Assembly (NCBI RefSeq): GCF_001623565.1
Contig: NZ_CP015196.1
Coordinates: 992,001 to 1,056,000 of the forward strand
Length of the DNA: 64,000 bases
Source of the DNA: Streptococcus marmotae
GTDB taxonomy: Bacteria; Bacillota; Bacilli; Lactobacillales; Streptococcaceae
Direction of reading: 5' to 3'
The notes below the pieces were generated by a model, which made no database searches, was not told the DNA's origin, and worked only from the letters and a program-made list of their open reading frames with translations. A program made the position numbers and the translations under genes. Below, piece by piece: positions 1-64,000 of the stretch. The first letter of the stretch is position 1. Every line of letters begins with the position of its first letter.

Positions 1-482
1 AAACAGTCGCAAAGTTACATGAGATGGGAGTTTATACAGGTAAGGATCTTCTTGACATTTCAGAGATGACCTTGATTGATACCTTTGGTCGTTTTGGCTA
101 TGATTTATACCGCAAGGCGAGAGGGATTTCCAATTCTCCTGTCAAGGTTAATCGTGTTCGCAAGTCAATCGGCAAGGAACGAACTTACCGTAAGCTCTTG
201 TATGTGGAAGCCGATGCTAAAAAGGAGTTAGCAAGTCTAGCTAATCGAGTAGCGGATAGCTTGCAACGCCAGCGGAAAAAAGGAAGGACCATTGTCTTGA
301 AAATCCGTTATGGAGACTTTACAACCCTCACCAAGCGAGTGAGTATGGCTGAAGCAACTGATCAAGCCGAAGTCATCCATCAGCAAGTGGAAAAAATACT
401 GGAGCATATCGCTGATTGGAGTAAGGGGATTCGTCTGCTAGGAGTGACAGTTACGAATTTTCATGAGCAGGTGGAAGACTAG
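1..482 (+). CDS. dinB: DNA polymerase IV, C-terminal part (truncated by window edge)
   Basis: Error-prone Y-family DNA polymerase used in translesion synthesis. The reading frame is open from base 3 upstream of the first ATG at 24, so the gene clearly begins outside the window. The visible part corresponds to the end of the thumb (helix-hairpin-helix-like stretch TLIDTFGRFG, then YRKARGI) and the little-finger domain that grips the template (KSIGKERTY through VTVTNF). The catalytic palm is not in the window. The stop is TAG at 480-482. The family call rests on recognition of the little-finger sequence; the truncation is due only to the window boundary. Confidence 0.9.
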   Translation, partial: TVAKLHEMGVYTGKDLLDISEMTLIDTFGRFGYDLYRKARGISNSPVKVNRVRKSIGKERTYRKLLYVEADAKKELASLANRVADSLQRQRKKGRTIVLKIRYGDFTTLTKRVSMAEATDQAEVIHQQVEKILEHIADWSKGIRLLGVTVTNFHEQVED

Positions 483-524
483 AGAAGCAATTCTTTCTTC
501 CTATTTATATCTATTTTAAATCAG

Positions 525-563
525 TATAATGATATATACAAACAATGTCAAAGGTGGTACAAT
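525..563 (+). promoter_or_regulatory. Candidate promoter of the PfkB kinase gene
   Basis: An extended -10 element TGGTACAAT lies at 555-563, about 32 bases before the start codon, and a TATAAT lies at 525-530. No good -35 hexamer is visible at 17-18 bases for either. Extended -10 promoters can work without one, so the downstream element is preferred. Confidence 0.4.
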
Positions 564-594
564 AAAAGAAAATGCCTAAGGAGGCTGTTGTGTC

Positions 595-1515
595 ATGATT
601 CATTTAGTTTGTCCGAATCCTGCTTTAGATCGAACGCTGTTAGTGGAGCGAATTGAGAAAAATATTCCGCTTCGTCCGAGTGAAGTAAGGGAATACCCTG
701 GTGGAAAAAGTTTCAATGTTGCGTATGCTCTCAAGGAAAATGGGGAATCAGCGTATGTGATTCATACCATTTTGGGAGGCCGAATCGGTCAGTATATTCA
801 AGACTTGAACGCAGATAAGGGCAATGCCTTACAGGTTGTAGAAAATTCGCAAAATACCCGTACCTGTAACATTTATATGGAAACAGAGACAGGCGATGTG
901 ACCCTATTTTATGAGAAGGGCTTGGATTTGACAGAAGACCTGCTAGCCCAATTTACCAAGCAATTAGAAGATTGTCTTTCAGAGGGAGATTGGTTGGTCT
1001 TTTCAGGCAGTTTAATGAAGGGCATGCCAGATGATTATATCAAGCAATTGATTGACCGCCACCCAGGAGTTCATACGATTGTGGATACCAGCGGAGCAGC
1101 TTTGCGAGCAGCCTATCAATCAAAACCTAGTTTGGTCAAGATTAACAATGAGGAACTCAAGGATATTTACCCAGAATTGGATGAGAAAGATCCAGAGCAG
1201 ATTTTAGCGATTTTAAAAGAAAAAACACCGCATGAAAATATGATTGTCACCATGGGGGCTAAGGGAAGTTTAGCCAAGATAGGGGATCGTTTTTTCCGAG
1301 TAGCTCCTCTGCGGGTTGAGGCATTGAATCCGATTGCGTCTGGCGATTTCTACTTGGGAGTCTTGGTCAAGGGCTTGAGCCGCAAAGAAGCCCCTGAGCG
1401 CTATCTTAGTGAGGCAGCGGCTTTTTCAGCAGCCAACTGCTTGCAGTATTTCCCAGAGGTGGACAAAGAGCAGTACAAGGCATTACTCGAAAAAGTAACG
1501 GTTGAGGAATTGTAG
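595..1515 (+). CDS. PfkB-family sugar phosphate kinase (1-phosphofructokinase / tagatose-6-phosphate kinase type)
   Basis: Cytosolic ATP-dependent kinase of the ribokinase/PfkB superfamily, 306 aa, the usual length for LacC/FruK-type enzymes. The N-terminal sugar-binding signature appears as PGGKSFNVAYAL (about residues 36-47), and the C-terminal ATP/anion-hole signature as NPIASGDFYLG, which keeps the GD pair whose Asp is the catalytic base. A ribosome site AAGGAGG sits at 578-584. No lac or fru genes are adjacent, so the substrate (tagatose-6-P, fructose-1-P or another sugar phosphate) cannot be told. The gene stands alone after dinB, with a small DUF4177 gene 20 bases downstream, probably in the same transcript. 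Confidence 0.8.
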   Translation: MIHLVCPNPALDRTLLVERIEKNIPLRPSEVREYPGGKSFNVAYALKENGESAYVIHTILGGRIGQYIQDLNADKGNALQVVENSQNTRTCNIYMETETGDVTLFYEKGLDLTEDLLAQFTKQLEDCLSEGDWLVFSGSLMKGMPDDYIKQLIDRHPGVHTIVDTSGAALRAAYQSKPSLVKINNEELKDIYPELDEKDPEQILAILKEKTPHENMIVTMGAKGSLAKIGDRFFRVAPLRVEALNPIASGDFYLGVLVKGLSRKEAPERYLSEAAAFSAANCLQYFPEVDKEQYKALLEKVTVEEL

Positions 1516-1535
1516 AATAGGAAGAGTCGTATGGG

Positions 1536-1787
1536 ATGAAGGACCAGAGTTCTTTTTCTACAGCTTCTGGCACAGATACCTTACATTACGTGGTTCTTCA
1601 GGTGACGCTAAAAGAGAAATTTTTGGGAACAGGTTCTGGGAATTTAACGGAATTAGAAGACGTCATCAATCGGCAAGTTCAAAAAGGCTACAGGCTTCAT
1701 ACGATTACAACAGCTAATGGTGGAAGCAAAGGCTTGGGTGGGGGAGATCGTATCCAGGCTACCATGGTCTTTGAAAAGATTGTCTAA
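1536..1787 (+). CDS. Small DUF4177-family protein
   Basis: 83-residue protein with the DUF4177 pattern: a beta strand near the N-terminus (HYVVLQVTL), a helix (ELEDVINRQVQKGYRLHTI) and a C-terminal strand (ATMVFEKIV). The function of this family is unknown; the fold is expected to be a small alpha/beta sandwich. There is no signal peptide or membrane segment. The start at 1536 is preceded by AGGAAG at 1518-1523; another ATG at 1531 is out of frame. It begins 20 bases after the PfkB kinase and is followed by a clear terminator, so it is likely the last gene of that transcript. Confidence 0.7.
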   Translation: MKDQSSFSTASGTDTLHYVVLQVTLKEKFLGTGSGNLTELEDVINRQVQKGYRLHTITTANGGSKGLGGGDRIQATMVFEKIV

Positions 1788-1804
1788 ACCAGATAAATAA
1801 AAAG

Positions 1805-1833
1805 TAGCCGGATTTAAGACCGGCTATTCTTTA
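1805..1833 (+). terminator. Intrinsic terminator after the DUF4177 gene
   Basis: Perfect 7-bp stem TAGCCGG / CCGGCTA (1805-1811 and 1820-1826) with an 8-base loop, followed by TTCTTTAT. Converging minus-strand transcription from the DUF4097 gene ends at 1849. Confidence 0.8.
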
Positions 1834-1848
1834 TATCGTTTGACTATC

Positions 1849-2934
1849 CTATTTGGTCACTGTTCCAACAGTTACTTTTCCGTTGATCGTTTTGATGATG
1901 AGTTTATTTTGGGCGTTTTGTGGACCAGATTTTGCTGTTTCACCGTCTTTGTTTTTTTCTATTTTGAGGTCTTTATACTTTGTTCCGACTTCGATCCCCA
2001 TTTGGTCGAGGTGTTCTGTTTGAAATTCTTTTTCTCGAAGCTTTGCTTCCTCATCTTGTTCGTCTGTTTCAGAGTTGTTATAGTGACCGGGATAGTAGTA
2101 AGTGTCGTGTAGCTTTTCCCAGTCATAGGTAACTGTCACATCGAGTTGGGTGTCTTTTTGACTCTTGTCAGATAGTTCGACATTGACTTCAGAGTGGTCG
2201 AGGTCTGTTGTTTCTAGGTTCGTTGTACCGAGAATGCTTGTATTTTGCAGATGAACTGTACGGGCTTGGCGTAGGGTGACATTTTCCAGAGTGCTATCTG
2301 TATAAAATTGTGTTGCAGTGGCTGCATCAATCGTCATGCCTTTCAAATGCGAATTGCGAAAGGAGATTGCTGCGCCACTAAACGCGTTAAGTTGCCCATT
2401 TTCCAGTTTGACATTCTCAGCCTCGATAAAGCCACCCCAGTTAAGGTTTTTGATGTGGACCTTATGGAGCAATAAAGAATCCATATAGTTCCAGCCGCTT
2501 AATTTTTCAAGTGTTTTTCCTTTGGGAACAAGGATAGTCAATTCTCTGAGTTCGTGATTGCGTCTCATATTGATAGCCAATTCTTGTCCTAAAAATTGCA
2601 TGATACCTTGGATATGGAATTTGGGATCTTTTCCCTGGATAGTGAGGGTATGATTGTCCTGTTGCAAAGAGAGGGACCGGTAACGGAAATTATCAAAATT
2701 GGCATAGCGGACATGGAATTGATTATCTGGGGATTCGTCTATCTGAACTGTCCGCGTTTGGGCATCAATCGTGATTTCGTTGATGTCTTTGTAGGTTTCT
2801 TCTGTTAAGCTAGGAGTAGCAATGGCTTGGATATCTTCAATACCTCCCATAAAGTAGCCAACACCGCAAAGAATTAAGCCTGAAATTAAAGCAATAAAGC
2901 CGGTTAATAGGGTGATCGTAACTTTCTTTTTCAT
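1849..2934 (-). CDS. DUF4097-family membrane-anchored protein
   Basis: 361 aa with one N-terminal membrane segment (about residues 7-30, LLTGFIALISGLILCGVGYF) followed by a long beta-rich outside part of the DUF4097 type (putative adhesin/beta-helix fold), with short strand repeats such as LENVTLRQARTVHLQNTSI. No enzymatic residues are recognisable. It is the last gene of a PadR-DUF1700-DUF4097 operon; its ATG overlaps the stop of the DUF1700 gene by four bases, so translation is probably coupled. This three-gene arrangement is common in low-GC Gram-positives and is generally linked to envelope-stress sensing, but the exact role is unknown. Confidence 0.75.
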   Translation of the reverse strand: MKKKVTITLLTGFIALISGLILCGVGYFMGGIEDIQAIATPSLTEETYKDINEITIDAQTRTVQIDESPDNQFHVRYANFDNFRYRSLSLQQDNHTLTIQGKDPKFHIQGIMQFLGQELAINMRRNHELRELTILVPKGKTLEKLSGWNYMDSLLLHKVHIKNLNWGGFIEAENVKLENGQLNAFSGAAISFRNSHLKGMTIDAATATQFYTDSTLENVTLRQARTVHLQNTSILGTTNLETTDLDHSEVNVELSDKSQKDTQLDVTVTYDWEKLHDTYYYPGHYNNSETDEQDEEAKLREKEFQTEHLDQMGIEVGTKYKDLKIEKNKDGETAKSGPQNAQNKLIIKTINGKVTVGTVTK

Positions 2935-3518
2935 GCTGTTTTACCTCGCTTTAAAATCCAGTGAAAGAGGAATCTGACTAGGCGACCTGACCAGTAGGCA
3001 AAGAGTCCTGTGATAATGTAGAGAATAGCTGCGCCACCGATAAGGCCAATTCCTGTACCAAAGCCCATGAGAAAAGCTGGGAGGGATTGACCAAGGAGAC
3101 TAAAGGCTTCCCAGATAAAGTAGCCACCTGTCACGATGAGCCCAAGTCCTAACAGAAAGGCTGAGAGGATGAGTCCTGCAACTCCTGCGATTATCAGAAA
3201 GAGTATACCGATTAAAAGGAGCAGCAAAGGAATAGCAACAGGAAGTGACAAGAGTGCAACTACCGCGAGCCAAATGGTTTTGGTTTTGCTTTTTCGTTCT
3301 GCGGTCATTTCTTCTTCGATATGACGGTCAAGGATGTTGTTGATAATGTCGCTCGCGGCTTCTTTTGGAGAGCCTAATTCTTCAATCAAGGCTGCTTCAC
3401 CTTCTGGACCTGCATCGTCAAAGTACTCCTTAAAATAGTTGACGGCTGCCTGATATTCTTTGTGGGGCAATTTTTTCAGGTGTTTTTCTAACTGCTCCAT
3501 GTATTCAGTTCTTGTCAT
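2931..3518 (-). CDS. DUF1700-family integral membrane protein
   Basis: 195 aa. The N-terminal soluble part (MTRTEYMEQLEKHLKKLPHK, then an acidic helix ending in LGSPKEAASDI) is the typical DUF1700 signature of a short helical domain that often precedes membrane segments. It is followed by three to four hydrophobic helices (about residues 84-170). The function is not known; these proteins usually accompany a PadR repressor and a DUF4097 protein, as here. A GGGAG ribosome site lies eight bases before the ATG. The start codon lies inside the end of the PadR gene (14-base overlap) and the stop overlaps the DUF4097 start, so the three are one tight operon. Confidence 0.8.
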   Translation of the reverse strand: MTRTEYMEQLEKHLKKLPHKEYQAAVNYFKEYFDDAGPEGEAALIEELGSPKEAASDIINNILDRHIEEEMTAERKSKTKTIWLAVVALLSLPVAIPLLLLLIGILFLIIAGVAGLILSAFLLGLGLIVTGGYFIWEAFSLLGQSLPAFLMGFGTGIGLIGGAAILYIITGLFAYWSGRLVRFLFHWILKRGKTA

Positions 3519-3831
3519 GACGAATGCTCCCTTCTATAATGCCATTGATTGTAGCTGTGTATATATCCCAATCTTCCTTGAGTTTGACTAGTTGCTCGTG
3601 TCCTAATTGGGTTAAACCGTAGTATTTGCGCGTGCGTCCCTGGTATTCTTGGGAATAGGTAGCCAAATAATCATTCTGTTCCATTTTTTTTAAAATGGGA
3701 TAAAGGGCAGATTCCTTGATATTGGCAATGAGCTTAATTGTCTGACTGATTTCATAACCATAAGAATCCTTGGATTCTAGAATCGCTAGGATGAGAAACT
3801 CTGTCAGCACAGCGGGGACAGGAAAGTACAT
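3505..3831 (-). CDS. PadR-family transcriptional repressor
   Basis: 108-aa winged-helix DNA-binding protein. The N-terminal PadR domain is recognisable from LTEFLILAILESKDSYGYEI followed by ESALYPILKKMEQNDYL (wing and recognition helix) and GRTRKYYGLTQLG; there is little C-terminal extension, so it is the short PadR type. I place the start at 3831 and not at the longer ATG at 3867 because AAAGGAGG sits seven to eight bases upstream of 3831. First gene of an operon with DUF1700 and DUF4097 genes; it very probably represses its own operon through the perfect inverted repeat at 3876-3910. Confidence 0.85.
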   Translation of the reverse strand: MYFPVPAVLTEFLILAILESKDSYGYEISQTIKLIANIKESALYPILKKMEQNDYLATYSQEYQGRTRKYYGLTQLGHEQLVKLKEDWDIYTATINGIIEGSIRHDKN

Positions 3832-3875
3832 TTCAAGACCTCCTTTGCTTTGGTCTATTTTAAGCATGAATTGTT

Positions 3876-3910
3876 ATTTGATATATATCGAATTTTATTA
3901 TATATCAAAT
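3876..3910. promoter_or_regulatory. Candidate PadR operator: perfect 12-bp inverted repeat
   Basis: ATTTGATATATA (3876-3887) and TATATATCAAAT (3899-3910) form a perfect inverted repeat separated by 11 bases, 45 bases upstream of the PadR start. The length, symmetry and place fit an autoregulatory operator overlapping the promoter. Binding itself is inferred. Confidence 0.55.
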
Positions 3911-3956
3911 ATACACCTATAAATTAAAAATGTCAATAGATTTTATATGAAAAACA

Positions 3957-3994
3957 GTAAAAAGAAACTGAAGAAACGGAATGGTCTCTTCAGT
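3957..3994 (-). terminator. Intrinsic terminator of recD2
   Basis: ACTGAAGA / TCTTCAGT stem (3967-3974 and 3987-3994). Read on the minus strand it is followed by TTCTTTTTAC, placing it just after the recD2 stop codon. Confidence 0.75.
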
Positions 3995-4003
3995 TGGGAT
4001 TAG

Positions 4004-6367
4004 CTATTTCTTAAAAAATGCCTGAATATCTTCTTCTGTAAGGCCAATCATGGGATCGATGGTCAGGAGATTTTCTTCGGTGAGAAGATAGGCTTCAGGT
4101 TTATCTTCTTCTTCGGTGGATATTGGTGCAGTTTCGTGAGGTAATTCTGCATGCCCAGTATCAAAGCGTTCTTTGAGGTAGGTTTTCCGAGTTGTTCCCG
4201 CATTTTTAACAGCATAGTCAAAGGCGCTGTAATCTCCCAAGAGAATGAGTTTGCTTTTTGAACGAGTGATGGCGGTGTAGAGGAGGTTTCGTTGGAGCAT
4301 GCGGTAGCTAGTTCGTGTGATGGGTAAAATAACTACCTGAAACTCGCTCCCCTGTGATTTGTGGATAGACATGGCGTAGGCCAACGTGATTTTGTACCAT
4401 TCATTTCGTGGATAGACTACCTCGCTACCGTCAAAGTTAATGGTCAGTTCATCTTGCTTGGAATCCGTATACTTGGCAGGCAGGAGATCGGTAATGTACC
4501 CCAAGTCTCCATTAAAGACATTGGCTTCGGTATCGTTGACCAAGTGAATGACCCGATCACCCTGACGAAAGTGGACATCGTTTTGGAGAAATTCAATTTG
4601 GCCTTCCTTCAAGGGATTGAGGAGAGCTTGAGTGGTGATATTGAGCTGGTCAATGCCTGCCTGACCTCGGTACATAGGGGCTAGGATTTGTACTTCTTGG
4701 GCCTTGATTCCTGACTGGACGGCTGCGCTGACAATGCGATCAATCAAGGCAGGAATTTGCTCGTTTTGGGCTTCAAAATAGGAACGATCAGCTTTTTTCT
4801 CTCGGAAATCAACAGGAAGTTGTCCTTGGCGGATATGGTTGGCCAAGGTGACAATCGTTGAATCGTCTGACTGGCGAAATATTTTTTCGAGAGTAATGCT
4901 CGGAATAGCAGGAATTTTCAGCAAATCAGCCAAGACTTGACCGGGGCTGACAGAGGGTAATTGCTCAGCATCCCCCACAATTAAGACCTGAGTATTGGAA
5001 GAAATATGCTGAAAGAGCTGATTGGCGAGCCAGGTATCCACCATGGAAAATTCATCAATAATGATAAATTCAGCGTCTAGATACTCGTCGCGGTAGCTTT
5101 CTTCTTGCCCTTCTGTCAAGCCAAGATGCCGGTGAATGGTCGCACTCGGTAGGCCTGTTAACTCATTCATGCGCCTAGCTGCTCGACCGGTTGGTGCAGC
5201 TAGTAAAATTGGACAATCCCCTGTTATCTTGGTCAGATTGATACCATGTAGCATGGCGTAAATGGAAATAATGCCATTGATGACCGTTGTTTTTCCAGTC
5301 CCTGGTCCTCCTGTTAGGATAAAGAGGGGATTGTTGAGAGCTTGGTGAATGGCCTGTTTCTGAATGGTATCGTATTGAAAGCTAGACTGCTCCTCGACTT
5401 CTGCAATGGCTTGGTCAATCTTTTCTGCAGAAAAGGTCTGGACTTCTTGTTTTTCGAGTAAACGATTGAGTTGCTTGTGGATACCTTGTTCTGCAAAGAA
5501 GAGGGAATTATCGAAGATTTTGGTGTCAATCTGTTGGACCTTACCGTCTTGAATGAGTCCTGTCAATTCTTGAGCAACCAGAGCTGGGTCAAGTTCAATC
5601 TGGCGTGCTGTTTCAAGCACCTCTAGGGTGTGTTCCAGTAAATCGCGTGCTTCCACATAGGTGTCACCCGTCTCCATGGACTGATGAAGCAAACTAAAGA
5701 GCATAGCAGCTCGGAAGCGCTGGGGAGAATCGTTTGCAATTCCTAAGTTTTCGGCAATTCTATCGGCAATCGTGAAACCGAGTCCCTGAATATCTTCAAC
5801 CAGTTGATAAGGATTTTCAGTAATAGCATCTAGTGTTTTTTCCTTGTAGTGGTCCTGGATTTGAAAGGCTAGTTTGTTAGGAATACCGTATTCAGCTAGT
5901 TTTGCGAGGGTCACTTCCGTTCCATAGTTGAAGTGTAATTTTTCCAGAAAGGCCTGACGGTGTTTGGCAGAAAGTCCCGTAATTTGCGTTAATTTCTCGG
6001 GCTCAGCAAGAATATGATCAATGGTATTTTCACCGTAGAGTTCGACAATTTTTTCAGCTGTTTTCCGACCGATCCCCTTGAATTGTTCGCTTGAAAAATA
6101 TTTGATTAGCCCTGCAGCAGTTGGTTTGCTTCGTTCATAGCGGGTGATTTGGAGCTGCTGACCATACTTGGGGTGGGTGACGAGGTGACCATAAAACTGA
6201 TAATCTTCCCCTTCAATGACATCAGCGATTGTACCTGTAACGATGATGTCATAATCTTCGTAGTCACTATCGGTGTCGTCGATTTCAAGCAGGAGAATCT
6301 TATAAAAATTGGAGGGATTTTCAAAAATAATCCGATCGATGGTTCCTGTAAAATAGAATTCGCTCAT
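4004..6367 (-). CDS. recD2: ATP-dependent RecD2-type DNA helicase
   Basis: 787-aa superfamily 1B 5'-3' helicase involved in DNA repair; RecD2 works without RecBC. The N-terminal third carries the OB-like and helix-hairpin-helix region of RecD2 (GIGRKTAEKIVELYG and ITGLSAKHRQAF). Walker A is GGPGTGKTT near residue 354, Walker B-like IIIDEFSMVD follows, motif III includes VGDAEQLPSV, and the C-terminal UvrD-like part has YAMSIHKSQGSEF and LLYTAITRSK. Length and motif order are those of Gram-positive RecD2. AAGGAAA lies upstream of the ATG. It follows lepB and rnhC on the same strand; a hairpin at 6401-6447 may partly separate it from lepB. Confidence 0.92.
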   Translation of the reverse strand: MSEFYFTGTIDRIIFENPSNFYKILLLEIDDTDSDYEDYDIIVTGTIADVIEGEDYQFYGHLVTHPKYGQQLQITRYERSKPTAAGLIKYFSSEQFKGIGRKTAEKIVELYGENTIDHILAEPEKLTQITGLSAKHRQAFLEKLHFNYGTEVTLAKLAEYGIPNKLAFQIQDHYKEKTLDAITENPYQLVEDIQGLGFTIADRIAENLGIANDSPQRFRAAMLFSLLHQSMETGDTYVEARDLLEHTLEVLETARQIELDPALVAQELTGLIQDGKVQQIDTKIFDNSLFFAEQGIHKQLNRLLEKQEVQTFSAEKIDQAIAEVEEQSSFQYDTIQKQAIHQALNNPLFILTGGPGTGKTTVINGIISIYAMLHGINLTKITGDCPILLAAPTGRAARRMNELTGLPSATIHRHLGLTEGQEESYRDEYLDAEFIIIDEFSMVDTWLANQLFQHISSNTQVLIVGDAEQLPSVSPGQVLADLLKIPAIPSITLEKIFRQSDDSTIVTLANHIRQGQLPVDFREKKADRSYFEAQNEQIPALIDRIVSAAVQSGIKAQEVQILAPMYRGQAGIDQLNITTQALLNPLKEGQIEFLQNDVHFRQGDRVIHLVNDTEANVFNGDLGYITDLLPAKYTDSKQDELTINFDGSEVVYPRNEWYKITLAYAMSIHKSQGSEFQVVILPITRTSYRMLQRNLLYTAITRSKSKLILLGDYSAFDYAVKNAGTTRKTYLKERFDTGHAELPHETAPISTEEEDKPEAYLLTEENLLTIDPMIGLTEEDIQAFFKK

Positions 6368-6400
6368 AGTATTTCCTTATGGTATCTGGGTAATGAAAAT

Positions 6401-6447
6401 CCCAAGCTCAGACGTCAGATAAGAAAGAATGCAACGTTTAGCTTGGG
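6401..6447 (-). terminator. Hairpin between lepB and recD2
   Basis: CCCAAGCT (6401-6408) pairs with AGCTTGGG (6440-6447), with inner ACGT/ACGT pairing. On the minus strand it is followed by ATTTTCATT. It could be a weak terminator or a processing site, as the T-run is interrupted. Confidence 0.5.
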
Positions 6448-6455
6448 AGTTCTAA

Positions 6456-7049
6456 TTAGAATGATTTGATGCGTTTGATAGGCCAGATGCGGAAAACAAT
6501 TTTCCCTTTAATATTCGTCCGCTTAAATGTGCCGACACTACGACTGTCTAAGGACACGAGACGGTCATCACCTAGCAGATAATACTGTCCGTCTGGTACC
6601 TGTGTCGTAAATGTTGGATTGAAGTGTTCATCTTGGGTGAAGGCTTGAGCGGCTTGCGCCCGCTCTTGGAATGATTTATTGTAGGAGTAAGTTGATTGCA
6701 ATTTATCTTGGGCAAAGGCAGCCTTGTACTCATCAAGATACGGCTCAGGGACTTGTTCGCCATTGATATAGAGCGTGTCATTTTCATAGTGAATCGTATC
6801 ACCTGGCAGGCCAATAATCCGCTTGACAATGAGCTTTTCCTTACCGCTATCGTCTGTTTCGCTGGCTACGACGATGTCAAATCGGTTGACATCTCCGACT
6901 TTGAGCAACACTAATTGTTCATTATCATAGAGTGTCGGATCCATTGAATGCCCCTCCACGCTAACAAGATTCCAGAGAAAGATCTTGGAAAGGATAATGA
7001 ATATAGTAACAAGGGAGAACAGTCCCCATTCTTTCAAAAAACGTTTCAT
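6456..7049 (-). CDS. lepB: Type I signal peptidase
   Basis: 197-aa membrane serine protease that removes signal peptides from exported proteins. One N-terminal membrane helix (LFSLVTIFIILSKIFLWNLV) precedes the catalytic Ser in GHSMDPTL, the catalytic Lys in KRIIGLPGD, and the box E-like GDDRLVSLDSRSVG. The frame stays open upstream to 7214, but the start is set at 7049: GAGGT lies nine bases before that ATG, and only from here does the protein match the family. The start is 10 bases after the rnhC stop, so the two are co-transcribed. The juxtaposition of rnhC and lepB is common in streptococci. Confidence 0.92.
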   Translation of the reverse strand: MKRFLKEWGLFSLVTIFIILSKIFLWNLVSVEGHSMDPTLYDNEQLVLLKVGDVNRFDIVVASETDDSGKEKLIVKRIIGLPGDTIHYENDTLYINGEQVPEPYLDEYKAAFAQDKLQSTYSYNKSFQERAQAAQAFTQDEHFNPTFTTQVPDGQYYLLGDDRLVSLDSRSVGTFKRTNIKGKIVFRIWPIKRIKSF

Positions 7050-7059
7050 AGTTGATACC

Positions 7060-7962
7060 TCATTTACGATGTGATAAAAGCGCCTGTGCCTTTTGAGTAT
7101 TGGCAAAGTGCAATTTGGCGGTTTGCTCAAGTCCAGCCATGCCAAATTGAGACAGAATATCTCGAGCAACGTGGTCTGATTGTTTTCCTGCACCCGATGG
7201 TAGCTTGCGCCCAACTGTTTGACCTAACTGAGCTAGATTTTCCAAAAACATGGCGCGTGCGATAATCGATGATACAGCGACAGCTAGGTATTTTCCTTCG
7301 GCTTTTTCTTCTAAGGTGACAGGATTTAGGAAATGATTGCTTTCCTGCGCCAGGTAGCGGTTGTAGTTTTTCTTGCTAGTAAAAGCATCGATAACAATTT
7401 CTTGTGGCTGCACCCCTTTTTGTAGGAGCAAGAAGATAGCCTGATTATGTAGCGCAACCTTGACAGAAACTGCATTGTAGCCCTTCTCGATGACTTCATT
7501 GTATTTCTTTGGAGTCAATAGCAGAGCTTGGTGCGTGATCTTTTCCTTTAATACCGGTGCGATTTGGCAGATTTTCTGGTCTGTTAGCCGTTTGGAATCA
7601 TCCACACCGAGCGACTTGAGAAAAGCATGGTCACTTGTTGTCACAAAGCTTGCGACAACAGCCAGTCCTCCGAAATAAGAGCCGTTTCCTACCTCATCTG
7701 TCCCAATCATTGGAACCTGTTGGGATTGTGTTTGCGGACGAGGTGGCTCTTTTTCTTGATAGCCCCAGTTCTGCGCCAAAGAGCCAGCCTTTTCCCCTTG
7801 AAACATCAGTTTACCTGATTGGTATAGGGTGATACTGACACCATCTACCTTGAAAAAGGCTTCGACATAAGGATTATTATTGGGCAGTTGGTAGTTGGCA
7901 TACTGCGCTTGTAGCTGTTGCTTTTGGTAGTTATCTATTGTTATCACAAGATTGTTCATCAT
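7060..7962 (-). CDS. rnhC: Ribonuclease HIII
   Basis: About 300-aa enzyme that degrades the RNA strand of RNA-DNA hybrids. The N-terminal TBP-like substrate-binding domain ([12 protein letters not shown] to [10 protein letters not shown]) is followed by the catalytic RNase H domain with [13 protein letters not shown] (Asp and Glu of the active site), VDDSKRLTD and the late acidic residue in [11 protein letters not shown]; this order separates HIII from HII. Two adjacent ATGs (7962, 7959) are the likely starts. No Shine-Dalgarno is visible; instead an extended -10 element (TGGTACAAT on the minus strand) sits just upstream, so the message may be leaderless. Confidence 0.88.
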
Positions 7963-7965
7963 CTT

Positions 7966-7994
7966 ATTGTACCATAAAAGGGCAAAACTGTGGA
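7966..7994 (-). promoter_or_regulatory. rnhC promoter overlapping the start region
   Basis: On the minus strand an extended -10 TGGTACAAT has its TACAAT at 7971-7966, with TTCCAC 18 bases upstream as a weak -35. The expected transcription start falls at or a few bases from the ATG (7962/7959), which would give a leaderless mRNA. Confidence 0.45.
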
Positions 7995-8372
7995 AGGAAA
8001 GATTAGGAAAGTTAAAAAACAAGAGAGCTAGGCAGAACCTCCGTTCCTACTTGGAGGTAGCAGTTCATCACGGCTTTTCATAAATTGCTATTCGTTAAAA
8101 AATAAGAAACTGAGCATAGGTGTCTCAGTTTCTCAAGGAGATTTTATGAAAAAGAAAATTTTTAGGATAGATAAAGTATAACTTGAGAACCTTATATTTT
8201 TCTTAACTAGGTAGTTTAATAGGGAGGTTTTGTGTCTTAAAAGATTGTTGAGACAGAAGAGAAAGTATTTCCTAGCGCTGACAAACCTTGTTTTACTAAT
8301 TGAGGTAGTGGCAGTATGATTTGATTGGATAATATCATTTATTTACGGTATAATATGAGTCGAGGTAATTTT
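7995..8372. other. Gene-free stretch between rnhC and zapA
   Basis: Holds a strong hairpin AGAAACTGAG / CTCAGTTTCT (8105-8114, 8124-8133) with a T-rich tail on the minus strand. Next to it, AAGGAG (8135-8140) precedes a tiny open frame 8146-8181 encoding MKKKIFRIDKV. Further right is the zapA promoter: TTGGAT (8325-8330), 18 bases, TATAAT (8349-8354). Nothing else recognised. Confidence 0.5.
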
Positions 8373-8684
8373 ATGGCAAACTTAAATCGATACAAATTTA
8401 CATTTGGAGAAAAACAGTTAACGCTCACGACAGAGCATGATAATCTCTTTATGGAAGAGATTGAACGCATTGCACAGGAAAAATACCAGGCAATCAAGGA
8501 AAAAATGCCGACAGCAGATTCTGAAACTCTGGCCTTGTTGCTGGCTATCAATGCCTTGTCTGTTCAACTAAAGCGAGAGTTGGAGCATGAAAAGGTAGAA
8601 GCAGAATTGGCTAGTGTAAAAGAAAAAGTGCTCAAGAAAAATGTAACTCTCTTAGACTTAGATGAGCTTGAGGATCCATCATGA
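8373..8684 (+). CDS. zapA: Cell division protein ZapA-like
   Basis: 103-aa small protein of the ZapA family, which binds FtsZ and promotes Z-ring bundling. The N-terminal strand region (NRYKFTFGEKQLTLTTEHD) and the following helix-rich, coiled-coil-forming part (TLALLLAINALSVQLKRELEHEKVEAE in shorter segments) fit the family. The frame is open from 8325, but GAGGT six to seven bases before 8373 and family length support this start. It overlaps cvpA by four bases, the usual zapA-cvpA-mutS2 order of streptococci and bacilli. A promoter with TTGGAT and TATAAT 18 bases apart lies immediately upstream. Confidence 0.8.
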   Translation: MANLNRYKFTFGEKQLTLTTEHDNLFMEEIERIAQEKYQAIKEKMPTADSETLALLLAINALSVQLKRELEHEKVEAELASVKEKVLKKNVTLLDLDELEDPS

Positions 8685-9226
8685 TAACATTGCTCTTGTT
8701 TGTTATTTTAGCTTGGAGTTTTTATATTGGCTATAGTCGTGGGCTAGTGTTGCAGAGTTATTATACTTTTGCCAGTATCCTTTCCCTTATTATTGCGGCG
8801 AGTCAGTACAAAAAATTAGTTAGTCTGTTGTATTTATGGGTACCGTTTGCAACGGCAGGTCAGGGCGCTAGTACCTATTATTTTGACAGCAAGTATTTAT
8901 TTAGTCTCGATAAGATTTTTTATGCTGGTTTAGCCTTTTTCCTTATCTATGCTGTAGTCTATCTTTTTATGCGGATACTGGGACTGTTGGTGCACTTGCT
9001 TCGTTTTGTCGATCCTGATACGACGGTGACCAATGTAATCAGCGGTGTTTTAGCGATGGTTGTGACCGTTATTTCGTTGCAGCTGCTGTTGACCATTGCT
9101 GGCACTATTCCCCTAGCAGTGGTACAAGATGCATTGCATAAAAGTTGGTTGGCCAATGCAATTATTCAGCACACACCGATTATGACTGGCTTGTTAAGAA
9201 AATTATGGCTTGCTGGTCTAGGTTAA
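8681..9226 (+). CDS. cvpA: CvpA-family membrane protein
   Basis: 181-aa integral membrane protein with four predicted hydrophobic helices (residues about 3-20, 25-45, 75-100 and 118-145), typical of the CvpA/colicin V production family. In other bacteria it affects envelope homeostasis and colicin V secretion; its molecular activity in streptococci is not established. It starts inside the zapA stop (ATGA overlap), so translation is coupled. The N-terminal pattern (ILAWSFYIGYSRG) is the family's usual entry motif. The terminator-like hairpin downstream separates it from mutS2. Confidence 0.8.
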   Translation: MITLLLFVILAWSFYIGYSRGLVLQSYYTFASILSLIIAASQYKKLVSLLYLWVPFATAGQGASTYYFDSKYLFSLDKIFYAGLAFFLIYAVVYLFMRILGLLVHLLRFVDPDTTVTNVISGVLAMVVTVISLQLLLTIAGTIPLAVVQDALHKSWLANAIIQHTPIMTGLLRKLWLAGLG

Positions 9227-9246
9227 TCAGGCAATGTTATTAAGAA

Positions 9247-9285
9247 AAGGGGTTGAGCACGTGTTGCCCAGTCCCTCTGTTTTTA
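9247..9285 (+). terminator. Terminator after cvpA
   Basis: AGGG...CCCT hairpin with an inner GC-rich part (9247-9276), followed by CTGTTTTTA. A similar GTCCCTC-ending hairpin follows the oppA-type gene at 63402. Confidence 0.55.
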
Positions 9286-9371
9286 CTTGAAAGAAACCCA
9301 TCCTTAAAGTTACCAGTACAAACAAGCGACGAAGGTGTCGCATGAAAGAGGATGGAGCTTGGAGAAAGAAA

Positions 9372-11705
9372 ATGAACCAGAAAATTATGGAAACCTTGGA
9401 GTTTCACAAGGTCAAGGCCTTGTTGGAACCCTTTATTGTAACAGAACAGGGAATGTTTGAACTACGAGACCTTGCGCCTATGACAGATGCGGTGAAAATT
9501 CAGCAAGCCTTTGATGAGATGGCAGATATGGCTCAACTCTTTGTTGAGTATCCGCATTTTAGCATGGGAGCAACAGTTGATATTGCACCGGCCATGAAGC
9601 GGTTGGACTTGGAGGCAGATCTCAATATTCCTGAAATCTTAGCCGTTAAAAAGGTGTTAGAAGTCTCAAAAGAATTAGCAGATTTTTACCAGCAATTGGA
9701 AAATGTCCAGTTGAGTCAATTGCCGTCCTTGTTTGAAAAAATTGAGCTATTTCCCCATATCCAAGGCAGTTTACAAGCTATTAACAATGCGGGGTTTGTA
9801 GAGGATTTTGCTAGTGAGAAATTAGCCAAGATTCGCAGGAATATTCGGGAATCAGAAGATCAAATTAGACAGATTTTACAGGATATGCTGAAAACCAAGA
9901 GCGATATGCTGACAGATACCGTTCTAGCTAGTCGGAATGGTCGCAATGTTTTGCCAGTTAAAAATACCTACCGCAATCGTATTTCAGGTGTGGTGCATGA
10001 TATTTCTGCTTCTGGATCGACCGTTTATATTGAACCTCGTGCGGTCGTTTCCTTGAATGAGGAAATGACCCATGCCAAGGCAGAAGAACGCCATGAAATC
10101 AGTCGTATTTTGCAAGAATTATCTGCTATCCTTCGGCCAAATAGCCGCGTCATTCGCAACAATGCTTGGATTATTGGACACCTTGATCTAATCCGTGCCA
10201 AGCATGTATTTGCTAGGACATATCAGGCGAGCATTCCTAATCTATCCTTGTCAAAAGATATTGCCCTATTAAATGTTCGGCATCCACTTCTCGCTCATCC
10301 TGTTTCCAATGACCTGTATTTCAAAGAAGATTTGACAGCGATTGTCATTACTGGTCCCAACACAGGTGGTAAGACGATTATGTTGAAAACGCTAGGTCTA
10401 ACTCATCTCATGGCCCAGTCTGGTTTGCCAATCTTAGCAGATAAGGGCAGTCGAGTTGGTTTGTTCCATGAAATGTTTGCGGATATTGGTGATGAGCAAT
10501 CGATTGAGCAGAGTTTATCAACCTTCTCCAGTCATATGACCCATACGGTTGATATTTTAGCACGGGCTGACCAAGATTCTCTTATCTTATTTGACGAATT
10601 GGGAGCAGGAACGGACCCACAGGAGGGAGCGTCGCTTGCCATGGCCATTTTAGAAGATTTGCGCTTACGAGGCATTAAAACAATGGCAACAACCCATTAT
10701 CCTGAGTTAAAAGCCTACGGGATTGAGACAATTGGTGTGGAAAATGCCAGCATGGAATTTGATAGCCAGAGCCTGCGGCCAACTTACAAATTTATGCAGG
10801 GTGTTCCAGGACGTTCCAATGCCTTTGAGATTGCAAAGCGTCTCGGCTTATCAACAGCTATTATCAGGGATGCGGAAAACATGACCAGCACCGATAGTGA
10901 TGTGAATCACATTATTGAAAAGCTAGAAGCGCAAACAGTAGAAAGTCGTAAGCGTTTAGATACCATTCGTGAAGTCGAGCAGGAAAATCTCAAGATGAAC
11001 CGAGCCTTGAAGAAACTCTATCACGAATTTTCACGAGAAAAAGAAACAGAGTTAAATAAGGCACGTTTAGAGGCACAAGAGATTGTGACCATGGCGCTAG
11101 CAGAAAGTGATGAGATTCTGAAAAATCTTCACAGCCAGGCTAGCTTGAAGCCACACCAAATCATTGAAGCCAAAAGCAAGCTGAAAAAATTAGCACCAGA
11201 AGTGGTTGACCTTTCTAAAAACAAGGTCTTGAAAAAAGCGAAAAAAGAAAAGGCTGCGCGCGTGGGAGATGATATTTTAGTGACCAGCTATGGACAGCGA
11301 GGCACTTTGACCAAGCAGTTAAAAGACGGACGTTGGGAAGCCCAAGTTGGTTTGATTAAGATGACCCTAAAAGCAGATGAATTTACCCTTGTTAAGGCTG
11401 AAAAAGAAGAAAAGCTAAAACAAAAACAGGTCCATGTGGTCAAACGAACGGCTGGTAAAGGGCCAAAGGCCCGTCTTGATTTACGTGGCAAACGCTATGA
11501 AGAAGCCATGCAGGAATTGGATGAATTTATTGATCAGGCCTTGCTGAACAATCTGTCTCAGGTTGATATTATCCACGGTATCGGGACAGGTGTCATCCGT
11601 GAGGGAGTGACCAAGTATCTTCGCCGCAACAAGCAGGTTAAAGAATTTGGCTATGCCCCGCAGAATGCTGGAGGCAGCGGTGCTACCATTGTGACCTTTA
11701 AATAG
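9372..11705 (+). CDS. mutS2: Endonuclease MutS2 (Smr-domain MutS homologue)
   Basis: 777-aa ATPase of the MutS2 group. In Bacillus and other bacteria MutS2 suppresses recombination and/or rescues collided ribosomes. The core has clamp and lever segments, Walker A GPNTGGKT at about residue 332, Walker B-like [12 protein letters not shown], a long coiled coil (about 515-620), a KOW-like segment and a C-terminal Smr nuclease domain ([22 protein letters not shown]). No N-terminal mismatch-recognition domain, as expected. The start at 9372 is chosen because GGAGA precedes it at good spacing; the frame is open from 9342. Its last 166 bases are repeated at 15076-15241, on the far side of the surface-protein gene. 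Confidence 0.93.
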
Positions 11706-11893
11706 GACAGAGACTGAGACAGAAGTGTCTAGCCTCAACTCCTTTATAGGTTTAACAGTTTGACTTATATCAATAGTCAGGGGAGTGACTATTGATACCT
11801 GAGCCTAGAAATAAGAAAGCGAAATTGACAAAATCGATTTCTGTGAAATACCGATTTTGTCTTACTCCCCAAATTTCTACTCTTGAGAATGAG

Positions 11894-11917
11894 GCTGGAC
11901 GCAAGTCCAGCTTTTCT
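11894..11917 (+). terminator. Strong intrinsic terminator downstream of mutS2
   Basis: GCTGGAC (11894-11900), a GCAA tetraloop, GTCCAGC (11905-11911), then TTTTCTT. Perfect 7-bp stem with a stable GNRA loop. Confidence 0.85.
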
Positions 11918-12062
11918 TATGAGAGTTGTCAAAACATTTTGAGTGGCATCTGGTTTTCAGGAAATTTGTTTTAAAACGCCAAAGATAGTTTATACTTAAT
12001 GAAAATTAAAGTTAGCTTTTTTGCGACCTACTTAGACGGTTCGGACGTATTTTGGTCTGTCT

Positions 12063-12118
12063 CCCCCTCAACATCTTTTTTCAATGAATTTTAGTTCATT
12101 TCATCCCTGGTGAGGGGG
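12063..12118. promoter_or_regulatory. Long inverted repeat upstream of the surface gene promoter
   Basis: CCCCCTCA (12063-12070) pairs with TGAGGGGG (12111-12118), and a second stem AATGAA / TTCATT (12083-12088, 12095-12100) lies inside. It ends 21 bases before the -35 box. There is no T-run, so it is more likely an operator or cruciform than a terminator. Confidence 0.4.
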
Positions 12119-12139
12119 TAGAAAACTTGTTGATTTAAG

Positions 12140-12169
12140 TTGACTTTTTAAAGTGCAAAGTGCTATAAT
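12140..12169 (+). promoter_or_regulatory. Strong promoter of the G5 surface protein gene
   Basis: TTGACT (12140-12145), an 18-base spacer, then TATAAT (12164-12169) preceded by TGC (extended -10). The start codon is 40 bases downstream, behind AGGAGGGA. Confidence 0.75.
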
Positions 12170-12208
12170 TAAATATAATTGCAAACGATATAATAGGAGG
12201 GATATACT

Positions 12209-15037
12209 ATGAATAATCAATTTCATAAGTATGCAATTCGCACACTTGCGGTTGGAGTGGCATCGGTTACAATAGGTTTAACAGGTGTTTCTCATGTATC
12301 AGCTGATACAGAGCCAGCTAATTCGGTAACAATGGAGGATACAGTCGAGACGAGGATTCCGATTCCGTATACGACTGAATATATAACGGATTTTAATTTA
12401 TTAAGCGGTGAAGAGATCATAGAACAAGCTGGGGTTGATGGTTATAAGGATGCGGCGACAGGTGAGATTCTTCAAGAACCTGTGACAAAAATTATTCGAC
12501 AGGGAATGGCTCAAAAGATTGGGTTAGAAGTTACACCTGTTCATGTTGTAGGGTATGGAGAAAATAATGATGCACTTTTAGATCCTGAGAAGGCGGCAGA
12601 TCCATTTGCATACGATGAACTTTATGATGAACAGAGATATTTTCATGGACTTTCGGGTGATCTTAGACCTATAGAGTTGAAAGATATGAATGGGAAACCT
12701 GTTGTTGCCACCTTGGATAAAGAAGTTCCCTTCCCTCAGTATGAGACTCGAACCGTGACCTTGCCTAAATTTGCAGTAGATGCAGATGGAAAAGAGTATA
12801 TATTAGCAACGTTTGATGCTTCAGAATACGGTACTGGAACAGATGAGTCATATTTTATTCCTTCATCTTACTACCCGACGTGGAGTTTTGAGAATATAGA
12901 AAAATATGCACGGAATATAAATGAGGGGATTGAAAATAAATTACCAAGTGATATAACGTATAATTTTTATAGCGGTGGAAAAGTGGAATTTGATGCGTCG
13001 GCGTCTGATACTGTTGCTATCAAACTTAACCTCTTGGGTGAAAATTATTATCGTGATGGTCAAATATTTAGAATTTTACCAATTTATTCTAGACTTTTCG
13101 ATATACCATTTGGTACGGTATACGCAGAAGATAGAAATTTAGATGCTGGTGAATCGCGTGTAGTTGATGGTCGTTTAGGAAAGACTGCAATTACTCATGG
13201 TGTAACCGGAGATGCTACATTTTATGGTGTCGGTTATACCGTCTTTAAACCAGTGGATAGTGTTATTTACAGAGGTGTAAGACCGAAAGTTGTAGAGGAG
13301 GAACTTCCTTTTGATACGGTTCGTCGTCCAAATCCGAACTTAGCTGAAGGCATTGAGCGTGTGGTGACTGAAGGCGTAGCTGGCCACAAGAAAACAACCA
13401 CTACTTACGTGTTGAACGTGGAAACTGGTGAAGTAACCCCAAACGAACCAGTTGTTGAAGTGACAGAAAAAGTAGATAAGATTGTTGAGTATGGTACAGG
13501 TCGTAGAGAAGTACCAGGTAATTTCCCAACAGTCAAATTACCAGTCTCTCCAATCTCAGATGACGTTATTCAGCAGGTTTTACATCCGAAAGTTGAAGAG
13601 GAGGAACTTCCTTTTGACACGATTCGTCGTCCCAATCCGAACTTAGCTGAAGGTACTGAGCGTGTGGTGACTGAAGGCGTAGCTGGCCACAAGAAAACGA
13701 CAACCACCTACACATTCAATATTGAAACAGGCGAAGCGATAGCAAACGAACCGGTTGTTGAGGTGACAGAAAAAGTAGATAAGATTGTTGAGTATGGTAC
13801 AGGTCGTAGAGAAGTGCCAGGTAATTTCCCGACAGTCAAATTACCAGTCTCTCCAATCTCAGATGACGTTATTCAGCAGGTTTTACATCCGAAAGTTGAA
13901 GAGGAGGAACTTCCTTTTGACACGATTCGTCGTCCCAATCCGAACTTAGCTGAAGGTACTGAGCGTGTGGTGACTGAAGGCGTAGCTGGCCACAAGAAAA
14001 CGACAACCACTTATACATTCAATATTGAAACAGGCGAAGCGATAGCAAACGAACCAGTTGTTGAGGTGACAGAAAAAGTAGATAAGATTGTTGAGTATGG
14101 TACAGGTCGTAGAGAAGTGCCAGGTAATTTCCCAACAGTCAAATTACCAGTCTCTCCAATCTCAGATGACGTTATTCAGCAGGATTTACATCCGAAAGTT
14201 GAAGAGGAGGAACTTCCTTTTGACACGATTCGTCGTCCCAATCCGAACTTAGCTGAAGGTACTGAGCGTGTGGTGACTGAAGGCGTAGCTGGCCACAAGA
14301 AAACGACAACCACTTATACATTCAATATTGAAACAGGCGAAGCGATAGCAAACGAACCAGTTGTTGAGGTGACAGAAAAAGTAGATAAGATTGTTGAGTA
14401 TGGTACAGGTCGTAGAGAAGTACCAGGTAATTTCCCAACAGTCAAATTACCAGTCTCTCCAATCTCAGATGACGTTATTCAGCAGGATTTACATCCGAAA
14501 GTTGAAGAGGAGGAACTTCCTTTTGACACGATTCGTCGTCCCAATCCGAACCTAGCTGAAGGCATTGAGCGTGTGGTGACTGAAGGCGTAGCTGGCCACA
14601 AGAAAACGACAACCACCTACACATTCAATATTGAAACAGGTGAAGCGATAGCAAACGAACCAGTTGTTGAGGTGACAGAAAAAGTAGATAAGATTGTTGA
14701 GTATGGTACAGGTCGTAGAGAAGTACCAGGTAATTTCCCGACAGTCAAATTACCAGTAGCCACTATCCCAAGTAAGCCTGAACCCCACCGACCTCAGCAG
14801 GGAGGGGCGATTCAGATTTCCGAAAGGCCGGTAACTAGTAAAAACAAGGAGATGGAATCAGCTCCGATGAAACAGACAAGCACTATCAAGCAAACGTCTC
14901 CAGCAGTAACGACTAAAGAAGAAAAGGTCTCTCTGCCAAAAACAGGTACCAAGCATTCTAGTCTAGCGTTATACGGTTTAAGTCTATTGGGCATGACTAG
15001 TTTAGTATCCTTCGGTGGTAAGCGTCGCAAAAAATAA
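12209..15037 (+). CDS. LPXTG-anchored surface protein with five G5 repeats
   Basis: 942-aa cell-wall protein. Residues 1-33 are a signal peptide with a YSIRK-like block (KYAIRTLAVGVASVTIGL) ending at VSADTE. A non-repetitive region follows to about 360; its beginning (TTEYITDFNLLSGEEII) resembles a diverged G5 unit. Residues about 361-850 are five near-identical repeats of 101 aa (303 bp), each a G5 domain (PFDTIRRPNPNLAEG, VVTEGVAGHKKTTTT, VVEVTEKVDKIVEYGTG) plus a Pro-rich linker. The C-terminus has the sortase signal LPKTG, a hydrophobic segment and KRRKK. G5 domains are linked to adhesion and glycan binding. No catalytic domain is recognised. Flanked by the mutS2 3' end and its duplicate, which suggests insertion by recombination. 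Confidence 0.92.
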   Translation: MNNQFHKYAIRTLAVGVASVTIGLTGVSHVSADTEPANSVTMEDTVETRIPIPYTTEYITDFNLLSGEEIIEQAGVDGYKDAATGEILQEPVTKIIRQGMAQKIGLEVTPVHVVGYGENNDALLDPEKAADPFAYDELYDEQRYFHGLSGDLRPIELKDMNGKPVVATLDKEVPFPQYETRTVTLPKFAVDADGKEYILATFDASEYGTGTDESYFIPSSYYPTWSFENIEKYARNINEGIENKLPSDITYNFYSGGKVEFDASASDTVAIKLNLLGENYYRDGQIFRILPIYSRLFDIPFGTVYAEDRNLDAGESRVVDGRLGKTAITHGVTGDATFYGVGYTVFKPVDSVIYRGVRPKVVEEELPFDTVRRPNPNLAEGIERVVTEGVAGHKKTTTTYVLNVETGEVTPNEPVVEVTEKVDKIVEYGTGRREVPGNFPTVKLPVSPISDDVIQQVLHPKVEEEELPFDTIRRPNPNLAEGTERVVTEGVAGHKKTTTTYTFNIETGEAIANEPVVEVTEKVDKIVEYGTGRREVPGNFPTVKLPVSPISDDVIQQVLHPKVEEEELPFDTIRRPNPNLAEGTERVVTEGVAGHKKTTTTYTFNIETGEAIANEPVVEVTEKVDKIVEYGTGRREVPGNFPTVKLPVSPISDDVIQQDLHPKVEEEELPFDTIRRPNPNLAEGTERVVTEGVAGHKKTTTTYTFNIETGEAIANEPVVEVTEKVDKIVEYGTGRREVPGNFPTVKLPVSPISDDVIQQDLHPKVEEEELPFDTIRRPNPNLAEGIERVVTEGVAGHKKTTTTYTFNIETGEAIANEPVVEVTEKVDKIVEYGTGRREVPGNFPTVKLPVATIPSKPEPHRPQQGGAIQISERPVTSKNKEMESAPMKQTSTIKQTSPAVTTKEEKVSLPKTGTKHSSLALYGLSLLGMTSLVSFGGKRRKK
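13289..14758 (+). repeat. Tandem 303-bp repeats encoding G5 domains
   Basis: Unit starts at 13289, 13592, 13895, 14198 and 14501, exactly 303 bp apart; the fifth is truncated near 14758. The first unit is the most diverged, while units 2-5 differ at only a few bases, which points to recent expansion or gene conversion. The copy number is likely to vary between strains. Confidence 0.95.
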
Positions 15038-15075
15038 TACTCGTTAAAAATTAACTTCTTCCGTTGTTAACGCAT

Positions 15076-15241
15076 CTTGCTGAACAATCTGTCGCAGGTT
15101 GATACTATCCACGGTATCGGGACAGGTGTCATCCGTGAGGGAGTGACCAAGTATCTTCGCCGTAACAAGCAGGTCAAGGAATTTGGCTATGCCCCGCAGA
15201 ATGCTGGGGGCAGCGGTGCAACCATTGTGACCTTTAAATAA
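15076..15241 (+). pseudogene. Duplicated 3' end of mutS2
   Basis: 166 bases aligning without gaps to 11540-11705, the last 54 codons and stop of mutS2 (LLNNLSQVD through ATIVTFK). About nine differences are visible, most of them silent (one I to T change, stop TAA in place of TAG). There is no start codon or upstream mutS2 sequence. The divergence is what one would expect from a different mutS2 allele, so this is probably the scar of an insertion or allele exchange that brought in the surface gene. Confidence 0.9.
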
Positions 15242-15258
15242 TATATCCCTTGACAAAC

Positions 15259-15287
15259 TTGATTTTTTTTGGGGGGGGGGGTAAAAT
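15259..15287 (+). promoter_or_regulatory. Promoter with a homopolymeric G tract in the spacer (possible phase-variable promoter)
   Basis: TTGATT (15259-15264) and TAAAAT (15282-15287) are 17 bases apart; the spacer is six Ts followed by eleven Gs (15271-15281), within a run of eight Ts and eleven Gs. A better -35, TTGACA at 15250-15255, would be 26 bases away in this state. Slipped-strand changes in the G run would alter spacing and expression of the GNAT gene. Confidence 0.6.
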
Positions 15288-15319
15288 AGTGGTATCTTTT
15301 AAAGCAAGGAGTAGGAAAT

Positions 15320-15970
15320 ATGCTTATCAGGAAATACAAGTCGAGTGATGAAAAAGGTTGGGTCTATACTAAGGCACTTAGCTATCTCTTTTCTCCCTTT
15401 TTTGATGATAGAGAGACAACCAAGCCTACCTTGAATAGGGATATCTATGATGACCGCATTGAGTGGGTAGCAGAAAAAGATGGTCAGATTGTTGGTTTGC
15501 TAGATATAGACATTTACAATCAAGAATGTAGCCAGTCCTATCTGTATGCACCCGCAGACAAAGTGGCCTATTTTACCAATCTAGCAGTTCATCCAGACTA
15601 TCAAGGACAGGGAATCGCTCAAGCTCTCTACGCTCAAGCCTTGAGCGAATTGCGGGAGTATCGGGTGGAAAAGCTAGCGATTTTCACACGTGAGGGAGAT
15701 GTGGCTAATCATCTCTATCAAAAATGGGGTGGCAAGTTGGTATGTAGCGATTACTTAGTCGTCGGTCAGCCAAAGGATACGCCTACTTTCCGTTTCGGTG
15801 TTGATGTAGAAAAGGCTAGCCTATCTTTGACAGACATGGCTGGACAGCCACTGCCTTACTACCTCAGAGAGGGGATTTATATAGTTGCTAATCAGGCGGA
15901 TTTGGACTTGTTTGACATTGAGGAATGCTACCAAGAATTCACCTATGTCATAGATATTTGCCTTGCGTAG
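15320..15970 (+). CDS. GNAT-family N-acetyltransferase
   Basis: 216-aa cytosolic protein with one GNAT domain in its first 150 residues: strand IEWVAEKDGQIVGLLDI, acetyl-CoA-binding loop HPDYQGQGIAQALY (the Q/RxxGxG/A signature), and helix/strand VEKLAIFTREGDVANHLYQKWG. The C-terminal 60 residues are an extension not typical of minimal GNATs. The acceptor substrate is unknown. AAGGAG lies eight to nine bases before the ATG. It is a single gene between the duplicated mutS2 end and trxA, driven by the promoter with the poly-G spacer, so its expression may vary between cells. Confidence 0.85.
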   Translation: MLIRKYKSSDEKGWVYTKALSYLFSPFFDDRETTKPTLNRDIYDDRIEWVAEKDGQIVGLLDIDIYNQECSQSYLYAPADKVAYFTNLAVHPDYQGQGIAQALYAQALSELREYRVEKLAIFTREGDVANHLYQKWGGKLVCSDYLVVGQPKDTPTFRFGVDVEKASLSLTDMAGQPLPYYLREGIYIVANQADLDLFDIEECYQEFTYVIDICLA

Positions 15971-15978
15971 CAAATATT

Positions 15979-16006
15979 TTGAAAAAGCTTTCTTTTGGTG
16001 TAGAAT
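15979..16006 (+). promoter_or_regulatory. trxA promoter
   Basis: TTGAAA (15979-15984), a 16-base spacer, then TAGAAT (16001-16006), 30 bases before the trxA start codon with AAGGAG between. Confidence 0.55.
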
Positions 16007-16036
16007 AACAGTACCAATAAAAAAAGGAGAACAATA

Positions 16037-16351
16037 ATGGTTCAAGCAGTTACTGATGCAAACTTTGTCGAAGAAACCAAAGAAGGTCTTGTTTTGATTG
16101 ATTTTTGGGCAACTTGGTGTGGTCCATGCCGCATGCAAGCACCTATTTTGGAGCAATTAGCAGAAGAAATTCATGAAGATGAATTGAAAATTTTGAAAAT
16201 GGATGTGGATGAAAATCCAAATACAGCTCGTGAATTTGGCATTATGTCCATTCCAACTCTTCTCTTTAAAAAAGATGGAGAAGTTGTCAAGCAAGTTGCT
16301 GGTGTCCACAGCAAAGACCAAATCAAAGCAATTATTGCTGAGTTTGCATAA
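16037..16351 (+). CDS. trxA: Thioredoxin
   Basis: 104-aa cytosolic disulfide reductase. The active site WCGPC lies at about residues 30-34 (FWATWCGPCRMQAP), with the structural cis-Pro in MSIPTLL and the C-terminal Gly of VAGVHSKDQI. Full family length, no signal peptide. A strong ribosome site (AAGGAG) and own promoter precede it and a perfect bidirectional terminator follows, so it is monocistronic. Confidence 0.95.
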   Translation: MVQAVTDANFVEETKEGLVLIDFWATWCGPCRMQAPILEQLAEEIHEDELKILKMDVDENPNTAREFGIMSIPTLLFKKDGEVVKQVAGVHSKDQIKAIIAEFA

Positions 16352-16353
16352 TA

Positions 16354-16392
16354 AAAATAGACCGAGAACAGCTCATGTTCTCGGTCTATTTT
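16354..16392. terminator. Bidirectional terminator after trxA
   Basis: 17-bp stem from AAAATAGACCGAGAACA (16354-16370) and its complement (16376-16392) with loop GCTCA. The A-run on one side and T-run on the other allow use in both directions. Confidence 0.9.
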
Positions 16393-16395
16393 GTG

Positions 16396-16448
16396 GCTCT
16401 ATAATTTTTGTAGTGGGTAACTCCACCGCAGAGGTTATAGAGCTTTTT
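16396..16448 (+). repeat. Long hairpin with T-tail downstream of trxA
   Basis: GCTCTATAA (16396-16404) pairs with TTATAGAGC (16435-16443), followed by TTTTT; an inner GTGG/CCAC stem lies at 16413-16426. It may be a second terminator or the end of a mobile repeat; its shape resembles insertion-sequence ends, but no transposase is present. Confidence 0.5.
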
Positions 16449-16549
16449 CAGTAAATGCAACGGATAGTAAAAATAGCTAGCTTCTGTTCAAACTATCTAA
16501 GTAAGTTGCAAAAATGCCAACTTTAATCTTCATTGAGTATAAAATGAAG

Positions 16550-17429
16550 TTATACTTGAGCCCTATTCCCCTTTTGTTTGCGGTACTGTCTAGGAGTTAC
16601 TTGAAAGTGTTTCTTGAAATGTCGATTAAAATTTGATAAATTATCAAAACCGATAAGGGGAGCAATTTCAGCAATCGGTAAGCTGGTCTGGAGTAAGAGC
16701 TCACAGGCCTTATTGAGTCGTTTTTGCAAAATAAACTCCCCGCAGGAACTCCCGGTGTGCTTTTTGAAAATACTCATAAAATGATTTCGACTGTACCCGA
16801 AGTAATCCGCCAGTAAATCAATCGTGAGTGGTTCAGCTAAATGCTCCTCTATATATTGGATTAAATCACGTAATTTCTCATATTTGTGATACGTGTCATC
16901 CGTATAATGGCGATTGACATGTCGATACTTAAACAAAAGATAAAAGAGTTCATACAGTTTTGATTTTAGTAACATATCGTAATAGAGACGCTGATCATAA
17001 ATCAATGAAAAAATGGATAGGAGACAGGTTTTGATTTCCTCATAGCCGTCCATACTGGGTTGAATCCGTGGGGTCAGATAGAAGTGCCCGGTGTGAATCG
17101 GTTGAATATAGCGCTGACTGAACAATTCAATTTGTGATCGACCTAGATGATCTAAATGGATTTGAAATGTTTGATACTGTTGTTCTTTTCCGACGATAGG
17201 CTTTATAGCATAAAAATGTTGGTTGAATGAGGATGATATCACCTGGGGAACTGATAAAGGATTCGGTGTGGATATGGTAGTGGGCACTTCCTTTTTGGAC
17301 ATAAATTAATTCCAATTCTGGGTGCCAATGATACATGTTATCAGGATCGTGAAGTGTCAGGTAGGCATTTTCATAATAATAGGGAAAACCAGACGGATTA
17401 TCCTTGATATATCGCGAGTATCTTGCCAT
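16550..17429 (-). pseudogene. AraC-family regulator, disrupted by a frameshift
   Basis: Two overlapping frames make up one AraC-type activator of about 290 aa. The N-terminal part (17429 back to about 17220; AGGAGGGAAT before its ATG) is the cupin-like sensing domain (HDPDNMYHWHPELELIYVQ, SPGDIILIQP). The rest, in a frame shifted by one, runs to 16550 and carries the two helix-turn-helix motifs (LADYFGYSRNHFMSIFKKH and IGFDNLSNFNRHFKKHFQVTP). The frame break is near 17215-17230, around IQP/NQHFYAIKP. It stands next to an equally frameshifted MFS transporter, which it may once have controlled. A sequencing error is possible, but two neighbouring breaks favour real decay. Confidence 0.82.
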
Positions 17430-17479
17430 ATTCCCTCCTTAAGTTCTTTTTTTCATTAGGGTCGTTCGGAAATCTTCCA

Positions 17480-17530
17480 TTTTGAAACACAAGCAGTTCA
17501 AAAGCTCCTCTATATTGATCGGTTTAAAAT
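17480..17530. repeat. 51-bp dispersed repeat, copy 1
   Basis: Begins TTTTGAAACACAAGCAGTTC and ends CGGTTTAAAAT. A nearly identical copy lies at 61661-61711 upstream of the oppA-type gene. Neither encodes a protein. Confidence 0.8.
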
Positions 17531-17560
17531 GAAGCGAACAAGTCTATTATATCAAAAATG

Positions 17561-18786
17561 CTAGGTTTGAACAGAAGTGGTCAGTTTATTTTTATGCATT
17601 TTCATATAGAGAAGATTTAAGGCAAGTCCTACCACTGCAAAGGCAATAGAGAGATAAAAGGCCTTACCGTAGTTTCCGTTGTTGGCATTGGCTAATTGAA
17701 TCGCTAGGCGAGGAGCAAAAAAGGCTGCTAAAGAATAGCCGGTAAAGATAATACCGTAGTTGACTCCTTGGTTGGCTGGTCCGTAGTTTTCCATGACAAT
17801 AGATGGAAAGACCCCCATAACCCCTCCGAAAAAATTCCAAGCCCGATGATTCCCATTGAGAAACCGACTTGACCAGGTATGAGAGTAAGAATAAGAAGGG
17901 AGACAATGACGACAGAGAAAATAATCAGAAGAGTCTGGCTACGGCCGATTTTATCAGACAGGCTTCCCCAAATAAAACGACCACTTGAATTACTAATAGA
18001 ATACAGGCTGACATAAAGTGCCGCTGTTCCAGCTGAGAGTCCAAACATAGTTTGACCAATTGGCGAAGCTTGTGAAGCAATCATTAAGCCTGAAAATGCA
18101 CCAACAAAGAACATAGAAAGAATAACATAGAAGATAGGGGTTGTAAGCATTTCTTTCCAAGTTTTGTTTACAACAGCATTTCCAGTCCGTACGGGAGGAT
18201 TCCACCCCTCTGGTTTGTAGTCAGCTGGGGCTGCTTTGATAAAGAAACTAGCGATTAGTACGATGATGAGGTAAACGAACCCAAGTGCTTTGAAAGCAAA
18301 GCTAGCGCTATGGTGCTGGATAAGATAGCTGGCAATTGGAGACGCAATGACGGCAGCAAACCCCATACCTGCTGTTAAAATGCCAGATGCCAACCCTCTT
18401 TTATCAGGAAAGAGGCGAATGGTATTGCTAAGAGCGCCAGAATAAGCAAATCCCTGTCCTAAGCCTGCTAGCAAACCGTAACTGAAATAGAGCATACCGG
18501 GAGTAGTGGACAATCCTGTCAGTATAAAGCCGACTGCAAAAAGGAGAGCACCACAAGCAATTGTCCATTTGACATAACCCTTATCGACTAAGTAACCTCC
18601 TAAAATCATTGGGATTGGGCCAATAGCGGAGTTGATAGCAAAGGCCAACATAATTTGCGGCATGGACCAGCCCGTCTCGAGGCTTAAAGGTTTTGCAAAG
18701 ACACTAAAGGAATAGATGGCGCCTGTACATAGTAAGATAGCAGTGGAAGCTAGAATGACTTGCCAACGATTGAGTGAACGATTCAT
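17561..18786 (-). pseudogene. MFS transporter of the oxalate/formate antiporter type, frameshifted
   Basis: About 410-residue 12-helix major facilitator split into two frames. The first (start at 18786, AGGAGGT before it) covers helices 1 to about 9 (SFSVFAKPLSLETGW; GLGQGFAYSGALSNT; GRFIWGSLSDKIGR). The frame is lost at a run of six T on the coding strand (17829-17834); adding one T would join GIF to FGGVMGVFPSIVMEN, which continues to 17561. The proper OFA pattern thus resumes after a single-base deletion. If real, the transporter is cut before helix 10. Substrate unknown (an organic anion is likely). Its neighbours are a broken AraC regulator and FMN-reductase genes. Confidence 0.82.
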
Positions 18787-18938
18787 AGCGAACCTCCTTT
18801 TGAGATTGTTTATTTTTTCACAAACACTATAACAAAAAGTAAATATCGGTGTCAATATTTCTTTGAAAAATTCCTTATATTTTTCATGAGAATGATAGAA
18901 TTATCAGCAAAACCAATACAATAACACTGAAAACAAGA

Positions 18939-18974
18939 GAAAAACGTTTACAAATCCGTGCTAAATAGTATAAT
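18939..18974 (+). promoter_or_regulatory. Promoter of the FMN reductase operon with overlapping cre-like site
   Basis: TTTACA (18947-18952), a 16-base spacer and TATAAT (18969-18974). A catabolite-response-like sequence, GAAAAACGTTTACA (18939-18952), matches the cre consensus at all but two fixed positions and overlaps the -35 box, where CcpA would repress. Confidence 0.45.
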
Positions 18975-19009
18975 GGTATCATCAAAAAGATTGTGAAAGG
19001 AGTAACAAT

Positions 19010-19612
19010 ATGAAGTTGGTAGCTATTGTTGGGACGAATTCAGCTCGTTCAACCAATCGAAAATTGTTGCAGTTTATGTCAAAGCATTTTCGCGATAAGG
19101 CGGAAATTGAGGTGTTGGAAATCAAGGATCTTCCTGCTTTCAATGAGCCAGCAGATAAGATAGCACCGGCAGCGGTAGCGGATTTTTCACAGAAAATTTT
19201 GGGGGCAGAAGGAGTGATTATTGCGACACCTGAGTATGACCATACGATTCCCGCACCATTGGCCTCAGCCTTAGAATGGATTGCCTACACCAGTCGTGCC
19301 CTCATCAATAAGCCAACGATGATTGTAGGAGCTTCCCTTGGTTCCTTGGGAACTTCTCGTGCTCAAGCTCATTTGCGTCAAATCTTAGATGCGCCTGAAT
19401 TAAAAGCACGCGTCATGCCAGGGACGGAGTTCTTTTTAGGACACTCAGAACAAGTTCTGGATGACGAATATCACTTGCACAATGAAGAGAAGGTACTCGA
19501 GTTAGAAGAGCATTTTGCAGAATTTCAACAATTTGTCCTGCTGACGAATCAACTAGTGCAACAGGCAGATACAGATAGCAAACGAGCTTTTGCTTGGGAG
19601 ACAGAAGAATAG
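19010..19612 (+). CDS. NADPH-dependent FMN reductase-like flavoprotein
   Basis: 200-aa flavodoxin-fold protein of the NADPH-dependent FMN/azo reductase family. The phosphate-binding loop is VGTNSARSTNRKL near the N-terminus, and the flavin loop is TPEYDHTIPAPLASALEW (about residues 77-94), followed by GASLGSLGTSRAQ. It is 13 bases upstream of a large fusion protein whose first 180 residues are a paralogue of it, so an ancestral duplication is evident. Likely job: supply reduced flavin or electrons to the partner reductase. GAAAGGAG lies before the ATG. Confidence 0.85.
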   Translation: MKLVAIVGTNSARSTNRKLLQFMSKHFRDKAEIEVLEIKDLPAFNEPADKIAPAAVADFSQKILGAEGVIIATPEYDHTIPAPLASALEWIAYTSRALINKPTMIVGASLGSLGTSRAQAHLRQILDAPELKARVMPGTEFFLGHSEQVLDDEYHLHNEEKVLELEEHFAEFQQFVLLTNQLVQQADTDSKRAFAWETEE

Positions 19613-19624
19613 GAGGTATGTTTG

Positions 19625-22039
19625 ATGAAATTAATAGGTATCGTAGGTACAAATGCTGAAAAATCATTGAATCGTCAGCTTTTACAGTTCATGCGGACTC
19701 ATTTTGCCAATAAGGCGGAGATTGAGATTTTGGAAATCAAAGATGTTCCTATGTTCAATGAAACAGATGATCAGACAGACTCTCCTGTCATTCAACTGTT
19801 TCATACAAAGATTACAGCAGCAGATGGAGTGATTATTGCAACACCTGAGCATAATCATACGATTCCATCTAGTTTAAATAGCTTAATTGAATGGCTGTCG
19901 TTTAACGTGCATCCGCTTGATGGGAAGCCGGTAATGATTGTCGGAGCATCGTACAATATTCAAGGTTCCTCACGTGCGCAGCTCCATCTTCGTCAAATTT
20001 TGGATGCTCCTGGAGTCAATGCATTAGTCATGCCAGGAAGTGAATTTTTACTTGGTAGAGCTCATCAGGCATTTGATGAAAATGGTCGTTTAAAATCTGA
20101 AGGAACTATTGACTTTTTAGAATCGTGTTTTTACCGCTTTTTACGCTTTGTTACCGTTGCCAGTCAATTAAGCATTCCGGAAGAAATCCGCTTTGAACCA
20201 GGGACCTACTCGGTGACCACCCAAGGGCATAATGGTCAATTACCAATGTTGGTCACTTTATCAGAAGAAAAGATTGAAAAAATTGACATTGATTCCTCAG
20301 GTGAATCTTCAGGAATTGCGGATATTGTCTTTACTCGGATTCCAAATGAAATCATTGAAGGGCAGACCTTGAACGTGGACACCATTTCAGGTGCTTCTGT
20401 CACGTCTCAAGGGGTATTAGATGGTGTGGCGCGTGCAGTTAAGCTAGCAGGTGCTAATCCAGATATTTTACGGAAACGCAGTAAGGCGCCATCTGCTTTG
20501 GATAAAGAAGACAAGGAATATGAAACTGATGTCGTTGTCGTTGGTGGTGGTGGTGCTGGTCTTGCGGCGGCCGCTGCTGTATTGCAAGAGGGCAAGCAAG
20601 TGATAGTCGTTGAGAAGTTCCCAGCGATTGGTGGAAATACTGTGCGGGCAGGTGGGCCAATGAATGCCCCGGATCCTCAGTGGCAAAAAGGTTTCGCAGC
20701 TCATCCAGGTGAAGATCACAATTTGAGAGATTTAATCAATCTTGATGAGACAGAAATTGATCCTGAATTTCTGGAAGATTTCCGTGCTTTGAAGCTAGAG
20801 GTAGAGCAGTATCTGCAAAATCCAAGTTATCTGTTTGACTCAACACTCTTATATCGTATTCAGACCTATATTGGAGGCAAGCGACGTGATTTACAAGGGC
20901 AAGAAATTCATGGAGACTATGATCTCTTGAAAATCTTGACAGAAAAAGCCTTGGAATCTGTACGCTGGTTAGAAGATATTGGGGTTGAATTTGATCATTC
21001 AGATGTCACAATGCCTGTTGGAGCTCTTTGGCGCCGTGGTCATAAACCGGTTCAGCCGATGGGCTATGCCTTCATCTCTGTTTTGGAACGCTTTGTTAAG
21101 GAGCAAGGCGGCCAGATTTTAACAGACTCTCCAGTGAAGGAGCTTATTGTTGAAGATGGTATTGTACGGGGAGTAATTGCCACAGGTCGAAATGGTCAAA
21201 CGGTGACAATCCGTTCGAAAGCAGTTGTATTGGCCTCTGGTGGATTTGGTGCTAATACTAAAATGTTGCAAGAATACAACACTTATTGGACGAAGATTGA
21301 TGACGATATTGCAACCTCTAATACCCCTGCGGTAACAGGCGACGGTATTATTCTTGGTCAGTCTGTCGGTGCAGACGTGGTTGGCATGGGCTTTAGCCAA
21401 ATGATGCCCGTCTCTGATCCAGTGACAGGAGCCCTCTTTTCTGGTCTGCAAGTTCCTCCAGCTAACTTTATCATGGTCAATCAAGAAGGGAAACGCTTCG
21501 TAGATGAATACGGTAGCCGCGATAAATTATCACAGGCAGCGATTGACAATGGAGGTCTCTTCTATCTAATTGCAGATGATCGCATCAAGGAAACGGCTTA
21601 TAATACCAGCCAAGAAAAGATAGATGCCCAGGTAGCGGCAGGGACACTTTTCCGTGCAGATACGTTGGAAGCATTAGCTGAGCAGATCAATATCGATCCC
21701 GCAACCTTGGTGGAGACAATCCGTCGATACAATCAATACGTAGAAGATGGTTACGATCCAGAGTTTCACAAAGGCGGTTTCGATCTCAAATGTGTGCAGG
21801 CACCGTATTATGCTACCCCTCGGAAACCAGCCGTTCACCATACCATGGGTGGATTGAAAATCGATCCGAGTACGCATGTGCTTGATACCCAGTCACAAGT
21901 GATTGCAGGCCTGTATGCGGCAGGTGAGGTGGCCGGAGGTCTTCATGCCGGAAACCGATTAGGTGGAAATTCATTGACAGATATCTTTACATTTGGCCGC
22001 ATTGCAGGTCAAACAGCTGTCAAAGAACAGTGTCAATAA
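19625..22039 (+). CDS. Cytosolic flavocytochrome-c-like fumarate (enoate) reductase fused to an FMN reductase domain
   Basis: 804 aa, three domains. Residues 1-180: NADPH-dependent FMN reductase, paralogous to the preceding gene. About 195-280: FMN_bind domain with the covalent flavinylation motif SGASVTS near residue 255, the kind modified by ApbE. About 300-804: FAD_binding_2 fumarate-reductase/succinate-dehydrogenase flavoprotein, with the dinucleotide fold [18 protein letters not shown] and the late catalytic/FAD segment [10 protein letters not shown] and [11 protein letters not shown]. No signal peptide and no haem-binding CxxCH, so it is a soluble one-chain NAD(P)H:fumarate or related enoate reductase. 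AGGAGG eight bases before the ATG at 19625. A TTG three bases earlier is in frame but less likely. Confidence 0.88.
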
Positions 22040-22046
22040 CCTTTTA

Positions 22047-22087
22047 AACAGTCTGGACAAAGCAGTTTGTCTAGGCTGTTATTTTTA
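22047..22087 (+). terminator. Terminator after the fumarate-reductase-like gene
   Basis: Imperfect 15-bp stem from AACAGTCTGGACAAA (22047-22061) and TTTGTCTAGGCTGTT (22066-22080) with a GCAG loop, then ATTTTT. Confidence 0.75.
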
Positions 22088-22204
22088 GCTTAGTGACGGT
22101 AAAAAGATAGTTCATCAAACCTTATCTAGATACTGTTTAAAAAGTTTTAAATCGGTATTTGGTAACAAGGCTGAGCTAATCGCTATTAAAAGTGCACTTC
22201 TACA

Positions 22205-22258
22205 GCAAAATAAAAAGAACTTAACCTGCGCAATACATACAGGATAAAGTTCTTTCTT
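22205..22258 (-). terminator. Terminator of msrA
   Basis: Imperfect stem between AAGAACTTAACCTG and CAGGATAAAGTTCTT (about 22217-22255); on the minus strand it is followed by a T-rich TTTTTATTTTG. It lies just after the msrA stop. Confidence 0.6.
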
Positions 22259-22294
22259 AGAATAGATTGAGTAACAAGTAAGTAAATCTTTATT

Positions 22295-22789
22295 TTACTT
22301 CTGTAAAGGTACTCTAGCCAAAGTCAAATCAATATGGCAATAGCCTGTTGGGTTTTTCTTGAGATAGTCTTGATGATAGTCTTCGGCATCCAGAAAATGG
22401 CGTAAGGATTCGAGCTCAACAGCTAGAGGACGTCCATCATGTTCTTGACTAACAACCTGCATCATCTCTTGTGCCATTGCCTTGTCACTCTCATCGGTAT
22501 AATAAATGCCCGTACGGTACTGACGGCCAATATCATTTCCTTGTTGATTGATGGAGAAAGGGTTGATAATGCGGAAATAGTGTTGAAGTAACTCACGTAA
22601 TGTGATACGTTCTGGGTCGTAGGTGACAGCAACAGTTTCTGCATGATCTGTCGCATCAATTAAGGCATAGGCAGTCACTTCAGATTGGCCGTTGGCATAT
22701 CCTACACGGGTTTCGACTACTCCGTCAATCAAGTCAAAGTAGCCTTCGACACCCCAAAAGCAGCCACCAGCTAGATAAATTGTTTTCAT
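22295..22789 (-). CDS. msrA: Peptide methionine-S-sulfoxide reductase A
   Basis: 164-aa repair enzyme reducing the S epimer of methionine sulfoxide with electrons from thioredoxin. The catalytic Cys is in the N-terminal GGCFWGVEGYF; conserved downstream blocks include RVGYANGQ, DHAETVAV and NQQGNDIGRQYRTGIYY. The usual C-terminal resolving Cys lies in PTGYCHID. TTGGAGG lies before the ATG. It is transcribed with msrB, 39 bases upstream, as two genes and not as the MsrAB fusion seen in some streptococci. No signal peptide, so cytosolic. Confidence 0.93.
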   Translation of the reverse strand: MKTIYLAGGCFWGVEGYFDLIDGVVETRVGYANGQSEVTAYALIDATDHAETVAVTYDPERITLRELLQHYFRIINPFSINQQGNDIGRQYRTGIYYTDESDKAMAQEMMQVVSQEHDGRPLAVELESLRHFLDAEDYHQDYLKKNPTGYCHIDLTLARVPLQK

Positions 22790-22828
22790 ATGCTTACCTC
22801 CAATTTCTAAAATGAGATGCTTGTATCT

Positions 22829-23266
22829 TTATTGAACTAGAGCCATATAATCTTTGTAGCCTTCTTTTTCCATATCTTCATAAGGAATAAACCTGAGCGC
22901 AGCAGAATTGATACAGTAGCGCAGCCCGCCTTGATCAACTGGACCGTCAGTAAAGACATGGCCCAAGTGCGAATCTGCTTCCTTGCTACGCACTTCGACA
23001 CGCCGCATCCCAAAAGAATGGTCTTCGTGGTTGGTTACTCGATGTTGCTCAATCGGTTTTGTAAAGGCTGGCCAGCCGCAGCCAGAGTTATATTTATCCG
23101 TAGAAGCAAACAGGGGTTCTCCACTGACAATATCAACATAAATCCCTTTTTCGAAAAACTCATCGTATTCTCCAGTGAAAGCGCGCTCAGTAGCGGCATT
23201 TTGCGTCACTTCATACGCCAAGTCACCGATACGCTCACGCAATGCTTTTTTATTTTCTTGTACCAT
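22829..23266 (-). CDS. msrB: Peptide methionine-R-sulfoxide reductase B
   Basis: 145-aa enzyme reducing the R epimer of methionine sulfoxide. Blocks typical of Msr[43 protein letters not shown] and the catalytic Cys in [11 protein letters not shown]. The two CxxC pairs that bind structural zinc in some MsrB proteins are absent, so this is the zinc-free form. AAAGGAG sits before the ATG. First gene of the msrB-msrA pair; probably serves oxidative-stress protection with the thioredoxin encoded at 16037. Confidence 0.93.
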
Positions 23267-23579
23267 GTACGGTTCTCCTTTATAAAATCTTTTTACTGCT
23301 GCCGCTGAGAAGAAATAACTGTATTCTTGACTATTTCGTTTTTAAAAGCTCTGTTCGTGTTGACCTTAGCATATAGACCATAATCATACTGTTAAGCTCT
23401 AGCGCGTGAACTCTTTTCTTGGGATATTGAGCTTAGAATCGGTATTCATCGCTAGTTATTCAACCCATCTAAAAACTCAAATGGCCGTCTAACAGAATGC
23501 TAGTACACAGCCATTTCCGATAAAGGTCACATCAGAGCACATTCTCTTTGCTCACTCTTTTGATAAATCGTTTGTTTGA
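23267..23579. other. Gene-free stretch between msrB and the NrdI-like gene
   Basis: No convincing frame. AAATGGC (23479-23485) pairs with GCCATTT (23511-23517); on the minus strand it leads into GAGTTTTT and can serve as terminator of the NrdI-like gene. The msrB promoter must also lie here, but no clear boxes were recognised. Confidence 0.45.
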
Positions 23580-23939
23580 TTACAGAGTTTCTAAGATTTT
23601 AGCCAAATCTTCTATCTCTTGAGGAGTACCTGCTCCATCTAATTTGGCTAGGATGGGCACTTGATAGGCTTGAGCAATGTTTTCTGCTGCAAAGTTAAAG
23701 GTTTCAGCATGTTTGGCCATTGATCCACTCCCAACAACGGCCTTGATGCCTGGATTATTGGCTAAAAACTGTTCAACGATCTTCGGTGTTTTTCCTTTTC
23801 CTGTAGAATAGGTAAAAATCACATAGTTCCCATCAATTTTCTCACTCCCTGTCTCTATTTTTAAGGTATCTGTCAGATTAAGCTGATTCACGATTTTTTC
23901 AACATGGCCCGTACGGCTTGCATAAACGATTTTTGTCAT
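23580..23939 (-). CDS. NrdI-like flavodoxin
   Basis: 119 aa, flavodoxin fold of the NrdI family: phosphate loop YASRTGHVEKIV, second flavin loop TYSTGKGKTP and the GSGSMAK segment. NrdI reduces the manganese cofactor of class Ib ribonucleotide reductase, but streptococci often carry an extra NrdI-like paralogue away from nrdEF; this copy has no nrd genes next to it. Instead it follows a MarR regulator by six bases on the same strand, so it may serve a redox-stress role under MarR control. The exact function is uncertain. Confidence 0.7.
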   Translation of the reverse strand: MTKIVYASRTGHVEKIVNQLNLTDTLKIETGSEKIDGNYVIFTYSTGKGKTPKIVEQFLANNPGIKAVVGSGSMAKHAETFNFAAENIAQAYQVPILAKLDGAGTPQEIEDLAKILETL

Positions 23940-23945
23940 CTCTAT

Positions 23946-24428
23946 TTATTTTTCCTTTCGTTCCTGTCTGAATGTCTCTAGCATTATTTGTAATAATTGT
24001 AAAAGGTTGTCGTTATTCATACTCCCCTTAAAGCTTTTAGCAATGTCCGCTTGAATAGCCAAGGCCTCCTGCTTTAGGTTGTCGCCTTTTTGAGTGAGGG
24101 TAACAGTTAAGTCCCGAGCATCTGTTTGTGAGCGTTCCCTAGTGACAAATCCTTTCTCCTCTAATTTCTTTAGGACAGGTGTTAGGGTACCACTATCTAG
24201 GAAGACCCTATCCCTTAGCTCACGAGTGATGATGCTGTGCTCTTCCCAAAGAACCATCATGACGACATATTGGGTATAAGTCAGTCCGATGTCAGCTAAA
24301 AAAGGCGTATAGCGATTGATAAACTCTCTCGAAGCAACATACAAAGAAAAACAGAGGTTGTGTTCTAAAAGGAGGCTTTGTGACTGTTCTTCAATTTGAT
24401 TACCAATTACTTGTTGTATCTGTGGCAC
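23946..24428 (-). CDS. MarR-family transcriptional regulator
   Basis: 160-aa winged-helix repressor. Recognition region: EHSIITRELRDRVFLDSGTLTPVLKKLEEKGFVTRERSQTDARD in family order, including the wing with the conserved D-x-R. A Cys in the N-terminal helix (NLCFSLYV) sits where OhrR-type members have their peroxide-sensing Cys, so redox sensing is possible. The start is GTG at 24428, supported by AAGGAGG seven to eight bases upstream. First gene of an operon with the NrdI-like flavodoxin; AT-rich repeats of ATCAATT and TTGTTTAAA/TTTAACAAA (24440-24490) just upstream may be its operator. Confidence 0.85.
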   Translation of the reverse strand: MPQIQQVIGNQIEEQSQSLLLEHNLCFSLYVASREFINRYTPFLADIGLTYTQYVVMMVLWEEHSIITRELRDRVFLDSGTLTPVLKKLEEKGFVTRERSQTDARDLTVTLTQKGDNLKQEALAIQADIAKSFKGSMNNDNLLQLLQIMLETFRQERKEK

Positions 24429-24635
24429 TTTAACCTCCTTAAAATCAATTTTATCAAATCAATTGTTTAAAATTAGTTTAACAAAATCAACTAAATCTGC
24501 CAAAGATTTTGCTTGTAATTTTTAAGACAATTGGCTATTCAGTATGGTTGGTTAGATTTTATATCCTGTTCAAGAGGGTTTTTAATATTTTCATGAAGAA
24601 TAAACTGTATTTATGAAATTTTTCAACAAATGTTC

Positions 24636-24663
24636 TTGCCTTTTTTCATTTTTTCGTTATACT
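24636..24663 (+). promoter_or_regulatory. Promoter of the glycine riboswitch / AGCS transcript
   Basis: TTGCCT (24636-24641), a 16-base spacer, TATACT (24658-24663). It would start a leader of about 370 nucleotides carrying the riboswitch. Confidence 0.5.
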
Positions 24664-24669
24664 AGTAAG

Positions 24670-25010
24670 TAACTCAATTGTCTGTTTGGTTCATTTTCGT
24701 AGGAAGTAACGAAGTCGTATGGTGGATTAGATAGATGATATAAACAAATACCGGTTGACGTTTCATAGGAGGATTTTACTCCAACTGTGGGAAAGACGGA
24801 ACTCTGGAGAGACCGTAATGGCGCCGAAGGGGCAAGGTGGTGTGTCAGTACATCACTCAAACTCTCAGGCAAAAGGACAGAGCATAGGAATGTGGAAATA
24901 AATTTCCCCTAGGCTAGTGGATAGAATGACTGCTGATGAGACAAAAAATGCAGTATCCTTCTCATTATGGTTGAAACAGAGTTTGACAGTCGTGGTCAGG
25001 CTCTTTTGTT
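24670..25010 (+). promoter_or_regulatory. Glycine riboswitch and its terminator upstream of the AGCS symporter
   Basis: A canonical gcvT-type aptamer spans about 24802-24882: P1 CTCTG/CAGAG, the GGAGAGA entry, GCGCCGAAGGGGCAA and the diagnostic CTCAGGCAAAAGGACAGAG. One aptamer is clearly canonical; flanking parts (24740-24800 and 24884-24935) could be a partner or ghost aptamer but are not convincing. A terminator follows: AGAGTTTGAC (24978-24987) pairs with GTCAGGCTCT (24995-25004), then TTTT. The control of a transport gene suggests that intracellular glycine tunes symporter expression. Confidence 0.88.
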
Positions 25011-25040
25011 TATCCTAGATTAGAATATGGAGGAGATAGG

Positions 25041-26372
25041 ATGGTAGAAATCTTACAACGTGTCAATGGTTTGGTTTGGGGTGCCCCGTTACTGATGTTG
25101 TTGGTAGGAACAGGAATCTATTTTAGTTTTCGATTAGGGCTTTTTCAGGTCAGAAAACTGCCGCAGGCTCTTAGGCTTGTCTTAGCAGATGATGGGAGTG
25201 GGCAGGGAGATGTCTCTAGCTTTGCAGCCCTTTGTACGGCTCTTGCAGCAACGGTAGGAACAGGAAATATTGTCGGAGTAGCAACCGCCATTAAAATGGG
25301 TGGACCAGGAGCCCTCTTTTGGATGTGGGTAGCAGCCTTTTTTGGAATGGCAACTAAGTATGCAGAAGGTTTTTTGGCGATCAAATATCGGACAAAAGAT
25401 GCTAACGGTCAGGTAGCTGGAGGCCCTATGCACTACATCACAATTGGGATGGGTGAAAAATGGAAGCCTTTGGCGATCTTCTTTGCGATTTCAGGCGTTT
25501 TAGTGGCCTTTCTTGGTATCGGTACCTTTACACAGGTCAATTCGATTACCTCTTCCTTGGAAAATAGCTTTGCCTTTTCTCCTCAGGTTGTGAGTATCAT
25601 TTTGGCGGTTCTTGTAGGGGTCATTATCTTTGGGGGGATTGAGGCTATCTCCAATGTCTCTACGAAGGTTGTCCCTTTTATGGCTCTTTTGTATATTGCA
25701 GCAACGGTGACAGTGTTAGCTGTGAATGCGCATCAATTACTGCCCACCCTTGTTTTAGTCGCAAAAAGTGCCTTTACACCAAGTGCGGCTCTAGGTGGTT
25801 TTGCGGGAGCTAGCGTACGTGCGGCGATTCAAAACGGGATTGCTCGAGGCGTTTTTTCAAATGAATCAGGGCTCGGTTCAGCCCCGATTGCAGCAGCGGC
25901 TGCTAAGTCCAATCAGCCGGTTGAACAGGGCTTGATTTCGATGGTTGGGACTTTTATTGATACCATTATTATTTGTAGCTTGACTGGCTTGTCCATTTTG
26001 GTGACTGGTCAGTGGACGGTGGAAGGGCTAGAAGGTGCGCCGTTGACACAAGCAGCATTTGCAACTTTTTTTGGAAACCCAGGAGCCCTTGCCCTGACCT
26101 TTAGCCTAGTTCTTTTTGCCTTTACAACCATTTTAGGGTGGAGTTATTATGGGGAGCGGTGTTTTGAATTTCTCTTTGGGACACGGTTTATCCTGCTGTA
26201 TCGCCTTATCTTTATTGCCATGGTCGCCTTGGGTGGCTTTCTCCAATTAGAAGTGATTTGGATGATTGCGGATATTGTCAATGGCCTAATGGCTCTGCCG
26301 AATCTGATTGCCTTACTAGCTTTATCGCCCATCATTATTCGTGAGACAAGACAGTACTTTAAGGAAAGATAG
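25041..26372 (+). CDS. Sodium:alanine/glycine symporter (AGCS family)
   Basis: 443-aa inner membrane protein with about 11 hydrophobic helices, which carries alanine or glycine with Na+. Family signatures: LCTALAATVGTGNIVGVATAI near residues 66-86, FWMWVAAFFGMATKYAEG, and FSNESGLGSAPIAAAAAKS near 276-294. TGGAGGAGATAGG precedes the ATG. The glycine riboswitch directly upstream makes glycine the likely substrate; whether it imports or exports under physiological conditions cannot be read from sequence. An MscS channel gene follows after 56 bases. Confidence 0.92.
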   Translation: MVEILQRVNGLVWGAPLLMLLVGTGIYFSFRLGLFQVRKLPQALRLVLADDGSGQGDVSSFAALCTALAATVGTGNIVGVATAIKMGGPGALFWMWVAAFFGMATKYAEGFLAIKYRTKDANGQVAGGPMHYITIGMGEKWKPLAIFFAISGVLVAFLGIGTFTQVNSITSSLENSFAFSPQVVSIILAVLVGVIIFGGIEAISNVSTKVVPFMALLYIAATVTVLAVNAHQLLPTLVLVAKSAFTPSAALGGFAGASVRAAIQNGIARGVFSNESGLGSAPIAAAAAKSNQPVEQGLISMVGTFIDTIIICSLTGLSILVTGQWTVEGLEGAPLTQAAFATFFGNPGALALTFSLVLFAFTTILGWSYYGERCFEFLFGTRFILLYRLIFIAMVALGGFLQLEVIWMIADIVNGLMALPNLIALLALSPIIIRETRQYFKER

Positions 26373-26428
26373 ATCAAAAGGCTGCCCATCTACCAAAATA
26401 TGACCTCTTCTTGTTAGAAAGGAAGAAT

Positions 26429-27259
26429 ATGATACGATTTTTTGAAAACTATATGGCACGATTTGATATCGAAGCAATCTTGATGGAAGCTGTCAGTAAA
26501 ATAGCCTCGCTGGTACTTTTAGTGCTTGTGTTTTATCTTATAAAAAACGTGATTCGCATTTCGATCTCTAAGTTGTTTTTGCCTTCCATACGTGTCTCGA
26601 CGCAAGATATTGGCCGGCAAAAGACCATTGCTCGCTTGCTAGAAAGTGCTTTGAATTATGTATTGTATTTTCTGTTGCTTTACTCCGTCTTGTCGCTTCT
26701 AGGGTTGCCGGTTTCTAGTTTGCTTGCCGGAGCGGGAATTGCAGGGGTTGCGATTGGGATGGGAGCGCAGGGGTTTTTATCCGACTTGGTGAATGGGTTC
26801 TTCATTTTGCTCGAAAGACAGTTTGATGTCGGTGATATCGTTGGCTTGACCAATGGTCCGATAAAGATAAAAGGGACAGTTGCCAGCGTGGGCATACGGA
26901 CAACTCAGATTCGAGATGGGGATGGCACGCTTCATTTCATCCCTAATCGGAATATTCTGGTGGTAAGCAACCAATCACGAGGCGATATGCGTGTTCAAGT
27001 GGATATTCCGCTGAGTCTGACAGCTGATTTGGCTAAGGCTTGGCAGATTATTGAACGTGTAAATCAACAAGAATTGGCTTCACAACCTGCCATCAAGGGT
27101 GCGAAAATGGTGGGGCCTCAGACATTGGATAGTGGTTCGTTTGTTTTTCGAGTCCAATTTTTTGTAGTAAACGGGAAACAAAATCAGATGTATCAGCACT
27201 TCTACATGCTCTATCAAGAAGCCTTGCTTTCTGAGGGTATAGAGCTTGGACATTCGTAA
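26429..27259 (+). CDS. MscS-family mechanosensitive channel
   Basis: 276 aa. Three membrane segments (about residues 15-40, 68-90 and 97-125), the last being the pore-lining TM3 with the Gly/Ala pattern AGAGIAGVAIGMGAQGFLSD. The beta domain follows with FDVGDIVGL, GTVASVGIRTTQIRDGDG and HFIPNRNI, the MscS_porin/YggB pattern, then the cytosolic vestibule. It releases solutes on hypo-osmotic shock. The start at 26429 has GAAAGGAAG upstream; the longer frame from 26411 lacks a site. Lies between the glycine symporter and a small membrane protein and is likely co-transcribed. Confidence 0.9.
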   Translation: MIRFFENYMARFDIEAILMEAVSKIASLVLLVLVFYLIKNVIRISISKLFLPSIRVSTQDIGRQKTIARLLESALNYVLYFLLLYSVLSLLGLPVSSLLAGAGIAGVAIGMGAQGFLSDLVNGFFILLERQFDVGDIVGLTNGPIKIKGTVASVGIRTTQIRDGDGTLHFIPNRNILVVSNQSRGDMRVQVDIPLSLTADLAKAWQIIERVNQQELASQPAIKGAKMVGPQTLDSGSFVFRVQFFVVNGKQNQMYQHFYMLYQEALLSEGIELGHS

Positions 27260-27273
27260 AGAAAGGGGAAAAT

Positions 27274-27879
27274 GTGATTCCAAAAGAATGGATTAGTGAA
27301 AATGGTTATGTCTATTATCGGAAAAAGCCGCTCTACAGGCAGTCCTTATTTTGGACAACGATTGCTGGGGCACTTATCAGTTGCTTGTTAGGACTTGCGC
27401 TAGTGCTTGCTTTGGTGGCTGGTCGGGCATCGTCCTGGACCGATACAGCTCCGAACGGTCGTGATGTTTCTTTGGAAAGTGACTACTACAGAGAGCAAGC
27501 AATCGGTCAAAAGGTCGAGTTGCTAAACGAGTTGATGCTGACAGTTGATTCGATGGAGATTGATACCGAGACTACTTTGGTGGGGATGTACCATACACAT
27601 GCATTGGTGGTGAATATAACAATTGAAAATCCAACTAAGATTGCCGAATATTTTGAAGAGCACGATGCTATAGTAGAAGGTACAGGGGTCAAGGATAATG
27701 ATGCAATAGGAAACCAGTACTGGCTGGACAATCGGACCTATGATGTACCGTTGAAAAAGAAGATTGACCCAGGAGAAAAGGTCCAGTTTAGATTAGTGTA
27801 CGGAGTCAATCCAGATACACAGTACCGTTTTATTTATGATGGTAATGTATGGAGCCTTACCCAAGGTGAAAGCCTGTGA
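27274..27879 (+). CDS. Membrane-anchored protein with a DUF4352-like outside domain
   Basis: 201 aa. One membrane helix at about residues 27-50 (WTTIAGALISCLLGLALVLALVAG) followed by an outside beta-sandwich of DUF4352 type: a QAIGQKVELLNELMLTV strand, MYHTHALVVNITIENPT, and a DPGEKVQFRLVYGV strand. There is no lipobox, so it is held by the helix. GTG start at 27274 with AAAGGGGAAAAT before it; an overlapping ATG at 27272 is out of frame. Function unknown. It closes the AGCS-MscS transcript and precedes a long terminator. Confidence 0.65.
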   Translation: MIPKEWISENGYVYYRKKPLYRQSLFWTTIAGALISCLLGLALVLALVAGRASSWTDTAPNGRDVSLESDYYREQAIGQKVELLNELMLTVDSMEIDTETTLVGMYHTHALVVNITIENPTKIAEYFEEHDAIVEGTGVKDNDAIGNQYWLDNRTYDVPLKKKIDPGEKVQFRLVYGVNPDTQYRFIYDGNVWSLTQGESL

Positions 27880-27888
27880 GAAATCATA

Positions 27889-27937
27889 AAAAGAGTGGCG
27901 CAGAGGAATCCAGTGGATTGTTCTACGTCACTCTTTT
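27889..27937 (+). terminator. Long nested hairpin terminator
   Basis: AAAAGAGTG (27889-27897) pairs with CACTCTTTT (27929-27937) and the core AATCC-AGT-GGATT (27907-27919) forms the tip. The core is the same palindrome that seeds the 49-bp array at 36038. Confidence 0.75.
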
Positions 27938-27939
27938 GG

Positions 27940-28839
27940 CTAGATATAGATAATCGAGGCTCGAGCATTGGGATAGAGGGCTTGTAATTCTTCTAAAAAA
28001 TGAGGTCGAATAGAAAGAATGCGCAAGAGTAACTCCGCATCATGGTTTTCAACATAGATTTTGACTGATAGTGCCATCCCAATTTTGACAATCTGGTAAT
28101 TGATATGGGGCAGGACATGTTTGAAATGGTGTAGAATCAAATCATCAATCGGCTCAGTAATTTCTTGGTCAGTCGCAATGCCGTGTGACAGTTCGATAAA
28201 AGCGGCGTGGAGCATTTTAACAGGCTCTGGTAGGAGGCAGATAACGGAAATGCTGGTGATGAAGAAGTCGGCAGTGTAGTGTAAAAAGCCGAATGTGCCA
28301 TTGAGATTAATAAAGTAGAGAAGGCAAAAAGCGAGACCTGCTCCTAATGATTGCAATCCGTCAATCATGCTCCCCTTGGTTTCAGCCTTTAAAATGGTAC
28401 TTAGGAAATTGATTTTTCGATTTTGGTAGTGATTATAAAAGCTAAGCGCAAGGCAGAGCGTCACAACAAAGAGGGTATAGGGTAAGATTGGTCCGACAAG
28501 AAGCGGTTCCCCTTCACCAGCAAGGAAATAATGTAGAGCAGTCTCAGAAGCATTGATAACAGCCAATAGCAACAATAGCAAAATCAAAATAGACTTGAAA
28601 ATAGCATAGAGTGGCTCTAAGAAATGAAGACCATGTGGATAGCGCGTGGTCTTTTTGTGACTAATTCGTGAGATATAAATCCCAACCATTGCAGACAAAA
28701 AGCTGATAAATGAGAAAAATCCATCCAGTAGAAGGGCCTGTATATCGGTAATAAAATAGACGATAATTCCAGCAACCGATACAATAAACGTGATGATGAA
28801 ATTGACAGTTAATGATCGCTGTTCGATGCTTTTTTGCAC
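27940..28839 (-). CDS. Cation diffusion facilitator-type transporter
   Basis: 299-aa membrane protein of the CDF family, which usually exports divalent metals. Six hydrophobic helices are visible; the first cytosolic loop holds HKKTTRYPHGLHFLEPL and helix 5 has GSMIDGLQS, where CDF members carry metal-binding Asp/His; the C-terminal cytosolic domain starts at about 215. The canonical DxxxD/HxxxD pattern is only partly kept (LLLDGFFSF), so the metal cannot be assigned. GTG start at 28839 with AGGAGG eight bases upstream. Converges with the preceding operon. Confidence 0.72.
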   Translation of the reverse strand: MQKSIEQRSLTVNFIITFIVSVAGIIVYFITDIQALLLDGFFSFISFLSAMVGIYISRISHKKTTRYPHGLHFLEPLYAIFKSILILLLLLLAVINASETALHYFLAGEGEPLLVGPILPYTLFVVTLCLALSFYNHYQNRKINFLSTILKAETKGSMIDGLQSLGAGLAFCLLYFINLNGTFGFLHYTADFFITSISVICLLPEPVKMLHAAFIELSHGIATDQEITEPIDDLILHHFKHVLPHINYQIVKIGMALSVKIYVENHDAELLLRILSIRPHFLEELQALYPNARASIIYI

Positions 28840-28859
28840 TGAATAGTCCTCCTTTTATA

Positions 28860-29348
28860 CTAATTTACCACTCTATTATACCAAAAATGTGCATTTTTCA
28901 CAAATGCCTGCTGATAAAGAACCTTTTCTGCTGAAGCGATACTCTATGAGGATCAGCATCTGACTATACAACGAAACCGCAGGGGTAACGTAAGTTAGCT
29001 GAGGGAGTGGGACTCAATCGTGATTCCGTAGAAAGAGATTAAACTCACTCCTTTATTTCTAGGTTCCACAACTCTCAATTGTGGAAGGTTGGAAATAGGA
29101 CTAGCGAAGAACGGTTTGCTATCCTCCTCTAATAGAATGTTGATTTATAAACGTTTTACAAACCAGATAGATTTCCAAAATAGTGCGCTCGCAAGCAATC
29201 TTGTATTTCCTTGCTTCAACAGTCCACTAGACTGTTGAAGCAAGGAGCATAAAATAAAGGAGGAAGAGGAACTCTGTACTATGTTTGAGTTCTTCTTCCT
29301 CCGACGGAGTAAAAAATGAATAACGAAAAATAAGAGAGACCTGTGCCC
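28860..29348. other. Gene-free stretch with dispersed palindromic repeats
   Basis: Holds three strong palindromes: TTCCACA-A-/-TGTGGAA (29064-29086), CCTTGCTTCAACAGTC and its complement with loop CACTA (29209-29245), and GGAGGAAG.../...CTTCCTCC (29259-29302). The last can act as the gdhA terminator on the minus strand. Related palindromes occur at 44198, 44365, 50599 and 50642. Confidence 0.75.
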
Positions 29349-30704
<1,356 letters not shown>

Positions 30705-30818
30705 TCACCTTTTCTAATAGAATCATGCTTGGAAACAGCTGCTCTTTTCTTATCACTTCTTTTACAATGTGAGAACTGATTCGAGCCTTGTTTCTAGCAA
30801 GGATAGGTCTGAATATTA

Positions 30819-30833
30819 AATTTTCAGACAATT
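30819..30833. promoter_or_regulatory. CodY-box-like site 1 (gdhA/pyrD intergenic)
   Basis: AATTTTCAGACAATT matches the CodY consensus AATTTTCWGAAAATT at 14 of 15 positions. It sits inside a larger inverted repeat AATATTAAATT / AATTTAATATT (30812-30840), on the gdhA promoter side. Confidence 0.65.
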
Positions 30834-30890
30834 TAATATTTACGGTTGCTATTATAGCACCAAGTTTTCCAATTGTAAAGTGAAAAATGA

Positions 30891-30905
30891 AATATTCTGA
30901 CAATT
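30891..30905. promoter_or_regulatory. CodY-box-like site 2 (gdhA/pyrD intergenic)
   Basis: AATATTCTGACAATT, 13 of 15 matches to the CodY consensus, 72 bases from site 1 and about 70 bases upstream of the pyrD start. Confidence 0.45.
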
Positions 30906-30976
30906 TTTGTGAGAATGATAGGTGTTTTCTCGTTTTTTGTGATAAAATGAAAAAAAGAAAGATTTTGGAGGATAAT

Positions 30977-31912
30977 ATGCCATCAACCAAGACACAGATT
31001 GCTGGTTTTCCATTTGAAAACTGCTTGATGAATGCCGCGGGGGTTGCCTGTATGACGATTGCAGAGTTAGAGGAAGTAAGACTGTCCCAAGCTGGAACCT
31101 TTGTGACCAAGACCGCTACCTTAGAAGCGCGTGTTGGAAATCCTGAACCCCGTTATCAGGATGTTCCGCTTGGCTCGATTAACTCGATGGGATTGCCAAA
31201 TCAAGGTTTGGATTATTATTTGGATTATCTTTTGGAATTGCAGGCAAAAGAACCGAATCAAACCTTCTTCCTTTCCTTGGTCGGACTGTCTCAGGAAGAA
31301 ACTCATAGGCTGTTAAAACAAGTGGAAGAAAGTGAGTTTAAGGGCTTAACCGAGTTGAATTTGTCCTGCCCAAATGTGCCAGGTAAACCACAAATTGCCT
31401 ATGATTTTGAAACAACAGAGGCCATTTTAAAAGAGGTATTTAGCTACTTTACCAAACCTCTTGGGATTAAGTTGCCTCCTTACTTTGATATGGTGCATTT
31501 TGATCAGGCAGCAGCGATTTTTAACCAATTTCCGCTCGCTTTTGTCAACTGTGTCAACTCCATTGGAAATGGTCTCTACATTGAAGATGAGTCGGTTGTC
31601 ATTCGTCCTAAAAATGGATTTGGAGGAATTGGTGGCGAATATATCAAACCGACAGCCCTTGCAAATGTCCACGCTTTCTACCAGCGGTTAAAACCAGAAA
31701 TCCAAATCATTGGAACTGGAGGAGTTCTGACAGGTCGTGATGCTTTTGAGCATATCCTTTGTGGAGCTAGTATGGTGCAAGTTGGGACAACTCTTCATAA
31801 GGAAGGGGTCGTAGCCTTTAAGCGGATTACGGCAGAATTGAAAGCCATTATGGCAGAAAAAGGCTATGAAAGTCTAGACGATTTCCGTGGGAAATTGCAG
31901 TATATGGAGTAA
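30977..31912 (+). CDS. pyrDA: Dihydroorotate dehydrogenase A (fumarate-dependent)
   Basis: 311-aa cytosolic FMN enzyme of pyrimidine synthesis, class 1A by length and by lack of a partner PyrK gene; class 1A enzymes use fumarate as electron acceptor. Recognisable parts: [33 protein letters not shown], the active-site [12 protein letters not shown] (class 1A catalytic Cys), [10 protein letters not shown] and the phosphate loop [19 protein letters not shown]. The start at 30977 has TTGGAGGATA before it; the longer frame from 30887 does not fit the family. Divergent from gdhA with a shared CodY-like region. Followed by a perfect terminator. Confidence 0.93.
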
Positions 31913-31917
31913 ACCAG

Positions 31918-31952
31918 ACAGTTGAAAATCAATCGATTTTCAACTGTTTTTT
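31918..31952 (+). terminator. Terminator after pyrDA
   Basis: 13-bp perfect stem ACAGTTGAAAATC / GATTTTCAACTGT (31918-31947) with loop AATC, followed by six T. Confidence 0.9.
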
Positions 31953-32014
31953 CATAGGAATTACCTAGCTTTTTCAGGGAGAATAGCGTATACTAAAGAA
32001 AGGAGGGTTGTATC

Positions 32015-33274
32015 ATGAAGAGAAGACGAGATCGTATCGGAAAACGGAGACGGCAGCAGCGAAAAAGATGGATAAGACAGGCTTTGTTTCTGCTGTTATT
32101 GGCTTGCTTGGGCGTAGGATTGTTTTATGGTGGACAGGCGCTTTTGGCCTTGTTTTCTCGTAAGAGTGATACGACAATTCCGTCTTTGGAAACGCCGGCA
32201 TCGTCAGTGCAGCAGGAGAAGGTTCAGACGGCAAGGATTATGGCCCATGGGGATTTGCTCTATCATGATATTATCTACTGGAGTGCACAACAAGCTGATG
32301 GTCAGTATGATTTTACAGAGAACTTTACCTATGTCAAACCTTGGATTGAGCAGGCTGATTTTGCCATAGCAGATTTTGAGGGAACCATTTCGCCAGACTA
32401 CCCCTTGGGAGGCTATCCTTTGTTTAATGCCCCAGCCTCAGTTGCGAGGGCTATTCAGCAGACGGGATACGATTTGGTTGATTTGGCCCACAATCACATC
32501 CTTGATTCTCAGTTATCTGGTTTGCTATCAACCGTCGATACTTTTAGGCAGGTTGGTGTGGATACCGTAGGGGTGTATCGTGATGGCAATCGCTCAACAG
32601 CACCTCTTTATATCAAGGAAGTTAATGGAATTAAAATTGCTGTCCTTGCCTATGCCTACGGTTTTAATGGCATGGAGGCAAACCTCACGCAAGAAGAATA
32701 TGAAAACTATTTATCTGACCTTAATGTAGACAAGATTAAATCTGAATTAGAACGAGCGGAAGCAGAAGCTGATATCACGATTGTCATGCCACAGATGGGG
32801 ATTGAATACCAGTTAGAACCAACAGAAGAGCAGGTTACTCTCTATCGTCAAATGGTAGAATGGGGAGCAGACATCATTTTCGGAGGCCATCCACATGTAG
32901 CAGAGCCAACGGAAATCATTGAAAAAGATGGCGAGCGAAAGCTCATTGTTTATTCTATGGGGAATTTTTTGTCTAATCAGCGCATGGAAACCATGGAAGG
33001 AGTCAACAACTTCCAATGGACAGAACGTGGCGTTTTAATGGATGTTACCCTTGAAAAGAAAGAAGGAAAGACACGAATTCAGACGGCAAAAGCTCATCCG
33101 ACCTGGGTCAGTCGTGTGCCAAAAGAAGGAACGGACTTGTTTACCTATCAAACCTTTGTACTAGAGGACTTTATAGAAGGCGGTCCACATCGTCATCAAT
33201 TAGATGAAGAAACCAAGGCGCGAATTGATGTCGCCTATCAAGAGATGAACGACTTTATGGGATTAAACTGGTAA
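32015..33274 (+). CDS. CapA-family metallophosphatase-like membrane protein
   Basis: 419 aa. A very basic N-terminus (KRRRDRIGKRRRQQRKRW) precedes one membrane helix (residues about 25-48); the rest is a PGA_cap/CapA domain outside the cell. Signatures: MAHGDLLYH, FEGTISP, DLAHNHILD, FGGHPHVAEP and YSMGNFLSN, giving the calcineurin-like metal ligands. CapA proteins act in poly-gamma-glutamate capsule formation in Bacillus, but streptococci with this gene usually lack capB/C, as here; its real role is unknown. AAAGGAGGG lies 8 bases before the ATG. Confidence 0.85.
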   Translation: MKRRRDRIGKRRRQQRKRWIRQALFLLLLACLGVGLFYGGQALLALFSRKSDTTIPSLETPASSVQQEKVQTARIMAHGDLLYHDIIYWSAQQADGQYDFTENFTYVKPWIEQADFAIADFEGTISPDYPLGGYPLFNAPASVARAIQQTGYDLVDLAHNHILDSQLSGLLSTVDTFRQVGVDTVGVYRDGNRSTAPLYIKEVNGIKIAVLAYAYGFNGMEANLTQEEYENYLSDLNVDKIKSELERAEAEADITIVMPQMGIEYQLEPTEEQVTLYRQMVEWGADIIFGGHPHVAEPTEIIEKDGERKLIVYSMGNFLSNQRMETMEGVNNFQWTERGVLMDVTLEKKEGKTRIQTAKAHPTWVSRVPKEGTDLFTYQTFVLEDFIEGGPHRHQLDEETKARIDVAYQEMNDFMGLNW

Positions 33275-33342
33275 TATTAAACGCGTTAGCTTGTTTGATG
33301 AGATGATAGGATATTTACCAAGAACAAAGGATGTATGTAGGA

Positions 33343-34188
33343 ATGAAGATAAAAGCAGTTGTAACGGATATGGATGGGACCTTTTTAGATGATCGTGGAG
33401 GGTTTGATCGTACTCGCTTTGAGCGGGTTTTGGAGCAATTGGAAAAGCGAGGGATTCCCTTTATTGTCGCAAGTGGCAATGGTCTGGAACGCTTGCTCGA
33501 TCTTTTTGTGGACTTTGAAGACCGGATTTTCTTTCTGGCGGAAAACGGTGGCCTCTTTTACCACAAGGGGCAAACGATTTTTCGTAAGACCTTGGACCGT
33601 CATCTAATAGAAGAATTGATTCGCCATTATCAACCAAGGGTAGCAGACTATTGTTTAATGGTTTCAAGTGATACGACGATGTATATTGATGAGCAGGCTC
33701 CCCAGCCTTTTGAGGAGACAGACTTAGCGATTACAGTAGAGCAACTTCAGGCCTTTTGGGATAAGATTGTCCGCCTGCCAAGTTTACTTGAACTGCCAGC
33801 TGATGCTGCGATTACGCATGCAGGTTTTTGGGTGCCAGAAGAGTTGGTTGCAGATTTGGTGACGGATTGCAATGAAGTTTTTGGAGAACACTTGCTTGCT
33901 GTTACGAGTGGTTATGGTTCGGTGAGTATTTTACCAAAGGGTGTCCATAAGGCTTGGGGCTTGGAGCAAATCTTGCAACCGCTTGGTATTGATGCTAGTG
34001 AAGTTCTGGCTTTTGGCGATAGTGACAATGACTTGGAACTGTTGGCCTATGCCGGCTATTCTTATGCCATGGAAAATGCGTCTGAGCGTGTTCAGACTAC
34101 TGCTAAATTCTGTGCACCGTCGCATACAGAACAAGGTGTTCTACAGGTGATAGAGAATGTAGTCTTAGGGGCAAACTCGTTCTATTGA
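33343..34188 (+). CDS. Cof-type HAD phosphatase
   Basis: 281-aa cytosolic hydrolase of the haloacid dehalogenase superfamily, Cof subfamily (C2 cap). Motif I is TDMDGTFLDD near the N-terminus, motif II is in VASGNG, motif III Lys is in LPKGVHKAWG and motif IV is FGDSDNDLEL. Such enzymes dephosphorylate sugar phosphates or nucleotides; the substrate cannot be told. The start at 33343 gives the family's usual N-terminus; an earlier in-frame ATG at 33331 has its AAAGG directly abutting. A weak hairpin (34189-34219) with TTTTT follows. Confidence 0.88.
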   Translation: MKIKAVVTDMDGTFLDDRGGFDRTRFERVLEQLEKRGIPFIVASGNGLERLLDLFVDFEDRIFFLAENGGLFYHKGQTIFRKTLDRHLIEELIRHYQPRVADYCLMVSSDTTMYIDEQAPQPFEETDLAITVEQLQAFWDKIVRLPSLLELPADAAITHAGFWVPEELVADLVTDCNEVFGEHLLAVTSGYGSVSILPKGVHKAWGLEQILQPLGIDASEVLAFGDSDNDLELLAYAGYSYAMENASERVQTTAKFCAPSHTEQGVLQVIENVVLGANSFY

Positions 34189-34221
34189 AGCTATTCCCAT
34201 TTGAGAATAGTTTTTCATTTG

Positions 34222-34250
34222 TTGTCAGGAAAAATCGGGTATGTTATACT
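34222..34250 (+). promoter_or_regulatory. Promoter of the DUF915 hydrolase (leaderless)
   Basis: TTGTCA (34222-34227), a 17-base spacer, TATACT (34245-34250) preceded by TGT (extended -10). The expected start of transcription is about 34256-34258, and ATGs stand at 34259 and 34262 with no Shine-Dalgarno. Confidence 0.55.
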
Positions 34251-34258
34251 GGTCTATT

Positions 34259-35107
34259 ATGATGAGAATAAAACAGTTAGATAAGATGCTTGCTATTGTC
34301 CTTCTTGTCCTTGTTTTTTTGAGTGCTGTCTTCCTACGTCCTAAACTGAATCAGACGAGCTATGTACAATCGACTATTCCCACCCTATTTTTTCATGGTT
34401 ATGGTAGTAGTGCGAATGCGGAGAAGCATATGACTCAAGCAGCAAGGAAAGCTGGAGTGACGCAGACCATTATTCGAGCAAATGTGGATACAGAAGGGCA
34501 GGTTACCTTGCTAGGAGAGATTCCGACAGGCGCAATCAATCCGATTGTCGAAGTGAATTATCAAGATAATCGGAATGCGGACTATCATCAAGATGCTCGT
34601 TATGCCAAGGCCGTCGTGATGAAATTACAAGAAACGTATGGATTTAGAGAAATAAACATGGTTGGTCATTCGATGGGAAATATGTCTATTCTCTTTTATC
34701 TCTTGGATTATGCCCATGAACAGAACCTGCCTCAGTTGCAGAAGGTGGTCCATATTGCCAATCATGTCAATGGCTTAGAAGGACGGGATTTGCCGGCAGA
34801 TCCTAGTTTAGATGAACAGACAGGCCAGCCTAAGAAGATGAGTACTAGCTATCAAGAGTTGCTTGCGCTACGTGACCGATATCCAAAGCAGCAAATAGAT
34901 GTATTGAATGTCTATGGTGATCTAGAAGGTCAATCTGATGGTTCTGTTTTGAATGTCTCGTCAAAGAGTTTGAAATACTTAGTTTCTGAAAGAGCAACAT
35001 CCTATACGGAAGAGAGGATAACTGGTAAAGGTGCCCAACATAGCCAATTACATGAGAATCCAGAAGTAGACAGACTATTGCTTGATTTTTTGTGGGGAGT
35101 AAATTAA
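34259..35107 (+). CDS. DUF915-family alpha/beta hydrolase, secreted or membrane-bound
   Basis: About 282 aa. An N-terminal hydrophobic segment (MLAIVLLVLVFLSAVFL) serves as a signal or anchor. The hydrolase domain has the oxyanion loop LFFHGYGSSANAEKHM and the nucleophile elbow NMVGHSMGNMS (catalytic Ser); the late His is in KGAQHSQLHENP. DUF915 proteins are extracellular esterases or lipases of unknown substrate in lactobacilli and streptococci. Start 34259 (or 34262) is chosen from the promoter geometry; translation may start leaderless. A clear terminator follows. Confidence 0.82.
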   Translation: MMRIKQLDKMLAIVLLVLVFLSAVFLRPKLNQTSYVQSTIPTLFFHGYGSSANAEKHMTQAARKAGVTQTIIRANVDTEGQVTLLGEIPTGAINPIVEVNYQDNRNADYHQDARYAKAVVMKLQETYGFREINMVGHSMGNMSILFYLLDYAHEQNLPQLQKVVHIANHVNGLEGRDLPADPSLDEQTGQPKKMSTSYQELLALRDRYPKQQIDVLNVYGDLEGQSDGSVLNVSSKSLKYLVSERATSYTEERITGKGAQHSQLHENPEVDRLLLDFLWGVN

Positions 35108-35144
35108 TCTATTGGATTGGTATAGTTTGAGCTGAGAAATATAG

Positions 35145-35178
35145 AAGCGAGGAATACGAAATCATCCTCGCTTTTTAT
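35145..35178 (+). terminator. Terminator after the DUF915 hydrolase
   Basis: AAGCGAGGA (35145-35153) pairs with TCCTCGCTT (35165-35173), followed by TTTATT. Confidence 0.85.
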
Positions 35179-35304
35179 TATTAGGTTTAGCTATCAACAG
35201 CTGATGAGATACCAACAAATTGATTATCCTATCAATTCCCTACTGCATCCCTCTCTGTTGATTCAATCGGATTCGCAAAAACAAGGAGTTTGTTTAGTCT
35301 AGTT

Positions 35305-35640
35305 ATCTAGTCAGTCTTTCTTTGCTAAGAAAAGTTTATCTATCTTCTAAGTAAGCCTGTTTTTCACGGAAAAAATGTCGACTTATTTCTAAGTCCGTCG
35401 TTTTTTGGTAAAAAAGTTGAGCTTCATCTCCTAGAGAATCCGTCTTTCAACAAATTATTCGGGACTTGCTTTTAGGGAGGGCGTTTTTCAATGAAACGTT
35501 CGGGAATTACCGCTTAGAGAGGCTTTCTCTTGTTGAAAATCGCTTGTCTAACTTTCAAGTCTGGTTTCTTCTGATGAAAAAATTATTCCTAACGATTAAG
35601 TAAGGCTGTTCGTATCGAAAACAGCTTGTCCTCGTTTCAA
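35305..35640. repeat. Degenerate tandem array with 41-42-bp period
   Basis: At least seven, probably eight, units start at about 35307, 35347, 35389, 35431, 35472, 35514, 35555 and 35596. Each opens with a CTAAGT/TTAGAG-like hexamer, then a G-rich step, a T/C-rich stretch and GAAAA at about position 22. Copies are strongly diverged, so the array is old. No protein frame runs through it (indels of one base) and it is not a CRISPR, because the whole unit is repeated without unique spacers. Confidence 0.65.
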
Positions 35641-35647
35641 AAGAAAG

Positions 35648-35677
35648 CCCTGACTAAGAAGTTACTCCTAGTCAGGG
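35648..35677. terminator. Hairpin after the degenerate array
   Basis: CCCTGACTA (35648-35656) pairs with TAGTCAGGG (35669-35677), followed on the plus strand by TCTTGTG. Confidence 0.55.
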
Positions 35678-36037
35678 TCTTGTGTCTGATTGTATTATTA
35701 TGTGGTTTCTAGGTTTGTATAAGTAGCCCCTTCCTATGTCGTCGCTTGTTTATTTTTGGTTCGGGGAGAAAAAGTCTTTTTATTGCCACCATCCTCATGT
35801 GCTTTCGGACATCAGCGACTTCCTTCGGAATTCCATGATTCATCTTCGAGTCTAAGGTCTCGAAGATGCCGAGTGACAGAAAACGTTCATATGATAACGT
35901 TTTCCGTCACTTTTAGCACGGCGGAGGTGGCGGTATTATGCTCGCTACGCTCGCAAATTTTCTAACCTTAAAACTACGGAAAATTAAATATCATTGTAAT
36001 GTTTTTCTGAATTGTGAGGTTTGTCTACGTTCTGAAG
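35678..36037. other. Gene-free stretch with two strong hairpins
   Basis: CATCTTCGAG / CTCGAAGATG (35841-35868) is immediately followed by GTGACAGAAAACGTT / AACGTTTTCCGTCAC (35873-35910, one mismatch) and TTTT. The pair looks like a structured RNA or terminator ending some transcript from the left, but no source gene is visible. An open frame of 69 codons at 35756 has no ribosome site. Confidence 0.5.
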
Positions 36038-36394
36038 CAATCCACTGGATTAACCTCGCTTTCTCATTTTTCGGCTCGGGTTAAAACAATCCACTGGATT
36101 AGCCTTGCTTTCTTATTTTTAGGCTCGGGTTAAAACAATCCACTGGATTAGCCTTGCTTTCTCATTTTTCGGCTCGGGTTAAAACAATCCACTGGATTAG
36201 CCTCGCTTTCATATTTTTAGGCTCGGGTTAAAACAATCCACTGGATTAGCCTCGCTTTCTCATTTTTCGGCTCGGGTTAAAACAATCCACTGGATTAGCC
36301 TCGCTTTTTCATTTTTCGGCTCGGGTTAAAACAATCCACTGGATTAACCTCGCTTTTTCATTTTTCGGCTTGGGTTAAAACAATCCACTGGATT
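36038..36394. repeat. Exact 49-bp tandem array (seven units plus a half)
   Basis: CAATCCACTGGATT recurs at 36038, 36087, 36136, 36185, 36234, 36283, 36332 and 36381, always 49 bases apart. The unit includes the palindrome AATCC-ACT-GGATT, AGCCTCGCTTTCTC, ATTTTTCGGCTCGGG and TTAAAA. Units differ by single bases. The last copy completes the perfect palindrome TTAAAACAATCC/GGATTGTTTTAA (36375-36401), which overlaps the end of the ABC permease gene and can act as its terminator. Confidence 0.95.
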
Positions 36395-36397
36395 GTT

Positions 36398-37180
36398 TTA
36401 ATTCCCTACACTGCTGAATTTTTTCATGCCGTATCGAAATAGGGTGTAGTTTATGCTGAAGATGGTGAGGACGACGAGGGGGAGGAGGAGTCCGATGGAA
36501 CTGATGTTTAGGAAATGAAGGGCAGGGAAGTAGGAGGTAAAGGCGTAAGGGAAGACGAGGGTAAGGAGAATTTGGATGGCGGTTGGGTAAATGCGAATCG
36601 GATATTGCGCCATTTGATTGAGTGAGAAAATTCCCATGGTAATGGGGAAGGATTCGACTGTCCAGAAGGCAAGAGCAGTTGGTCCTAGCTGAATGGCTGC
36701 GTAGAGCAGGCCGATACAGATACAACTTAGGGTAAACAAGAGATAATCTGTCACTTCCCAATGGAGTTGTAAGAGGTGATAGGCCTTGCTGGTTGCAATG
36801 ATCCCGACCAGAGTTGTTCCGATTCCTTGCAATTGCACTCGTTCTGAAATCAGTTGAAAGAGGGGGTTGACAGGTAAAATCATCAATCGCTCAAATTCTC
36901 CTTCACGAATATAGCGGCTGCCAAACATCCATAAATTATCAAAGAAAATCAAATGAACAGACCGTCCAATGGTTGAAATACCGTAGATAAAGAGCATTTG
37001 GCCATAAGAAAAGCCTGCGATTTCCCTGATATTACCAAAAAGAACATTTAAGAAGATAAGATAGACAATTTGTTCGACGAGAGATGACAGTAGTCCGATA
37101 AAGAAATCCATCCGATAGGACATGGCAGCAATCAAAAAGGCCTTGACATTGTAATAGTAAAGTTTTACGTATCGTTTCAT
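36398..37180 (-). CDS. ABC-2 type export permease (second subunit)
   Basis: 260-aa membrane protein with six predicted helices, of the ABC-2/DUF990-like group. It pairs with the preceding permease and the ATPase, giving a two-permease exporter. Recognisable features: N-terminal amphipathic helix (KLYYYNVKAFLIAAMSYRMDFFIGLLSS in order), the cytosolic coupling segment RYIREGEFERLMILPVNPLFQL, and repeated hydrophobic stretches after residue 110. The start at 37180 is set by GGAGGG four bases upstream and lies one base after the stop of the preceding gene. Substrate unknown. The stop codon is within the terminal palindrome of the 49-bp repeat array. Confidence 0.78.
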   Translation of the reverse strand: MKRYVKLYYYNVKAFLIAAMSYRMDFFIGLLSSLVEQIVYLIFLNVLFGNIREIAGFSYGQMLFIYGISTIGRSVHLIFFDNLWMFGSRYIREGEFERLMILPVNPLFQLISERVQLQGIGTTLVGIIATSKAYHLLQLHWEVTDYLLFTLSCICIGLLYAAIQLGPTALAFWTVESFPITMGIFSLNQMAQYPIRIYPTAIQILLTLVFPYAFTSYFPALHFLNISSIGLLLPLVVLTIFSINYTLFRYGMKKFSSVGN

Positions 37181-37181
37181 C

Positions 37182-37961
37182 CTACCCTCCAAAAATGACC
37201 AAGCGTTTTTTAGCTCCTTGCCAAAGGACATACATCAGTCCAGCTAGAAGAGGAGCCCAAATCAATTGTAGCCAGAAAAGGCTAGGATCCACTTCTTTTT
37301 CCAAGAGAATAGTAATCGGAAAATTAACTGCAAAACTATAAGGTAAAAAGCTGAGTAGTTTGGCAATTGGTGCTGGATAAAAACTTAAGGGTAATAGCAC
37401 GCCTGCTGATAGGCTGAAAATACCTTCTCGCAAGATAAAGAGTCCCCATGTGTTGACGGTGTAAAAGGAGAGCAGTCCAAAGCCCAAATCCATCAATTGC
37501 ACCATGAACATTCCAATCAGGCTAGTCAGAACAAAGATGCCTAAGGTTTTTATGTCCGGCAAATAAAAGTTAGGATTGACCATCGGAACGACCAGTAACA
37601 CCAATATGAATTTTCCAGCTTCGATGATTTTCAGACCGAAATCTTGAAAGAAAAGGGCGGTAATGGGGGAGTAGGGATAGAGCAGTTCGCCTGTAATATC
37701 CCCTCTGACGATAGATCTAGCCAGATCGCGTCCGATTCCAAAATTATTGAGATTGTTCAAGAGATTGGCAAAGATAATATAGGTCGTAAAGGTTGCAAGG
37801 CTGTAACCATTGACCTCCGATTGACTAGCGAAAATCGTCTTCCACACAAATAGAGATACCAGTATTTTTAGCAACATGGAAATCAGGGTTGCTAGGAAAA
37901 AGGACTTGTACTGCAATTGAAGCAACAACATCTGTTTTGTGACATGAAGGTACTTAGTCAT
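37182..37961 (-). CDS. ABC-2 type export permease (first subunit)
   Basis: 259-aa membrane protein of the same ABC-2 group as its downstream neighbour, with six hydrophobic helices. The cytosolic segment between helices 2 and 3 (IGRDLARSIVRGDITGELLYPYSP) parallels the coupling region of the partner permease. The start at 37961 has GAGGGGGG upstream and overlaps the end of the ATPase gene by eight bases; the earlier frame from 38000 is unsupported. It forms the membrane channel with the second subunit. Systems of this shape export peptides, lipids or polysaccharide intermediates; none can be chosen from sequence. Confidence 0.78.
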   Translation of the reverse strand: MTKYLHVTKQMLLLQLQYKSFFLATLISMLLKILVSLFVWKTIFASQSEVNGYSLATFTTYIIFANLLNNLNNFGIGRDLARSIVRGDITGELLYPYSPITALFFQDFGLKIIEAGKFILVLLVVPMVNPNFYLPDIKTLGIFVLTSLIGMFMVQLMDLGFGLLSFYTVNTWGLFILREGIFSLSAGVLLPLSFYPAPIAKLLSFLPYSFAVNFPITILLEKEVDPSLFWLQLIWAPLLAGLMYVLWQGAKKRLVIFGG

Positions 37962-38937
37962 GTAAGCCCCCCTCGTAAATGCGCTTGACAATCTGTTCAA
38001 TCGTGACTTCCTTCATGGTGACATCATCAATAGGATAATGGGTGAAAGCCAACTGAATAATGTGGGCATTGCTATGGTGTTCTGTCTGGTAATGAATCTC
38101 AAAATGATGTGAATCCACTTGTTCCCATTCAAGATAAGGAGCTTCTAGCGGTGTTTCAATCGCTGTATGGCTTGTAAAGGCAATGGTTTTGACCTTGGAA
38201 AAATTCTCTTTTAAATGGATGAGGCTGCCGTCATAGACTTTCTGCCCCTTATCAATGATGATAATGCGCTCGCAGAGGGTTTCGATGTCTTGCATATCAT
38301 GAGAGGTAATCAGAAAAGTCGTTTGGTATTCCTCATTCATGGTGCGGATGAAGTTGCGAATCAACTCCTTGACACTGGCATCCAGTCCAATAGTTGGCTC
38401 ATCTAAAAAGACGACAGCAGGTTGGTGGAGGAAAATAGCCGCAAATTCACACTTGACCCGCTGACCGAGTGAAAGATTGCGAATGGGCTGATGGAGAATA
38501 CTCTCTAATTCCAAAAGTTTTGTCAGACGTGTGAGGCGTTCTTGGTAAAGTTGGTTTGGAACATCGTAAATCTTGGCATGAAGAAAGAAGGATTCGATGA
38601 CAGGAATATCCCATTTGAGGTGGGATTTTTGGCCAAATAAGACACCGATTTGCCGATTGACAGCTGTTCGTTCCTTGGCTGATTCCAGACCGTTAATCAA
38701 GACCTGCCCGTGATCGGGATACAGCACTCCAGTTAGCATTTTGATGGTTGTCGATTTTCCGCTCCCATTTGAGCCGATATAGCCAATGATTTCTCCTTTT
38801 TGAACGGATAGGGAAATATCCTGAACTGCTGGAATATAGCGTTTTTTAGGCTGAAAGAAGGATTTTATTGAGCCTAGTAGGCCCGCTTCCTTATCAACAA
38901 TCGTGTAAGTTTTTGATAAATGATGTGCTTCGATCAT
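37954..38937 (-). CDS. ABC transporter ATP-binding protein (exporter)
   Basis: 327 aa, drives the two ABC-2 permeases downstream. Walker A is GSNGSGKST near residue 57, the Q-loop is in VLFGQKSHLKWD, the signature is NLSLGQRVKCEF (LSLGQ in place of LSGGQ), Walker B VVFLDEPTIGLD and the H-loop TSHDMQD. The 100-residue C-terminal extension is typical of the drug/lipid/antigen export group (CcmA/NatA-like with an extra regulatory tail). AAGGAG precedes the ATG. It is the first gene of a three-gene operon with overlapping or abutting frames. Confidence 0.9.
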   Translation of the reverse strand: MIEAHHLSKTYTIVDKEAGLLGSIKSFFQPKKRYIPAVQDISLSVQKGEIIGYIGSNGSGKSTTIKMLTGVLYPDHGQVLINGLESAKERTAVNRQIGVLFGQKSHLKWDIPVIESFFLHAKIYDVPNQLYQERLTRLTKLLELESILHQPIRNLSLGQRVKCEFAAIFLHQPAVVFLDEPTIGLDASVKELIRNFIRTMNEEYQTTFLITSHDMQDIETLCERIIIIDKGQKVYDGSLIHLKENFSKVKTIAFTSHTAIETPLEAPYLEWEQVDSHHFEIHYQTEHHSNAHIIQLAFTHYPIDDVTMKEVTIEQIVKRIYEGGLHD

Positions 38938-39148
38938 GATAACTCCTTGACTAGCATAAAATCAACTGAGAAAACGTTTGCGTAATCGATTATACCACAT
39001 CCGACTTAGGTAGACAAGGAATTATCGGTTTGTTGGAAAGGGAAGAGAGCTTTTTTCGCTTTTTACTCTATCCTATCAGTGATTTTGAGCGAAAACGGGC
39101 AAACATCCCTAGATTATCTACGGAAGAGCTATTTTAAAAAGTTTTATA

Positions 39149-39178
39149 TTGAATATTTCCTATAGAACATGGTAAAAT
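39149..39178 (+). promoter_or_regulatory. dlt operon promoter
   Basis: TTGAAT (39149-39154), an 18-base spacer and TAAAAT (39173-39178) preceded by TGG (extended -10), 36 bases before dltX. A cre-like GAAAACGTTTGCG sits at about 38970-38983 near the divergent ABC operon start. Confidence 0.6.
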
Positions 39179-39213
39179 AGAGTGATTATTTCTGGATAAA
39201 TGAGTGAGATGAG

Positions 39214-39345
39214 ATGAATAAGTATCAAACCATTTGTAAGTTTTTAGGGCAGACCTTGCTGTATTTCGTGATTTTTCTGGGCCTATTGTACTTTTTTTCC
39301 TACCTTGGACAAGGTCAAGGTGGCTTTATTTACAATGAATTTTAG
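39214..39345 (+). CDS. dltX: DltX small membrane protein
   Basis: 43-aa protein with one membrane helix (LLYFVIFLGLLYFFSYLG) and the conserved C-terminal tail GGFIYNEF, the hallmark of DltX. In Bacillus thuringiensis and Staphylococcus it is needed for D-alanylation of teichoic acids, and the C-terminal acyl-carrying Tyr lies in the tail. It sits directly upstream of dltA, where the family always is, and is short enough to be missed by ordinary gene finders. There is only a weak ribosome site (GAGTGAGATGAG). Confidence 0.9.
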   Translation: MNKYQTICKFLGQTLLYFVIFLGLLYFFSYLGQGQGGFIYNEF

Positions 39346-39366
39346 AGGTGTATGGTGAGACAGTTG

Positions 39367-40902
39367 ATGATAAAAGACATGATTGAAACAATTGAACAGT
39401 ATGCGGCAGCTCAGCCTGATTTTCCTGTTTATAATATCTTGGGCGAGGTGCATAGCTACCGTGATTTAAAGCAAGATTCGGATAGCCTTGCGGCAAAGAT
39501 TGACAGTCTAGGTTTGCCTGAAAAATCTCCTGTTGTGGTCTTTGGTGGACAAGAGTATGAGATGCTAGCGACCTTTGTCGCCTTGACCAAGTCGGGTCAT
39601 GCCTATATCCCGATTGATAGCCATTCGGCCTTGGAGCGCGTGTCTGCGATCGTGGAAGTGGCAGAGCCGAGCTTGATTATCGGGATTGCAGATTTTCCAA
39701 TGGAGGTGGCAACACCCCAGCTTACCTTGTCTGAAGTCAAGGATATTTTCGTTCAAAAAACGGCTTATGACATCACGCACTCAGTTAAGGGAGATGACAA
39801 TTACTATATCATTTTCACCTCTGGCACTACTGGTAAGCCAAAGGGGGTGCAAATTTCCCATGAAAATCTTCTTAGTTTTACCAACTGGATGATTACCGAT
39901 AAGGAGTTTGCGACACCAGAAAGACCGCAAATGCTAGCCCAGCCACCTTATTCTTTTGACTTGTCGGTCATGTACTGGGCACCAACTCTGGCTCTTGGTG
40001 GCACTCTTTTTGCATTGCCAAGTAGCTTAGCACAGGATTTCAAGAAATTATTTGCAACGATTTTGGAGTTGCCGATTGCGATTTGGACGTCAACCCCTTC
40101 TTTTGCTGATTTGGCGATGTTGTCTGAGGACTTCAACGCAGAGAAAATGCCGCAGATTACCCATTTCTACTTTGATGGTGAGGAATTGACGGTGAAGACA
40201 GCTCAAAAACTGCGTGATCGTTTCCCAAGTGTGCGGATTATCAATGCGTATGGTCCGACTGAAGCAACAGTAGCCTTATCAGCGGTTGCTGTGACAGACG
40301 AGATGTTACAGACCCTTAAACGCTTGCCAATCGGTTATACCAAGGCGGATTCGCCAACCTTTATCATTGATGAAGCAGGCAATAAACTTCCATTTGGTGA
40401 GCAGGGAGAGATTATCGTGTCAGGACCTGCTGTTTCAAAAGGCTACATGAATAATCCTGAAAAAACAGCAGAAGCCTTTTTTGAATTTGAAGGATTACCA
40501 GCCTATCATACAGGAGACGTTGGTTCGATGACAGCAGAGGGTCTTCTGCTTTACGGTGGTCGGATGGACTTCCAAATCAAGTTTAATGGCTACCGGATCG
40601 AGTTAGAAGATGTATCTCAAAATCTCAACAAATCCCAGTATATCAAGTCAGCAGTAGCGGTACCACGCTACAATAAGGACTACAAGGTACAGAATCTCTT
40701 GGCCTATGTCATTCTGAAAGAGGGTGTCCGTGAGCAATTTGAACGAGACATTGACATCACGAAGGCTATTAAGGAAGACTTGGAAGACATCATGATGTCG
40801 TATATGATGCCATCGAAATTCCTCTATCGCGAGAGCCTGCCTTTGACCCCAAATGGCAAGATTGACATTAAGGGCTTAATCAGCGAGGTAAACAACCGAT
40901 GA
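39367..40902 (+). CDS. dltA: D-alanine--D-alanyl carrier protein ligase
   Basis: 511-aa adenylation enzyme that activates D-Ala with ATP and loads it on DltC, the first step of teichoic acid D-alanylation. AMP-binding signatures: [16 protein letters not shown] (about residues 142-157), [20 protein letters not shown], and the C-terminal catalytic Lys in [12 protein letters not shown]. The start at 39367 is favoured by spacing to GGTGAG; an in-frame ATG at 39352 is too close to its own upstream GAGG. Part of dltXABCD, which lowers the cell's negative surface charge and gives resistance to cationic peptides. Confidence 0.96.
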
Positions 40903-42143
40903 TGGGCTTTGTCAACCAACTTCCGCATTTGGAACCTTACGGAGATCCGCAGTATTTTGTCTATCTGATTGCTGCGGTCTTGCCTATCTTTATCGGTCTC
41001 TTTTTTAAGAAGCGTTTTGCCTGGTATGAAGGGGGGGTCAGTCTAGCCTTTATCGTCTTGATGTTGACAGGGACGAGCCTAGCTCAACTTGTTGCCCTCT
41101 TGTTTTATGTTATGTGGCAAACTAGCTGGGTTTTCAGCTACAAATGGTATCGAGCGAAAAAAGATAACAAATGGGTTTTTTATCTTCATACGGCACTCGC
41201 TGTTTTTCCACTGTTTATGGTTAAGGTAACTCCAGCGATTTCAGGGCACCAATCGCTCTTTGGTTTCTTGGGAATTTCCTACCTGACCTTCCGATCAGTC
41301 GGGATGATCATTGAATTGCGAGATGGGGTATTGACAGAATTTACGCTGTGGCAATTCTTACGCTTTTTGCTCTTTATGCCAACCTTCTCAAGTGGGCCGA
41401 TTGACCGTTTCAAGCGGTTTGAAGCGGATTATACTGCAATTCCAGACAAGGATGAGTTACTGGACATGCTAGAAGTTGCAGTGCGTTACATCATGCTTGG
41501 TTTTTTATACAAATTCATTTTAGCCCACATTTTTGGGTCCATGATTTTGCCACCGCTCAAGCAGTATGCCCTATCCCAAGGTGGCTGGTTTAACCTACCG
41601 ACCTTAGGGGTCATGTATGCCTTTGGTCTTGACTTATTTTTTGACTTTGCAGGCTACTCTATGTTTGCTATTGCAATGTCTCATCTCATGGGGATTAAAA
41701 GTCCGAGAAACTTTGACAAGCCCTTTCTCTCTCGTGACCTCAAGGAATTTTGGAATCGCTGGCATATAAGCTTATCCTTTTGGTTCCGTGATTTTGTCTT
41801 TATGCGGTTGGTCATGGTTCTCATGCGCAATAAGGTTTTTAAAAATCGAAATACAACCTCAAGCGTGGCTTACTTGCTCAATATGCTAGTCATGGGCTTC
41901 TGGCATGGAGTGACCTGGTATTATATCGCTTATGGCCTTTTTCATGGTCTTGGTCTAGTAGTCAATGATGCTTGGCTTCGAAAGAAAAAAACGCTCAATA
42001 AAGAACGCAAAAAAGCAGGGCTTGCCCCTCTCCCAGAAAATCGCTTGCTTCAAGCCTTAGGGATTGTGGTGACCTTTCACGTTGTCATGTTGTCATTTTT
42101 AATCTTTTCTGGATTTTTAAATGACCTGTGGTTTAAGAAATAA
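40899..42143 (+). CDS. dltB: D-alanyl transfer protein DltB (MBOAT)
   Basis: 414-aa membrane-bound O-acyltransferase with about 11 helices that moves D-Ala across the membrane. The catalytic His is in [15 protein letters not shown] (about residue 335), and the preceding region [22 protein letters not shown] is the conserved DltB/MBOAT block binding DltC. The start overlaps the dltA stop (ATGATG over TGA), with GCGAGG upstream inside dltA. Full family length. Co-transcribed with dltX, dltA, dltC and dltD. Confidence 0.96.
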
Positions 42144-43662
<1,519 letters not shown>

Positions 43663-43693
43663 TTATTCGCAAGAAGAAAAAATAAAAAATCAG

Positions 43694-43726
43694 TCAAGGT
43701 CAAGCAAGGCAGGGCCTTGATTTTTG
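43694..43726 (+). terminator. dlt operon terminator
   Basis: TCAAGG (43694-43699) pairs with CCTTGA (43715-43720), followed by five T. A preceding AAAAATCA can extend pairing. Confidence 0.55.
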
Positions 43727-43758
43727 GTAAGATGATAGGATGAAATTGGAGGAATCAG

Positions 43759-44145
43759 ATGATTAAAGGTTCGTGTCTGTGTGGGAAAGTGAGTTATGAG
43801 GCGACAGAATTGACCGCTCCCATCGTGTTTTGCCATTGTTCCTTTTGTAGGAAGGCTTCTTCTACAGCCTTTTCGACTAATGCTTTGGTAGATTTGGCTA
43901 GTTTTCAACTGCTATCTGGCCAAGAAGCACTGGTAACCTACGAATCCTCACCAGGGAAGATTCGTTATTATTGCAAGCATTGCCATAGCCAAATCTATCA
44001 CACAAAAACAGACGTGCCAGGCCAGCTGACCTTGAAGTTGGGAACGATTGATAGGTGTGACCAAGATTTAGATAAGTTGGAGCGCAAGCATATCCATCAT
44101 GAGCAAAGGTTGCCCTGGTTGGCGGATGATAGCAAGCATACCTAA
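43759..44145 (+). CDS. GFA / CENP-V family zinc protein
   Basis: 128-aa cytosolic protein of the glutathione-dependent formaldehyde-activating (Gfa-like) fold. Zinc ligands are visible in GSCLCGKVSYEA, VFCHCSFCRKAS and YYCKHCHSQIYH, in the family's CxC...CxxC...CxxC order. True Gfa enzymes speed formation of S-hydroxymethylglutathione, but most bacterial homologues have no shown substrate. TTGGAGGA precedes the ATG. It is a single gene after the dlt operon; no formaldehyde-metabolism genes are adjacent. Confidence 0.85.
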   Translation: MIKGSCLCGKVSYEATELTAPIVFCHCSFCRKASSTAFSTNALVDLASFQLLSGQEALVTYESSPGKIRYYCKHCHSQIYHTKTDVPGQLTLKLGTIDRCDQDLDKLERKHIHHEQRLPWLADDSKHT

Positions 44146-44488
44146 CGGTATCTAATGCTCATAAAAAATTAAGATTTGACGTCGTTCACTCACCTTGCTT
44201 CGACAGTCTAGTGGACTGTTGAAGGTTGGGAATAAGGATTATGAATCCTCAGCGTAACCTCCCTTACCCCTGTGGTTTTTAGGACACAAGCTACGCTAGT
44301 TTTATCTATCACTTTCCACAATTCTCAATTGCAAGGGGCGAGCTGCACCCTTTCTATTTCCAGCCTTCCACAATTCTCAATTGTGGAAGCTAGTCAGATT
44401 TTGATTTTTATAGAGTCTTAGTTGACGAATAGATGTTTAGCTGAATGATGAAAAATAACGAGGTCAAATTCCTGACCTCGTTATTAGT
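44146..44488. other. Gene-free stretch with dispersed palindromic repeats
   Basis: Holds CTTCGACAGTC / GACTGTTGAAG with loop TAGTG (44198-44224), TTTCCACAATTCTCAATTGCAA (44313-44334) and CTTCCACAATT / AATTGTGGAAG (44365-44389). They are members of the same repeat families seen at 29064, 29209, 50599 and 50642. The focA terminator closes the region. Confidence 0.75.
44454..44485. terminator. Terminator of the formate/nitrite transporter gene
   Basis: 13-bp perfect stem AATAACGAGGTCA (44454-44466) / TGACCTCGTTATT (44473-44485). A-rich on the left, so on the minus strand it ends in TTATTTTT. Confidence 0.8.
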
Positions 44489-45271
44489 TTAGTCCACATA
44501 AGCGGTTGATTGGTTGTTAAGCCAGCTATAAAGCAGTCCGATGACTAGTCCACCACCGACATAGTTTCCAAGACCTGAGAAGAGAAAATTAGAAAGGACA
44601 GAGAGAAGATTCATACCTTCCACCGTTCCACCTGTTGAGAAGAAGGCGAGAGAGAAGGTTGAGAAGTTGGCGATAACGTGTTCAAAGCCAAGGAAGGCAA
44701 AGATAAAGATAATGAAAATGACGGCAATCGCTTTTCCAGCATCATCCTTCATCTTTAGAAAGACAAAGACGGCGATATTGACCACCATATTGGCGAAAAT
44801 TCCCTCGACAAATTGAGTGAGCGGTGTTTTGGCAAGCTTGGCAATGGTACCTTGCACTAGATAGCTATCCATAGCCACATGCCCAATGGAATATGGAGCA
44901 GTTTGCGCTAGTAAGAAGCAGACGATGACCGCACCAACAAAGTTAAAGAAGATACAGGTTGCTAGAATCTTTAGAGCGGTTTTGGTTGGAATGACCTTGC
45001 GATAAATAGCCACCGTCATATACATCATATTCGATGTGCCGAGCTCTGCATTCATATAAAGAATCATGAGGAGCCCCCAGCCAAACATGAGACCATAGCT
45101 AAATTTCCCGAGACCTGCTGCCACATGTTCTAGCTTGTCAGCTGTGTAAAGCGCAATGGCAATCCCAAGTGCCAGATAGACACTCGCAAAAATAGAGCGA
45201 AGGGCATATGCCCAATAGTTGCTTTCAATCAAGTCAGCTTTCTTCTTGATACTTTTATCAATTGTATACAT
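44489..45271 (-). CDS. Formate/nitrite transporter (FNT family)
   Basis: About 260-aa membrane protein with six helices, a pentameric channel-type carrier for formate or related monovalent anions. Family signatures: AELGTSNMMYMTV (after helix 2), FFNFVGAVIVC and the late VIANFSTFSLAFF, which hold the pore lining and the conserved Asn/His region (FEHVIANF). With pyruvate-formate lyase metabolism in streptococci, formate is the most likely substrate (FocA-like). The start at ATG 45271 is preferred (AAGG about 10 bases upstream); a GTG at 45295 would add eight residues. Confidence 0.85.
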   Translation of the reverse strand: MYTIDKSIKKKADLIESNYWAYALRSIFASVYLALGIAIALYTADKLEHVAAGLGKFSYGLMFGWGLLMILYMNAELGTSNMMYMTVAIYRKVIPTKTALKILATCIFFNFVGAVIVCFLLAQTAPYSIGHVAMDSYLVQGTIAKLAKTPLTQFVEGIFANMVVNIAVFVFLKMKDDAGKAIAVIFIIFIFAFLGFEHVIANFSTFSLAFFSTGGTVEGMNLLSVLSNFLFSGLGNYVGGGLVIGLLYSWLNNQSTAYVD

Positions 45272-45452
45272 CAATGTTTGACCTTGTCCTGCCACAATAA
45301 GTACCTACTTCTTTTTTATTTGATATATTTATCACAAATTATACTATACCAAAAAATTGGGCAAAATGTAAGGGTTTTTATAAAGAAAATACAGCTTGCA
45401 AATCACTCTGTTTTAGGTCTAATAAAAAACAAGTAATAATAGGAGGGATGAT

Positions 45453-46706
45453 ATGAAAAAAAGAGAAATTTTTGACCAAGTGGTCAAGATAATGCGGACT
45501 GATTCAGCGACTAAAAAGGATATCATTGGGGCAGATCCAGAAATGTATCGTCAGAAGATATCAGACGACATGTCAGAAGAGGAGTTTCTGTATCACATGC
45601 ATTGTTACCTTGCAAGTTTTGGCATTCTTTCCCATGTGTCCTTCTTCAAGAAGAATCGCAAAGCACTCGCAGTTCGTCTTAAGCGCCAAGGAGATATGCT
45701 CTATGTAGTGGAAGCAGATCCTGCGACCAATCTTCAAAAAGGAGATAAGATTATTGCACTTGACGGTTGCGATATTTCAACTCTGTACCAAGAACATCGA
45801 GCCTATTTTACGAGTCCTACTGAGGAACGCCAAGCACAGGAATGGAAATATTTTGTCCATAAGGCTGACAGACTCACAGTAATAAGGGCAAATCGGAAAG
45901 AGGAGATTCAACTGCAAGAAGTGGAGCAGGCGACGGAAGACAGTTTTGAAGTGAAGCAGTTACAGCCTGATCTTGTCTACCTTAAAATGGAGAATTTTTG
46001 GAATGAGGAAAAAATAGGAGCCCTTTACCAAGAAGCAGCTCCCTTACTAGAACAAGCTACCTACCTCATCATTGATGTCCGTGTCAATCATGGAGGCTCA
46101 GATTCTCTCTACTTCCCCTTAATCAAATACGCTTTACCAGAAGGGACCAGTCTTGCAGAAATTGATTTATCAGGATCAGGTATGGAAGTTCTCTACACAG
46201 AGAGAAATGTTGATTTGCGTTTAGCTCTATTTCAAGAAGATTTGAAAGATGAGCATTTATCAGAAGAAAGTCGCCAGTTCTTGCTGGAGTTTATTGACGA
46301 ATTACAGACTAATCGTGGCAAGGGTTATGTTGTTCATAAGGAGGATGACTCCGATAGAGAGTATTTTGCTGGGATTGTAGGTACTGCTAAGTCAGAGAAA
46401 ATTTTTGTATTATCAGATGTAGAGTGTGGTTCCTCTGGAGATAATTTTGTTCAGATAATGAAAGAGTTGCCTAAGGTGATGGTACTTGGTAGACCGACTA
46501 TGGGTATTTTGGATTACTCTAATTGCTGCTTCGTAGATTTTGATGACTACCAATTCATGTTTCCAACCTCACGTGATCTTGATCTTGATTTGGGAAAAGG
46601 CATGACAGATAAGGGGGTAGAACCAGATGTATTCGTTCCCTGGACTCCTGAACACTTAGAGCGTGATGTGGACTTGGAAGAATGTTTGAACTTGTGTGTA
46701 ACATAA
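45453..46706 (+). CDS. S41-type peptidase-like protein without a signal peptide
   Basis: 417 aa. A PDZ-like segment (LQKGDKIIALDG at about residues 98-109) precedes an S41/tail-specific protease core: YLKMENFW, LIIDVRVNHGGSDSLYFPL, then VLSDVECGSSGDNFVQIMK, where the second Ser is the likely nucleophile, and GRPTMGILDYSN. No signal peptide or membrane helix, unusual for C-terminal processing proteases, so it is probably cytosolic. AGGAGGGATG before the ATG. Monocistronic with its own terminator. Substrate unknown. Confidence 0.78.
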   Translation: MKKREIFDQVVKIMRTDSATKKDIIGADPEMYRQKISDDMSEEEFLYHMHCYLASFGILSHVSFFKKNRKALAVRLKRQGDMLYVVEADPATNLQKGDKIIALDGCDISTLYQEHRAYFTSPTEERQAQEWKYFVHKADRLTVIRANRKEEIQLQEVEQATEDSFEVKQLQPDLVYLKMENFWNEEKIGALYQEAAPLLEQATYLIIDVRVNHGGSDSLYFPLIKYALPEGTSLAEIDLSGSGMEVLYTERNVDLRLALFQEDLKDEHLSEESRQFLLEFIDELQTNRGKGYVVHKEDDSDREYFAGIVGTAKSEKIFVLSDVECGSSGDNFVQIMKELPKVMVLGRPTMGILDYSNCCFVDFDDYQFMFPTSRDLDLDLGKGMTDKGVEPDVFVPWTPEHLERDVDLEECLNLCVT

Positions 46707-46709
46707 TAA

Positions 46710-46760
46710 AAAGACTAAGAGTCTTGGTACCTTCAAGTTGCCAAGATTCTTAGTCTTTTG
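46710..46760 (+). terminator. Terminator after the S41 gene
   Basis: AAAGACTAAGAGTCTTGG (46710-46727) pairs with CCAAGATTCTTAGTCTTT (46741-46758) with one mismatch; A-run left and T-run right make it usable in both directions for the converging LOG gene. Confidence 0.85.
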
Positions 46761-46768
46761 TAAATGGA

Positions 46769-47341
46769 TTAAGTCTTGTTCCGATACTCACGCGCTGCCG
46801 GTGGTTGATAGCTTGCAATAAAGTGTTCGATTTGTTCTAAATCATCTGAGAAGAGTGTTTTTTCTCGATCTTCTAATGTCAAAAATCCTGCGCTAACCAT
46901 GTTATCAAAGAATTGTTCCAAGGCCTGATAGTAGCCTGCAATAGTAAAGAGGATGCAGGGTTTGTCGTTTTTTCCAATCCTTGCCCATGAGATAACTTCG
47001 CTGATTTCTTCTAAAGTACCAGGGCCACCAGGCAGTGCGATAAACGCGTCCGCCTCTTGTATCAAGGCCAATTTACGTTCAGACATGGTTTCAACTGTCC
47101 GTAGTTCTGAGAGATGAGGATGGGCGAGTTCACGATCTTTGAGAAATTCTGGAATGATACCAATGACTTGCCCACCGTGTGCTAGGACCGTATCTGCAAT
47201 CAAGCCCATGAGTCCAGTATTGCCACCGCCGTAGACCAACGTATGGCCACTTTCTGCAATCCATTTGCCAAGGGCAATCGTTCCTTCTTGATAGCTTGGA
47301 TTTTCTCCTAAACTTGCTCCACAGTAAACGGTTATATTCAT
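46769..47341 (-). CDS. LOG-family nucleotide phosphoribohydrolase (TIGR00730)
   Basis: 190-aa Rossmann-fold protein. The family motif PGGxGTxxE is LPGGPGTLEEISE (about residues 103-115) and the nucleotide loop is YGGGNTGLMGLIAD near residue 37. LOG proteins split nucleoside 5'-monophosphates, in plants and some bacteria those of cytokinins; the bacterial substrate here is unknown, perhaps house-cleaning of nucleotides. Its start overlaps the stop of the MazG-like gene by four bases, and both work on nucleotides, so the pair may be functionally linked. Confidence 0.85.
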   Translation of the reverse strand: MNITVYCGASLGENPSYQEGTIALGKWIAESGHTLVYGGGNTGLMGLIADTVLAHGGQVIGIIPEFLKDRELAHPHLSELRTVETMSERKLALIQEADAFIALPGGPGTLEEISEVISWARIGKNDKPCILFTIAGYYQALEQFFDNMVSAGFLTLEDREKTLFSDDLEQIEHFIASYQPPAAREYRNKT

Positions 47342-47658
47342 TGTCCTTTAAACCTTTCTTCTAACTTTTCCTTATGGCTTGTCATGATGCCCTCAAGCGA
47401 AATCTGGTAGATATCTGCGATAATAAACAGATTATCTAAGACATCGCCTAGTTCCTCACGGATGTGGAGGAGATTTTCTTTCTGGTTGCTAATGGGTTCA
47501 TCGGGGCGATCCCGTCCAATCTCCATTTTCCGAATCGCCTGTGCTAGCTCTCCTACCTCTTCACAGAGAAAATTAGCCCGAATAAAAGGATTGTAGGCAT
47601 ACCAACCACGCTCTTTGTAAAAACGACTGACCCAATCTTGGTAGTTACGAATGTCCAT
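47338..47658 (-). CDS. MazG-like nucleotide pyrophosphohydrolase
   Basis: 106 aa, all-alpha NTP pyrophosphatase family. The metal-binding helix pair is recognisable: FLCEEVGELAQAIRKME (ExxE) and IREELGDVLDNLFIIAD (ExxD). Such small single-domain enzymes hydrolyse non-canonical NTPs (house-cleaning). TTAGGAGA precedes the ATG. First gene of a two-gene operon with the LOG-family hydrolase. It is the last gene before the IS-bounded block. Confidence 0.85.
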   Translation of the reverse strand: MDIRNYQDWVSRFYKERGWYAYNPFIRANFLCEEVGELAQAIRKMEIGRDRPDEPISNQKENLLHIREELGDVLDNLFIIADIYQISLEGIMTSHKEKLEERFKGQ

Positions 47659-47801
47659 GTTTGTCTCCTAATGATACTTTTTAGTATTATAGCAGTTTCT
47701 CGAAGGTTTGACTAGGATTGATAGTTTTTATAGTTTAAAGAAGCAAATAGAAAATAAGTTGAGAAAGGCTTATAGCAGTCAAAATAATCTGTTCAAAGTA
47801 A

Positions 47802-48418
47802 GAACCTATATTCACAAAAGATGTTAAACTAAAGGTATGACACGAAAAGCATATGGTACTGATTTAACCAATCAAGAATAGGGAAAACTTGAACCTTGTT
47901 TCTCAAATCACCGTACCTATAAATGGTCTAAACAAACTCGTGAATGCGACTTTGTACATCACCAAAACGAGCTGTCAATGGCGTATACTCTCCCATGACT
48001 TGCCTCCAATCTATGCCATCATTGATTCTCAAAGCGTGAAAACAACAGATGTCGCAAAGGAGCGTGGCATTGATGATGGTAAAAAAGTCAAAGGAAAAAA
48101 ACGCATATCGTTATTGATACCATGGGGAATTTCCTGGATGTTGTGATTCGTGTAGCCAATCTTCATGGACCGACCTCAGGGATATTATAAAGTGATAGCT
48201 CAAGAGTTCCAATGTCCAGTAGATATTTTTGAAGAAATTAACGGAAGCTGGCACATCATTCCCCTACGCTAGGTTATTGGCGGACTTTCTCTTGGTTGAA
48301 TTACTCTAGACGATTGGCTAAGGATGTTGAAAAATCAGTATCTTCAGAGGTCGCTTTTGTGTAATTATGACACATTAGTCGGATTTTAAGTATCTTATGA
48401 TGTTGTGAATATAGGTTT
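47802..48418 (+). mobile_element. IS5-like element remnant, left flank of the island
   Basis: Terminal inverted repeats AACCTATATTCACAA (from 47803) and TTGTGAATATAGGTT (48403-48417) bound about 617 bases, shorter than the roughly 0.85-kb full element expected. The same repeat ends and transposase occur inverted at 58881. Target duplications were not evident. Confidence 0.85.
47837..48364 (+). pseudogene. IS5-family transposase, degraded
   Basis: Begins MTRKAYGTDLTNQE and hits a stop; pieces in other frames keep IDSQSVKTTDVAKERG (DDE-region start) and the C-terminal part ending SSEVAFV. Internal deletions and several stops and shifts make it inactive. Confidence 0.85.
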
Positions 48419-48527
48419 TAATAGTCTGCAAGTTTCCGAAAAGGATGATTTTTGTTCATCATTTTGATGTGAGGTATTTTTTATACAATAGATTCAAAAT
48501 GAAACACAATTTAATAATATATTAAAA

Positions 48528-48634
48528 ATTGTTTTATTTTAAAAAAATCGTTCCAAATAAAAACAATCAAAATATTTAACATCTTAATATTATGATAGTC
48601 TCATGCTAATATAGATTTTGTAAAAACGTTTACA
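48528..48634 (+). promoter_or_regulatory. Control region of the SLC13-type permease
   Basis: An inverted repeat ATTGTTTTATTT (48528-48539) / AAATAAAAACAAT (48555-48567) resembles sequence between the regulator and the kinase gene (52649-52674). A cre-like site TAAAAACGTTTACA (48621-48634) matches the CcpA consensus at all but one fixed position, 46 bases before the start codon, fitting carbon catabolite repression. Confidence 0.5.
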
Positions 48635-48679
48635 AAAAATAAAAACTGTCCTATATACAGGAACAAAAAGGAGAATACT

Positions 48680-49957
48680 ATGACATTACAAATGATTCTT
48701 GCTCTCAGTATTTTGGTGTTGATGATTGTCATGATTATGTCTGACAAGTTTGCATTTGGAGCTCCGCCAATTTTTGCCTGCTTGCTATTGGTTGCGACAG
48801 GACTATCTACTGTTCAAGAAGCCTTTGCTGGTTTTATAAATCCTAGCGTTGTTATGGTTGCAGGGTTTATGGTAGTAATGGCAGCGTTGATGAAAACAAG
48901 TTTCATTGCTAAAGTGCAGACAACGATGACTAGCTTAGTAAATAAGGGTGGATATAAGAGTTATATTCTACTGCTCGTTGTTGTTATGCTTGGAGCGAGT
49001 CTAGCTGGTATGGGGTCGACAGGCTACTATGTTTTGATTCTATCTTTAGTATCAACAATTCCTTACAATAAGAATTTACCCACTTCTAAGTTGATGATGC
49101 CTCTTGGATTTGCGACTAACCATCCAATCGTGCCAATCAATGTAGCACTAACATATGGTCTGACAGTAGGTGTCCTTGAAACAGCAGGCTTTTTAGAAGG
49201 TGTTCCAATGGTGAGATTTGCGATTGTTCATTTTATTCTGTCGCTTGCTTTCCTAGCTTGGAGTATTATTGCTTACAAATTATTACCAGACCACGAGATT
49301 ACTGACACAGACGAATCTATTAGTGGTCCAGAAATTGCTGTAACAATGATGAACCCAATTCAAGAAAAAATTACAATTGTAATGTTTGTTATCAGCGTTG
49401 TTGGTATGATGTTAATGAATCAATTAGGGAATTTGGCATATGTAATCCCTGGTCTTGCTGCTGCTGTTATTTTATTTGTAGGTGCATTGGATTTTCGTTC
49501 CGTACGAGATAATATGGGAGCACCTGTTATTCTGATGATGGCTGGAGTTATAGGTGTAGCAGATGCTTTAGGAAACACTGGTTTTACTGCTTTGGTTGGA
49601 GATTGGGTAGCGAATGCGATTGGTACAAGTCTCCCTCCGTTTCTTCTTATCTTGTTGTTTGTTTTCTTGACTAGTACAAGTGCTACCTTTACAGGTTCAA
49701 ACATGGGGTCAGTATTTATCTTTGCTCCTATTGCTATTGCGACCTGTATGAGTCTTGGGCTCAGCCCTCTTGCCGCTGCTGTAGCGGTTACTATTTCAGG
49801 TTGGAATGGTGGTTATATGCCAGTTGATGGTATGCCAGCTATGATTCTAGGTATGGGAAATTATAAACTGCCTGAATTTTGGAAGTACTCGGTTCCAATG
49901 TATTTAATCCGAATTATTGCCCTTACCGCTGGCTCAGTAATCATGTTTCCACTTTAA
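48680..49957 (+). CDS. SLC13 / CitMHS-like anion permease
   Basis: 425-aa membrane protein with about 11-12 helices of the ion transporter superfamily (SLC13/ArsB-NhaD). Two homologous halves are visible with the re-entrant Ser/Thr-rich segments GMGSTGYYVLIL and TSTSATFTGSNMGS. Such carriers move di- and tricarboxylates or other organic acids with Na+ or H+. By position in the IS-bounded block and cre control, it is likely the uptake system for the acid sugar used by the kinase operon at 52774. AAAAGGAG precedes the ATG. Followed by a 59-nt hairpin terminator. Confidence 0.8.
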   Translation: MTLQMILALSILVLMIVMIMSDKFAFGAPPIFACLLLVATGLSTVQEAFAGFINPSVVMVAGFMVVMAALMKTSFIAKVQTTMTSLVNKGGYKSYILLLVVVMLGASLAGMGSTGYYVLILSLVSTIPYNKNLPTSKLMMPLGFATNHPIVPINVALTYGLTVGVLETAGFLEGVPMVRFAIVHFILSLAFLAWSIIAYKLLPDHEITDTDESISGPEIAVTMMNPIQEKITIVMFVISVVGMMLMNQLGNLAYVIPGLAAAVILFVGALDFRSVRDNMGAPVILMMAGVIGVADALGNTGFTALVGDWVANAIGTSLPPFLLILLFVFLTSTSATFTGSNMGSVFIFAPIAIATCMSLGLSPLAAAVAVTISGWNGGYMPVDGMPAMILGMGNYKLPEFWKYSVPMYLIRIIALTAGSVIMFPL

Positions 49958-49999
49958 AATATAAAAAGTTGTTGTTGCATTGTTCAAAAAATTGGACAG

Positions 50000-50058
50000 T
50001 AAATCATAAAAAGGATTCAGTTCTGTATTATGCAGGACCGAATCCTTTTTATGATTTA
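50000..50058 (+). terminator. Terminator after the SLC13-type permease
   Basis: 19-bp perfect stem: TAAATCATAAAAAGGATTC (50000-50018) and its complement (50040-50058). The loop pairs further (GTTCTG/CAGGAC), giving an almost complete 59-nt hairpin. Confidence 0.8.
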
Positions 50059-50166
50059 TGTGCCTTTAAGCTAAGTATCGCTCCGTAAGGTGCGATGCAA
50101 ATAAACCACCCGCTACGCGGGTGCGCATCAGATGTTATGCAAAAAATCTCTAAAGGCGATACTCAT

Positions 50167-50480
50167 ATGGCACTCAGGCACATAGTTTATCACATACAAA
50201 GTGGATGTGTTCTATCACATTGTGTTTACTCCTAAATATAGACAAAAAATAATATAGAAGTAGTTTAGAGGAGATATTTCGCTGATTATGCAGTTAAATT
50301 ATAGAAGAATATCTGCTGCCAGATTATGTTCATATGCTAGTGAGCATTCCACTACGGGTAAGTGTATCAAGTTTCATGGGATATTTAACAGTTAAAAGTG
50401 CCTTAATGATGTTTGATAAACACGCCAATTTAAAATATAAATTTGAGAATCGTCATTTTACTAGAAAAATCAGACAAAAA
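50167..50480 (+). pseudogene. IS200-like (Y1) transposase remnant
   Basis: Frames broken by stops and shifts keep AHSLSHTKW-like HIVYHIQSG, LLPDYVHMLVSIP (HUH-like region, one His replaced by Tyr) and SSFMGYLTVKSALMMFDKHANLKYKFENRHF, the usual C-terminal half of IS200 TnpA. The tail is missing. A CCCGC/GCGGG hairpin just upstream (50107-50120) may be part of the element's end. Confidence 0.8.
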
Positions 50481-50499
50481 ATTAAAATATTTCCAGTTA

Positions 50500-50538
50500 A
50501 TACCCAACGCCCTTTGACGGAGTCAGGGCGTTGGGTAT
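50500..50538. terminator. Perfect 14-bp hairpin after the IS200 remnant
   Basis: ATACCCAACGCCCT (50500-50513) pairs with AGGGCGTTGGGTAT (50525-50538), 11-base loop. IS200-type elements often carry such structures near their ends. Confidence 0.7.
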
Positions 50539-50589
50539 ACGCGTAAAACGCTCTATTAAAGAGGCAGTGAACTATTCTTCGCTAGCCTT

Positions 50590-50821
50590 ATTTCTAAACT
50601 TTCACAATTCTCAATTGTGAAAGCTAGTCAATATGTGGGATATTAACAGTCCAGTAGACTGTTAATACTTGAGCCTAGAAATTAGAAAGCGAAATTAACA
50701 AAATTGATTTCTACGAAATCACGATTGAGTCCTACTCCCCATGATTTGCAGAATAAAAAAACGAAGATATTCAGATATATGGTGTAGGATTTCTTACTGA
50801 TAAAGCGAGGATGTTATTTGC
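50590..50821. repeat. Dispersed intergenic repeats
   Basis: CTTTCACAATT / AATTGTGAAAG (50599-50623), ATTAACAGTC / GACTGTTAAT with loop CAGTA (50642-50666), then the GAGCCTAGAAAT...GAAAGCGAAATT block (about 50668-50740) also present at 11788-11870. No gene. Confidence 0.75.
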
Positions 50822-52606
50822 TTAATTATATTTTATATATCTCCATAATGTTGTTCTGCTGATGCCCAGTTGCTTAGCTGTTTTTGTTTGATTTCCCTTA
50901 TTTTGCTCTAAAGTCGCAAGGATAATATCTCTACTATAGTCAAAAAGTGTCTTTTCTTCAATCAAATGAGGTATGATAGGTATCTCCGATTGAATCATAG
51001 TCAATGAATTGATATGACGGCGCTCTTCTTGTAAGAGTTCGGAAACTTGATGCTCAGAAATATAGTATGATTGAGTGCTAAGAACTAATTTTGTAATGAC
51101 TCGTTCAAGTTGAGAGAGATTTTCAGACCAATGGAAATTTTGTAGACGTTCCAGCGCTTCAGGTTCTAATCCAATTACTTGAGAGTTACATTCAATTTTA
51201 ATCTTATTTAGAAAAAGAGTTATGATGCTAGTGAATTCATTATGCCGTTCAGCTAGTGATGGTGAGTAAAGACTGGCACAATTAAGTTCACTTACAATGT
51301 GTTCAAAAATTCCGAACGGATCTCCTTTGATTTTGGTATTGTAGGTCATCAGAAGATTGTTGTGTCTAAGAAAATTGCTATCTTTAATAAATTGTATCAA
51401 TTGCTGGCAGATAGGGATATTTAGCTTATCTATATGTGTTAAAAGTAAAGTGTTATCAGCTTCAAGTAATAAACCATTATTATTATTTGATAGATATTTC
51501 CAAAGACGTTCATTTAATTGGTGGCAGTCGATACTGATTAGATTCTGCTTATGCTGTTTCATTTGTAAAAAGGCGGAATAGGCTAGGCTGGTTTTTGCGG
51601 TTCCGCTTTCTCCAAAAATTAGCATTGTATTATAATGTTTTAGGAGATTCTTCGTCAACTCTCTATTTTTTTCTTGTATGAATGAGGTTGATAGTAATTT
51701 TTTTGAAATAGCTTCTTCGGCTTCTTTTTGAGAAATGAAATGAACACCGAATCGTTTCCCTGTGATAGGTGGTGTATTGACTTTGATATCACAGTGCCAA
51801 TATGAATTATTATCGGTATAGAAACTATGTACTTTAATTTGATAAGTCTGTCCCTTATGTGTATGATAAAACTGGTTTTGTTTTTCTAGATTTTTTTTGC
51901 TGAGAAGTAGTTTGATAGATTTTTGCAGGCTTGCTTCTACATTTGAAATAATTACATCACCTTGTTGCGAAAGAATTAAAACTTGTTGCGATTGATTTTG
52001 TATAATCTGATGTAGTAGATAATTATCCTTTTTTATTGTATTGAGATATTTTACAAATGTAATTGCTTGTTGATAAGCATTTGTTATACTTTCGACACCA
52101 GAAGTAATAAGTAGGGTATTCATTGATTTTTTGAGTGCAGTCTGGTTAGTAATTGCATCACAGAGAACTAAATCAAAATGTTCTCGTTTAAGGTCGTCTA
52201 GTACTAAGTCAGCTTGTTCTGGACTTTCCAAGGTTATAATTTTGATATTATATTGCAAAACATCACAAATAAGGTGTGCGGTTTTAGTGATACTTGAGTA
52301 AGCAACAATGGCGATATGTTGAGTATAGTTATTTGCTAGTTTGATTGCACTCAAAATGTCATAAATAGAGATGGAAACATCAAAGACTGGGATACTAGCT
52401 ACCTCTTGAATCATGCTCGCAGTCCCTCCTCTAGAAATAATGGCATCGTAATCCTTATGAGCAAGTGATTGAGCTAATTGCTGACCTTCCGATAAGTCGG
52501 CGGTATAGATGTCTATTGCAATCTCTTCAAAATCTTTTGCAGTAATAAACATTGAGTGGTTTAACTCTTCGTAGGGAGCGATTCCTAATAATCTAATTTG
52601 TTTCAT
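50822..52606 (-). CDS. PrpR-like / NtrC-type regulator lacking the sigma-54 contact motif
   Basis: 594 aa. Residues 1 to about 170 resemble the PrpR_N sensor (AYEE-type start, ISRGGTASMIQ, PVFDVSISIYDIL). A linker with PAS-like features follows (LILSQQGDVIISN). The AAA+ part has Walker A GESGTAKTS near residue 330, but the GAFTGA loop is missing, and the Walker B position reads LLLTHID where active enhancer-binding proteins have FLDE. The C-terminus has a Fis-type helix-turn-helix (NQTKTAKQLGISRTTLWRYIK). It is divergent from the catabolic operon and its probable regulator. Start at 52606 with GAGGA before it; the longer frame from 52684 is unsupported. Confidence 0.82.
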   Translation of the reverse strand: MKQIRLLGIAPYEELNHSMFITAKDFEEIAIDIYTADLSEGQQLAQSLAHKDYDAIISRGGTASMIQEVASIPVFDVSISIYDILSAIKLANNYTQHIAIVAYSSITKTAHLICDVLQYNIKIITLESPEQADLVLDDLKREHFDLVLCDAITNQTALKKSMNTLLITSGVESITNAYQQAITFVKYLNTIKKDNYLLHQIIQNQSQQVLILSQQGDVIISNVEASLQKSIKLLLSKKNLEKQNQFYHTHKGQTYQIKVHSFYTDNNSYWHCDIKVNTPPITGKRFGVHFISQKEAEEAISKKLLSTSFIQEKNRELTKNLLKHYNTMLIFGESGTAKTSLAYSAFLQMKQHKQNLISIDCHQLNERLWKYLSNNNNGLLLEADNTLLLTHIDKLNIPICQQLIQFIKDSNFLRHNNLLMTYNTKIKGDPFGIFEHIVSELNCASLYSPSLAERHNEFTSIITLFLNKIKIECNSQVIGLEPEALERLQNFHWSENLSQLERVITKLVLSTQSYYISEHQVSELLQEERRHINSLTMIQSEIPIIPHLIEEKTLFDYSRDIILATLEQNKGNQTKTAKQLGISRTTLWRYIKYN

Positions 52607-52648
52607 TTGCATCCTCTTTGTTTCATTTATAGACAATTTTACAACATT

Positions 52649-52691
52649 TTGTTTTAGCTGTCCAATAAAAACAAAGTGTTTCAAAAAGAAA
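52649..52691. promoter_or_regulatory. Candidate operator between regulator and catabolic operon
   Basis: TTGTTTT (52649-52655) and TAAAAACAA (52666-52674) form an inverted pair resembling the one upstream of the permease gene at 48528; GTTTC-AAAAA-GAAAC (52677-52691) lies next to it. Assignment to the PrpR-like regulator is by position only. Confidence 0.35.
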
Positions 52692-52773
52692 CCGTTATTT
52701 TTGTTCTATTCTTTAGTAATGCAGCTAATTAGTATAGAATATGTATTATAAAAATATCTGGGAGGTACAAGGA

Positions 52774-54003
52774 ATGGTAAGGTTATTGGTTTTAGCCGAT
52801 GATTTTACAGGGGCCCTAGATACAGGAGTTCAGTTTTCGAACTTGGGTGTTACGACCCAAGTGACTACAGACATTCAAATTGATTTAGAACAGGTTGATG
52901 TAGATGTATTAGTTATTGATACTGAAAGCCGTCATTTATCATTTGAGGCTTCCTATCAGGTGGTTACAAGAATTGCTACTAGAGTAAAAGAACTAGAGAT
53001 TCCGTACTTCTATAAGAAAGTTGATTCGGCATTGCGTGGGAATATTAGCAGCGAAATTCAAGCAATTTTAGATGTTTATACAGATAGAACAATTGCGTTT
53101 GTTCCAGCATATCCGGCTATTGGTAGAACTGTTTCATCTGGTTGTTTATACATTGATGGAATTCCAGTTTCTGAGAGCATTTTTGCTGATGATCCGTATG
53201 AGCCAGTGATTGAAAGTAATATCAGAAAACGACTGCAAATAGAGGCTAATATTCACGCTACATTATTTACTGGTAGAAATAGTCAACTTGGAAGTCGGTT
53301 AATCATTTTTGATGCGAAAACTGAAGAAGATATGTCTGAAATTGGCCTAAAATTAGCCAAATTCAAGCAATTATCCGTCACGGTAGGCTGTGCCGGTTTT
53401 GCTAAAGTATTGGCGGAGACTATTTTTGAAACGAATGAAAGACCAAATGTGTCTCTAACAAAGCCACTAGTTGTGATATGTGGGTCGGTTAATCAGGTTA
53501 CACAAAATCAAGTACTATTTGCCCAGCAAAAGGGATTCAAGCGATATTCCCTAGTTCGTGAACAATTATTAAATGATGATTATTGGACTACATCTAAGGG
53601 TATATCAGATATTAGCGGTTATCTGCGAGAACTAGAAGCAGATAAGCTGGCTATATTTGAAACATTTGGCGCAGTAAATACCTTTTATGATACTGATAAA
53701 GCCGCTGATATAAGATTTAAAATAGGGCAGTCTTTGGGTCAGTTAACGGAGAGGTTGTTGGAGAATGGAGTAGAGAGAACTTTTCTATTTACAGGAGGAG
53801 ATACGCTTTACCAGTCAATGCAAGTGCTGGGAATATCACACGTTATTCCGCTTATAGAAATTAGTCCAGGTATCGTTTTATCTGAGTTGGTCTGGAAGGA
53901 ATGTAGGGTTCCTGTCATCACTAAGTCTGGTGGATTTGGTTATAAAGAATTATTTGTAGATATTGTCGAGACAGTTCAAGTCGAGAAGGAGAAAAGATGT
54001 TAG
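52774..54003 (+). CDS. DUF1537 four-carbon acid sugar kinase
   Basis: 409-aa kinase of the family shown to phosphorylate D-threonate, L-threonate/erythronate derivatives and similar acid sugars at O4 or O3. N-terminal substrate domain: LVLADDFTGALDTGVQF and FYKKVDSALRGN; C-terminal nucleotide domain: VICGSVNQVTQNQ, ERTFLFTGGDTLYQSM and ITKSGGFG. Start at 52774 by GGAGGT eight bases upstream; the frame from 52741 lacks one. First gene of a six-gene operon; the next stop/start overlap by seven bases. With the PdxA-like dehydrogenase, a D-threonate-type route to DHAP is the best fit. Confidence 0.88.
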   Translation: MVRLLVLADDFTGALDTGVQFSNLGVTTQVTTDIQIDLEQVDVDVLVIDTESRHLSFEASYQVVTRIATRVKELEIPYFYKKVDSALRGNISSEIQAILDVYTDRTIAFVPAYPAIGRTVSSGCLYIDGIPVSESIFADDPYEPVIESNIRKRLQIEANIHATLFTGRNSQLGSRLIIFDAKTEEDMSEIGLKLAKFKQLSVTVGCAGFAKVLAETIFETNERPNVSLTKPLVVICGSVNQVTQNQVLFAQQKGFKRYSLVREQLLNDDYWTTSKGISDISGYLRELEADKLAIFETFGAVNTFYDTDKAADIRFKIGQSLGQLTERLLENGVERTFLFTGGDTLYQSMQVLGISHVIPLIEISPGIVLSELVWKECRVPVITKSGGFGYKELFVDIVETVQVEKEKRC

Positions 54004-55154
54004 TAGATTATAGTTTAAAAATGCCTAAAAATGTTTTTGCAGGAGAGAATGCCTTGGAACAACTTGAGACACTTATTCCTCAAAATGTAAAAAAAGTAGC
54101 TATTTTTACAGATAAGGGAATATTAAGTGTTGGATTAGTTGATAGAGTAGCGGAAATGTTGGATAAAAGACAATTGTCTTATTGTATTTTATCGGAGATA
54201 CCTGCTGAACCGAGTTGTCAGCAAGCACAAGATGTTGTTGATATATTTAAAAAAACAGAGTCAAATTTTATTATTGCCGTAGGTGGTGGAAGCGTTATGG
54301 ATGTTGCTAAGTTAGCATCTGTCTTAGCAACAGATGTCTATACGGTGAAAGACTTACTTATAGATCCTCTTATCGCTACAAAACAAGTGCCTTCTCTAAT
54401 GATTCCGACAACTGCCGGTACAGGTTCAGAAGCCACTCCCAATAGTATTGTAGGTGTTCCTGAAAAAGGTTTAAAGGTTGGTATTGTAAATCCAGAGATG
54501 ATTGCAGATTATGTGATTTTAGATGCTCGATTGATTAAGAATCTACCCATTAAAATTGCAGCTGCAACAGGTGTTGATGCCATGTGTCATGCTATTGAAT
54601 GTTTTACATCTAATAAGCGTAATCCATTTAGTAATACCTTTGCCCTAGAAGCTTTTGATCTTATTTTTAATAATATTATTGAAGCTTGCACCAATCCGGA
54701 AGCGCTAGAGGCGAAGTCAAAGATGTTACTGGGTTCTTTTTATGCAGGTGTGGCAATAACAGCGTCAGGTACTACAGGAATTCATGCTTTGTCATATCCT
54801 TTGGGGGGAAAATATCACATTGCTCACGGGGTATCGAATGCAATTTTATTGATGCCTGTTATGCGTTTCAATGAGCCGGTTATTAAACCGTATTTTGCAC
54901 AAGCTTATGATCGAGTGGTAAGAGATAGGGAAACTAATCTATCTATAGAAGAAAAATCTGAATATATTTTGAATGAACTTGGGCGTATTGTAAAAGTACT
55001 AGATATTCCGACAAGTCTAAAGGAATTTAATGTTCCAATAGAGGACTTAGATGACTTGGTAGAAGCTGGTATGCAGGTTGAACGCCTCCTAGTTAATAAT
55101 ATGCGTAAAATTACAGCAGAGGATGCTAGAGCGATTTATAAAGAAGTGTTATGA
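53997..55154 (+). CDS. Iron-containing (group III) alcohol dehydrogenase
   Basis: 385-aa NAD(P)-dependent oxidoreductase. The cofactor loop is VGGGSVMDVAKLAS (about residues 95-108), followed by PTTAGTGSEATPNSI and the metal-binding block GVDAMCHAIECFTS with the later His pair in HALSYPLGGKYHIAHG. It could oxidise a hydroxyl of the sugar acid or reduce/oxidise an aldehyde released by the neighbouring lyase; sequence alone cannot decide. AAGGAG precedes the ATG, which overlaps the kinase gene by seven bases. Eleven bases separate it from the lyase gene. Confidence 0.88.
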   Translation: MLVDYSLKMPKNVFAGENALEQLETLIPQNVKKVAIFTDKGILSVGLVDRVAEMLDKRQLSYCILSEIPAEPSCQQAQDVVDIFKKTESNFIIAVGGGSVMDVAKLASVLATDVYTVKDLLIDPLIATKQVPSLMIPTTAGTGSEATPNSIVGVPEKGLKVGIVNPEMIADYVILDARLIKNLPIKIAAATGVDAMCHAIECFTSNKRNPFSNTFALEAFDLIFNNIIEACTNPEALEAKSKMLLGSFYAGVAITASGTTGIHALSYPLGGKYHIAHGVSNAILLMPVMRFNEPVIKPYFAQAYDRVVRDRETNLSIEEKSEYILNELGRIVKVLDIPTSLKEFNVPIEDLDDLVEAGMQVERLLVNNMRKITAEDARAIYKEVL

Positions 55155-55165
55155 GGAGTGTATAA

Positions 55166-56062
55166 ATGTTAGAAGTGAAAGGAATTATTGCCCCTATCAT
55201 CACCCCTATGTATGATGATGAAAGTATTAATTTTGATGAATTTCGTAATCAGATTGATCGTTTAATTGCTAGTGGTATTCACGGAATTTTTGTTTTTGGT
55301 ACAAATGGGGAGTCATATATTTTATCAGAAAATGAAAAATTACAAGTTATACAGGTAGCTGTTGAACATACAGCAGGACGTGTACCTGTGTATGTTGGTA
55401 CAGGCTTGAATGGGACTAGAGGGACTATTCGTTTTTCGAAGAAAGTTGAAGAACTAGGAGTAGATGCGCTCTCCATTATTACTCCTTCATTTGCTGTAGC
55501 ATCTCAAGATGAGTTGTATGAACATTTTAAATTGGTAGCAGAAGCTGTTGATTTACCAATCATTCTGTATAATATTCCAGCTCGAACTGGAAATATGCTT
55601 GCTCCGGAAACAGTAGGAAAACTGAGTGAGATTTCAAATATTGTAGGTATTAAAGATTCAAGTGGAAATTTTGATACAATTCTTCAGTATATTGAGCATA
55701 CCCGAAACAATGAACAATTTGTGGTTCTCTCAGGAAATGATTCGCTGATTTTGTGGACATTACTGGCAGGTGGAGCAGGAGCTATTGCTGCATGTTCTAA
55801 TGTATATCCTCTAACAATGGTACAGATATATGAACAGTTCATTGCTGGAGATATTCAAACGTCTCGCCAATATCAAGATAGTATCCGCTCTTTTAGAAAT
55901 TGTTTCCGATTTGGCAATCCTAACACGATAGTCAAATATGCTGTAGCGGAGTTAGGCTATCCAGTTGGTAAGGCGAGAGCGCCTTTTAATCATCTATCAG
56001 AAGAAGGTTTTGAGGCACTACGTGAAGTTATTGCTGAAAATAAGAATCAAGGAATGCAGTAG
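55166..56062 (+). CDS. DapA/NanA-family lyase or synthase
   Basis: 298-aa TIM-barrel class I aldolase. The Schiff-base Lys is in VGIKDSSGN at about residue 163, the catalytic Tyr in ILYNIPARTGN near 135, and the carboxylate-binding loop is FGTNGESYILS near 46. The family includes dihydrodipicolinate synthase, N-acetylneuraminate lyase and 2-keto-3-deoxy sugar-acid aldolases. Since lysine synthesis genes are absent here and the context is sugar-acid breakdown, a lyase yielding pyruvate plus an aldehyde is more likely. GAGGAG precedes the ATG. Confidence 0.87.
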   Translation: MLEVKGIIAPIITPMYDDESINFDEFRNQIDRLIASGIHGIFVFGTNGESYILSENEKLQVIQVAVEHTAGRVPVYVGTGLNGTRGTIRFSKKVEELGVDALSIITPSFAVASQDELYEHFKLVAEAVDLPIILYNIPARTGNMLAPETVGKLSEISNIVGIKDSSGNFDTILQYIEHTRNNEQFVVLSGNDSLILWTLLAGGAGAIAACSNVYPLTMVQIYEQFIAGDIQTSRQYQDSIRSFRNCFRFGNPNTIVKYAVAELGYPVGKARAPFNHLSEEGFEALREVIAENKNQGMQ

Positions 56063-56073
56063 GGAGATGTCAC

Positions 56074-57120
56074 ATGAAAAAAATTATTGGAATTACTTTG
56101 GGGGATCCTGCAGGTATTGGTCCTGAGATTTCTTTAAAGGCTTTTGCAAAAAAGGAACTCTATAATCATTGTCGACCGCTTCTCGTAGGCGATAAATCAG
56201 TCGTGGAATATTATCTAGATAGACACCCTGAAATTGGGTTGCATCTTAATGTTATTGATTTAGCCGCAGATGGCAAATATACTCATGGAATAGTTGATAT
56301 GATTGATTTGGGAATAGTTGACATGAACCATTTTGAGATTGGGAAAGTTTCTTCAGTTGGGGGAGATGCAGCTTTCCAATATGTCAAAAAAGTGATTGAA
56401 CTAGCAATGAGTCAAGAAATCGATGCTACTGTTACGAATCCTTTAAATAAGGAGGCGATGAATAGTGCTGGTCATCATTATGCAGGCCATACGGAGATTT
56501 ATGCGGATTTAACAGGGACGGATAAGTATACTATGATGCTTGCTGATGGGAATCTTCGAGTTGTTCATGTATCGACCCACGTTTCTCTACGTGAAGCATG
56601 TGACCGTGCTACGAAAGAAAGAGTATTAGATGTTATTCGTATTGCAAATACCGCATGTAAAAATCTTGGAATTGGAAATCCACGGATTGCTGTAGCTGGA
56701 CTTAATCCTCATTGTGGAGAGAATGGACTTTTTGGCACAGAGGAGATTGAACAGATTAATCCAGCAGTTGAAGCTGCTAAATTAGAAGGGATTAATGTGT
56801 GCGGTTCTTTACCTGCTGATACGCTATTTTCAAAAGCTAATGGTGGCATGTATGATATTGTTGTTGCTATGTATCATGATCAAGGGCACATTCCGCTTAA
56901 ACTTCTAGGGTTTGTGTATGATCAAGCGATTGGTTCATGGAAAGCGGTTCAAGGTGTCAATATCACCCTTGGTTTACCAATTATTCGAACATCTGTTGAT
57001 CATGGTACAGCCTTTGACCAAGCAGGTCATTGGACTGCTAGTGAAATTAGTCTTGAAAATGCTATTGATTATGCAATTCGATTAGCTGAGCATTCGCCGA
57101 AGAAGGTAGAGAAGCGATGA
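56074..57120 (+). CDS. PdxA2-like 4-phospho-sugar-acid dehydrogenase
   Basis: 348-aa metal- and NAD-dependent dehydrogenase of the PdxA family. N-terminal GITLGDPAGIGPEI, metal-binding His in GHTEIYADL and in AMYHDQGHIPLKLLGF, and the substrate loop in NLTLGLP-like NITLGLPIIRTS. True PdxA makes pyridoxine, a route streptococci lack; the PdxA2 type oxidises 4-phospho-D-threonate/erythronate, which loses CO2 to give dihydroxyacetone phosphate. The DUF1537 kinase in the same operon supports PdxA2. Its stop overlaps the YhcH start by four bases. GGGAGA precedes the ATG. Confidence 0.88.
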   Translation: MKKIIGITLGDPAGIGPEISLKAFAKKELYNHCRPLLVGDKSVVEYYLDRHPEIGLHLNVIDLAADGKYTHGIVDMIDLGIVDMNHFEIGKVSSVGGDAAFQYVKKVIELAMSQEIDATVTNPLNKEAMNSAGHHYAGHTEIYADLTGTDKYTMMLADGNLRVVHVSTHVSLREACDRATKERVLDVIRIANTACKNLGIGNPRIAVAGLNPHCGENGLFGTEEIEQINPAVEAAKLEGINVCGSLPADTLFSKANGGMYDIVVAMYHDQGHIPLKLLGFVYDQAIGSWKAVQGVNITLGLPIIRTSVDHGTAFDQAGHWTASEISLENAIDYAIRLAEHSPKKVEKR

Positions 57121-57563
57121 TTATTGAACGCATAGACTGTTTAGTAAAATACCAAGCACTTCTAAAAAACATAGAAGCTGCATTAGCAGAGCTTGATTTA
57201 AGAAAGAATCATTTTGAAGAAGGAGTGCGTTATTCTTTTAATGGTGGTTTTATCTTTTTTCAAACAGGTATAACCAAATTCAGAAAGGAAGCGAAATTTG
57301 AGACACATCGGAAGTATATTGATGTTCAAGTGATTTTAGAAGGTTCGGAGTACTTAGCTCTAGCAGACCCCTCTCAATTGAATACAATAATATCATACGA
57401 TGCTAACAAAGATGTTGAAAAATATGAGGGGGAAATCCGAAACTATATAAGAATTGATAAAGGAATGGCTTATGTATGCTTTCCATGGGATGCGCATCAA
57501 GCAGTCTTCCATTTGCAGGAACCCAGTTATTTTAAAAAAGCAGTTATTAAATTAGAAATTTGA
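57117..57563 (+). CDS. YhcH/YjgK/YiaL-family protein (possible sugar-acid anomerase)
   Basis: 148-aa cupin-like beta-barrel protein. Metal-site blocks: AKFETHRKYIDVQVILEGSEYL and CFPWDAHQAVFH. Family members include NanQ (YhcH), which speeds opening of cyclic sialic acid, and YiaL of a keto-sugar pathway. In this operon it may open or mutarotate a cyclic sugar acid before the lyase. Start codon overlaps the PdxA2 stop (ATGA). Eighteen bases separate it from the Asp-box gene. Confidence 0.85.
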   Translation: MIIERIDCLVKYQALLKNIEAALAELDLRKNHFEEGVRYSFNGGFIFFQTGITKFRKEAKFETHRKYIDVQVILEGSEYLALADPSQLNTIISYDANKDVEKYEGEIRNYIRIDKGMAYVCFPWDAHQAVFHLQEPSYFKKAVIKLEI

Positions 57564-57581
57564 CAAAGAGAGGTAGAAAAA

Positions 57582-58751
57582 ATGGTAAAACTTCCTAGTG
57601 TACGTATCTCAGAACCGAATGGTATTGTTTATCGGGATGAGTTTTTGGGTGTGGATTTCGGTTTAATCCCAACAGGAGGTAAAGCTACTGCTCATGCCCC
57701 AGCGTTAATTGAGACAATAGATGGTGGTTTGCTCTGTGCTTGGTTTGCAGGAACTTTTGAAGGAAGTGGAGATATCTCCATTGCAGTTTCAAAACTAGAT
57801 CCTAGAACACAGATATGGTCAGTCCCTAAAATTGTTTCAAAAGGTCAGAATCGAAGTGAGCAAAATCCAGCCTTCTTTCGTGCTCCAGATAATCAAATAT
57901 GGCTTATTTATACATCACAGTTAAGTAGGCAGGAGGGAAAAGATAATATGCAATTCACTTCTGTTATTATGGTACAAAAATCTTCGGATGAAGGAATTAG
58001 CTGGAATGAGCCTGAAGTATTATTCCCAGAAGAGGGAACATTTTCTCGGCAAGCTATACAGGTTTTAAGCAATGGTCGCTGGATTTTTGCAACATGGATT
58101 TGTGAGGATTCTCCAGAAGGTTTGACGAACGATCCAACGGAATTTAGAGTGTCCGATGATGCAGGGAAAACATGGGGAATTGTCCGTATGCCTAATAGTA
58201 ATGGACGAGTACATGCAAACTTAATTGAGGTAGAGTCAGGACATTTAGTAGCATTTATGAGAAGTCGCTTTGCAGACAATGTATATATTAGTGAATCGTA
58301 TGATTTTGGGGATACTTGGACAGAACCTGTGAGATCTTCATTGCCAAATAATAATGCAAGTATCAGTGCTATCAGACTTCAATCTGGAGAAATCGCATTG
58401 GCATACAATGATAATGCAGCGCGCAATCCAGAATTTGGTAAAGTATCATGGCCAGGTCTTCGTAATCCAGTGGCTGTTTCTGTTACAGAAGATTTTGGAA
58501 AAACATGGCCGATAGGCAGAATTTTTGAGACTGCAGAAGGCTTTATTGGAGTTGAAAATAAGACAAACAATTCCCAATATGAGTATCCAACGCTCTATCA
58601 AACGAAAGATGGATTATTACATTTGGTATATGCTTATAAAAATCGTTTATGTGTAAAATATGTTCGTTTCTCAGTATCTGATCTTTTTGGTGCAAAGCGT
58701 GAAACTGAAGGGATTTATAATCCAACCTCAGGAGCTGGTATCGAAAAGTAG
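57582..58751 (+). CDS. Cytosolic Asp-box (BNR/sialidase-fold) protein
   Basis: 389-aa beta-propeller of the sialidase superfamily (BNR_2). Four Asp boxes at residues about 134-141 (SSDEGISW), 191-198 (SDDAGKTW), 239-246 (SYDFGDTW) and 302-309 (TEDFGKTW). The FRIP motif of classical secreted sialidases is absent, as are a signal peptide, anchor and carbohydrate-binding module, so it should be cytosolic and may not be a sialidase. It is the last gene of the catabolic operon, AGAGAGG before the ATG. Likely role: an intracellular glycosidase or lyase-like enzyme acting on an imported acid-sugar conjugate. No terminator is obvious. Confidence 0.8.
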   Translation: MVKLPSVRISEPNGIVYRDEFLGVDFGLIPTGGKATAHAPALIETIDGGLLCAWFAGTFEGSGDISIAVSKLDPRTQIWSVPKIVSKGQNRSEQNPAFFRAPDNQIWLIYTSQLSRQEGKDNMQFTSVIMVQKSSDEGISWNEPEVLFPEEGTFSRQAIQVLSNGRWIFATWICEDSPEGLTNDPTEFRVSDDAGKTWGIVRMPNSNGRVHANLIEVESGHLVAFMRSRFADNVYISESYDFGDTWTEPVRSSLPNNNASISAIRLQSGEIALAYNDNAARNPEFGKVSWPGLRNPVAVSVTEDFGKTWPIGRIFETAEGFIGVENKTNNSQYEYPTLYQTKDGLLHLVYAYKNRLCVKYVRFSVSDLFGAKRETEGIYNPTSGAGIEK

Positions 58752-58880
58752 TTCCAATGTAAGTTAGTGATTGGTAAATTTTTATTACAATGTACAAAGA
58801 AACTAGAAATACAAGAAGCCTAAAAATATCATTTCACAGGGTTTATATTGAAAAAGTTTATGTTGAATATCTTTAAACTT
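58752..58880. other. AT-rich spacer after the catabolic operon
   Basis: No gene or clear terminator recognised; joins directly to the inverted IS5-like remnant. Confidence 0.5.
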
Positions 58881-59370
58881 AGAACCTGTATTCACAACAT
58901 TATAAAGGTTCTTAAAATCCGACCAATATGTGATAATTAAACAAAAGTGACCTCTGAAGATACGGACTTTTCAACATCCTTGGTTAATCGTCGTCTAGAG
59001 TGGTTCAACCAAGAGAAAGTCCGACTGACAACCTCGCGATTGGGAATGATTTTCCAGCGTTCGTTGATTTTTTCAGAAATATCGACTGGACATTGGAGCT
59101 CCCCAGTCATCATCTCCTCAAAACTTTTGCGATAACCAGTATCTGTCAAAAAGCCTTGATTGTTGGAAGTTGCGCTATCACTTGATAAGTGACCAAAATC
59201 CTTGATTTTGTATCATGAAGCTTGGCTGTATGCACCGCCACATCAAGAAGATTACACATCATGTCAACAACGATGGGCGCTTTCTCTCTTTGATTTTTTA
59301 CCACCATCAATCCCACATTCTTCTGTAGCATTCGTTGTTTTCATGCTTTGAGAATCAATGATGGCGTAGG
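58881..59370 (-). mobile_element. IS5-like element remnant, right flank of the island (inverted copy)
   Basis: Begins with AGAACCTGTATTCACAAC (58881-58898), the same terminal repeat as at 47802, and carries transposase sequence on the minus strand: C-terminus (58937-59149, ending SSEVTFV) and middle part (59146-59331, VVDMMCNLLDVAV). It breaks off near 59370, after the region coding for IDSQSMKTT; the other terminal repeat is missing. Confidence 0.82.
58937..59370 (-). pseudogene. IS5-family transposase, truncated
   Basis: Pieces in two minus-strand frames align in order with the remnant at 47837-48364 (LNHSRRRLTKDVEKSVSSEV near the end). The 5' third is gone and there is at least one frameshift around 59146. 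Confidence 0.82.
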
Positions 59371-59437
59371 CTTGAGAGATGCTCTACCAGCTTTTCATAT
59401 ATCCACTACAGTTGACAAAGGACCTGAAACTATTAAA

Positions 59438-59466
59438 AATAGGAGCCTCACGACGAAGCTCCTATT
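59438..59466. terminator. Hairpin between IS remnant and rpmG
   Basis: AATAGGAGC (59438-59446) pairs with GCTCCTATT (59458-59466); followed on the plus strand by GCTTTTAAC. Could end transcription coming from the catabolic operon. Confidence 0.65.
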
Positions 59467-59595
59467 GCTTTTAACTTTCTGAATCAAAGTTTTGTTTTGG
59501 AATAGAAACTAATCCTCCAATCGATTTCAATTGGTATATCGTGAAAATTCACAAACAAAAACCCAGGAATAGTAGTTCCATGGGTTTTTAGTGTC

Positions 59596-59745
59596 TTATT
59601 TAACCTCAGTGAAAATCACGTGTTTACGCAATTTTGGTGAGTATTTTTTCAATTGAAGACGGTCTGGAGTGTTACGTTTGTTTTTAGAAGTAAGGTACAA
59701 GCGTTCACCAGATTCTTTGTGTTCAAGTGTAATATTTACGCGCAT
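59596..59745 (-). CDS. rpmG: 50S ribosomal protein L33
   Basis: 49 aa: [20 protein letters not shown] at the start and [16 protein letters not shown] at the end, the whole of bacterial L33. The CxxC zinc pairs are absent, so this is the zinc-independent (C-minus) form used when zinc is short or constitutively. AAGGGAGA precedes the ATG. It lies 15 bases after rpmF on the same strand. Confidence 0.95.
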
Positions 59746-59760
59746 GGTATCTCCCTTCTA

Positions 59761-59943
59761 TTATTCAGCTGCAGCAGCTTTAGCAATCTTACGTCCTTTG
59801 TAGTATCCTTTCAAAGATACACGGTGAGAACGTGAGTAATCTCCAGTAGTTTCGTCAAATTTAACAGATGGAGCTGTCAATTTGTAGTGTGTACGACGTT
59901 TGTTTTTCTTCGCTTTTGATGTGCGACGTGCAGGTACTGCCAT
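59761..59943 (-). CDS. rpmF: 50S ribosomal protein L32
   Basis: 60 aa, [20 protein letters not shown] start typical of L32, with the later block [19 protein letters not shown]. It lacks the CxxC zinc motif (zinc-free form), as does its partner L33. GGAGGAAAAAA upstream of the ATG. A hairpin ACGAGC/GCTCGT (59968-59982) lies in the leader 25 bases before the start and could be a control element. Confidence 0.95.
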
Positions 59944-60277
59944 TTCTTTTTTCCTCCGTTGTCATTGACGAGCGAGGCTCGTTTTAGTTTCATAGTCCGT
60001 CTATTTTCACTTATTACATTGTTAATGCATCTTGCCTAACTCCAGTTATGCCTGCGATGCATTGCCTCGTACTAAATGAAAATAGAAAGGCTATCCTATT
60101 CATTTGGCTTTTGCCAACTGTAATAGAATATCATATTTTTTTTGTAAAGTAAAGTTACTTGACAGATTTTTTTGAAAAAATCTTTAACACATAGGAAAAT
60201 GCTCTGAAATATGCTAAAATAGTAGGAAAGTAGAGAAAGGAATCGTCTGCTCTGTTTAGGGCAGTCAGTCTGATAGT
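59944..60277. other. Divergent control region of rpmF and hisS
   Basis: Contains the rpmF leader hairpin (59968-59982), an AT-rich middle, an extended -10 for hisS (TGCTAAAAT, 60212-60220) and AAAGGA (60236-60241) separated from the hisS ATG by a CTGC.../...GCAG hairpin (60248-60265). No gene recognised. Confidence 0.55.
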
Positions 60278-61558
60278 ATGAAATTACAAAAACCTAAAGG
60301 AACCCAAGATATTTTGCCAAAAGAATCTGCTAAGTGGCAGTATGTGGAGGCATTTGCCCGCAAAACCTTTGGCAAGTACAATTACCAAGAAATTCGCACG
60401 CCGATTTTCGAGCATTATGAGGTGATTAGCCGTTCGGTCGGAGATACGACGGACATCGTCAGCAAGGAAATGTATGATTTCTATGACAAGGGTGACCGCC
60501 ATATCACGCTTCGGCCAGAAGGAACAGCCCCAGTCGTCCGGTCGTATGTGGAAAATAAGCTTTTTGCACCAGAAGTCCAAAAACCGGTGAAATTGTACTA
60601 CATGGGCTCTATGTTTCGCTATGAGCGTCCACAGGCAGGACGCTTGCGTGAATTTCACCAGATTGGGGTGGAGTGCTTTGGCTCTAGCAACCCTGCGACA
60701 GATGTGGAAACCATTGCCATGGCGGCACAATTCTTCAAGGAAATCGGCATTCAAAACATTACACTGCACTTGAATACCTTGGGAAGTAGTGCTAGCCGTG
60801 CTGCGTACCGCAAGGCCTTGATTGATTACTTAACGCCGTTGAAGGAGACCTTATCAAAAGATAGCCAACGCCGTTTGGAGGAAAATCCGCTGCGTGTGTT
60901 AGATAGCAAGGAAAAAGAGGACAAGGCAGCGGTTGAGAATGCGCCGTCAATCTTGGATTATTTGGATGAGGAAAGTCAGGCACATTTTGATAGCGTGCGT
61001 GCCATGCTTGACAGCCTTGGAATTGCCTACGTTATTGATACCAATATGGTTCGTGGTTTGGACTACTACAACCACACTATTTTTGAATTTATCACGGAGG
61101 TATCCGGCAGTGAGTTGACCATCTGTGCGGGCGGTCGCTATGATGGCTTGGTCGAGTATTTTGACGGCCCGGCAACACCAGGTTTTGGCTTTGGCATGGG
61201 GATGGAGCGTTTGCTCCTCGTTCTTGACAAGCAGGGAGTTGAGCTACCTGTGGCAGAAGGACTGGATGTGTATATCGCTGTCTTGGGGCAAGAAGTGAAT
61301 GGTAAGGCTCTGGAAATCACCCAAGCTCTCCGCAATCAAGGCTTTAAGGTGGAACGAGATTACTTGGGTCGAAAACTCAAGGCCCAGTTCAAGTCAGCTG
61401 ATCAGCTCAATGCGAAGACAGTTATCGCCCTTGGCGACAGCGAGGTCGAGCAAGGTCAAGTGACGGTTAAAAACAATCAGACACGCGAAGAAATCACGGT
61501 GAGCCTGGCTGAGCTAACAGAGAATTTTAAAGAAATCTTTGAAAAAATGAACCAGTAA
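60278..61558 (+). CDS. hisS: Histidyl-tRNA synthetase
   Basis: 426-aa class II aminoacyl-tRNA synthetase. Motif 1 lies in [10 protein letters not shown]...[10 protein letters not shown], motif 2 is [20 protein letters not shown], the histidine-specific loop is [12 protein letters not shown], and motif 3 is [13 protein letters not shown]; the C-terminal anticodon-binding domain begins near residue 330 (VYIAVLGQE). Full length. There is no Shine-Dalgarno at normal distance before the ATG: AAAGGA is 36 bases away behind a small hairpin. No T-box leader is evident. aspS, its usual neighbour in streptococci, is not here. Confidence 0.96.
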
Positions 61559-61565
61559 GGAATTG

Positions 61566-61596
61566 AAAGGTTGGTGTCGAGCACTGGCCTTTTGCT
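61566..61596 (+). terminator. hisS terminator
   Basis: AAAGGTTGGTG (61566-61576) pairs with CACTGGCCTTT (61582-61592) with two wobble pairs, then TGCTTTTC. Confidence 0.65.
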
Positions 61597-61660
61597 TTTC
61601 TTGGACTATCAGAGGGAAGTGGTCTTGGACAGTGGATTAGACTTGTTTGAAAACAGTCAA

Positions 61661-61711
61661 TTTTGAAACACAAGCAGTTCAAAAACTCATCTATACTGCT
61701 CGGTTTAAAAT
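61661..61711. repeat. 51-bp dispersed repeat, copy 2
   Basis: Same 51-bp sequence as at 17480-17530 with a handful of differences, again in the same orientation and again about 100-150 bases upstream of or between genes. Confidence 0.8.
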
Positions 61712-61765
61712 TACCTCATCGAATTTATTGATAAAAATTTTTTAAGAGGATATTGAGATTATATA

Positions 61766-61795
61766 TTGTACAAAATCTCTAATTATTGATATGAT
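61766..61795 (+). promoter_or_regulatory. Promoter of the peptide-binding protein gene
   Basis: TTGTAC (61766-61771), an 18-base spacer, TATGAT (61790-61795), 31 bases before the ATG. Confidence 0.5.
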
Positions 61796-61826
61796 AGACC
61801 AATATTATTTTTAAAAGGAGCGAGAT

Positions 61827-63395
61827 ATGAAGAAAAAAGTGTTAACGGGCATCCTATCTGCAGTGGCTGTATTGGCCTTGGCAGCATGCGGAGCAAGTAA
61901 GTCGTCTCAGGAAACACGTTCATCGTCAGCGGACAGTACAACTTTTACTTATGCTATTGACGGGGACCCGAGTTCAACTAATCCAATCAATACGAGTGAC
62001 CGTTGGGGATTGACCTTGACAAACTTTATTTATTCGCCATTGGTACGTGTAGAAGCTGATGGTTCTTATGTGAATGAATTGGCGGAGAAGTACGAGGTTG
62101 CTGCAGACGGTCTGAGCATTACGGTGAAATTACGACAAGATGTGAAATGGTCAGATGGGGAAGCCTTTACTGCTGATGACGTTCTCTTTACCTATGCACA
62201 AAAGGTGAAAAAGGAAAATGGGAATGCAGATAGTTTGTATATCAATGGCCAACCAGTTAGCTTAGAAAAGGTTGATGATTATACAGTGAAGTTTAATCTT
62301 CCAGCTGTTAGTGCGGCAGCCTTGGATAATATCGTAACCGAGACTTATATTATTCCAGAGCATGCCTACAACGATGAGCCAGATTTCTCTGTGAACGAAT
62401 TGACCAATGTTCCAGTTGGGACTGGTCCATACAAATTTGTCGAATACAAGCATGGGCAGTATATCAAATTGGCGGCAAACGAGAACTACTATAAAGGAAA
62501 GCCAGCAGTTGAGAATCTCGTGCTACGGATCATTACTAGTGCTGATACTCGGAAAGTTGCCCTACAGACAGGCGAGGTGGACGCATCTTTTGTTTTGCCG
62601 ACAGATATTGCGGATTTAGACCAAAAGATGCTGACAACTTACGCTTATACTGAAAATCGTGTCGGCTACCTAGGTCTCAATACGTCTACACCCGAACTAA
62701 AGGACGTGCGGGTACGTCAAGCCCTCCTCTATGCTCTTAATAAAGAGGACATGGACCAAGCAGCTTACCTAGACAAAGAATATTATGAAACACCGTATTC
62801 ATTCTTACCAGTTGCGAATCCATATGCGACTGAAAAAGTAGAGAAATATGAGCAAAATCTAGAAAAAGCGAAGTCTCTATTAACTGAAGCTGGCGTGACG
62901 AATTTGAAAGTGAATTTAGGCTATAATACATCAGATGCAGCCCAAACCTTGCAAGCGACTCTTATCCAAGAGCAATTGTCACAAATCGGAGTGACAGTCG
63001 AATTGGCTGGAGGTGATTCAACTGCCCTCTTTGCAGAATTGCGCAAAGAAGGATCGACAGCGTATGATTTATTCTTGGGTGGCTACATCATGGGCAATGA
63101 CCCAGACCAATATGCACGTCTGTTTAAATCAGGCGGTGGTTCCAATTACTTTAAATTACGTTCGGATAAGGTAGATGCTCTCTTTGAAAAAGGGGCTGTT
63201 GAGCTAGATAAGAGCAAGCGAGAGGCGATTTATGATGACTTGCAAGTGGCTCTTGCTGAGGAAGCGGCTATCTATCCAATCGTTGACAATAAGAAAATCT
63301 TGGCAGTGAATAATCGTATCGAAGGGGTGAAAGAAGCTGGTTTAGTTCCAATCTATACCTTTGAAGATCCATCTCACTTAAAGATTAAACAATAA
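61827..63395 (+). CDS. Peptide ABC transporter substrate-binding lipoprotein (OppA/AppA type)
   Basis: 522-aa extracytoplasmic solute-binding protein, family 5. Signal peptide with lipobox LALAACG (Cys at about residue 21) for membrane anchoring by diacylglycerol. The mature part has the SBP_bac_5 pattern: DPSSTNPINTSDRWGL, VKLRQDVKWSDGEAFTADDVLFTY, VPVGTGPYKFVEYKHGQYIKL and VRQALLYALNKEDM in order. It binds oligopeptides or nickel-type ligands for import. AAAAGGAG before the ATG. Followed by a permease gene 165 bases downstream after a partial terminator, so its level may exceed that of the permease. Confidence 0.93.
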   Translation: MKKKVLTGILSAVAVLALAACGASKSSQETRSSSADSTTFTYAIDGDPSSTNPINTSDRWGLTLTNFIYSPLVRVEADGSYVNELAEKYEVAADGLSITVKLRQDVKWSDGEAFTADDVLFTYAQKVKKENGNADSLYINGQPVSLEKVDDYTVKFNLPAVSAAALDNIVTETYIIPEHAYNDEPDFSVNELTNVPVGTGPYKFVEYKHGQYIKLAANENYYKGKPAVENLVLRIITSADTRKVALQTGEVDASFVLPTDIADLDQKMLTTYAYTENRVGYLGLNTSTPELKDVRVRQALLYALNKEDMDQAAYLDKEYYETPYSFLPVANPYATEKVEKYEQNLEKAKSLLTEAGVTNLKVNLGYNTSDAAQTLQATLIQEQLSQIGVTVELAGGDSTALFAELRKEGSTAYDLFLGGYIMGNDPDQYARLFKSGGGSNYFKLRSDKVDALFEKGAVELDKSKREAIYDDLQVALAEEAAIYPIVDNKKILAVNNRIEGVKEAGLVPIYTFEDPSHLKIKQ

Positions 63396-63401
63396 GGAAT
63401 A

Positions 63402-63442
63402 GGGAGTGGGCCAAGCGTCCAGTCCCTCAATTCTTTTTCATA
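63402..63442 (+). terminator. Partial terminator between binding protein and permease genes
   Basis: Imperfect stem AGGGAGTGGGC (63402-63412) / GTCCAGTCCCT (63418-63428), then CAATTCTTTTT. Typical of attenuation that gives more binding protein than permease. Confidence 0.6.
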
Positions 63443-63560
63443 CTCGTTAGAAATAGGAGGTCCGATTTTCTTATAATGAGTTTCGGTTTCCGTTTGACAA
63501 AGACGTATTGCAAAGAAACGGCCTTGGTCTACTAAGTGCTTTCGAGTTTATAGGAGGAAT

Positions 63561-64000
63561 ATGGTTAGATATATATTGAAGAGGATTGCGCAGGCGATTC
63601 CCTTGTTATTATTGATTTCATTTATCGTTTTTTCGTTGATTCAGCTAGCTCCGTTTGATGTCATTGATTCATTGACAACGCCAAATATGACACCGGAGCA
63701 AATCGAATTATTGAAGGAAAAAAATGGCTTAAATCAACCGTTTTTTGTTCAATATGGTATTTGGTTGAAAAATATTGTGACAGGAAATTTTGGCAATTCG
63801 CTTTTAACCCATCACAGTATTGCGGCAGATTTGGCGGAGAAGATTCCAAATACGATTTCGCTGGTATTGCCAGCTTATGTAACAGCCTTGATTGTTGCAA
63901 TAATTTTAGGGCTTTGGTCGGCTGCTAACAAAGGGAAGTGGCTAGATCGAGCAATTGATGCCTTTGCTTCTTTAGGGATTGCGATGCCGACCTTTTGGTT
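63561..64000 (+). CDS. Peptide ABC transporter permease (OppB/DppB type), truncated by window edge
   Basis: The first 146 codons of a membrane permease: start MVRYILKRIAQAIPLLLLIS, then the family block FDVIDSLTTPNMTPEQIELLKEKNGLNQPFFVQYGIWL and the GNFGNSL segment, followed by helix 2 onward. No stop before the window end. TAGGAGG six bases upstream of the ATG. It should form the importer with the lipoprotein encoded upstream, and further genes (second permease, ATPases) are expected beyond the window. Confidence 0.9.
   Translation, partial: MVRYILKRIAQAIPLLLLISFIVFSLIQLAPFDVIDSLTTPNMTPEQIELLKEKNGLNQPFFVQYGIWLKNIVTGNFGNSLLTHHSIAADLAEKIPNTISLVLPAYVTALIVAIILGLWSAANKGKWLDRAIDAFASLGIAMPTFW

What the first reader, a model, noticed from the sequence alone, without database searches (positions are those of the whole stretch)
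47802..59370. IS-bounded island with an apparently undescribed acid-sugar catabolic system
Seen: a six-gene operon (DUF1537 kinase, Fe-ADH, DapA-family lyase, PdxA2-like dehydrogenase, YhcH-family protein, Asp-box protein without signal peptide), a divergent PrpR-like regulator and an SLC13-type permease, all between two IS remnants. Known: DUF1537 kinases with PdxA2 turn D-threonate/erythronate-type acids into DHAP; DapA-family lyases split 2-keto-3-deoxy acids to pyruvate plus an aldehyde; YhcH/NanQ opens cyclic sugar acids. Inferred: import of a conjugated acid sugar, cleavage by the Asp-box protein, ring opening by YhcH, lysis to pyruvate and a C4 fragment, conversion of that fragment to a C4 acid, phosphorylation and oxidation to DHAP. 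No described pathway known to me uses all these parts.
Basis: partly seen in the sequence, partly recalled or inferred. Interest (0 to 1): 0.88.

Follow-up and report, generated by a model that had tools for sequence, protein, structure and literature searches.

The report
Uncharacterised acid-sugar pathway on mobile island
A streptococcal genome carries a mobile gene cluster, with counterparts in about a fifth of complete E. coli genomes and in many plant-associated bacteria, that probably breaks a seven-carbon acid sugar down to pyruvate and a glycolysis intermediate; the enzyme types are known, but the route and its food molecule have not been tested.

Summary
In detail: six intact genes (52741-58751), a divergent PrpR-type regulator and an SLC13 permease lie between inverted IS remnants; the nearest relative fetched lacks them. 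Counterparts occur in Firmicutes, Pectobacterium/Brenneria, rhizobia and 1,044 of 5,426 complete E. coli genomes. E. coli CFT073 has the permease (70% identical), YhcH, Asp-box protein, aldolase and Fe-ADH, with kinase and dehydrogenase above curated D-threonate cut-offs; the window's own are below them. The aldolase keeps the arginine that in lysine-pathway DapA binds aspartate semialdehyde (59 of 62 aligned; the NanA-like protein of this genome lacks it), so its aldehyde product is probably a C4 semialdehyde acid. Best reading: 2-keto-3-deoxy-heptarate -> pyruvate + D-threuronate -> D-threonate -> 4-phosphate -> DHAP + CO2. Dha of plant rhamnogalacturonan-II fits by stereochemistry (inference). 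The Asp-box protein has the sialidase fold with two or three catalytic positions changed; its reaction is open. A Ca-ATPase or TerC gene lies within 1.3 kb in 31 of 59 permease-type loci, suggesting a metal-complexed substrate. The gene set is in print for E. coli without an assigned catabolic pathway. New variant of a known kind.

The parts
48011..48421 (+). left IS remnant (IS4/IS5-type; transposase piece 47889-48146)
   Evidence: inverted match to 58879-59369 (73-83%); DUF4096 E 4e-4, below cut-off
48680..49957 (+). SLC13/CitMHS permease, presumed importer
   Evidence: PF03600 84.5 bits (cut-off 31.9); 70% identical to the permease of the E. coli CFT073 cluster
50822..52684 (-). divergent PrpR_N-type regulator; likely start near 52606; no GAFTGA motif
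   Evidence: PF06506 158.5 bits; motif scan (467 aa of it, in L001) and sequence; start is inference from ortholog lengths
52741..54003 (+). DUF1537 four-carbon acid-sugar kinase, D-threonate-kinase-like; likely start near 52774 (inference)
   Evidence: best model NF047819 201 bits (cut-off 450 not met)
53997..55154 (+). iron-type alcohol dehydrogenase, proposed D-threuronate reductase
   Evidence: PF00465/PF25137; nearest model lactaldehyde reductase 242 bits (cut-off 523 not met)
55166..56062 (+). DapA-family pyruvate aldolase with Schiff-base Lys163 and DHDPS-type Arg140
56074..57120 (+). PdxA2-like dehydrogenase, proposed D-threonate-4-phosphate dehydrogenase giving DHAP + CO2
   Evidence: PF04166; relatives 4jqp, 2hi1, 6e85; NF002891 345 bits (cut-off 583 not met)
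57117..57563 (+). YhcH/NanQ-family protein, proposed hemiketal ring opener
   Evidence: PF04074 98 bits; NF040884 59 bits (cut-off 160 not met)
57582..58751 (+). cytoplasmic sialidase-fold (BNR_2, COG4692-like) protein with altered catalytic residues H38, E60, H211 beside kept R227, R294, Y335
58879..59369 (-). right IS remnant, inverted relative to the left one

Best explanation
The island encodes an import-and-catabolism route for a C7 2-keto-3-deoxy-aldaric acid or a small conjugate of it, most plausibly Dha (3-deoxy-D-lyxo-hept-2-ulosaric acid, a sugar of plant rhamnogalacturonan-II). Steps: (1) SLC13 permease imports the acid, perhaps with a divalent cation; (2) the sialidase-fold protein frees or rearranges it (reaction unknown); (3) YhcH opens the hemiketal (in other genomes a VOC protein may replace it); (4) the DapA-family aldolase cuts it to pyruvate and a C4 semialdehyde acid, D-threuronate; (5) Fe-ADH reduces this with NADH to D-threonate; (6) the DUF1537 kinase makes D-threonate 4-phosphate; (7) the PdxA2-like enzyme oxidises and decarboxylates it to DHAP and CO2, regenerating NADH. 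Shown here by sequence: gene content, conservation, replacement of whole sets, D-threonate-model matches of the E. coli relatives, the aldolase arginine. Inferred: every reaction, substrate identity and direction of step 5. The stated confidence is for steps 4-7; for Dha itself about 0.35.
For: Conserved unit: 56 of 73 loci hold all six families (loci were found through the Asp-box protein, so its own presence is by construction). Same permease (70%) with the same enzyme families in E. coli CFT073, whose kinase scores 533 bits on D-threonate kinase NF047819 (cut-off 450) and whose PdxA scores 682 on D-threonate-4-phosphate dehydrogenase NF002891 (cut-off 583). Replacement: the aldolase, Fe-ADH, kinase and PdxA of E. 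coli, Robertmurraya (L030), R. leguminosarum and Agrobacterium are only 25-48% identical to the window's, yet the four families stay together; Brenneria/Pectobacterium join an Asp-box gene of Streptococcus/Enterococcus/Trichococcus type (80-89%) to an E. coli-type aldolase, Fe-ADH and PdxA (62-77%), and three importer types (SLC13, SSS, ABC) feed the set. Fusion of kinase and PdxA in Caballeronia. Aldolase: Arg140 matches E. coli DapA Arg138, which binds aspartate semialdehyde (PMC4977564 and PMC3188589, passages); present in 59 of 62 aligned DapA-family proteins, and inside this genome present in the DapA beside aspartate-semialdehyde dehydrogenase but not in the NanA-like one beside a ROK kinase (neighbours named by eye from the sequence). 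The C7 2-keto-dicarboxylate alpha-ketopimelate, a deoxy analogue of Dha, inhibits Mtb DapA, occupies the pyruvate site and hydrogen-bonds the same arginine (PMC4977564, passages). Stereochemistry: retro-aldol of D-lyxo Dha gives D-threuronate, whose reduction gives D-threonate (own derivation). Ring openers look interchangeable: YhcH in 19, VOC in 30, both in 1, neither in 11 of 59 loci, Fisher p 8e-7 without correction for kinship. A 36% relative of the Asp-box protein is fused to a GH78 rhamnosidase beside an apiosidase in a Prevotella locus.
Against: The window's own kinase, PdxA and YhcH fall below the curated cut-offs of the specific models. The R. leguminosarum aldolase has Val and the Caballeronia one Lys at the arginine position, and human HOGA, which also releases an acidic aldehyde, has Asn there, so the residue is suggestive only. 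Partial clusters exist: S. sobrinus L008 has no permease, aldolase or Fe-ADH, Terribacillus/Virgibacillus L028, L036, L041 no recognised kinase or aldolase, L063 no permease or aldolase, L045 only Asp-box and YhcH, in 16-21 kb read. The Asp-box protein lacks the first arginine and the glutamate of sialidases, so a standard ulosonic-acid glycosidase is doubtful, and an SLC13 carrier is an odd importer for a glycoside. Among the neighbours scanned no secreted rhamnogalacturonan-II enzyme was seen beside a complete cluster; this was not searched systematically. The Pantoea stretch read has no DUF1537 kinase annotated, and the archaeal relative sits in another context. Nothing here names Dha directly.
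Confidence: 0.55

Rival explanations
1. Two-part substrate: the Asp-box protein splits a D-threonate conjugate; kinase and PdxA2 burn the threonate, while aldolase and Fe-ADH handle the other half (a 2-keto-3-deoxy acid giving pyruvate plus lactaldehyde or glycolaldehyde, reduced by Fe-ADH).
For: Fe-ADH is nearest to lactaldehyde reductase (242 bits, below cut-off); the R. leguminosarum locus has an importer annotated as oligopeptide/dipeptide ABC type, which could take a conjugate; some partial loci have kinase and PdxA with the Asp-box gene but no aldolase (L008, L063).
Against: The aldolase keeps the semialdehyde-binding arginine, not needed for neutral lactaldehyde; a C4-acid kinase that mostly travels with aldolase and Fe-ADH is simplest as one linear chain.
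Confidence: 0.15
2. Neutral route: a 3-deoxy-heptulosonate is cut to pyruvate plus threose or erythrose, which Fe-ADH oxidises to the C4 acid.
Against: The arginine argues for a carboxylated aldehyde; the best Fe-ADH model is an aldehyde reductase, and oxidation would need two NAD+-linked steps without a reducing partner (inference).
Confidence: 0.12
3. Sialic acid, KDN or Kdo salvage with accessory genes.
For: NanQ-type YhcH, DapA-superfamily lyase and sialidase fold together.
Against: A NanA-like lyase with a ROK kinase lies elsewhere in the genome (L090); N-acetylneuraminate lyase cut-offs not met by the cluster's aldolase; C4-acid enzymes would have no role; sialidase catalytic positions altered.
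Confidence: 0.05
4. Vitamin B6 or metabolite-repair role (4-hydroxythreonine phosphorylation and PdxA), as the E. coli report suggests for the kinase/PdxA pair.
For: The kinase STM0162 (DUF1537) can phosphorylate 4-hydroxy-L-threonine (PMC10971088, passages); PMC12928451 links the pair to pyridoxal phosphate.
Against: Importer, aldolase, Fe-ADH and ring opener have no place in repair; sporadic island distribution.
Confidence: 0.04

Closest known systems
E. coli BEN2908 region GR 6 / CFT073 nagE-glnS cluster (PMC12928451; L087)
   Same: SLC13, YhcH, Asp-box, DapA, Fe-ADH, DUF1537, PdxA
   Different: DeoR-type instead of PrpR-type regulator, TerC inside the cluster of CFT073; Asp-box protein and the four enzymes 25-46% identical to the window's; no catabolic pathway assigned in that paper's passages seen
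DtnK-PdxA2 D-threonate pathway (Zhang 2016, not held; seen only as cited in PMC10971088)
   Same: last two steps, kinase and decarboxylating dehydrogenase (PdxA2 role recalled)
   Different: there the C4 acid itself is taken up (recalled); here an aldolase and Fe-ADH appear to make it inside the cell
Glucarate/galactarate pathway (GarL-GarR-GarK, recalled)
   Same: logic: keto-deoxy-aldarate -> pyruvate + semialdehyde acid -> reduction -> kinase
   Different: C6 against proposed C7; other enzyme families; no sialidase-fold protein or PdxA
Sialic acid nan system
   Same: YhcH/NanQ ring opening, DapA-superfamily lyase, sialidase fold
   Different: no ManNAc enzymes in the cluster; aldolase has DHDPS-type arginine; sialidase-type residues changed
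GH143 Dha hydrolase of Bacteroides thetaiotaomicron (passage in PMC6811678)
   Same: acts on Dha in rhamnogalacturonan-II; PDB 5mqr/5mqs (recalled to be this enzyme) gives only E 0.1 with the Asp-box protein
   Different: described in the passage as a bimodular enzyme with a five-fold arrangement differing slightly from other sialidases; secreted (recalled)

Membership tests
GH33-type sialidase | sialidase beta-propeller fold | tested here: met
GH33-type sialidase | triad of arginines binding the carboxylate | tested here: not met
   R227 and probably R294 kept, first Arg of the RIP motif replaced by H38 in 64 of 64 aligned family members; catalytic roles recalled
GH33-type sialidase | Tyr nucleophile activated by Glu | tested here: not met
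   Y335 kept in 64 of 64; the Glu position is H211 in 63 of 64
D-threonate kinase DtnK (NF047819) | curated score 450 | tested here: not met
   window 201 bits; CFT073 relative 533
D-threonate 4-phosphate dehydrogenase (NF002891) | curated score 583 | tested here: not met
   window 345 bits; CFT073 relative 682; general pdxA model TIGR00557 met, 345 against 290
DHDPS (DapA, TIGR00674) | curated score 206 and active-site Lys, Tyr, Arg | tested here: met
   233.5 bits; K163, Y135, R140; the CFT073 relative misses the score, 190
DHDPS (DapA, TIGR00674) | lysine-biosynthesis role | tested here: inconclusive
   another DapA lies beside aspartate-semialdehyde dehydrogenase in this genome, so this one is probably not the lysine enzyme
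NanQ N-acetylneuraminate anomerase (NF040884) | curated score 160 | tested here: not met
   59 bits; wider family TIGR00022 met, 77 against 45.5
CitMHS/SLC13 permease | PF03600 cut-off | tested here: met
   84.5 against 31.9
DASS symporter (TIGR00785) | curated score 198.6 | tested here: not met
   53.2 bits
Sigma-54 activator of PrpR type | GAFTGA loop and RpoN in the genome | tested here: not met
   motif absent in the window protein; present in 2 of 48 PrpR-like ORFs of the loci; no PF04552 match in G000
Dha catabolic pathway | enzyme activity on Dha | not testable with these tools
   needs assay

The most novel reading that the evidence does not exclude
A first catabolic pathway for the plant-wall sugar Dha, taken up by an SLC13 permease as a calcium or manganese complex, with a dedicated metal pump (Ca2+ P-type ATPase or TerC) in the same cluster, and a sialidase-fold enzyme of new chemistry as the entry step; spread across Firmicutes and Proteobacteria, including about a fifth of complete E. 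coli genomes.
Probability: 0.25. Interest if true: 0.82.

Novelty: new variant of a known kind. Interest (0 to 1): 0.62.

Why it matters
If right, it assigns a function to a cluster matched in 1,044 of 5,426 complete E. coli genomes and, judged by the Asp-box match and the loci read, in enterococci, streptococci, bacilli, rhizobia and Pantoea; it says where a rare plant-wall sugar acid may go after polysaccharide degradation; it gives the widespread cytoplasmic 'exo-alpha-sialidase' annotation (BNR_2/COG4692) a testable, non-sialidase role; and it links sugar-acid uptake to metal export. Each step can be assayed with purified enzymes.

Tried and rejected
Sialic acid salvage and B6 repair were considered and rated low (see rivals). 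The roughly 900-aa companion was first guessed to be a glycoside hydrolase; it is a P-type Ca2+-ATPase. GH143 was looked for only through sequence and fold matches of the Asp-box protein: weak hit 5mqr/5mqs E 0.1, not among the 50 rows shown of each fold search, which is inconclusive. A search for DUF1537 in the order of the Prevotella locus (to see whether rhamnogalacturonan-II degraders carry the same enzymes) did not complete. Literature: nine searches on the cluster, its enzymes and the substrate gave no assigned catabolic pathway for this cluster in their listings; a tenth was about the arginine. Thiaville 2016 and Zhang 2016 are not held and were not read. Repeats upstream of the kinase gave nothing clear; promoter and terminator scans were at chance level (44 against 40.3, 5 against 5.7). 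The GH78-Asp-box fusion in Prevotella is a lead only: that domain has Gln at the H211 position.

Full report
What is there. They lie between two inverted remnants of one insertion sequence (48011-48421 and 58879-59369, 73-83% identical). G053, the same-genus genome with the most similar hisS (99% protein; 97% DNA), has about 2.2 kb between the flanking matches where the window has 14.2 kb (45390-59595). Among 59 same-genus genomes (own included) three hold a full-length Asp-box gene, one a 54-residue remnant and three only weak partial matches of 29-32%. The remnant genome, G036, keeps the permease (78%) and a Ca-ATPase (81% to the one of the Streptococcus orisasini locus L002), while the other cluster proteins gave no match at 1e-4 in the 19 kb read. 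Island GC is 0.367 against 0.411 for the window. The host is a Streptococcus judging by the named neighbours of its Asp-box protein.

How widespread. A genome-collection scan with the Asp-box protein gave 72 loci, among them Streptococcus, Enterococcus, Trichococcus, Paenibacillus, Bacillaceae, Lachnospiraceae/Lacrimispora, Brenneria and Pectobacterium. With the short own-genome locus 73 were tabulated, and 56 of 73 hold all six families (tblastn at 1e-5). Of the 17 others one is the short own locus, six are distant Asp-box relatives without the set, four are on short contigs or near contig ends, and six are truly partial: S. sobrinus L008, Terribacillus/Virgibacillus L028, L036 and L041, L045 and L063. 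A plasmid search found the protein in 316 of 72,556 records, mainly Rhizobium, Sinorhizobium, Pantoea and Agrobacterium. I read six of those 316: four show the Asp-box protein with DapA-type, Fe-ADH and PdxA genes (kinase annotated in two, fused to PdxA in one, none annotated in the Pantoea stretch), one (S. meliloti) is too sparsely annotated to tell, one (an archaeon) is different. E. coli CFT073 has the set between nagE and glnS, and 1,044 of 5,426 complete E. coli genomes match that stretch, 1,043 over at least 80% of it.

Why one pathway. Identities (ten loci plus window and five proteobacterial sets) show modular exchange. The Brenneria and Pectobacterium Asp-box genes are 80-89% identical to those of Streptococcus, Enterococcus and Trichococcus and nest among Firmicutes in the tree (30-row clade, support 99/97), yet their aldolase, Fe-ADH and PdxA are 62-77% identical to E. 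coli's (kinase 43-45%). E. coli has the Firmicute-type permease (70-77%; 53-59% to the VOC-type loci) with a Pantoea-like Asp-box protein (82%). Pantoea and Caballeronia use an SSS symporter, R. leguminosarum and Agrobacterium an ABC importer. Across these swaps the aldolase, Fe-ADH, kinase and PdxA families mostly stay together although individual members fall to 25-48% identity with the window's; the kinase and PdxA are one protein in Caballeronia. That is what a linear pathway with interchangeable parts would give.

Chemistry. The E. coli kinase and dehydrogenase pass the curated D-threonate models (533 against 450; 682 against 583); the window's score lower (201 and 345), so the same substrate is likely through the shared permease but not proven. 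The aldolase keeps the Arg that in E. coli DapA (Arg138) binds aspartate semialdehyde (PMC4977564, PMC3188589, passages) in 59 of 62 aligned rows; the exceptions are Caballeronia (Lys), R. leguminosarum (Val) and a second Brenneria protein (Leu) besides that cluster's own aldolase. The same genome supplies a control: its DapA beside aspartate-semialdehyde dehydrogenase has the Arg, its NanA-like protein beside a ROK kinase does not (these neighbours are named by eye). Human HOGA, which also makes an acidic aldehyde, has Asn there, so the residue is suggestive, not decisive. Alpha-ketopimelate, a C7 2-keto-dicarboxylate, is an inhibitor found in the pyruvate site of Mtb DapA. Retro-aldol cleavage of D-lyxo Dha between C3 and C4 gives D-threuronate; reduction gives D-threonate because the parent D-tartaric acid is C2-symmetric (own derivation). 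The Fe-ADH and PdxA steps then balance NADH. The scheme is the C7 counterpart of the glucarate pathway (recalled).

Companions. Of 59 loci with Asp-box and SLC13 genes, 31 hold a metal exporter (25 P-type Ca-ATPase, 6 TerC), each within 1.3 kb of the outermost core gene; 19 have YhcH, 30 a VOC protein, one both, 11 neither. Kinship is not corrected for: the ATPase loci are mostly enterococci, streptococci and Clostridia relatives. E. coli CFT073 has TerC inside the cluster. None of the four SSS or ABC loci read shows an annotated metal exporter (plasmid gene tables are incomplete). The window itself has none in the island; its genome has one Ca-ATPase-type gene elsewhere. A BD-FAE-type esterase gene is in nine of 73 loci, in or beside the cluster (domain checked in L012 only). 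This fits uptake of a metal-complexed, perhaps esterified or lactonised acid (inference; CitMHS metal-citrate transport is recalled).

Novelty. The gene set is in print for E. coli BEN2908 GR 6, listed under sugar metabolism as uncharacterised, with kinase and PdxA tied to pyridoxal phosphate synthesis (PMC12928451, passages). Nine searches found no assigned catabolic pathway (listed under Tried and rejected), but two key papers are not held. The parts are known kinds in a combination without an assigned pathway: a new variant of a known kind. The pathway logic is fairly well supported, the substrate name is a hypothesis.

Noticed in passing
window 50822-52684: PrpR-type regulator has no GAFTGA loop and the genome has no recognised RpoN; of 48 PrpR-like ORFs in the loci only the two Trichococcus ones keep the motif, so most of these regulators seem to have left sigma-54 control.
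   Followed up: partly
window 49958-50822: Between permease and regulator lies what looks by eye like an IS200-type transposase remnant (sequence printed).
   Followed up: no
L068 7184-11791: Prevotella protein fusing GH78 rhamnosidase, BNR_2 and AP_endonuc_2 domains beside apiosidase, GH95, GH88 and an esterase.
   Followed up: partly
L079 4998-7304: Caballeronia gene fusing the DUF1537 kinase to PdxA, which suggests that these two act in sequence.
   Followed up: partly
L095 7200-12848: Same-genus genome G036 keeps permease and Ca-ATPase with only a 53-54-residue Asp-box stub between them: a decayed copy that includes the metal pump.
   Followed up: yes
L090 (G000 C1 about 1069154): NanA-like lyase with a ROK-type kinase about 20 kb downstream of the island, a separate probable sialic-acid locus (named by eye).
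   Followed up: partly
L012 1863-2834 and eight other loci: BD-FAE-type esterase gene within or next to the cluster in Paenibacillus and Bacillaceae.
   Followed up: partly
L008, L028, L036, L041, L063: Partial clusters: Asp-box and PdxA genes without a recognised aldolase; either other enzymes stand in or the pathway is split.
   Followed up: no
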